This document shows positions 1-25,795 of a stretch of DNA of 25,795 nucleotides, one piece after another (positions within the stretch are counted from its first letter, which is position 1; each line of letters starts with the position of its first letter). Position numbers and translations under genes: made by a program. This DNA is from a virus: IMG/VR virus record IMGVR_UViG_3300042907_000375, positions 1-25,795 of that record, one strand, 5' to 3'. The notes below the pieces were generated by a model. The model searched no databases and was not told the DNA's origin. It worked only from the letters and a program-made list of their open reading frames with translations.

Positions 1-454
1 TACAAAACAATATCTTCGGCCTTGCTTCACCGTCAACGAAAGAACGAACATTGGCTAGATCATACTTGGTATAATCAACATACGGCAAGTAGTTTTCTAC
101 TGAACCAAGTTTCATCTTCTTCTTAAAAGTGGTATTGATATCCTCATAGATATCTGCCCACATCTTCATATTAAAGTTGAGTGTGCATTCACCAGTATAC
201 TTATCGAAATAGGAACCAATCCAAGTGTTAACAAACAACATGTCTGGATCTTTTGGACGAAATATCTTCGTCTTATGATCTATTCCTTCAAGTCTGACAG
301 TCTGAATTTCCAGGTCTTCAATCGCTCTAGGATCTTTATTGTGAGCATACATAACCTTTTCTTTGCCAAGATGCTTGATGACCTCGCGCACGAAGGGCTT
401 AGAATGAAATAGATCACCATTATGATAGAAGTTGAAGAAACAAACCTTTGTCAC
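1..454 (-). CDS. Partial glycosyltransferase-like protein (N-terminal 151 residues; runs off the left edge)
   Basis: An open frame of 151 codons runs to the left edge without a stop. It starts with GTG at 454, overlapping the TGA of the gene before it (GTGA), so translation is probably coupled. The protein begins MTKVCFFNFYHNGDLFHSKP, a hydrophobic strand followed by an HNGD-type loop. This resembles the N-terminal half of GT-B-fold glycosyltransferases found in polysaccharide clusters. It is the last visible gene of the glycan module and follows a DUF4254-like gene, a pairing I recall from LPS loci. The donor-binding C-terminal domain lies outside the window, so the enzyme class is an inference. 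The coding call is sound, because the frame is uninterrupted and has phage-like codon use. Confidence 0.7.
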   Translation of the reverse strand, partial: MTKVCFFNFYHNGDLFHSKPFVREVIKHLGKEKVMYAHNKDPRAIEDLEIQTVRLEGIDHKTKIFRPKDPDMLFVNTWIGSYFDKYTGECTLNFNMKMWADIYEDINTTFKKKMKLGSVENYLPYVDYTKYDLANVRSFVDGEARPKILFC

Positions 455-807
455 TGGACGCCCTTATATAGCTTAACAGAATCTTCACGCAAAGATTTGC
501 CGTGTGTAATAGCATCATCAATGATTGCATTCAATGCAGCCACAAGCTTTGGCCTCTTAACCTTGAAACAAATATCGACCTTACGCTTTAAGTCGGCCAG
601 TTCAGCGTCAGACTTTGCTTCCTGCATAGCATCTTCAAGGTGCCATGTGCGAATGTGGAGAATAGCCAGTTTCTCCAATACTTCACCAATGCTGTCTGAT
701 GCAGCATACTCCGGAGGATCAAGCGTCATAAGTTTTTGATCTAGTGTATTGTAAACATGTTCACGGATTACAACATCAAGAATGGTAGCAAGGGTCTTAT
801 TATCCAT
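451..807 (-). CDS. Small helical DUF4254-like protein of the glycan cluster
   Basis: This 118-residue, largely helical protein has no signal peptide or membrane segment. I chose the ATG at 807, which overlaps the previous gene's TGA (TGATG). An AGGAG sits 6 nt upstream, whereas the GTG one codon earlier would be too close to it. The motif ILHIRTWHLEDA, followed by a charged helix with LKRKVD, resembles DUF4254 proteins (QWHLEDI... LKRRID). As I recall, those lie beside glycosyltransferases in LPS gene clusters and have no known biochemical role. The neighbours here fit, with sugar-nucleotide enzymes on one side and a transferase-like gene on the other. Family assignment from memory is moderate; function is unknown. 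Confidence 0.6.
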   Translation of the reverse strand: MDNKTLATILDVVIREHVYNTLDQKLMTLDPPEYAASDSIGEVLEKLAILHIRTWHLEDAMQEAKSDAELADLKRKVDICFKVKRPKLVAALNAIIDDAITHGKSLREDSVKLYKGVQ

Positions 808-1985
808 CACAAACTCCTAATGATATTTTCAAGTATATTCATTTCTCTATCACCAACAAACTGGTTATTACCTATATAGATGCCATTTTCATGAAGAACG
901 TCAACATTGTATGGGCCAGTCTTACATGCGATAGAATATCCTTCCATGTAAGGCTGACGAAGTAAGTTGCCGCCAACGACTGGACGATATTCGATGAAGT
1001 TGTTCTTCAATTTTCTCAGTAATGTTTCCTTGATTAAAGGAGTCTTTGCGATGAGAGGAAAGCAGAATGAGCTATTGCTTTCTTCCGCATAACCTTCACC
1101 TGGCAAATGAAACTTATCAGAGCCATAGACTTTCATGATTTCAATAAATCTACGATAGTTCTTTTGGCGTTGTTCAATAAAGCCATCAAGCCTCTTCAAC
1201 TGCGATAGCCCAAGCACAGCACCAAGCTCAGTATTACGGAAGTTATAACCAGCAGTCACAAACAAAAACTGCGGATCAATCTCAGGATGAGCATCAGCAT
1301 ATGAGTCCGGAACCATCGATACGCGAGACATACCATGTGAACGCTTCATACGCATTAAATCATACAGGGCAAGATTATTGGTACAAACCATGCCGCCTTC
1401 AACAGTTGACATGTGATGACCAAAGTAGAAGCTGAACGTAGAACCGCTCGACTTTGAACCAATTCTATGGCCAAATATATCTTTTGCACCGTGACTTTCA
1501 CACACATCTTCTAGAAAGATAGCTTTTGGAAATAAAGCTCTAAGTGCAAAAGTAGGAGCAGGAAGACCAAGAAGATGTGTCGTGAACACAATATCAATCT
1601 TATGCTTATCCGCAATCTCAGCAGCATTTTTCAAATCAAAGCTATAATCATATAAATTGATATCACAGAAGATTGGTTCCATACCAAGTTGCATTACAGG
1701 ATTGATATTGGTTACCCACGTACACGCGGGCACGAGGACCTTGATCTTCTTCTTGTCCTTGAAGTAAAGTTCTTTAACAGCATCAAGCAACAGAAAGTTG
1801 GCGGTACTTCCTGAAGTAACAAATAGAGAATGCTTAACGTCAAGCCAATCTGACCAAGCTTCTTCAAACTGTTCTACTTTTCTACCTTGAGTAAAGCGAT
1901 CAGCAGTCATCACAAACTTAGCCAACTTCCATCGGTCACACCATGTCAGTGTGTCCTTCATTAACGGCCAATCATACCCGATCAT
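807..1985 (-). CDS. colD: ColD-like GDP-4-keto-6-deoxymannose 3-dehydratase (PMP-dependent, DegT/AHBA family)
   Basis: This 392-residue protein has the fold type I aminotransferase layout of the DegT/DnrJ/EryC1/StrS family. It has a T-SGSTAN cofactor-phosphate motif near residue 58, EDVCESHGA near 159-167 with the cofactor-contacting Asp, and GYNFRNTELGAVLGLSQLKR. The position that carries the Schiff-base Lys in aminotransferases is His190 here (FYFGHHMSTVEGGM; codon 1418-1416). Lys-to-His is the hallmark of the 3-dehydratases ColD and RfbH/E1. The C-terminal RPVVGGNLLRQP also matches that group, and E. coli ColD has about the same length (388). Expected reaction: removal of the C3 hydroxyl from GDP-4-keto-6-deoxymannose with PMP and glutamate. 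An upstream in-frame ATG at 2015 exists, but the ATG at 1985 has AGAGG just before it and overlaps the previous gene by only 14 nt. Confidence 0.85.
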   Translation of the reverse strand: MIGYDWPLMKDTLTWCDRWKLAKFVMTADRFTQGRKVEQFEEAWSDWLDVKHSLFVTSGSTANFLLLDAVKELYFKDKKKIKVLVPACTWVTNINPVMQLGMEPIFCDINLYDYSFDLKNAAEIADKHKIDIVFTTHLLGLPAPTFALRALFPKAIFLEDVCESHGAKDIFGHRIGSKSSGSTFSFYFGHHMSTVEGGMVCTNNLALYDLMRMKRSHGMSRVSMVPDSYADAHPEIDPQFLFVTAGYNFRNTELGAVLGLSQLKRLDGFIEQRQKNYRRFIEIMKVYGSDKFHLPGEGYAEESNSSFCFPLIAKTPLIKETLLRKLKNNFIEYRPVVGGNLLRQPYMEGYSIACKTGPYNVDVLHENGIYIGNNQFVGDREMNILENIIRSL

Positions 1986-2907
1986 ATGTACCTCTATTCT
2001 CCATGAACCAATCAATCGTGGTCTTTAGACCATCTTCAAGCGAAGTCTTTGCTTTCCAGCCAAGTGCATCCATCTTGCTAGTATCTAGGGCGCGCCGTGG
2101 TGTACCATTTGGCTGTGCAGTATCCCAGATGATTTCGCCTTTGTATCCAACAAGATCAGCGATCAACTCTGACAGATACCGAATTGACACTTCACGATTG
2201 GGACCAATGTTTATAGGTTTAGTATCGTTGTGATTATTCATCAAGAATATTAGTCCGTCAGCCAAATCATCGGCAAAAAGAAACTCTCGCGTAGGCGTGC
2301 CGTCACCAAAGCATACTACACGGGACAAACCCTTTTCTTTCGCGTCGATAAATCGATTGATGAATGCAGGAATAACATGACATTCATTCAGTCTAAAGTT
2401 ATCGAAAATGCCATAAAGATTATTTGGCATGACGGAAACAGTTTGCATACCATACTGTTCAGTATACTTCTGGCACATGGTAAGACCGGCAATCTTCGCT
2501 AGAGCATAACCAATGTTAGTCTCTTCTAGCGGGCCAGTCATTAAGTATTCTTCTTTGATCGGCACAGGCGCATGTTTAGGATAGATACACGCTGTACCAA
2601 GGAACATCAGCTTCTTGGTGCCATAGACACGGGCCGAGTCAATTACGTTTGTCTGTATCAATAGATTGTCACGAATGAAATCGGCTGGGAAAGCTTTGTT
2701 GAATCCAATACCACCAACCTTCGCAGCCGCAAGAAACACATAATCTGGCTTTTCGTGATAAAAATATTCGCTGACTGATTGTTGACTTCTCAGGTCGATA
2801 TCAGTCGTTACAATATTCGTATAACCCTGTGCCTGTAACTGACGAGTGAGTGCAGTGCCTACTAAACCCTTGTGACCTGCCACATAAATTTTACTATTAC
2901 TGTCCAT
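1972..2907 (-). CDS. fcl: GDP-L-fucose synthase / ColC-type epimerase-reductase
   Basis: This 311-residue short-chain dehydrogenase acts on GDP-4-keto-6-deoxy sugars. The NADPH-binding glycine motif GHKGLVG is at 11-17 and the catalytic Tyr134-x3-Lys138 is in YALAK. The two epimerisation residues are present: Cys107 in [14 protein letters not shown] and His177 in NECHVIP. Thr105 replaces the usual Ser. Lengths and motifs fit Fcl/WcaG (about 320 residues). ColC, which epimerises C5 and reduces C4 in the last step to GDP-L-colitose, uses the same catalytic set and cannot be told apart by motif. A ColD-like gene directly downstream makes the ColC role plausible. The ATG at 2907 overlaps the gmd stop by 11 nt, with a GAGG rather far upstream (12 nt). 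Confidence 0.9.
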
Positions 2908-3898
2908 TGATACACATATCCTCTACTAGCTTTTCAAATGTAAACTGTGGTCTCCAGCCAAGCTTCTTCTTAGCTTTTGATGGATCACCAAGCAATGTTT
3001 CAACTTCAGCAGGACGGAAGTATTTCTCATTCACGCGAATACGAACCATACCGTTCTGATCAACACCGACTTCATTTAGGCCTTCGCCTTCCCATGTGAT
3101 ACGCATACCAAAGTATGGCGCAGCAGTCTCAACAAACTGCTTAACTGAATATTGTTCGCCTGTTGCAATCACATAATCATCTGGCTCTGGTTCTTGTAGC
3201 ATTAGCCACATAGCCTCAACAAAGTCTTTAGCATGACCCCAATCTCTCTTCGCATTGAGATTGCCGAGTTCCACACTCTGCTGATAGCCCATGCTAATAC
3301 GAGATAGAGCCTGCACAATCTTTCTTGTTACGAATGTTTCACCACGACGAGGAGATTCATGATTGAATAGAATGCCAGATGAGCAATGCATTCCATAAGA
3401 CTCACGATAGTTCTTTACAATCCAATATCCATATAACTTTGCAACACCATACGGTGAGCGTGGATAGAATGGTGTTGTTTCACTCTGCGGAGTTTGTTGC
3501 ACAAGACCATAAAGTTCAGATGTAGAAGCTTGATAGATGCGAACATCTTTTTCCATACCGAGAAGACGAACAGCTTCAAGCACACGAAGAGTGCCGAGAG
3601 CATCAACCTGCCCTGTGTATTCTGGAATCTCGAATGATACCTTCACATGTGACTGTGCTCCGAGATTATAAATCTCAGTTGGCTTAATTTCTTGGATTAA
3701 ACGAATGAGAGATGAACCGTCTGTCAAATCTCCATAGTGTAGTTTAATGCGAGGATAGATATGATCAATGCGATCAGTATTGATAGAAGATGATCGGCGA
3801 ATAATACCATGCACTTCATATCCTTTTTCAAGAAGCAATTCGGCCAAATAAGAGCCGTCTTGTCCTGTAATACCTGTAATTAATGCCACAAATCTCAT
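2897..3898 (-). CDS. gmd: GDP-mannose 4,6-dehydratase
   Basis: This enzyme converts GDP-D-mannose to GDP-4-keto-6-deoxy-D-mannose, the common precursor of GDP-L-fucose, GDP-perosamine, GDP-rhamnose and GDP-colitose. The 333 residues carry the extended-SDR glycine motif GITGQDG (9-15), STSELYG with catalytic Thr126 and Glu128, and SPYGVAK with Tyr150 and Lys154. The family block [17 protein letters not shown] follows, with the substrate-binding C-terminal region after it. It looks complete and active. Start: the ATG at 3898 overlaps the preceding TGA (ATGA), with TTGAGGGA upstream as ribosome binding site. No GDP-mannose-producing enzyme (ManA, ManB or ManC) is in the window, so the substrate is presumably taken from the host pool. 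Confidence 0.95.
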
Positions 3899-4929
3899 AG
3901 AAAATCCCTCAAATTATCATTGTCACGTTGTATATTTATTGCTTCCGCGCGCGGGTACGGATTAGACTTGTTATAGTCATTAATCAGGATGCGCTTACTA
4001 TTATGTAGGCCCATGCACAGGTTGTAGTTCGAGAACCCTAGCGACCATAGAGTTTTGTGTGTCTGTTCTTCATACTCACCTGGTCGGGCTGTAGTGAAAA
4101 TAATCTGGCATCCCTTATCATGATATTCTTTCACTCTCTTAACATTTTCCACAAGGGGAATAGCATCATGATTATATGAATAGTTACCGTAACGAGACTG
4201 AGCCTTGATTAGAGTGCCGTCAATATCACAGAACAGAACTGGCATATCATTATACTTATGCCAATCATCAGCAGTACCAACATCAATATAATTGCTTACA
4301 TCTTTCTTTGTGAAGAGTCCACCGTTGGCTAGTGTATATTGAATAACATGTGAAACAAATAACTCACCGTCACGATTGCTGATTGCATCATATGCTGTGA
4401 GATAGTCTTTAGCAGACTCGAAACGATAAGCACCAACACAGAAGGAATCAGATACCACTTTCTTCTCAATGATATCGGTAATTACATTCTGATCATTATA
4501 CTTCACAAAGCTCTTAGATGCAAGTTTATTCAACGTCTCATGATCTGAAATATTGGAGGTGCAAACATAGTTACCACCACTCACTTTATGATCAAAGAAC
4601 GAATCGCAGTCCTTCACAAGGATAGAAAAGTCATCTTTCTTGATTTGCTTGATATCATTGATTGCAATCTTGACAGTCTCAGCAGGGCCGCGAGTTGGCT
4701 TCGGCAGAATAACAATGAAAGCACCAGGCAGTTCATTACGAACAAACTCCAGTGCATTATACTTCTCAACATGTTCCTGTAGAATGACAACAGTAATATC
4801 ATGCTTGCCGATGTAAGGCTCAACCGCCTTCACAAGCATCATCTTGTTATCATATCCGAAATGCAGATACTTCGGCTTTACATTTGGAAATCTGGTAGAA
4901 AGACCAGCGGCTGGTACAATCACTTCCAT
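3895..4929 (-). CDS. Bifunctional nucleotidyltransferase-HAD phosphatase fusion
   Basis: This 344-residue protein has two domains. Residues 1 to about 228 form a sugar-phosphate nucleotidyltransferase. It opens with [20 protein letters not shown], the nucleotide-binding loop with its Lys. A DCDSFF acidic motif near residue 108 stands where the family has its metal Asp, and the domain closes with [13 protein letters not shown]. From about residue 230 a HAD domain follows: [10 protein letters not shown] (DxDGT nucleophile motif), FTTARP (motif II Thr region) and [15 protein letters not shown] (motif with terminal acidic pair). The HAD part recalls the EcbF/BcbF-type capsule phosphatases. It lies between a kinase-like gene and gmd, with short overlaps on both sides. 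Kinase, nucleotidyltransferase and phosphatase together could make an NDP-activated sugar or head group; the substrate is not evident. Confidence 0.85.
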
Positions 4930-5660
4930 AGTCTGTTAATCTCCTTCATAATAAAATCATATTCTAGCGAATCTTTCTCGCAGTGTAAATAGACACGAAG
5001 CAGCATGAGTATCAGAAGATAATCATCATTTGCAATTGGAAACTTACTGAGAACGTGTTCCTGAATGTTCAGCAACTTTACATCAAGCATGACAGGATCA
5101 CGACGAAGAAACCACTTGCACTCCAAATCTTGTCTCAGCTTCGCAATATCAAACACCCAGGAATCATACTTCAACGTCACAGCATCAATGAAATAGAAAC
5201 GACCTGAAGTATCATGGATAATGTTTTCTAGTGTCATATCTCCATGATATACCGACTTGGGTAATATCTTAGGCAGTTTGTCAATCAACTCTTCTTTGGT
5301 GAATGGAAACATACCATCTTCTATCCATGATAACATCTCATGGTACACGTTAGTATAGTCTTTGTCAACACTTTTCGATGCGAACATTGACAATGTGTTC
5401 ACTAAAAACTCTCTGAGGTCTTTGATCGAATTGTTAAGAAGATAGTTTCTCATATCTGTTCCATGAATATACTCCATGTCCAGAATTGTTCCATCATAGT
5501 GATAGATTTTAGGAACGTCAACATAACCAAGAAGTGCAGTCAATCTTTCATAGTTGCGATCAACATTCTCTATCTTGCGAACAAACATATGGTCTTCTGA
5601 CTGCATTAAGGCCACAGTCGAACCAGAATGCCCTTTGAGTTTCTTTAAGAGTTTTTCCAT
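4920..5660 (-). CDS. APH/choline-kinase-fold phosphotransferase
   Basis: This 246-residue protein has the kinase catalytic motif of the aminoglycoside phosphotransferase/choline kinase superfamily. VYHGDMTLEN holds the Brenner-type HGD-x4-N with catalytic Asp and metal-binding Asn, and FYFIDAV supplies the second metal Asp. SWVFDIAKLRQDL resembles the helix that follows in small-molecule kinases. The N-terminal lobe is short, with a likely Lys in MFVRKIEN. It probably phosphorylates a sugar or small alcohol that the downstream nucleotidyltransferase then activates, an arrangement reminiscent of licA-licC. The acceptor is not recognisable. The ATG at 5660 overlaps the previous gene by 16 nt, and its own stop overlaps the next start. 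Confidence 0.8.
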   Translation of the reverse strand: MEKLLKKLKGHSGSTVALMQSEDHMFVRKIENVDRNYERLTALLGYVDVPKIYHYDGTILDMEYIHGTDMRNYLLNNSIKDLREFLVNTLSMFASKSVDKDYTNVYHEMLSWIEDGMFPFTKEELIDKLPKILPKSVYHGDMTLENIIHDTSGRFYFIDAVTLKYDSWVFDIAKLRQDLECKWFLRRDPVMLDVKLLNIQEHVLSKFPIANDDYLLILMLLRVYLHCEKDSLEYDFIMKEINRLWK

Positions 5661-6349
5661 AGATCCATGTCATCACGAATAAGCGAATGAGGAGTGCCGT
5701 TGTATTTGCCTGGTGGAAATGGATTATTCATATCAACATAAACAAGTCTTTCGCCAACCAGCCCATATCTATGTAGATTCGCTCTCATCATATCTTCACC
5801 GATCATAGCACAGCCTGCATTATAATAATGATCCATATGTAGATATGTAGACATATAGTCTGTCATAACATGATTACTACCAAATGCAAACTGATCATTG
5901 CCAAAGTCTCTGAGTGGCGTCATGCGGCAGTTTGGAATATAGAGTTTGTTTCTGTCTAGATGATCGAAAGGTAAAACACCATTTAGAGCATAGTCAAATC
6001 TTGTCTTCACAATCCAATCATATCTGCTATGCAGCAATTCATGATTCGTCTTCAGCATCAAGGCTTGAAACGTCGAATAGAACATAGACACTGTTGCATG
6101 TGGCGGCCAGCCCTTAGCGTCTGGTGTATTCGTATACTTGCTATCATAGAATGATTTTGATAAGGCATTCTCTGCTTTCCATTCGACAGGTTTATACAAA
6201 TCAATCACATCTGTAGTGCGATAGACTTTATTATGCCATGTATGAATGAAGATATCACAATCATAATGATCAAGTAGATTGCGCTTGAGGTATTCGTATC
6301 CCTGCGCGTAGGCGCGTGGCTGACCATAAATGCAAACCGCAATCTTCAT
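5645..6349 (-). CDS. Putative glycosyltransferase-like protein (YGQPR type)
   Basis: This 234-residue protein opens with MKIAVCIYGQPRAYAQGY and DIFIHTWHNK, a Rossmann-like start I associate with uncharacterised proteins in capsule clusters and T4-like marine phages. YDWIVKTRFDYAL near residue 115 may be the equivalent of a GT-A acidic motif (RFD), and GEDMM near residue 180 could be a second acidic site. No transmembrane segment is seen. The ATG at 6349 overlaps the TGA of the GT10 gene (ATGA), with GGGAG 7 nt upstream. Position among transferases and sugar-nucleotide genes supports a role in glycan assembly. A sugar-transfer reaction is inferred, not shown by an unambiguous family motif. Confidence 0.7.
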   Translation of the reverse strand: MKIAVCIYGQPRAYAQGYEYLKRNLLDHYDCDIFIHTWHNKVYRTTDVIDLYKPVEWKAENALSKSFYDSKYTNTPDAKGWPPHATVSMFYSTFQALMLKTNHELLHSRYDWIVKTRFDYALNGVLPFDHLDRNKLYIPNCRMTPLRDFGNDQFAFGSNHVMTDYMSTYLHMDHYYNAGCAMIGEDMMRANLHRYGLVGERLVYVDMNNPFPPGKYNGTPHSLIRDDMDLWKNS

Positions 6350-7224
6350 GAACGAACTCCCTTATATACACTCTCTAAGAACCATTGATTAAAACGATCT
6401 AGATCCCAGTTTCTCAATAGTGATTTTCTAGGAAGAGCTTCGACATTTGCCATCATTTCCCATTCGCGCATATCTAGATCGACCTCAATGATAGCATCAA
6501 TGAAGTTATTATCTGACACATAATTGTGACGGGAAATATATGTACCTTCTTCAAAATCTAATGCTACAGTCGGTGAACCCCAATAGATCGGTACGGTCTT
6601 AGCAATAAAGCCATGCATGATCTTCTCGGTGCAGTAACCGGGCCATGAGCTATTCTCAAAGCACAATGAGAAACGACACTGACGAAAGAAATCAATCTTA
6701 GACTGCACATCTCTAGGCAGAACACCACCAATGTTATTGAACAATGGACCGCCAGACATGACTGGCTTATATTCGTTCAACATGTGGAATATCTTATTAC
6801 GATATTCCCCATTTGGATTGGCTGCTACGAAGCCGCAGAACCATGCCTTATCATCATACTTTACATATTCTCTAGGCAGATTCAACATATCAGGCACACC
6901 ATTCTTTGTCTGCACCCAGTTGTCCAATACGTATAGAGGCAGACGATAGAACTGAGATCCATCTAGATGATCGAACGAGATTGCATGATGAGCTTCATAA
7001 TGATATGGTCGTCTATTCTCACCAGTGAAGAAAATCTTGACCACTTTATTAGGATCAAAGTTCTTGTTATTCTGACCATATGTTTCATCAGCGAAGATGA
7101 GGTAGTCGGGATTGGCATCATCCCGAACCACTTCAAATGCATGTGAAAGAGTATCCATGAAGAATGTATCCATGGTATTATAGTAGTCTGTGAATCCAAG
7201 CTTGAGCTTTGGCTTAGTCATCAT
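6346..7224 (-). CDS. GT10 family (alpha-1,3-fucosyltransferase-like) glycosyltransferase
   Basis: This 292-residue protein carries the diagnostic GT10 blocks. FFTGENRRPYHYEAHHAISF is near residues 65-84, FRLPLYV-like YRLPLYVLDNW follows, and the C-terminal motif FENSSWPGYCTEK (189-201) leads on to VPIYWGSPTVALDF. In Helicobacter and eukaryotic enzymes this region (FEN...TEK...PVYWG) binds GDP-L-fucose. A GDP-fucose or GDP-colitose pathway encoded just downstream gives the donor, so donor and transferase agree. Start: an ATG at 7296 would overlap the previous gene by 83 nt, while the ATG at 7224 overlaps by 11 nt and has AGGG 6 nt upstream; the ATG at 7221 is equally possible. The acceptor is unknown. 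Confidence 0.88.
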   Translation of the reverse strand: MMTKPKLKLGFTDYYNTMDTFFMDTLSHAFEVVRDDANPDYLIFADETYGQNNKNFDPNKVVKIFFTGENRRPYHYEAHHAISFDHLDGSQFYRLPLYVLDNWVQTKNGVPDMLNLPREYVKYDDKAWFCGFVAANPNGEYRNKIFHMLNEYKPVMSGGPLFNNIGGVLPRDVQSKIDFFRQCRFSLCFENSSWPGYCTEKIMHGFIAKTVPIYWGSPTVALDFEEGTYISRHNYVSDNNFIDAIIEVDLDMREWEMMANVEALPRKSLLRNWDLDRFNQWFLESVYKGVRS

Positions 7225-8107
7225 ACTTGGCCCTGATCTTATCAGCCAGGCCTGATACGCGATCATACTGGTGAACAATGCGGAATGGAATACCATCGCT
7301 ATTGCTTACAATGCCGTCATCATCGATAGTGGGTTGATTGCAAAGATACTTGGTCTGATACATAAGCTGTGCAGTCGGATCGTTGTTCTGACCAATGTCA
7401 CCTGCTCCAGATGCAATAGCACCAAGAGTTGTACCAAGATTGACTGCCCAACCAGAATCATTACTGGTGAATAGTGTTTGATCTTTGAAGATACCCATAT
7501 TGAGCAAGAAGTTATATACGGCCTGATCAACAATTGAAATAGGGCGATTGACACTCAATTGTAGTAAGAGATGGACCAAGTCGCGCACAATGTCGTGCTT
7601 GCCTGCAATTACGCCGACATTATTGATTTCATTATCCTTCATCTGATTGTGGAAGAAAGGTCCAAAAGCCTGTAGATAATTGTTGTTACCCCAAGGTTCG
7701 TCCTTATACTTCAGGCCTTCGCCTGCTGCGATAAGTTCTGGAGACTTATCTTCTGACCGCAAGAAAGTCTGAGGATTCATCTGAAAGACAACATCACGAA
7801 CATCGGTAGCGATCACATAGTCATACTTCTCTTTTGCTTCATTGAGAACATTCCAGATATGAAAGAAGCGTTCAACATGAGGCGGCATCTGGCTGTTAGA
7901 AGTATAATTGCCCTCTTCATCTTTCTGGCCATATGCAAGAATACTAACACCCTTTTCTGCGATCTTACCAAGCTCTTGAATTGTAATATTGGTTGTGACA
8001 AGCATGATATCGCCATCGAATCCACTTCTCTGAATAGAATTGATCCAATACTTGATATCGTCATACTTGTATCCTGAGGCGCCGCCAATAATTAGGTCTT
8101 TAGCCAT
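7214..8107 (-). CDS. GT-A type glycosyltransferase with TDVRDVVF motif
   Basis: This 297-residue soluble protein begins KDLIIGGASGYKYDDIKYWI and has a central acidic motif, YDYVIATDVRDVVFQMNP (about 95-112), that looks like the DxD-type metal/nucleotide-sugar site of GT-A enzymes. NNVGVIAGKHDIV and SIVDQAVYNFLL follow in the order seen in such transferases. The C-terminal IVHQYDR may supply the late His. It sits between a GT2 and a GT10 gene. The ATG at 8107 has GGAG 7 nt before it and overlaps the GT2 stop by 16 nt. Donor and acceptor are not predictable. Confidence 0.78.
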   Translation of the reverse strand: MAKDLIIGGASGYKYDDIKYWINSIQRSGFDGDIMLVTTNITIQELGKIAEKGVSILAYGQKDEEGNYTSNSQMPPHVERFFHIWNVLNEAKEKYDYVIATDVRDVVFQMNPQTFLRSEDKSPELIAAGEGLKYKDEPWGNNNYLQAFGPFFHNQMKDNEINNVGVIAGKHDIVRDLVHLLLQLSVNRPISIVDQAVYNFLLNMGIFKDQTLFTSNDSGWAVNLGTTLGAIASGAGDIGQNNDPTAQLMYQTKYLCNQPTIDDDGIVSNSDGIPFRIVHQYDRVSGLADKIRAKYDD

Positions 8108-8844
8108 GGTAATTCTCCATTATAATTGTTGAGTTGTTCTGCATTACCCTTGATGAAGAAGTCGGCATCAACCGAACCAGGATTTCCATCTAGACGATAG
8201 CAAAGAGTGTGTTTACGATTTGTATCCCACTTTGGATTTTGTGGTAATACGCTATACAGATATCTACGATCACCGCCCCAACCAGAATGCCAGAGATGAC
8301 AAGTATTCTGCAAGAACTTTCTTTCAAAAGCGAATGAAGATGTATCTACAAGATATTGGGGATCGTTGTGTGTGAAATAGATTGGCCACTTGCCAAGAGC
8401 TTCACAGTTGTCTTCCGCAACAAAAGACTTGTCGGGATTATAAATCTTGCGGAGAGAATGTGCGAAGTCATTACCGCGATCAAGTACTTCGACAAGAGAA
8501 GACACATGATCTGGTTCATACCAATTGTCTTCATCAAGAAAGAAGATATAGTCGGCATTAAGGAGATGAGGAACACCAGCATAGATTCTGTGACCGTAGA
8601 AATCGCCGCCGCTTTTACCTGTATTCCAAGGCAAGAACATAAACTCTAGATTCCAGTTATCTTTATCTTGATGCACAAGATTTTGATTGAATGCTTTGAG
8701 ATATTCTTTAGCGCCGTCAATGACGAGAAGATGTGTGAGATTTTTATATGTCTGATTGGCAACGCTCTCAACAGCATCGGCTAATTTGGGAGAACCGATA
8801 GTAGGTGTGACAACGACCACTGACTTTTCAATAACAAGCTTCAT
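8092..8844 (-). CDS. GT2 family glycosyltransferase
   Basis: This 250-residue single-domain GT-A enzyme starts SVVVVTPTIGSPKLADAVES and VANQTYKNLTHLLVIDGA, the usual GT2 opening. The metal-binding motif is DYIFFLDEDNWYEPDHV, and a C-terminal WHSGWGGDRRYL may form the acceptor site. No membrane helix is present. The in-frame ATG at 8904 would lie across the terminator preceding the gene. The ATG at 8844 has AGG 6 nt upstream and is preferred. It is the first gene of the glycan module, immediately after the pstS terminator and a candidate late promoter. Transfer of a sugar to a phage or host surface molecule is inferred. Confidence 0.88.
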   Translation of the reverse strand: MKLVIEKSVVVVTPTIGSPKLADAVESVANQTYKNLTHLLVIDGAKEYLKAFNQNLVHQDKDNWNLEFMFLPWNTGKSGGDFYGHRIYAGVPHLLNADYIFFLDEDNWYEPDHVSSLVEVLDRGNDFAHSLRKIYNPDKSFVAEDNCEALGKWPIYFTHNDPQYLVDTSSFAFERKFLQNTCHLWHSGWGGDRRYLYSVLPQNPKWDTNRKHTLCYRLDGNPGSVDADFFIKGNAEQLNNYNGELPWLKT

Positions 8845-8858
8845 GATATACCTATAAT

Positions 8859-8891
8859 AAAAAAAAGAGGATGCTAGTATATAGCACCCTC
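8859..8891 (-). terminator. Rho-independent terminator after pstS
   Basis: Read on the minus strand, a 10-bp stem (8882-8891 pairing with 8867-8876, one G-U pair) closes a 5-nt loop and runs into eight T residues (8866-8859). It lies 17 nt past the pstS stop and separates pstS from the glycan module. Confidence 0.92.
8877..8883 (-). promoter_or_regulatory. TATATAC motif in terminator loop, candidate late promoter
   Basis: The minus-strand heptamer TATATAC fills the loop of the pstS terminator and ends 32 nt before the ATG of the GT2 gene. The same motif sits in the same place relative to the next gene at 9912-9918 and 18386-18392. By analogy with the T4 late TATAAATA element it may start transcription inside the hairpin; this is inference. 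Confidence 0.4.
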
Positions 8892-8907
8892 TCCACAAAG
8901 TCAACTA

Positions 8908-9870
8908 TTACTTAAGCGGAATAAGACCCTTGTCTACGAGATAGCCATCCTCGCCAATAGCATCTTCACTCTTGTATTCTTCCATAAACTTCTTCAAGTC
9001 CGGATTAGATTCCAGATGTGAAGTCTTGAAGTATACATAAAGCTTACGTGAGATAGGATATTCACCAGCAGCGATTGCATCATATTCAGGAACAACACCA
9101 TTAACAGTAGTGCCTGAGATTGCATTTGCATTCTGTTCAAGGAAAGAGAATCCGAAGATACCTAAAGCCTTAGGATTAGCCTGAATCTTCTGAACGATTA
9201 GATTGTCATTCTCACCAGCTTCAACATATGCACCGTCTTCACGAACAGAATGACAGAATGATTTTGCATCTTCTGGTGATACGATGATGTTGTTTTTCTT
9301 AATGACAGACTTACATTCCTTTTCAAATACCAATTCAATAAATGAATCGCGGGTACCTGAAGTTGGCGGCGGGCCTAGAACTTCGATTTTGTCAGCAGGA
9401 AGATCATCACGAATGTCCTTCCATGTCTTAGCAGTATTCTCTTTAAAACCACCATCCACGAAAACATACTTGGCTAGAGCCTTGTAAATATCTTCGGTTG
9501 TTAGTTTCATATCGACATGATCCTTAGATGCAGCTAGGACAATAGCATCAATACCAATTTCAATGACTTCTGTTCCCTTAACGCCAGCCTTAGCACAAGC
9601 CTCAACTTCTTCCTTCTTCATCTCGCGCGAAGCATTAACTGCATCAGGAGTATCTGCGCCATCACCAGCACAGAACAACTTAATGCCACCACCAGTACCA
9701 GTAGATTCAACGATTGGTGCAGATACACCATTCTTCTTAGCAAACTGTTCTGCTACAGCGGTTGTGAAAGGATAAACGGTAGATGAGCCGACGATGCGGA
9801 TTGCATCACTGGCAAGTGCGGGCGCAATAGATAGACCTAGTGCGGCGGCTATAACTAATAGTCTCTTCAT
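8908..9870 (-). CDS. pstS: Phosphate-binding periplasmic protein PstS
   Basis: This 320-residue substrate-binding protein of the PstSCAB phosphate ABC importer starts with a signal peptide (MKRLLVIAAALGLSIAPALA, cleavage likely after ALA). The mature part begins AIRIVGSSTVYPF, with the phosphate-contacting GSST loop, and continues with ESTGTGGGIKLFC and GPPPTSGTRDSF, the conserved second-lobe loop. Host PstBCA would have to serve as its partners. Phage pstS is known from cyanophages and pelagiphages, where it is thought to sustain phosphate uptake during infection. Start: the ATG at 9882 is part of the ribosome-site region. The ATG at 9870 follows GGAG by 6 nt and gives the clean signal peptide. 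Terminators lie on both sides, so it is probably a single-gene unit. I saw no clear Pho box. Confidence 0.94.
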   Translation of the reverse strand: MKRLLVIAAALGLSIAPALASDAIRIVGSSTVYPFTTAVAEQFAKKNGVSAPIVESTGTGGGIKLFCAGDGADTPDAVNASREMKKEEVEACAKAGVKGTEVIEIGIDAIVLAASKDHVDMKLTTEDIYKALAKYVFVDGGFKENTAKTWKDIRDDLPADKIEVLGPPPTSGTRDSFIELVFEKECKSVIKKNNIIVSPEDAKSFCHSVREDGAYVEAGENDNLIVQKIQANPKALGIFGFSFLEQNANAISGTTVNGVVPEYDAIAAGEYPISRKLYVYFKTSHLESNPDLKKFMEEYKSEDAIGEDGYLVDKGLIPLK

Positions 9871-9882
9871 ACACTTCTCCAT

Positions 9883-9913
9883 AAAAAACAGAGGGAAACA
9901 ATTTCCCCTCTGT
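9883..9913 (-). terminator. Rho-independent terminator between the small gene and pstS
   Basis: On the minus strand ACAGAGGGGAAA (9913-9902) pairs with TTTCCCTCTGT (9898-9888) with one bulged G, followed by six T residues (9888-9883). It ends only about 3 nt before the pstS ribosome binding site, so it isolates pstS from the hsp20 transcript. Confidence 0.88.
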
Positions 9914-9918
9914 ATATA
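9912..9918 (-). promoter_or_regulatory. TATATAC motif at terminator stem, candidate pstS promoter
   Basis: The minus-strand heptamer TATATAC abuts the left arm of the terminator and ends 41 nt before the pstS ATG. No TTGACA-like box lies 17 nt upstream of it, so it is not a standard housekeeping promoter. A start just downstream would remove part of the hairpin from the new transcript. Inference from position and from two similar sites. Confidence 0.35.
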
Positions 9919-9965
9919 TTGTTATCGGCCTGATAGCCAGTCTGACTCTTCATTTGTATAAGGAG

Positions 9966-10118
9966 TCATAGCCAATTACTCTTCTCATTGTAGGACTTAC
10001 GGTCCCACTCACGCTGAAGCCATTCTAAGTGAGCTTGATCGGTAGCTTGACAAAGATAATCATACATGCGTTGTTGTTCACTCTTTCGAGTGAATAGCTT
10101 CTTCAGTGTTCTTATCAT
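9966..10118 (-). CDS. Small 50-residue protein, DUF3563-like
   Basis: A 50-codon frame begins with an ATG overlapping the hsp20 stop (TAATG), so it should be translated with Hsp20. The peptide is basic at its N-terminus (MIRTLKKLFTRKSEQQ) and then reads YDYLCQATDQAHLEWLQREW. That resembles the small proteobacterial DUF3563 proteins (YLAxAxDxxDLExRxRxxDR). Function of that family is unknown. Length, coupling and phage-like codons support a real gene. The family call is from memory and tentative. Confidence 0.6.
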   Translation of the reverse strand: MIRTLKKLFTRKSEQQRMYDYLCQATDQAHLEWLQREWDRKSYNEKSNWL

Positions 10119-10618
10119 TATTTCTCGCCGTATTTCTCTGATAAGAACTGCTTCGTAGCTTCGCCGTTATGATCAGCTGGCTTTTCACCAATATTGATCT
10201 TCTTAGGCTTCTTGTCTTCTGGAATGAAGCGTTCAAGCCAAATCTTTAGCATACCATTGATAAGGTCTGCATTCTTAATTTCAATTGTATCGGCCAGAGC
10301 GAACTGGCGAGTAAATGCGCGTTCTGCAATTCCCTTGAAGATATAATTGTCGTCGGTGTCGTTTGTATGAATATTGCCCTTTACGGTAAGTTTACCGTCC
10401 TCTAACTCAAGTTCTAGATCCTGCTTACCGAAACCAGCAACAGCGATTTCAATAACGTAGGTGTTTTCACTAGTCTGTCTGATATTGTAAGGAGGATAAG
10501 TTGGAATCTTAGGCATTGATTCGCTGAGTTCAGCGATCTTCTTTAAGATGGGCTCAAAACCGACAGTGGTGTTGAATTGCTTGGCGAAAGAAAAGGGGTC
10601 GTAATTTAACTTGTGCAT
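10118..10618 (-). CDS. hsp20: Small heat shock protein Hsp20 (IbpA type)
   Basis: This 166-residue alpha-crystallin-domain holdase binds unfolding proteins and passes them to DnaK/ClpB. The domain runs from YPPYNIRQTSENTYVIEIAV (about 41-60) through GFGKQDLELELEDGKLTV, FKGIAERAFTRQFALADTIE and NGMLKIWLERFIPEDKKPK. It is close to class A IbpA proteins of proteobacteria, with a longer C-terminal tail (EKPADHNGEATKQFLSEKYGEK); INIG stands near the usual IxI anchor. Hsp20 is a common auxiliary gene in T4-like cyanophages and may help virion or host protein folding during infection. It has its own promoter and a leader of about 150 nt with a ROSE-like hairpin over the ribosome binding site, so heat-induced translation is likely. 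Confidence 0.96.
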   Translation of the reverse strand: MHKLNYDPFSFAKQFNTTVGFEPILKKIAELSESMPKIPTYPPYNIRQTSENTYVIEIAVAGFGKQDLELELEDGKLTVKGNIHTNDTDDNYIFKGIAERAFTRQFALADTIEIKNADLINGMLKIWLERFIPEDKKPKKINIGEKPADHNGEATKQFLSEKYGEK

Positions 10619-10771
10619 ATGTAACTCCTATTAAGCAAGTTGTTTATATCTCTTCCCATTAGGCGAAGAGTGGAGCGGGAATGAGGTTTGACACTCACAT
10701 CACCTTGGGGGTGCCAAGGCATTTTCATTAAACTATCCCGCAAATGTGAGTACGCATTACTCATTCTCACA
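10619..10771 (-). promoter_or_regulatory. ROSE-like RNA thermometer in the hsp20 leader
   Basis: The predicted leader is about 153 nt and folds by eye into four stem-loops. I: TGTGAG/CTCACA (10771-10745). II: GCGGGA/TCCCGC (10741-10736 with 10680-10675) enclosing CCTTGG/CCAAGG (10719-10703). III: CTCTTC/GAAGAG (10670-10650). IV: 10641-10623. In hairpin IV AACTTGCT pairs with AGGAGTT, which contains the Shine-Dalgarno AGGAG 6 nt before the ATG. The pairing needs a G opposite G and one unpaired T in TTGCT, exactly the UYGCU-AGGA arrangement of ROSE elements in rhizobial small heat shock genes. Known family: the last hairpin melts on heating and frees the ribosome site. Assignment is by eye, without folding software. 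Confidence 0.78.
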
Positions 10772-10777
10772 CTGGTA

Positions 10778-10806
10778 TATATAACACTTCTGGTCTGAAA
10801 TGTCAA
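10778..10806 (-). promoter_or_regulatory. Housekeeping-sigma promoter of hsp20
   Basis: TTGACA (10806-10801), 17-nt spacer, TATATA (10783-10778). The predicted start is near 10771, at the base of the first leader hairpin. The -35 box begins 3 nt past the stop of the fibre gene. A TATATAC heptamer (10781-10775) overlaps the -10 box. Confidence 0.8.
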
Positions 10807-10809
10807 GTA

Positions 10810-11736
10810 CTACCAAGGTAAAATCGGTGTTCTTTTCCATTGATTAGTTGCGACACAGATATAAAGATAATCGCCATCCCAAGAAATTTGACCAACATTT
10901 CCTGTAGTCGCGGCAAGAGGCACTGTGACATTGCTGAGAAGATGAATATCTGTCATTTTTAGGCCACCTGCAACGGTAACAGATGTGTTGGATATCTTAG
11001 TATTAGCCCAGTTATTTGCCACCGCACCTACGATATTGGTATACACGTTTGCGCCAGCACCAACACTAACACCGGTTGTTATCATATAGTTATTGCCAGC
11101 AGTACCGACTTCTATGGCATATACATTAGCTCCAGCACCGACAGAAATTCCAACCGCATTCGTATAGTTGTTGCCGGCTGCGCCGACTTCTAAAGTATAA
11201 GAATTGGACGATGAACCAGAGCTTGTGCTGATTGAAAGTGCGTATGCATTTGCAGCTAAACCTGTTGCTGCAATCTGAACATTTGACCAAACATTAGAGG
11301 CTGCACCGACCTCTATAGCGTAGTTGTTCGCGGATAAACCAGTTGCAGCGATTTGAACATTTGACCAAACATTAGAGGCTGCACCGACCTCTATAGCGTA
11401 GTTGTTTGCAGCTAAACCTGTTGCGGAAATCTGGATGTTTGTCCAATCATTAGCTGCTGAACCTGTTGCTGCAATCTGAACATTTGTCCAAGCGTTAGAG
11501 GCCGCACCTACCTGTAGAGTATAATTATTCGTTGCAATAAAAGCTTCGGTAACATTTGAACCGCCAACAAAAGAAACATCAGTTATGACTTGAGGCACTA
11601 CAATGGTAAGATTAGCAACATTGCCATTTACCAATACGCGCTCTAGATCGGTGTCTTGGCGCAAATCGCGGAAGTTCTCATCCAATTCGCCATATGTTAA
11701 GGCTTCATCTTTTACGCCTCTATATGTAATAGTCAT
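10810..11736 (-). CDS. Repetitive tail-fibre-like structural protein
   Basis: This 308-residue protein begins MTITYRGVKDEALTYGELDE and NFRDL, an N-terminal block (LTYxELDxNFRDL) I know from fibre-like proteins of T4-like phages. Residues about 70-265 are low-complexity repeats rich in Ala, Asn, Gly, Val and Tyr. The core unit is 26 residues (NNYAIEVGAASNVWSNVQIA...), itself two 13-residue halves, ending in degenerate copies such as ISVGAGANVYAIEVG. Such repeats usually form a trimeric beta-rich shaft. The C-terminus (GQISWDGDYLYICVATNQWK) is a cap seen on other phage fibres. The ATG at 11736 overlaps the previous stop (TAATG). A structural role is well supported; receptor binding is inference. 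Confidence 0.82.
   Translation of the reverse strand: MTITYRGVKDEALTYGELDENFRDLRQDTDLERVLVNGNVANLTIVVPQVITDVSFVGGSNVTEAFIATNNYTLQVGAASNAWTNVQIAATGSAANDWTNIQISATGLAANNYAIEVGAASNVWSNVQIAATGLSANNYAIEVGAASNVWSNVQIAATGLAANAYALSISTSSGSSSNSYTLEVGAAGNNYTNAVGISVGAGANVYAIEVGTAGNNYMITTGVSVGAGANVYTNIVGAVANNWANTKISNTSVTVAGGLKMTDIHLLSNVTVPLAATTGNVGQISWDGDYLYICVATNQWKRTPILPW
11040..11530 (-). repeat. Tandem 78-bp coding repeats in the fibre gene
   Basis: A 52-bp block is identical at 11277-11328 and 11355-11406, exactly 78 bp apart, matching the 26-residue protein repeat. More diverged copies extend on both sides. The identity suggests recent duplication or gene conversion, so copy number could vary between isolates. 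Confidence 0.85.
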
Positions 11737-12029
11737 TAATATTGCTCCACTTGCGTATTCGCTGTATAAGCGCCTGTATAACTGTTATTGCCATCTATGT
11801 ATATGCCAACATATGATACGAAGGTATTACCTTCATAGCCCGGATTATTTACTACATAGTCAGAATAGAAATAGCTACCAGCATCAGCATCAGCTTTATC
11901 CATAGTTGTGCCAGCACCAGGATAAAACTTTATAAGTCTATTCTTCCTACCACGAAGACGATAACGATAATCAACGCCGCTAGGTTCTAATTCTGTTCCT
12001 TCAGGAAGATTGTTGATTAGTACAACCAT
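11736..12029 (-). CDS. Small hypothetical protein of the tail module
   Basis: This 97-residue protein is not recognised. It is polar, with a basic stretch (YRYRLRGRKNRLIKFYPG) and a Tyr/Asn/Gly-rich C-terminal half (SYFYSDYVVNNPGYEGNTF; TGAYTANTQVEQY). There is no signal peptide or membrane segment. It sits between a PAAR spike protein and the fibre gene with TAATG overlaps at both ends, so it is likely a minor virion or assembly protein. That role rests on context alone. Confidence 0.7.
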   Translation of the reverse strand: MVVLINNLPEGTELEPSGVDYRYRLRGRKNRLIKFYPGAGTTMDKADADAGSYFYSDYVVNNPGYEGNTFVSYVGIYIDGNNSYTGAYTANTQVEQY

Positions 12030-12340
12030 TAACCGCCCGCAAATGTATTATCAGAACCAGAAGAAGATGCATTTGGCACCCAACTCCCATGACCACCAGT
12101 GCCGTCTAATAACCTATGAACACCTATGCCATTAACAAAAACTGTGCTACTGCCCGCCTTAGCAGGATCACCACAATTCGTCTTATCGCCAATACGAACA
12201 ACCTTAGCGCCATTCACGAACGTATCTGGTGAACCATCTTTATAGCTCGTTCTATGAAAAGGATTAGGTGTCATACTTTCATGCCCAATATGCTTATCTA
12301 CTCCCACTCTTGTTATCGACTTATTAGCTATTTGTGGCAT
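12029..12340 (-). CDS. PAAR-domain tail spike tip protein
   Basis: This 103-residue protein has the glycine-rich PAAR layout: NGAKVVRIGDKTNCGDPAKA, then GSSTVFVNGIGVHRLLDGTG, then GHGSWVPNASSSGSDNTFAG. PAAR proteins form a small metal-binding cone that sharpens the central spike of contractile tails (gp5.4 in T4). The Cys and His residues here could hold the metal. The protein consists of the domain alone, without an effector extension. The ATG at 12340 overlaps the dut stop (TAATG), an odd pairing of a nucleotide enzyme with a spike gene, but such mixed order is seen in T4-like phages. Confidence 0.85.
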   Translation of the reverse strand: MPQIANKSITRVGVDKHIGHESMTPNPFHRTSYKDGSPDTFVNGAKVVRIGDKTNCGDPAKAGSSTVFVNGIGVHRLLDGTGGHGSWVPNASSSGSDNTFAGG

Positions 12341-12930
12341 TATGCTACCTTCTTTGGTCTTCCTCTACCGCGCTTGATCGGCTCTTCTGAGGCTATTGTA
12401 TATTGTATATCTTCTGGATTGAACACAGCAACACCTGTCGACCCTAGCCCGCCCACGCGATCTGTTTTCTGAGTTGGTGCTTCCATGATTTCCCATAGTA
12501 TATATTCTTCTTTCTTGACTAATTCGCCTTGAGCGATACGGTCACCGTTCGCAATATCTTGCTCTACTTCTGAATTGTTGGTCAAGAGAATAAAAGTTTC
12601 TTGAATGTAATCCGAATCAATAACAGCTTCAAGATTGGCTAAGACGAGGCCCTGCTTATAAGAAAGGCCTGAGCGAGGATGGATGCGAACAGAATATCCT
12701 TCAGGGATATCAAAGATCAAACCAGTTGGTACTAGTACACGATCACCAGGCATAATGCGGATAACACCATTCGATAGCGATCTTTCAAATGGTGCATTAT
12801 ACATGTTATATCCAAAGTAGCTGTACTTGCCTTCGGCCTGAAATGAAATATCAAAACAAGCAGCCTGTTTGGTTCCAAATCTCGGCAATACGATATTTGG
12901 ATTTGTCTTATATACGTTCAATCTATTCAT
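12340..12930 (-). CDS. dut: dUTPase with C-terminal AT-hook-like tail
   Basis: This trimeric dUTP pyrophosphatase (dUTP to dUMP and pyrophosphate) keeps dUTP out of DNA and feeds thymidylate synthesis. Its five family motifs are present: ACFDI (24-28), RIHPRSGLS (82-90), EAVIDSDYIQE (101-111), NGDRIAQ (128-134) and RVGGLGSTG (158-166). Motif 1 has Phe where Tyr is common, and motif 3 lacks the usual YRG. It is longer (196) than typical bacterial enzymes (about 150), partly because of a 30-residue tail ending KRGRGRPKK. That contains the GRP core of AT-hook DNA-binding motifs. The ATG at 12930 has CGGAG 7 nt upstream. Confidence 0.93.
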   Translation of the reverse strand: MNRLNVYKTNPNIVLPRFGTKQAACFDISFQAEGKYSYFGYNMYNAPFERSLSNGVIRIMPGDRVLVPTGLIFDIPEGYSVRIHPRSGLSYKQGLVLANLEAVIDSDYIQETFILLTNNSEVEQDIANGDRIAQGELVKKEEYILWEIMEAPTQKTDRVGGLGSTGVAVFNPEDIQYTIASEEPIKRGRGRPKKVA

Positions 12931-12953
12931 GATATACTCCGTTCATTAATTAA

Positions 12954-13685
12954 TTAAAGTGGTTCAACAGCAAGACCTGTCTTGATAAGAATCAAATCAA
13001 AAGCTGCTGTGTATCTGCCATTGTTGGATCTTGTTGTAATTCTCACATCAATATCAGATTTTTCAGGAATAGGAATAGGCGTAGAAAAATTATAAGTGTA
13101 TTGCCCGCCAGCGCCCGCAACTTCAAAAGAATGTCCTACTCTGAAAGAAGTCTGTCCAAAATATCTAACAAACATGTTACCCGTAGCATCCGCAGCGGCC
13201 TGCGCTGACATTGTTCCCTGCTTTAAGTATGCGGTATAATTTGCAGGCACAGTATATACTGACATAAGTGTCTGTGCAAGTCCAGCAGTAATTCTTGCGA
13301 CTGTTGTTGAGTTTACTTTTATATCTATATTGTTTGTATTTGTTGCCGAACAGAATGCTCTATACACGCGAATGAATGATTTGATTGTGGTTGCCGCGCC
13401 GCCAGAAATGGTAACAGTTTCATCGATTGTGTTATAGTCGGCGTCTAATCCATAGATTGTAACAGTTTTACCATTTTCTGTTGCATTCGCGGCGATTGTT
13501 AATGTCGATGCTGACGCAAAAGCTGACCAAGGATATAGAGTGTCTCCAACATCCCAAATTGTTCCTGTCGTATTTGTAGACATTGAGGGCACAGCTCCAA
13601 ACTTATGAATATAAGTTGTGCCTTTTACCAGGCCTCTAGCTATATTTAATTCTAGACTTTCTGTTGGATAATAAGCTATTCCCAT
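12954..13685 (-). CDS. Putative virion structural protein
   Basis: This 243-residue, beta-rich, Thr/Ala/Asn-rich protein has no signal peptide. It begins MGIAYYPTESLELNIARGLV, followed by VPSMSTNTTGTIWDVGDTLY and an Ig-like or jelly-roll stretch (ENGKTVTIYGLDADYNTIDE). This block resembles structural proteins of unknown place that I recall from T4-like marine phages. The compact composition and location ahead of the PAAR and fibre genes support a virion role. It starts 2 nt after the regA stop with AGGA upstream. Function beyond structure cannot be assigned. Confidence 0.72.
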   Translation of the reverse strand: MGIAYYPTESLELNIARGLVKGTTYIHKFGAVPSMSTNTTGTIWDVGDTLYPWSAFASASTLTIAANATENGKTVTIYGLDADYNTIDETVTISGGAATTIKSFIRVYRAFCSATNTNNIDIKVNSTTVARITAGLAQTLMSVYTVPANYTAYLKQGTMSAQAAADATGNMFVRYFGQTSFRVGHSFEVAGAGGQYTYNFSTPIPIPEKSDIDVRITTRSNNGRYTAAFDLILIKTGLAVEPL

Positions 13686-13686
13686 A

Positions 13687-14091
13687 TTATTCTTCCTTGC
13701 GTTTCTTGCCTATGTTGTATTTAACTACAAGGTTCCATTCGCTCTTTTCTTTATGAGAAATGATTTTGATATGGGACAAAGGAGCTACAGGCACTGCACT
13801 TTTACTTTCATCTACTAGATCAACTAGTTCCCATTCATATAGAAGATTTGCTATTGTATTGAGACGACCTCTATCATCGTCGGTAAATTCAGACTGTTTT
13901 CCGTCTAACAGAAACAGTTGCTTAAAATGGACAATGTAATACTTGCCTTGTTTATGTAATATGTGGCAAGACTGATAAAGAGTCTTTTCTTTTTTGGAAG
14001 CCACGCCCATGCGCGATAAAGTTTCACGCACCTTCAAAAAATTATCAGGATCTGGTAGCGTCACCTCCACTAATTCGTTTATGTCTAACAT
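13687..14091 (-). CDS. regA: RegA translational repressor
   Basis: This 134-residue protein is homologous to T4 RegA, which binds early phage mRNAs at their initiation sites and blocks ribosomes. Aligned from memory, DNFLKVRETLSRMGVASKKE and LYQSCHILHKQGKYYIVHFK match T4 blocks DFLKVKETLTRMGIANNK and LYQSCHILQKKGLYYIVHFK almost residue for residue. ISHKEKSEWNLVVKYNIGKK matches the C-terminus. The chosen ATG at 14091 adds six residues to the T4 N-terminus but has AAAGGTGG upstream. It overlaps gene 62 by 47 nt, keeping the T4 order 44-62-regA. Confidence 0.95.
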   Translation of the reverse strand: MLDINELVEVTLPDPDNFLKVRETLSRMGVASKKEKTLYQSCHILHKQGKYYIVHFKQLFLLDGKQSEFTDDDRGRLNTIANLLYEWELVDLVDESKSAVPVAPLSHIKIISHKEKSEWNLVVKYNIGKKRKEE

Positions 14092-14470
14092 TCAAACCAC
14101 CTTTATTTAAATTCTTTTTGATCTGTTCGATCTGAGCATCAGACAAAATGGACAAAGCTTCTTTAGCTTTTTCGTTTGAGTAGTTGTAATACTCTTTCAC
14201 TGCATCCAAGTTTTCTTGCGTCTCACGCTTTTGCCATTTCTGGAAGGGCCTCTTATATGCCCTAACCGTATTTAGTAGGTAGTGGTATTGTAGAAGATTA
14301 TCGGTGGAGGGCATCATATTCATCTGATTGGACGCCATTACCATATCCAGATGAAAGGATATGGAACGGTTAACGACGAACGGGACATAATCCCGCTCGT
14401 TCTCAGTAGTTACTACTATCTTCTTTGTCTGCTGAATAGATGGTATAATATCTTTGAACAGGTCAGACAT
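14045..14470 (-). CDS. 62: Clamp loader small subunit gp62
   Basis: This 141-residue protein lies directly between gene 44 and regA, as gene 62 does in T4. It partners with four gp44 subunits to open and load the gp45 clamp. It is mostly helical (NLLQYHYLLNTVRAYKRPFQ; EYYNYSNEKAKEALSILSDA) and carries no ATPase motif, as expected. The gene 62 family is short and diverges quickly; T4 gp62 is about 187 residues. Start: a GTG at 14476 precedes the ATG at 14470. The ATG is preferred and overlaps the gp44 stop by 8 nt. Assignment relies partly on synteny. Confidence 0.88.
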   Translation of the reverse strand: MSDLFKDIIPSIQQTKKIVVTTENERDYVPFVVNRSISFHLDMVMASNQMNMMPSTDNLLQYHYLLNTVRAYKRPFQKWQKRETQENLDAVKEYYNYSNEKAKEALSILSDAQIEQIKKNLNKGGLNVRHKRISGGDATRS

Positions 14471-15410
14471 ATTCACAATCCACCATTAGCTCGGTTAGAC
14501 ATGCGACCAAGTTAATCTCCTGATCAGCCACAAATGCAGCTTGATACTGGTACTTTGAGATGATTACCACGGCCTGAGGAATGGATTCTGGCTTGAAGTA
14601 CTCGTACAGACTATCATAGACCTTGCGATAGATACGTGCAGGTTCAATATCAGAATTGGCTACACACCACTTTCGCATATCACCAAAGTTCTTATCCTTC
14701 AGGTGCTTAACCAGATCAGCAATCTTTCTAACATCAGATAATTGAGAAACAATGCCAGCATCAAGATTGCCGCTACCAGAAAAACGCTGTAGCTCATTAA
14801 GAGTACGTCTATAGTCGGGAAAATACTTTTCAATAATCTTCGCCAAAACGGCTTTGTCATAAGTCACACTCTCTTGTGTTAGAATATTCTCCATGCGCTT
14901 CATCAACTGCATGGCCATCTTTGCTTTCTCATCATTCTTCAATGCAAAGTCGATGACTGAACAACGAGAATGAATAGCATCAATCAGCTTGGACTTGAAG
15001 TTACAAGTGAAGATGAATGTGCAATTCTTGGCAAACTCTTCGATAGCGCCACGCATTGCGGCTTGGGCATCTGGAGTCATATAGTCAGCTTCGTCTAGGA
15101 TGATGACCTTCTTGCCACCAGTTAGAGATACAGTAGAAGCATAGCCGCGAATGGTAGTTCTCAGAACATCAATACCGCGATTTTCAGAGGCATTGATATA
15201 TAGATGATTGATACCAATCTCATCACACATTGCTTTTGCTACGGTGGTCTTACCGACACCCGCAGAACCAGTCAACATGAGATTAGGGATTTCTTGCTTT
15301 TCTACGTATTCTTGGAACGGCCTCTTTAGCCGATCAGGCAAAATACAGTCATCAATAGTCTTCGGGCGGTACTTCTCGACCCACAGGAAGGATTCGTTCG
15401 TCAATTTCAT
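14463..15410 (-). CDS. 44: Clamp loader large subunit gp44 (AAA+ ATPase)
   Basis: This 315-residue AAA+ ATPase drives loading of the gp45 sliding clamp. Walker A is GSAGVGKTT (48-56), Walker B is VIILDEAD (102-109), sensor 1 is FIFTCN (132-137), and the arginine finger is in SRC (148-150). It opens LWVEKYRPKTIDDCILP, as T4 gp44 does (EQKYRPSTIDECILP). A helical collar domain follows from about residue 230. The ATG at 15410 overlaps the small upstream gene by 59 nt. All ATPase residues are intact. Confidence 0.96.
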   Translation of the reverse strand: MKLTNESFLWVEKYRPKTIDDCILPDRLKRPFQEYVEKQEIPNLMLTGSAGVGKTTVAKAMCDEIGINHLYINASENRGIDVLRTTIRGYASTVSLTGGKKVIILDEADYMTPDAQAAMRGAIEEFAKNCTFIFTCNFKSKLIDAIHSRCSVIDFALKNDEKAKMAMQLMKRMENILTQESVTYDKAVLAKIIEKYFPDYRRTLNELQRFSGSGNLDAGIVSQLSDVRKIADLVKHLKDKNFGDMRKWCVANSDIEPARIYRKVYDSLYEYFKPESIPQAVVIISKYQYQAAFVADQEINLVACLTELMVDCEYV

Positions 15411-15594
15411 TCACCATCTTTTGAATTAGGAGTTTTGCGCCTTCACCGCCAAGTTGCTGAACATAGATCATCTTGGCGGTAACCATCATGTTGGAAGCCA
15501 ACATTAGCAAGTCTTCAACATTATCGCACATCATGATCTGCCTGTCAATAGGCTTCATGAGTTCGTCCATTCGTGCTATTACATCTTTGGTCAT
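15352..15594 (-). CDS. Small hypothetical protein between gp45 and gp44
   Basis: This 80-residue protein is not recognised. It is predicted mostly helical and Met-rich (PIDRQIMMCDNVEDLLMLAS; NMMVTAKMIYVQQL). I chose the ATG at 15594 because it overlaps the previous stop (TAATG) and is closest to the expected coupled start. In-frame ATGs at 15612 and 15627 are alternatives. Its place in the clamp/clamp-loader operon suggests a replication or late-transcription accessory role, by context only. Confidence 0.65.
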   Translation of the reverse strand: MTKDVIARMDELMKPIDRQIMMCDNVEDLLMLASNMMVTAKMIYVQQLGGEGAKLLIQKMVNEIDERILPVGREVPPEDY

Positions 15595-15827
15595 TATTTC
15601 ATCTTTCTCCATTGAATACCAAAACATAGTTCTTGCATCTTGCGATGAAACCAGTTTGGTTCATTGCCTTCGATAGGAACAAAAACTACTGATCCTGGGC
15701 CCTTCTTATCTGCATCACCAAAGAGATAGCAGTGCCAATCAGACCGTTTCGGCATAGAGCTAACAGTGAAATAAACACTGTTAGCTTCAACGGTATATTC
15801 AGAAGGTTTATAACTATGACCAACCAT
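15594..15827 (-). CDS. Small hypothetical protein of the replication operon
   Basis: This 77-residue protein is not recognised. It looks beta-rich: YTVEANSVYFTVSSM, SDWHCYLFGD and GSVVFVPIEGNEPNWFHRKM, with a Trp-rich basic C-terminus (FGIQWRKMK). There is no signal peptide, membrane segment or clear metal motif. TAATG overlaps at both ends tie it to the DsbA-like gene before and the helical gene after. The even spacing argues for a genuine gene expressed with gp45 and gp44. Confidence 0.65.
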   Translation of the reverse strand: MVGHSYKPSEYTVEANSVYFTVSSMPKRSDWHCYLFGDADKKGPGSVVFVPIEGNEPNWFHRKMQELCFGIQWRKMK

Positions 15828-16111
15828 TACTTCATCACAGCGTCATAGAATTCTTCAAACTGACGGTTCTCTTCCTGCTCTTCAGAATAGTTAGACTTGT
15901 AATAGACCTTGGCCATACGGCGAATGATCTTCTTATCCACACCAGTCTTGTCAAAAGCTTCGCTAAGAGCTTCCTTTTGGAAGTCCCTTTCTGCTGCTGC
16001 TCTGGTCATGCTATCATTCATTTGATGAATGGCATTCTTCAAGTCTGTCTTCTGAACTTCAGTGAGTGAATTGATACTCACGAAAGGCTTATTGTGCCCG
16101 ATACCAGCCAT
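15827..16111 (-). CDS. dsbA: DsbA-like late-transcription dsDNA-binding protein
   Basis: The 94-residue helical protein resembles T4 DsbA, a dsDNA-binding protein that acts near late promoters. TGVDKKIIRRMAKVYYKSNY and FEEFYDAVMK align with T4 LGVDGKMFNRLLALYHKDNR and VELYDTVF. It has a distinctive N-terminus, MAGIGHNKPF, of a kind I know from many alphaproteobacterial proteins. A longer frame begins at 16282, but that extension lies inside gene 45. The ATG at 16111 begins 1 nt past the gp45 stop, with GGAG 10 nt upstream. In T4 dsbA is elsewhere; here it follows gene 45, whose product is also needed for late transcription. Confidence 0.75.
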   Translation of the reverse strand: MAGIGHNKPFVSINSLTEVQKTDLKNAIHQMNDSMTRAAAERDFQKEALSEAFDKTGVDKKIIRRMAKVYYKSNYSEEQEENRQFEEFYDAVMK

Positions 16112-16112
16112 A

Positions 16113-16778
16113 TTACTTTGTCTCCAATGCGATGAAATACTTGATCTTGTTCTTAAAGACTCCGCTTGTTGCAACAAACTTGGCAAATGCACCAAGCTGG
16201 ATTTCAACATCATAATCGCCAGGAACAAGCTTGATGTTATCAACCTTAAACGATGCAACGAAATCTTCGCCAGTGTAATCATTCAGCTTGAATGAAGCTG
16301 AATTGGAAGTGTCGTTTGCCTTTTCATGGGTCTGTAAACGAATTTCGCCATTCTTACCAACAACCGAAAGATGAGTGAGGCTGTTCATGGCGGCCAAACG
16401 AAGGAGCTTGGACAGAATAGCATTCGTGAGAGTGAAGCTAACATCAGTCTGCTTCAGCTTCAATTCCTTATCAGGCGGAGACACGATAAGATTTGGCGAA
16501 CATGAGTAATAATTGAAAGCGATATCGCCATCATTCATCATGACGGAATTATCACTGAAAGAAAGATCGGGATTTCCTAGAGTTGACACATTACCAAGGA
16601 ACTGGTTTAGGTCATAGATGCCGAACTGAGAAGGAATAGTATCTTCAAATTCAGCTTCAACAAGAATAGACTTCTCGGGAGAGATAGTCTTCTGGATATT
16701 GCCTTTCTGTAAGACAAGACCAGAATTGATTGCAGAAAAGTTCTTCAAAACACCAAGAGTGTTGTCACTAAGTTTCAT
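16113..16778 (-). CDS. 45: DNA polymerase sliding clamp gp45
   Basis: This 221-residue protein forms the trimeric ring that holds the phage polymerase on DNA and, in T4, activates late transcription with gp33 and gp55. MKLSDNTLGVLKNFSAINSG matches the T4 start (MKLSKDTTALLKNFATINSG). FGIYDLNQFLG matches VAIYDLNGFLG, and the end YFIALETK matches YVVALEAD. Length is close to T4 (228). The ATG at 16778 has GGAG 8 nt upstream, and a good sigma-type promoter lies about 35 nt before it. It heads the replication operon gp45, dsbA-like, two small genes, 44, 62, regA. Confidence 0.95.
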   Translation of the reverse strand: MKLSDNTLGVLKNFSAINSGLVLQKGNIQKTISPEKSILVEAEFEDTIPSQFGIYDLNQFLGNVSTLGNPDLSFSDNSVMMNDGDIAFNYYSCSPNLIVSPPDKELKLKQTDVSFTLTNAILSKLLRLAAMNSLTHLSVVGKNGEIRLQTHEKANDTSNSASFKLNDYTGEDFVASFKVDNIKLVPGDYDVEIQLGAFAKFVATSGVFKNKIKYFIALETK

Positions 16779-16801
16779 AATATAATCTCCAATAATTTAG
16801 T

Positions 16802-17452
16802 TTAGGCGGCTAGTATAGCAGGCTTTTGTGGGCCTGTAAAGACTTTTAGCATGTGACCGATATCAGCTTCAAGCATGGAAATGCTTCCATTATTATCAAG
16901 CTGATAATCCATAATCTGGCCTGCCCATGCCCATTCCGAATAGTGGACTTTGTGATGATCTACCATTCTATCTTGAGCAATAGAATCATTTGCGTTTGCT
17001 TTCACTGCTTCATCATACCAAACGGGATCTGCACCACGGCAAACACGAACGGCGAAGCCGCCCTTTGACCGCATCCATTCGATCTCATTTGGAAAACGAA
17101 CATCGGCAATAACTACGTTCTTGTACATTTCCATCTTACGTTCAAGCGCATAGACCCAAACGTCTTTGTGGAATACATCACGACCAGCTTCGGTACCCAT
17201 CAACTGTAGAGCAAGACGAGGAGAGAAATCATAGCCAAACTTGTTTGACCACCACTCGTCCTTAGTTTCGCGGAAATTACGGCTCTCATCCGTATCACCC
17301 TCAAGAAGAGACCGCTGCCATCCGAAGATGGCAGCAGTTGCGTCCTTGACAGCATCGGCGAATGATAGCTTTACGAAGCCATGCTTCTCAACCAGGATAT
17401 CAGCAGCAGTGCCTTTACCTGATCCGATAAAACCAATAACGCCTATGATCAT
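16802..17452 (-). CDS. 1: Deoxynucleoside monophosphate kinase (T4 gp1-like)
   Basis: This 216-residue P-loop kinase is expected to phosphorylate dNMPs to dNDPs for phage DNA synthesis. The P-loop is GFIGSGKGTAADIL (about 7-20). A mid-protein RLALQLMGTEAGRDVFHKDV and the VVIADVRFPNEIEWM block match the order in T4 gp1 (RRLMQALGTD; YIVPDTRQDHE). LRVCRG-like VRVCRG is the likely nucleotide-contacting Arg. A longer frame to 17545 overlaps the previous gene. The ATG at 17452 overlaps its stop (TAATG) and has AGGA 8 nt upstream, so it is chosen. Which bases are accepted cannot be read from the sequence. Confidence 0.87.
   Translation of the reverse strand: MIIGVIGFIGSGKGTAADILVEKHGFVKLSFADAVKDATAAIFGWQRSLLEGDTDESRNFRETKDEWWSNKFGYDFSPRLALQLMGTEAGRDVFHKDVWVYALERKMEMYKNVVIADVRFPNEIEWMRSKGGFAVRVCRGADPVWYDEAVKANANDSIAQDRMVDHHKVHYSEWAWAGQIMDYQLDNNGSISMLEADIGHMLKVFTGPQKPAILAA
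16812..16840 (-). promoter_or_regulatory. Promoter of the gp45 operon
   Basis: TTTACA (16840-16835), 17-nt spacer, TATACT (16817-16812), lying in the 3' end of the dNMP kinase gene and 33 nt before the gp45 ATG. One mismatch to consensus in each box. Confidence 0.65.
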
Positions 17453-18348
17453 TATAGATTTCCTGTAAGCTCTGCGATCTTTGGCATGTTGCCAGAGAAA
17501 GCATATGTTCCCATATGTGTGGTTCTCATCCAAGGGCATAACCAAATCGAACCGCCAATCTTTCTCCAGTACTGACAGAACATGTAGTCTTCGGAAAGAT
17601 AACGATGAGAAGAGTTGACTTCCTTGTCAAGTAGTTCTTTTGCTAGAGCTTCAACATTCTCACCTCGCGCGGCAGCTTCCATCATGTCATGCACCTTATC
17701 GAAAGGTTCACCACGATCAATCACGGTGTCAAAGTATGCATGAATGTAGCGAGTGCCGTCGAAATGGGCCTGACCAACGTGGTCTGGCTTGTATGTGAGA
17801 GTTGGATAAGCTTCCTTAAACTTATCAAATACCTGACGCTTAACTAGCATGTAGCCAGTACCAATTTCCATAACCTCAAGAGGTTCTGTTACGCGGAAAG
17901 ACTTTGTGCCAGGAACTGGATTGAAAACATAGTCACCAGTTAGAGTATCAAGTTCACCAGCATTCATTGTAGGATTCTTTGTGAGTGCTAGTGCGATATT
18001 GCGCCAGTTGATTGACTTCTTGGGATATGGTGCACCAATAACGTCCTTATCAAGGGCGATTAATGCAAGAACATCTTGAGGATCAAAACAGATATCCGAG
18101 TCAATGAAGAGAAGATGGGTAAAATCAGAACGCAAGAATTCATCTACGAGATAGTTTCTTGCGCGAGTAATTAGGGATTCATTGAATAGAAAAGAGAAGC
18201 GAACATCAATGCCGTACTGTACACACATGCCTTGTAAATCAAGAGATGCCTTCGAATACATTCCGTGACACTGACCGCCATACATTGGCGTAGCTACGAA
18301 TAGCTTACACTTTCTTAAATCTTCAACTTTGACCTGTAATTGCATCAT
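17452..18348 (-). CDS. GT-A glycosyltransferase-like protein (ATPMYGG type)
   Basis: This 298-residue protein is of a kind common in T4-like marine phages. CKLFVATPMYGGQCHGMYSK opens it. NESLITRARNYLVDEFLRSD and THLLFIDSDICFDPQDVLAL follow, with an IDSD metal motif as in GT-A transferases. GAPYPKKSINW then comes, and a C-terminal LCPWMRTTHMGTYAF holds a late His. Sugar donor and acceptor are unknown. It stands apart from the main glycan module, next to nucleotide metabolism, so modification of phage DNA or a virion protein is possible. The ATG at 18348 has GGAG 6 nt upstream. A terminator and TATATAC motif precede it. Confidence 0.78.
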   Translation of the reverse strand: MMQLQVKVEDLRKCKLFVATPMYGGQCHGMYSKASLDLQGMCVQYGIDVRFSFLFNESLITRARNYLVDEFLRSDFTHLLFIDSDICFDPQDVLALIALDKDVIGAPYPKKSINWRNIALALTKNPTMNAGELDTLTGDYVFNPVPGTKSFRVTEPLEVMEIGTGYMLVKRQVFDKFKEAYPTLTYKPDHVGQAHFDGTRYIHAYFDTVIDRGEPFDKVHDMMEAAARGENVEALAKELLDKEVNSSHRYLSEDYMFCQYWRKIGGSIWLCPWMRTTHMGTYAFSGNMPKIAELTGNL

Positions 18349-18363
18349 TTAAAACTCCATAAT

Positions 18364-18403
18364 AAAAAAAGAGGGAAGAACACCAGTATATAGTATTCTT
18401 CCC
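18364..18403 (-). terminator. Rho-independent terminator after the winged-helix gene
   Basis: GGGAAGAA (18403-18396) pairs with TTCTTCCC (18380-18373) around a 15-nt loop, followed by TC and seven T residues (18370-18364). It starts 16 nt past the stop of the 70-residue gene. Confidence 0.9.
18386..18392 (-). promoter_or_regulatory. TATATAC motif in terminator loop, candidate late promoter
   Basis: Minus-strand TATATAC in the terminator loop ends 37 nt before the ATG of the glycosyltransferase-like gene. It shares CTATATACT with the pstS terminator loop (8876-8884). Late promoter by analogy only. Confidence 0.4.
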
Positions 18404-18418
18404 ACTTGATTTTGTTAA

Positions 18419-18631
18419 TTAGGCAGCGAAACGATAAAACATCTTGCGCTTGCCGTTGACCTTGCGATAGTTGCTGTAAATCGTATGGCCTTCCATAGTG
18501 CGAAGGTCGTATACGCGCTTACTAACGCTAGACTTAGGAACTCCAGCCAGACGAGCAATCTGAGCAACAGTGATACCTGCGCCCTTTGTGTTCTGACGGA
18601 GTACCTTGGCAATCTTACGAATCTGAGACAT
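18419..18631 (-). CDS. Small winged-helix DNA-binding regulator
   Basis: This 70-residue basic protein has a helix-turn-helix in AGITVAQIARLAGVPKSSVS (about 18-37), then KRVYDLRTMEGHTIYSNYRK and NGKRKMFYRFAA, the strands of a wing. The start at 18631 has GGAG 6 nt upstream. It has its own consensus promoter and its own terminator, making a one-gene transcript, which suggests strong early expression. An 11-bp-arm inverted repeat lies over its predicted transcription start and is a natural autoregulatory operator. Target genes are unknown; DNA binding is well supported by the motif. Confidence 0.85.
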   Translation of the reverse strand: MSQIRKIAKVLRQNTKGAGITVAQIARLAGVPKSSVSKRVYDLRTMEGHTIYSNYRKVNGKRKMFYRFAA

Positions 18632-18674
18632 TCACTTCTCCATAATATTATTAGACTGACTTTGGTGAGAGAGA

Positions 18675-18709
18675 CAGGCAATACGAGCAGTCTTTTACCG
18701 TATTGCCTG
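18675..18709. promoter_or_regulatory. Inverted repeat over the start of the winged-helix transcript, candidate operator
   Basis: CAGGCAATACG and CGTATTGCCTG form perfect 11-bp arms 13 bp apart. The predicted start (about 18704) falls inside one arm, so the full hairpin would not be in the RNA, and no T run follows. This favours a DNA operator over a terminator. Confidence 0.6.
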
Positions 18710-18710
18710 G

Positions 18711-18739
18711 ATTATATACTAGATTTGATCTAGTGTCAA
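18711..18739 (-). promoter_or_regulatory. Consensus sigma-70-type promoter of the winged-helix gene
   Basis: Perfect TTGACA (18739-18734), 17-nt spacer, perfect TATAAT (18716-18711). The spacer itself contains the inverted repeat CTAGATCAAATCTAG (18733-18719). The -35 box is 8 nt past the stop of the CobS-like gene. Confidence 0.88.
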
Positions 18740-18746
18740 CTTGTTT

Positions 18747-19973
18747 TTAGAGGGCAACCTCTTCATTGTCAACAATCTTGGTGATTGTTTCATCTTCAGC
18801 CGGCTTCGGGTTGATAGTTTCGTCAAGCTTCATGTAGAGGTCCATAAAGCCGTTCTTAGTATCAACATCAAAGCGGTTCAGACAGAGCTTGATTGCCTTC
18901 TCACGATCCTGACCGAAGATGACAAAGGCTTCGCAAATGTGAACCAGACGGCGGGTCGAGATGATATCGGAGACCGCACCATCGTAGAACGCCTTACGGA
19001 TCATGTCGGCCCAGTTGACCAGCTTGTTAGCAAAGTCCTTGTCTTCAATGCCAGAAGCACCGAGAACATTGTTCAGGATCTTGGCTTCGGTCTTGAGCGG
19101 CGGATATTCCTGCTCAAACGTGATAGAGAAACGTTCAAGGAAAGCTTCGTTCATCACGTTAGTACCGATGAAGCGACCGTCATCAGAACCCTTACCCTTA
19201 GTGTTAGCCGTAGCAAGGATGTTGAAGCCAGGAGCCGGAGTCACCACGCGGTTGATCTTCTTGAGATAGATCGGCTTACCTTCAAGCACAGGCTGAAGAC
19301 ACATAAGCTTGGCATCGCCAAGGTCGACTTCATCAAGCAGAAGAATTGCGCCACGTTCCATGGCAACAATAACAGGGCCGTTCTGCCAGACAGTCTTACC
19401 GTCAACCAGTCGGAAACCACCGATCAGGTCATCTTCATCAGTTTCCTTAGTGATGTTAGCACGAACAAGCTCACGATTTTCCTGAGCCGCAATCTGCTCA
19501 ATCATCATGGTCTTACCGTTACCAGAGAGACCAGTCACATAAGTCGGATAAAACTTACCAGACTTGATGATCATACGAACATCATTGAAGTGACCGAACG
19601 GCACGTAACCCTTAGCCTTAGTCGGCACAAGGTCAATGCCCTGATTTACAGCGGCATGAAGCGGGATAACCGCAGCGGCGGCCATCTGCATTTGAGCAGC
19701 GTTAGATGCCTCGTCAAGCTGAACCACGGGAACCGCCGAGGCGATATCAGCCGTCTTCCGCTTAGACTTGGGAGCCACAGCCGTGGCACCGTCAGTCAAA
19801 GAATACTGACCGCGACCAACGCGGCGAGTATCATCCTTGGTCAGCCACACAGGCCGCTTTAGATTATACTTGTCACAAATATGAAGGATTTCCTGACGGG
19901 TGATGACAGAGATATCACCATATTCCTTAGCAACAGCGTTAAGGAAGGCATTCCGATCAAGCGACTTAGACAT
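18747..19973 (-). CDS. cobS: CobS-like MoxR-type AAA+ ATPase
   Basis: This 408-residue ATPase resembles the CobS subunit of aerobic cobaltochelatase, found in many T4-like cyanophages. The N-terminal 70 residues look like a small helical domain, followed by a linker (PKSKRKTADIASA). The AAA+ core has Walker A GLSGNGKT (148-155), Walker B LLLDEVD (211-217), sensor 1 ATAN (254-257) and arginine finger FLERF (Arg281). The next gene upstream encodes a VWA protein, the standard MoxR/CobS partner. The chelatase subunit CobN is not seen, so cobalt insertion is uncertain and a remodelling chaperone is as likely. An in-frame TTG at 19991 is rejected for the ATG at 19973, which has AAGGA 6 nt upstream. 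It looks more GC-rich than the glycan genes. Confidence 0.88.
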   Translation of the reverse strand: MSKSLDRNAFLNAVAKEYGDISVITRQEILHICDKYNLKRPVWLTKDDTRRVGRGQYSLTDGATAVAPKSKRKTADIASAVPVVQLDEASNAAQMQMAAAAVIPLHAAVNQGIDLVPTKAKGYVPFGHFNDVRMIIKSGKFYPTYVTGLSGNGKTMMIEQIAAQENRELVRANITKETDEDDLIGGFRLVDGKTVWQNGPVIVAMERGAILLLDEVDLGDAKLMCLQPVLEGKPIYLKKINRVVTPAPGFNILATANTKGKGSDDGRFIGTNVMNEAFLERFSITFEQEYPPLKTEAKILNNVLGASGIEDKDFANKLVNWADMIRKAFYDGAVSDIISTRRLVHICEAFVIFGQDREKAIKLCLNRFDVDTKNGFMDLYMKLDETINPKPAEDETITKIVDNEEVAL

Positions 19974-20002
19974 TTTGTTTCCTTGTTTCAATTTATGGTA
20001 GG

Positions 20003-20031
20003 ATTATAAACTATATTGAGTGGAATGTCAA
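20003..20031 (-). promoter_or_regulatory. Consensus sigma-70-type promoter of the CobS-like gene
   Basis: Perfect TTGACA (20031-20026), 17-nt spacer, perfect TATAAT (20008-20003). The -35 box includes the TGA stop of the VWA gene, and the ATG lies 29 nt past the -10 box. Confidence 0.88.
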
Positions 20032-22286
20032 GCAGCAATCCGCTTGACAAACCGTGAGAGTAGAACTCGGGAAACCGACTTCTTTTCGGAAAACTTGATG
20101 AATTCCTTTGCAATCTTGTTATTGGTCATTGACGAATTAACGTCAAGATTGCCAACGGTAACATCAAGCTTTTTAGCGTCAAGGATATAATATTCATCAT
20201 ATCCCGCAGAGGTCACACCAAAGAACCCACTGGAAGTCCAGTCTTCCTTAGACTTATCATAAACTTTTCCATACTGGCCGTTAAACTGTTCGTAGTTCCG
20301 CTTAAAGCCATCGGAAGAAATGAAGAAGCCAAGAAGATTGCCACCAACACGATCCTTAAGGACATTCAGAAGCATTGGAGTCATTACCTTATTGTAGTTG
20401 TAAGGCTGCTGAGATGACCAATAGGCAGAACGGTCAACCGTGGCCTTATCAATACGAATATCATAAGACTTTTTAGTGATTTCATCCTGAAGAATGAAAC
20501 GCTTCTTTTTGATGCCGTAAGTGTTAACCTTGTGAACCTGACCGATAGGATCAGAAGCACCGTCAGTCAGGAAGATTGTGTTAACAATCTGAACCTTTGA
20601 ACGAGCCTTGAACTTATTAACAATCAGGTCAGCGGTACCAATGCACTCATTGAGAGGAGTGGACATTAGACTATCGCAGCTAAGACTTCCGCCGCAACCC
20701 ATAACGTAGAGGGCGAACATTGCGTCATTAAACTCGGCCGTGTTCATGCGGGATGAAAGCAGATTACGAGCAATGAAACTGTCAAAATCAAGCTCACCTT
20801 CACGGTCAGTAAACAGACGATCATTACCGACCCGACCCTTATCGTAGTCCCAAGAAAGGGTCGAACGGAACGAATAGACCTCGAAAGGAATCTGAACCTG
20901 CTTACAGAACATGGTCAGCGAAATAAGCTGCTTTACAGTCTTTTGCAGATGACTATTCATAGAACCAGACCAGTCAATGAACATGACGAAGCCGTGGTTC
21001 TTACCAGAGGCCACCGTAGTAATACGGCGGAACAGGTCGTCATTGTACTTATAAGAATGAAGCTTATTAGTATCAATCACGCCAGTCTTTGCAATGCTGG
21101 TGCGCGAATATTCATCAGCCGACTTACGCATTTCAAATTCCTTCACCATGAAGGAGATTGAAGCCTTTTCAGCCGTCTTGAACTTTTGCAGATCAGCACG
21201 AACAACCGAAAGCCATTCCTGATTCCAGTAATTGCCGAGACATGACCGCTGGTCAGCAAGAACAAGCTTGTAATCGTTAACAACCTTGTCATAGTTGATC
21301 GGGCGAGGAATCTTCACGTAGATATATTCCTCGTCAGAGTCCAAGATCAGGTCATTCTGGCGTTCCTGCCAAGCCTTTTCAGTCTCGGACTCGGGAACAT
21401 CATTCTTATCCTGAGAACCCATATCGATAGGATCCTTAGACTTTTCTTCAGAGGTCTTTTCATCTTCGCCGTCAGATGACTGGCCGTCATCATCAGTATC
21501 GCCTTCTTCCTCGTCTTCCGAGTCTTCATCATCTTCCGACTTGTTAGAAGACTTGCCAGAGGTCTCTTCGCCCTCTTCATCCTCGTCTTCGTCATAGTCA
21601 TCCGAATCTTCATACTCATCGCCGTCTTCGGACTCTTCATAGCGGAAATCATCACCCTTTTCAGTCTCGGGAGTGTCCTGCATATGTTCCTTGGACCAAC
21701 GGAAGATTTCTTCGGTCAGCTTCAAGACTTCATCAAAAGTTTCAGCAGCTTCAACCTTAGCAAGCATCGCCTTTTCTTCAGGCGTAAACTTGATGCCGAG
21801 CATTGCACCGCCCTTGAAATAGATATTCAAGCGGTCGATAAAGATCATTGAGTTAATATCCTTGGTCTTAGTACCAAAGAAATCCTTTTCGATAAGCTCC
21901 TGATAGCCCTTCACATAGTTGCGGCGGGCACCAGGGAAGCGGCGCTTTTGACGCTTATCAATTCGCGCGTCCTCGACCACATTGAGGAAGCCCTTGACCG
22001 CGCCCATTGCGCGATTAGAAGCCGTACCCATAACGCGGGTTGCAATGTCCTTGATTGCATCAAGCCAACCGTCAGGCGGAGTATCAAGAGCATGACCGAC
22101 CTCATGGACGACCAGCATGTCTCTCAGGTCGAGGGACATTTCGCGCCAGATAGGGAGCATTAGAACACGGCTCTTTACGTCAAACCAAGCGGTCTTGGCC
22201 TGAGCAGAGTGCCGAACAGTAATGTTTTCCGTAGCTAGTAGCTTAGCCAGATAGCTAGTAGAATTGTTATCGTGTGAAACTTCCAT
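20028..22286 (-). CDS. cobT: CobT-like VWA protein with HExxH motif
   Basis: This 752-residue protein has three parts. The N-terminal part carries HEVGHALDTP (61-70), a zinc-peptidase-like HExxH. Residues about 210-290 are a long acidic Asp/Glu/Ser run, typical of CobT and BchD-like subunits. The C-terminal part is a von Willebrand A domain with the MIDAS motif DWSGS (438-442) and FLTDGASDP (Asp575). The CobS-like AAA+ gene follows, so the two probably form an ATPase-VWA machine. Real CobT also has an acidic linker and VWA, but HExxH is not usual there, and whether it is an active protease is open. It has its own promoter. The ATG at 22286 has AGAGGA 4 nt upstream. No frame break is seen. Confidence 0.87.
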   Translation of the reverse strand: MEVSHDNNSTSYLAKLLATENITVRHSAQAKTAWFDVKSRVLMLPIWREMSLDLRDMLVVHEVGHALDTPPDGWLDAIKDIATRVMGTASNRAMGAVKGFLNVVEDARIDKRQKRRFPGARRNYVKGYQELIEKDFFGTKTKDINSMIFIDRLNIYFKGGAMLGIKFTPEEKAMLAKVEAAETFDEVLKLTEEIFRWSKEHMQDTPETEKGDDFRYEESEDGDEYEDSDDYDEDEDEEGEETSGKSSNKSEDDEDSEDEEEGDTDDDGQSSDGEDEKTSEEKSKDPIDMGSQDKNDVPESETEKAWQERQNDLILDSDEEYIYVKIPRPINYDKVVNDYKLVLADQRSCLGNYWNQEWLSVVRADLQKFKTAEKASISFMVKEFEMRKSADEYSRTSIAKTGVIDTNKLHSYKYNDDLFRRITTVASGKNHGFVMFIDWSGSMNSHLQKTVKQLISLTMFCKQVQIPFEVYSFRSTLSWDYDKGRVGNDRLFTDREGELDFDSFIARNLLSSRMNTAEFNDAMFALYVMGCGGSLSCDSLMSTPLNECIGTADLIVNKFKARSKVQIVNTIFLTDGASDPIGQVHKVNTYGIKKKRFILQDEITKKSYDIRIDKATVDRSAYWSSQQPYNYNKVMTPMLLNVLKDRVGGNLLGFFISSDGFKRNYEQFNGQYGKVYDKSKEDWTSSGFFGVTSAGYDEYYILDAKKLDVTVGNLDVNSSMTNNKIAKEFIKFSEKKSVSRVLLSRFVKRIAA

Positions 22287-22309
22287 AGCGTCCTCTTAAT
22301 TATGGACTT

Positions 22310-22338
22310 ATTTTAGACTGATTTGTTGGACAAGTCAA
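22310..22338 (-). promoter_or_regulatory. Promoter of the CobT-like gene
   Basis: TTGACT (22338-22333), 17-nt spacer, TAAAAT (22315-22310), 23 nt before the ATG. One mismatch per box. Confidence 0.78.
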
Positions 22339-22340
22339 TC

Positions 22341-22631
22341 TTATTCTACATTCTGAAAAACGTGTGGAGTTACGTCAAGGTAAACTTCAACCTTGGTTTG
22401 ATCAAGGATCTGATCTACAAGATTTTGTAACTCTGATATATCATCTTTAGAGATAGACATATCTTCATGTGACAACTGGTGAAAGTTGTCTTGGAACTCA
22501 ACTATCGCATGGGACAGGAGAGCGGCTTGCTTAGGGGAAAGGTACAGCGGTATCATCATATACAGGATATAGTGATTGCAACCCTGATTTACAATGTGAG
22601 AGAATGCAGGCCTGATATGCGCCTGGAACAT
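22341..22631 (-). CDS. Small hypothetical protein
   Basis: At most 96 residues, not recognised. The part from residue 25 (MMIPLYLSPKQAALLSHAIV) to DISELQNLVDQILDQTKVEV has the look of short helical phage proteins with an L-x-P-K-Q-A-x-x-L motif. The first 24 residues look less protein-like, and no Shine-Dalgarno precedes the ATG at 22631, so the real start may be the ATG at 22559 or 22556. It ends just before the promoter of the CobT-like gene and closes the gp46-led operon. Confidence 0.6.
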   Translation of the reverse strand: MFQAHIRPAFSHIVNQGCNHYILYMMIPLYLSPKQAALLSHAIVEFQDNFHQLSHEDMSISKDDISELQNLVDQILDQTKVEVYLDVTPHVFQNVE

Positions 22632-22655
22632 AGCTGAAAGGATTATTGAATGATA

Positions 22656-23057
22656 TCAGTGGTTTAGCTGTAGATCAATCTTCACTCTATCTAGGAGTGT
22701 AAGGACTCTCTTTTTGTATTCGAACCCTAGTAGTCCTGCTTTTTCACCTTTGGTATATGGCGCAACTCTTCCGAGTAGCGTGTATTGCTCTGAAGTAGGA
22801 TCAATAATTTTACCATTCTTGTCTACTATCCACCAGTGGTAGAGAGCTTCGTCATCTAGTGCGCGCCACATGTGGACATTCTTTGGGCCAAATATCTTGT
22901 AGATAACACCAGAGGCGGTGTGACAATGACCATAAGTGCCATTGCTACCGCCTCTGATATTTCTTTCTTGCATCTTCTTTGGAAGAAGATCAATAGATAG
23001 ATTACGCCGAATCGAATCGATAACAAGGTTAAGATTTTCTTCGGTGTAATCTAGCAT
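22656..23057 (-). CDS. Hypothetical protein with possible Cys-His-Asp (papain/transglutaminase-like) motif
   Basis: This 133-residue protein has no recognised family. GTYGHCHTASGVIYKIFG puts a Cys at the start of a helix. ALYHWWIVDKNGKIIDPTSE then gives a His in a strand and an Asp-Pro-Thr at the next strand. Cys-helix, His-strand, Asp in that order is the pattern of papain-like and transglutaminase-like folds. The N-terminal 35 residues are charged helices, and there is no signal peptide, so it would act in the cytoplasm. The ATG at 23057 overlaps the ParB-like stop (TAATG). Enzyme activity is a guess from motif order. Confidence 0.65.
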   Translation of the reverse strand: MLDYTEENLNLVIDSIRRNLSIDLLPKKMQERNIRGGSNGTYGHCHTASGVIYKIFGPKNVHMWRALDDEALYHWWIVDKNGKIIDPTSEQYTLLGRVAPYTKGEKAGLLGFEYKKRVLTLLDRVKIDLQLNH

Positions 23058-24211
23058 TATGCGTCTTCGTAATCTTCTTCTTCTTCGTCAGCGCCTTCGA
23101 TTACTGCGGTGAGTCCATTTGTGATAGCCTTAGCAGCGTTCATCTGTACCAGAATCTCCAATTCTTGCTTGGTAAATTCTAATATTTCTCCGCTGTTGAT
23201 GCTATCCAATTCGTTTACAGCATCTTGCGGTAAGAAACCGATAACTTCGAATGGGAAACGCCCAGTCTTTTTGTAGAAGTTGAAAACCTTTATCAACATA
23301 GACTTGTATGTTTCGACGTTATCAACAATCGACAGACGGTTCTCGGCAAGTGTTCCTTGAGAATTGGGCGACTTAACGTGGCCAATGAAATAAGATTCTT
23401 TGCCATCTTCGTTAAACTTTTTCATCGCGTGGTAGATACCCTTGATGAAGTATCCCTTGTCAAGCATAGCGAAGCCATGCTTGCCCTTTCGAGTATCGAT
23501 CTTGCCGTGTGCAACATGCTTAAACTTTTTCTGCATAGTATCGGCGAAATCTTCTTTCGTCATAGCATTCCAGTTGACGAAACTAGTTGCTGGTGAAGTA
23601 CGCGAACACACGATAGCAGTAATGGTGCCAATGCGAGAGTTGCTGAAGTAAGGGCAGCACTTCTTAACAAAAGCGCGGATTTCATCTTCAGTGTTACCAA
23701 TCTCTTTAGCTACTACGACTGCCTGCACGGCACGTGCCACATCTTCGTTATCGGCCGCTGCGCGCGGCTTAGAGTGGTTGTCACGCATTGCTGCGAGAGT
23801 TTGTGAGGTGAGATACCCAACACCATCGGCGCCAAGTTCAACAACTTCAAAGAAGTATCCTTTGTAACCAAGAGCTTTCAGAATCGGTAAGCGGTGATTG
23901 CCGCCGACCATGCCGTGTGTGCGAACGTTTCCGTTGCTATCGGTCTTTGGTACAGGGAGTTTGTAGAGAATAGGTAGATCACAGCGAGTATCGATACCTT
24001 CTGCGAAGCTGATAGCCAGTTCTGCGGCATTTGCGCTGTTCTGACCCTTTACACGCCACGGGTTATTCTGTAGGTCGTGGTCGATATTGCGAAATTCAAT
24101 CCACTCTCTTCCGATGTAGTTGACACCTTCTAGTGTGGCAAGTTCTGAGTTAACATTGTGTTCAAACAAGTTAATGTTATCCCTTGTTAAGGGATGCTTG
24201 ATAATAGCCAT
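23057..24211 (-). CDS. ParB/sulfiredoxin-fold protein
   Basis: This 384-residue protein's N-terminal third resembles ParB-like domains. A strand with DLPILYKLPV is followed by GMVGGNHRLPILKALGYKGY, the GxHR nucleotide-binding box of the superfamily. A helical middle (NEDVARAVQAVVVAKEIGNT; EIRAFVKKCCPYF) could hold a DNA-binding helix-turn-helix. The tail is very acidic (EGADEEEEDYEDA). Members act as CTP-dependent DNA clamps or as nucleases; which applies here is unclear. Start: GGAGG lies 5 nt before the ATG at 24211, whereas the ATG at 24223 is inside the ribosome-site region. It is followed directly by the Cys-His gene. Confidence 0.72.
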   Translation of the reverse strand: MAIIKHPLTRDNINLFEHNVNSELATLEGVNYIGREWIEFRNIDHDLQNNPWRVKGQNSANAAELAISFAEGIDTRCDLPILYKLPVPKTDSNGNVRTHGMVGGNHRLPILKALGYKGYFFEVVELGADGVGYLTSQTLAAMRDNHSKPRAAADNEDVARAVQAVVVAKEIGNTEDEIRAFVKKCCPYFSNSRIGTITAIVCSRTSPATSFVNWNAMTKEDFADTMQKKFKHVAHGKIDTRKGKHGFAMLDKGYFIKGIYHAMKKFNEDGKESYFIGHVKSPNSQGTLAENRLSIVDNVETYKSMLIKVFNFYKKTGRFPFEVIGFLPQDAVNELDSINSGEILEFTKQELEILVQMNAAKAITNGLTAVIEGADEEEEDYEDA

Positions 24212-24290
24212 TTTGGCCTCCATAATTTAGGTGAGGACATGATTGTCCGTCCCTTGTTTTCTATGCCTTAAAAAAGGACTATAGAAACCT

Positions 24291-25577
24291 TTATCGTCCC
24301 ACTTGGGACAAATACTTTGCTTTTGTTTCTTCCCAATCAAGATAGATTAGGTCATCATAGAATAGACGTTCGGTCGAAACACGACCTTGTTCTTTCAGAG
24401 ACTTGATTCTCTTTGCGGCATACTTCTCTTTCCAGAGAGTGCCGAGAGCTTCATATGAGGTATCGAAAGACTTGACCAGTTGGCTTTCGTCAATCTCACC
24501 GCGAAGAAACTCACATGTGTTATTATATAGTGGACTAAAATAGATACCCCTGTGATGTTCAGACTTAATAATATCTTTCGGCACGCCAAGTTTCGAATAG
24601 GTGAATGTGTAGGAACGATTACGATGGTCGCGCTTATATGGCTGACCCGACGGCTTCGTTGCGCCGTACCATTCGAAATACTTACGAGTGTGGTTCTTTG
24701 CAAGCCAGTTCAGCAATAGTCTGATTGTCGGCTTGGTACATTCGTATGATACAGAACCAGAAGAAAAGCCCATCTTCTTCCAATGCTTTAGATTATCATA
24801 CTGAGAAAGGCCGCCAGCCTTGTCTTTACCATAGAGAGAAGTGGTGGTCACGCCCGCGAGGACATCGCCATACTGTCTCTTCCACTGTGTCTGTACTTCA
24901 TCAGATAGACACAATAAGGCCAGAAGCTTACCGCCAACATAGTTATAGCCAAGAGGCTGCAACGGTACAATAGTAGAACCGATTGCAGTATAATTGATCA
25001 TATGACCTTGTGTCTTCTTTTCACGTTCCCAGCCAATAAACTTGTCGCGCGGAGTCAAATCAAGGAAGTCGGATGAAATGCAGATAAGGCCGAGATACTT
25101 ACCGCTCTTGTTGTCCATTACCAGATAGTTGAGATTACGACCAATGTTAGAGTTGTTCTTCATAGTCGAAGTGAAGTTGCGAATCATATTCCATGTTTCA
25201 GACAATTCGGCTTCTTTAGTATAGACTAGAACAGGCTCAAGATTCATATAGTCATCAACAGATTCAGGATACCAGACATTATTCTTTGTCTGTTTAATCC
25301 ATTCACCCTTGTCTAAGTCTTTCATTTGCACTTCATCGCCGAAAAGTGTAGATACATGCTGAGTAGGATACTTTTCATGAATCTCGCACCACTTCTGGTA
25401 TAGAGTATATTCACCAACAGTCATCTTACAGACGTTTGATAGATCGGTAATGATAGCATTACGGACCTCATCATCTGTTACATCAGGAATATCTTCCAAA
25501 GGATTAGTGGCTTGCCACTCATTCCATTGAGCTTCTAGATGAGGATCGTGCTTCACTTCTTCAATTTCTTCTGTCAT
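24291..25577 (-). CDS. DUF4338 / DruA-like protein
   Basis: This 428-residue protein has a central region, YLGLICISSDFLDLTPRDKF then IGW, followed by IGSTIVPLQPLGYNYVGGKL and YGDVLAGVTTTSLYGK. It fits the DUF4338 pattern (LG...RD..IGW, then a hydrophobic block, then YG...L..T). DUF4338 is the family of DruA from Druantia defence systems, whose biochemical activity I do not know to be settled. Versions of this gene occur in T4-like phages without other Druantia genes, as here (no DruE helicase). It starts with an ATGA overlap on the gp46 stop, so it is translated with a recombination protein. A DNA-processing role is inferred from this link. Confidence 0.7.
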   Translation of the reverse strand: MTEEIEEVKHDPHLEAQWNEWQATNPLEDIPDVTDDEVRNAIITDLSNVCKMTVGEYTLYQKWCEIHEKYPTQHVSTLFGDEVQMKDLDKGEWIKQTKNNVWYPESVDDYMNLEPVLVYTKEAELSETWNMIRNFTSTMKNNSNIGRNLNYLVMDNKSGKYLGLICISSDFLDLTPRDKFIGWEREKKTQGHMINYTAIGSTIVPLQPLGYNYVGGKLLALLCLSDEVQTQWKRQYGDVLAGVTTTSLYGKDKAGGLSQYDNLKHWKKMGFSSGSVSYECTKPTIRLLLNWLAKNHTRKYFEWYGATKPSGQPYKRDHRNRSYTFTYSKLGVPKDIIKSEHHRGIYFSPLYNNTCEFLRGEIDESQLVKSFDTSYEALGTLWKEKYAAKRIKSLKEQGRVSTERLFYDDLIYLDWEETKAKYLSQVGR

Positions 25578-25795
25578 ACCAACCTGCTAAAATTCCTGAT
25601 TTTTTCGAACCGATAAGTCTTATCGAACTTGTCGGCAATGGCATCCGTCTTATGTGATATAATATATGTATTTGTGTCATCTGTCAAGGTCTGAATTATC
25701 TTTAAGAATTCATCAGTGCCATTAGCATCAAGGCTTCCGTCCAAGATTTCATCCAGTATCAATAGATTTGTATTGACGGAATTCTTCATCTTGGC
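25574..25795 (-). CDS. 46: Recombination endonuclease subunit gp46, C-terminal fragment (runs off the right edge)
   Basis: The last 73 residues of an SbcC/Rad50-type ATPase, open to the window edge, so the start lies outside. LLILDEILDGSLDANGTDEF contains Walker B with the catalytic Glu and the following D-loop, and NTYIISHKTDAIADKFDKTY contains the H-loop His. These are the C-terminal ATPase motifs of gp46, which works with the gp47 nuclease in end resection and recombination-dependent replication. The frame runs through the edge without a break. The stop overlaps the next start (ATGA). Confidence 0.9.
   Translation of the reverse strand, partial: AKMKNSVNTNLLILDEILDGSLDANGTDEFLKIIQTLTDDTNTYIISHKTDAIADKFDKTYRFEKIRNFSRLV

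Follow-up and report, generated by a model that had tools for sequence, protein, structure and literature searches.

A short, two-hairpin ROSE-type element, very probably an RNA thermometer, in front of a viral hsp20 gene

The small heat shock gene hsp20 of a virus with T4-like replication genes is preceded by a leader whose core is very probably a short, two-hairpin ROSE-type RNA thermometer, opened by heat and controlling translation of Hsp20. The whole stretch of DNA analysed, referred to here as the window, is a 25.8-kb virus record (25,795 nt); its strongest DNA similarity to any named phage, approximately 67%, is to the clamp-loader regions of Prochlorococcus and Synechococcus phages. 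The structure, conservation and covariation of the element, its specificity for hsp20 and its likeness to bacterial short ROSE elements were all observed computationally. A terminator-like hairpin between hsp20 and pstS suggests that the hsp20 transcript is single-gene. The gene directly 3′ of hsp20 and this hairpin (8908-9882, minus strand) is phosphate-binding-protein-like (Pfam PBP_like_2) and, judged by its position in related phages, would be of the PstS type.

The hsp20 leader lies on the minus strand (10806-10619) and contains, from 5′ to 3′, a promoter, hairpin 0, a tRNA-Gly-like fold that is itself branched, hairpin I and hairpin II (Table 1). Transcription is predicted to start near 10771, resulting in a leader of approximately 153 nt; the leader of about 150 nt from a clear promoter and the four stem-loops given in a preliminary description of this DNA are thereby upheld, the promoter being conserved in relatives. 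The TTGACA and TATATA hexamers are separated by 17 nt and are located directly 3′ of the stop of the upstream gene, and the pair was not listed by a simple promoter scan of the window because the second hexamer lacks the final T. In the 120 distinct leaders for which hairpin I was mapped, a pair consisting of TTGACN, 16 to 19 nt and a TATA-like element was present in 33 and a TATAWAWA-like box in 98; in 77 of these 98 the box is positioned 0-9 nt 5′ of hairpin I, so that in such minimal relatives the mRNA would begin at the thermometer. Some members of the window's clade have longer leaders.

Table 1 Location of the hsp20 gene and of the elements of its leader in the window
Feature	Position	Strand	Basis or remark
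hsp20, 166-aa small heat shock protein	10118-10618	-	Pfam HSP20, E=1.2e-17
Terminator-like hairpin with T run, 11-pair stem	9888-9913	-	Between hsp20 and pstS; consensus scan
-35 element TTGACA	10801-10806	-	Sequence; present in most window-clade leaders
-10 element TATATA	10778-10783	-	Sequence; TATATATA or TATAAATA in relatives
Hairpin 0, optional module, conserved loop containing UGCGUAC	10743-10773	-	Two-sided stem changes in relatives (by eye)
tRNA-Gly-like element, optional module	10671-10741	-	Encoded CCA end abuts hairpin I
Hairpin I, CUCUUC-G-CC-UAAU-GG-GAAGAG, unpaired G before CC:GG	10650-10670	-	6 of 8 pairs with two-sided changes in 60 diverse phage leaders
Hairpin II, predicted ROSE-type thermosensor, AACUUGCU-UAAU-AGGAGUU	10623-10641	-	Motif conservation, covariation, model R2
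Anti-Shine-Dalgarno U(U/C)GCU motif (UUGCU)	10634-10638	-	Unpaired G at 10636
Shine-Dalgarno AGGAG, masked in hairpin II	10625-10629	-	Sequence

ROSE-like elements are defined by a U(U/C)GCU sequence that is paired imperfectly with the Shine-Dalgarno (SD) sequence in the last hairpin (PMC3669281), and a bulged G is typical of this hairpin (PMC11182007). In the window, the U(U/C)GCU motif is imperfectly paired with the SD in the 3′-proximal hairpin, ACUU[G]CU pairing with AGGAGU, and the unpaired G at 10636 may be regarded as bulged or, in the terms of the ROSE literature, as a G opposite G. The element also stands before a small heat shock gene with a promoter upstream, which places it in a predicted 5′ UTR, and shares with the class a structure of two to four hairpins that is conserved with covariation. 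The proposal that AGGAG is masked by UUGCU around an irregular G, in a ROSE-type element transcribed from an upstream promoter before a phage hsp20 gene, thus stands, the core being kept throughout related leaders with the single exception described below. The G and C of U(U/C)GCU were invariant in 46 diverse leaders, and the motif was present in all 45 leaders with GGAG (45/45). The covariance model R2, trained on 60 phage leaders only, matched the window at 10618-10670 (E=6.2e-14), the window itself being a member of the training set.

Close relatives of the window Hsp20 are encoded on 80 contigs (60-95% identity), and every sufficiently long relative leader carries, before hsp20, hairpin I together with AACUYGCU...AGGAGUU, or with the same arrangement having CA/UG in place of CU/AG. 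Counted with an SD-to-start distance relaxed to take in cyanophage leaders, both hairpins are present in 41 of the 42 distinct leaders of related hsp20 genes; in the lone exception, the start had been placed within the gene at the end of a contig. The hairpin II motif exceeds chance, as these 41 of 42 hsp20 leaders compare with 2 of the 290 starts of other genes at those loci and with 2.2% of leaders following dinucleotide shuffling. The covariation score was 0.366 for 43 distinct close-relative leaders, relative to 0.157 for shuffled and at most 0.138 for slid controls, and 0.485 for 60 diverse phage leaders (0.137 shuffled, at most 0.133 slid), the latter alignment having been fitted to the model and so leaning towards the model's structure; MAFFT misaligned hairpin I across distant phages. 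Most of the covariation comes from hairpin I, which shows at least four pair types at most stem positions. The covariation of hairpin II itself is limited because this hairpin is constrained, and nearly fixed, by the Shine-Dalgarno sequence: among close relatives, one pair shows two-sided and two pairs show one-sided changes. Where free to do so, hairpin II does vary, with U-G to C-G beside the unpaired G, U-A to A-U above it and A-U to G-U towards the base, whereas the unpaired G itself is invariant among the leaders compared.

A scan of viral contigs for the last hairpin alone plus a start codon, performed without gene information, indicated how far the element is tied to hsp20: among the matches listed, 79 of 107 last-hairpin sites precede a gene matching the hsp20 profile, and most of the remaining 28 sites seem to reflect chance or truncated genes. 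A match at 1454 (plus strand) of L167 places AACUUGCU...AAAGGAGU before a dnaK-like gene in a viral contig, which may be chance, and a match at 8007 (minus strand) of L174 combines a UGCC-UUCG-GGG hairpin and a ROSE-like hairpin before a 71-aa frame that gave no match to the hsp20 profile. The element is visible in isolate phages of Pelagibacter, Methylophilales, Synechococcus, Prochlorococcus and Agrobacterium; the motif is absent from the hsp20 leader of S-TIM5. In the leaders of some HTVC008M relatives (L232-L239), AACUGUCU...AAGGAGGUU replaces the U(U/C)GCU motif and possibly forms a masking hairpin with another mismatch. Of 14 phage isolates searched as whole genomes with R2, 11 gave exactly one match, located at the hsp20 leader; seven of the 11 (Melnitz-3, Syn33, Mosig, S-CREM1, HTVC008M, HTVC115P and P-RSM1) are outside the training set and had E-values of 3.7e-7 to 0.003. 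No R2 match was seen in the whole genomes of S-TIM5, HTVC103P and Atu_ph07; Atu_ph07 scored 27.9 bits when its locus was searched within a smaller set.

The nearest bacterial Hsp20 genes found belong to aquatic proteobacteria and others, and a loose pattern detected the motif in 57 of 64 distinct bacterial leaders, many of which share the UGCC...GGG form of hairpin I. The hsp20 leader was the sole R2 match in 9 of 14 bacterial genomes (E 1.5e-9 to 0.034), at positions that agree with independently located hsp20 loci. The short ROSE motif is carried by many aquatic bacterial hsp20 leaders (L333-L408). The phages probably acquired hsp20 along with its leader from bacteria, as a single unit that many of them have retained.

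The Rfam covariance test that had been proposed for the leader returned no ROSE match: the ROSE families gave none in the window at their cut-offs or at E up to 10, with ROSE_3 (RF02523, cut-off 43 bits) unmatched in the window leader and the rhizobial ROSE (RF00435, cut-off 45 bits) unmatched in the window, where the best ROSE_3 score, 13.7 bits, fell elsewhere, at 5042-5104. At the same cut-offs, Rfam detected no ROSE element in 20 bacterial hsp20 loci, most of which carry the motif, and the miss in the window therefore says little and is not a refutation. Below its cut-off, ROSE_3 scored the hsp20 leaders of Melnitz-3, C48C1, Atu_ph07 and P-RSM1, together with a single site on G007, the contig that carries L159, with scores for the other phage leaders of 21.8-34.1 bits, the best being Melnitz-3 (34.1 bits, E=1.6e-6 for the genome). 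The link between the window and ROSE_3 runs through intermediates only, R1 and R2 joining the window to C48C1 and Melnitz-3, both of which ROSE_3 scores. The likeness to rhizobial ROSE elements seen in the preliminary description was not sustained, as the core belongs with the short two-hairpin elements found at Pseudomonas ibpA (ROSE_3) and at the hsp20 genes of many aquatic proteobacteria. The Rhizobiales host proposed with it is likewise unsupported: the same element is present in phages of Synechococcus/Prochlorococcus, Pelagibacter, Methylophilales and Agrobacterium, and the clamp loader encoded in the window stands at a similar distance (55-58%) from its counterparts in Synechococcus, Prochlorococcus and Stenotrophomonas phages.

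Nearest-neighbour estimates, which ignore non-canonical pairs, placed the folding energy of hairpin II at -4.7 kcal/mol (10 °C) and -2.7 kcal/mol (25 °C), rising to approximately 0 near 45 °C. Without the unpaired G the hairpin was locked in these estimates: its values were -6.7 kcal/mol at 25 °C and -4.1 kcal/mol at 42 °C, and SD opening at 42 °C was 0.2%, relative to 22% with the unpaired G. When the coding sequence was included, the plain minimum-energy fold of the window and of some relatives preferred an AACUUG:CAAGUU pairing with codons 3-5; the CAAGUU partner is absent from many relatives, in which hairpin II is kept. In some leaders SD opening did not rise with temperature, and competing folds blurred the trend in longer stretches; the minimum-energy folds of long leaders changed with the chosen ends and were ranked below covariation. 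In E. coli, the short ROSE elements of Pseudomonas act as thermometers in which the second hairpin melts and the first does not, and deletion of G39 from the P. aeruginosa element strongly lowers induction (PMC3669281). Folding and these experimentally tested relatives argue strongly that heat would open the phage element and that translation would be controlled in this way. Transcription from the phage promoter (10806-10778) would yield an hsp20 mRNA with the approximately 153-nt leader, in which hairpin II, at ordinary temperature, would pair AGGAG with UUGCU around the unpaired G and exclude ribosomes. Heat would then melt the weak hairpin II but leave the stabler hairpin I intact, allowing Hsp20 to be produced without new transcription.

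The two upstream modules are optional. Hairpins resembling hairpin 0, with UGCGUAC within the loop and matched stem changes, are present in leaders L001, L006, L022, L066, L074, L077, L114 and L125, and the clear cases of this hairpin are located at hsp20 leaders. The tRNA-Gly-like fold with its encoded CCA is positioned between promoter and thermometer in the window and in L007, L013, L020, L024, L032, L039, L040 and L053. All 15 of 15 acceptor, D and T pairs are kept in these 9 sequences, with little covariation; the D loop is short, the T loop has 8 nt, and the anticodon arm is one base shorter in 5 of 9 sequences (a 6-nt loop by our reading). A standard tRNA gene at this position was rejected, as the fold scored 25.9 bits against the Rfam tRNA cut-off of 29 (91-base search) and ARAGORN found no tRNA there; the fold also went unreported in eight relatives searched as whole loci. 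Host tRNA-processing enzymes could, speculatively, free a two-hairpin mRNA by cutting the tRNA-like fold.

Several other explanations of the leader were considered. A chance resemblance around an ordinary Shine-Dalgarno site, which could draw on the 2.2% of shuffled leaders in which the motif arises, has a negligible probability and is refuted by the comparative data, the motif being kept in related leaders and in distant phages with covariation. A transcription start within the leader itself, at the T4-late-like TATAAACA (10648-10641), is very improbable; it would remove hairpin I and part of the anti-SD strand and leave hsp20 unregulated; TATAAACA does resemble the late box TATAAATA, but the stretch is a variable linker in relatives and the conserved box is located 5′ of hairpin I. 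T4-like phages use hairpins at ribosome binding sites and the repressor RegA for timing, and hairpin II could accordingly be a non-thermal masking hairpin that times a late gene, or a site for RegA. In S-CRM01, regA directly precedes hsp20; in the window, the gene at 13687-14091 seems to be RegA-like, judged solely by resemblance and by its position in related phages. This explanation is nevertheless improbable, since the promoter box is 5′ of the hairpins in most leaders, so that transcripts carry the hairpins, the element is specific for hsp20 and common to phages and bacteria, and mere masking would not need an invariant unpaired G.

The leader could alternatively be primarily a binding site for Hsp20, with free Hsp20 repressing its own translation until it is titrated away by protein that is unfolded or aggregated, for instance unassembled capsid protein, and with temperature acting only indirectly. 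E. coli IbpA represses its own translation via the ibpA 5′ UTR, for which it needs R93, a residue largely dispensable for chaperone activity (PMC10474464). R100 of the window Hsp20 aligns with R93, and 188 of 198 phage-contig Hsp20 proteins have R at the aligned position; the residue is, however, common in alpha- and gamma-proteobacterial IbpAs (PMC10474464) and may simply be inherited. To primary control by Hsp20 binding we assign a substantial minority of the probability, which includes the case in which autorepression and the thermometer both act, as the two are not mutually exclusive. Since the arginine needed by IbpA for autorepression is kept in phage Hsp20, autorepression is a reasonable second layer on the thermometer: by analogy with E. 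coli IbpA, phage Hsp20 may also bind its own leader, and repression that unfolded protein could relieve is a likely companion mechanism.

A 2010 comparison of 16 marine T4-like cyanophage genomes listed hsp20 in the core common to all of them and guessed at a role in capsid scaffolding (PMC3037559); when and why the phage protein is made is described as still open (PMC5028025). A conserved thermometer would provide a concrete rule for Hsp20 production that is testable in cultured phages, and would link infection to water temperature. The conserved element also indicates that the Rfam ROSE models miss many bacterial and phage members. A wider reading, offered tentatively and rather doubtful as a whole, is that ROSE-type thermometers are standard and long-maintained on hsp20 across T4-like and other aquatic phages, making viral Hsp20 responsive to heat and, perhaps, to unfolded capsid protein, and that in the window clade the tRNA-Gly-like fold with its CCA can be cut by host tRNA-processing enzymes, freeing the two-hairpin mRNA.

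In the literature searched, few phage RNA thermometers are described and none is of the ROSE type, in agreement with the preliminary description, which knew of no phage ROSE element. The known examples, lambda cIII, the SP-beta blyA fourU element and a predicted gut-phage sigma-70 thermometer (PMC4166951, PMC10586365, PMC11182007), resemble the window element in placing a temperature-dependent RNA structure in a phage mRNA, but involve other genes and structures, none being described there as ROSE-type on hsp20. The enterobacterial ibpA element ROSE_2 (RF01832) has the same last-hairpin motif (CUCGCU...AGGAG in L216) but a different upstream hairpin, and R2 gave no match at the L216 ROSE_2 site. 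The rhizobial multi-hairpin ROSE (RF00435) likewise precedes a small heat shock gene and has the U(U/C)GCU motif and a masked SD in its last hairpin (PMC4166951, PMC3669281), whereas the phage core has two hairpins and its extra upstream modules are of other kinds. ROSE_3 (RF02523) of Pseudomonas ibpA (PMC3669281), like the phage core, consists of two hairpins, spans approximately 60 nt and precedes a small heat shock gene; hairpin I carries UGCC...GGGU together with an unpaired G, and hairpin II sets U(U/C)GCU against the SD. It differs in that the phage elements are located in phage genomes under phage-type promoters and have a shorter, AU-rich hairpin II, and in that the window adds hairpin 0 and the tRNA-like fold and its leader receives no score from the Rfam model. 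The window core (10670-10619) is a genuine short, two-hairpin ROSE-type element in a phage, its kind known and its phage setting new relative to the literature searched.
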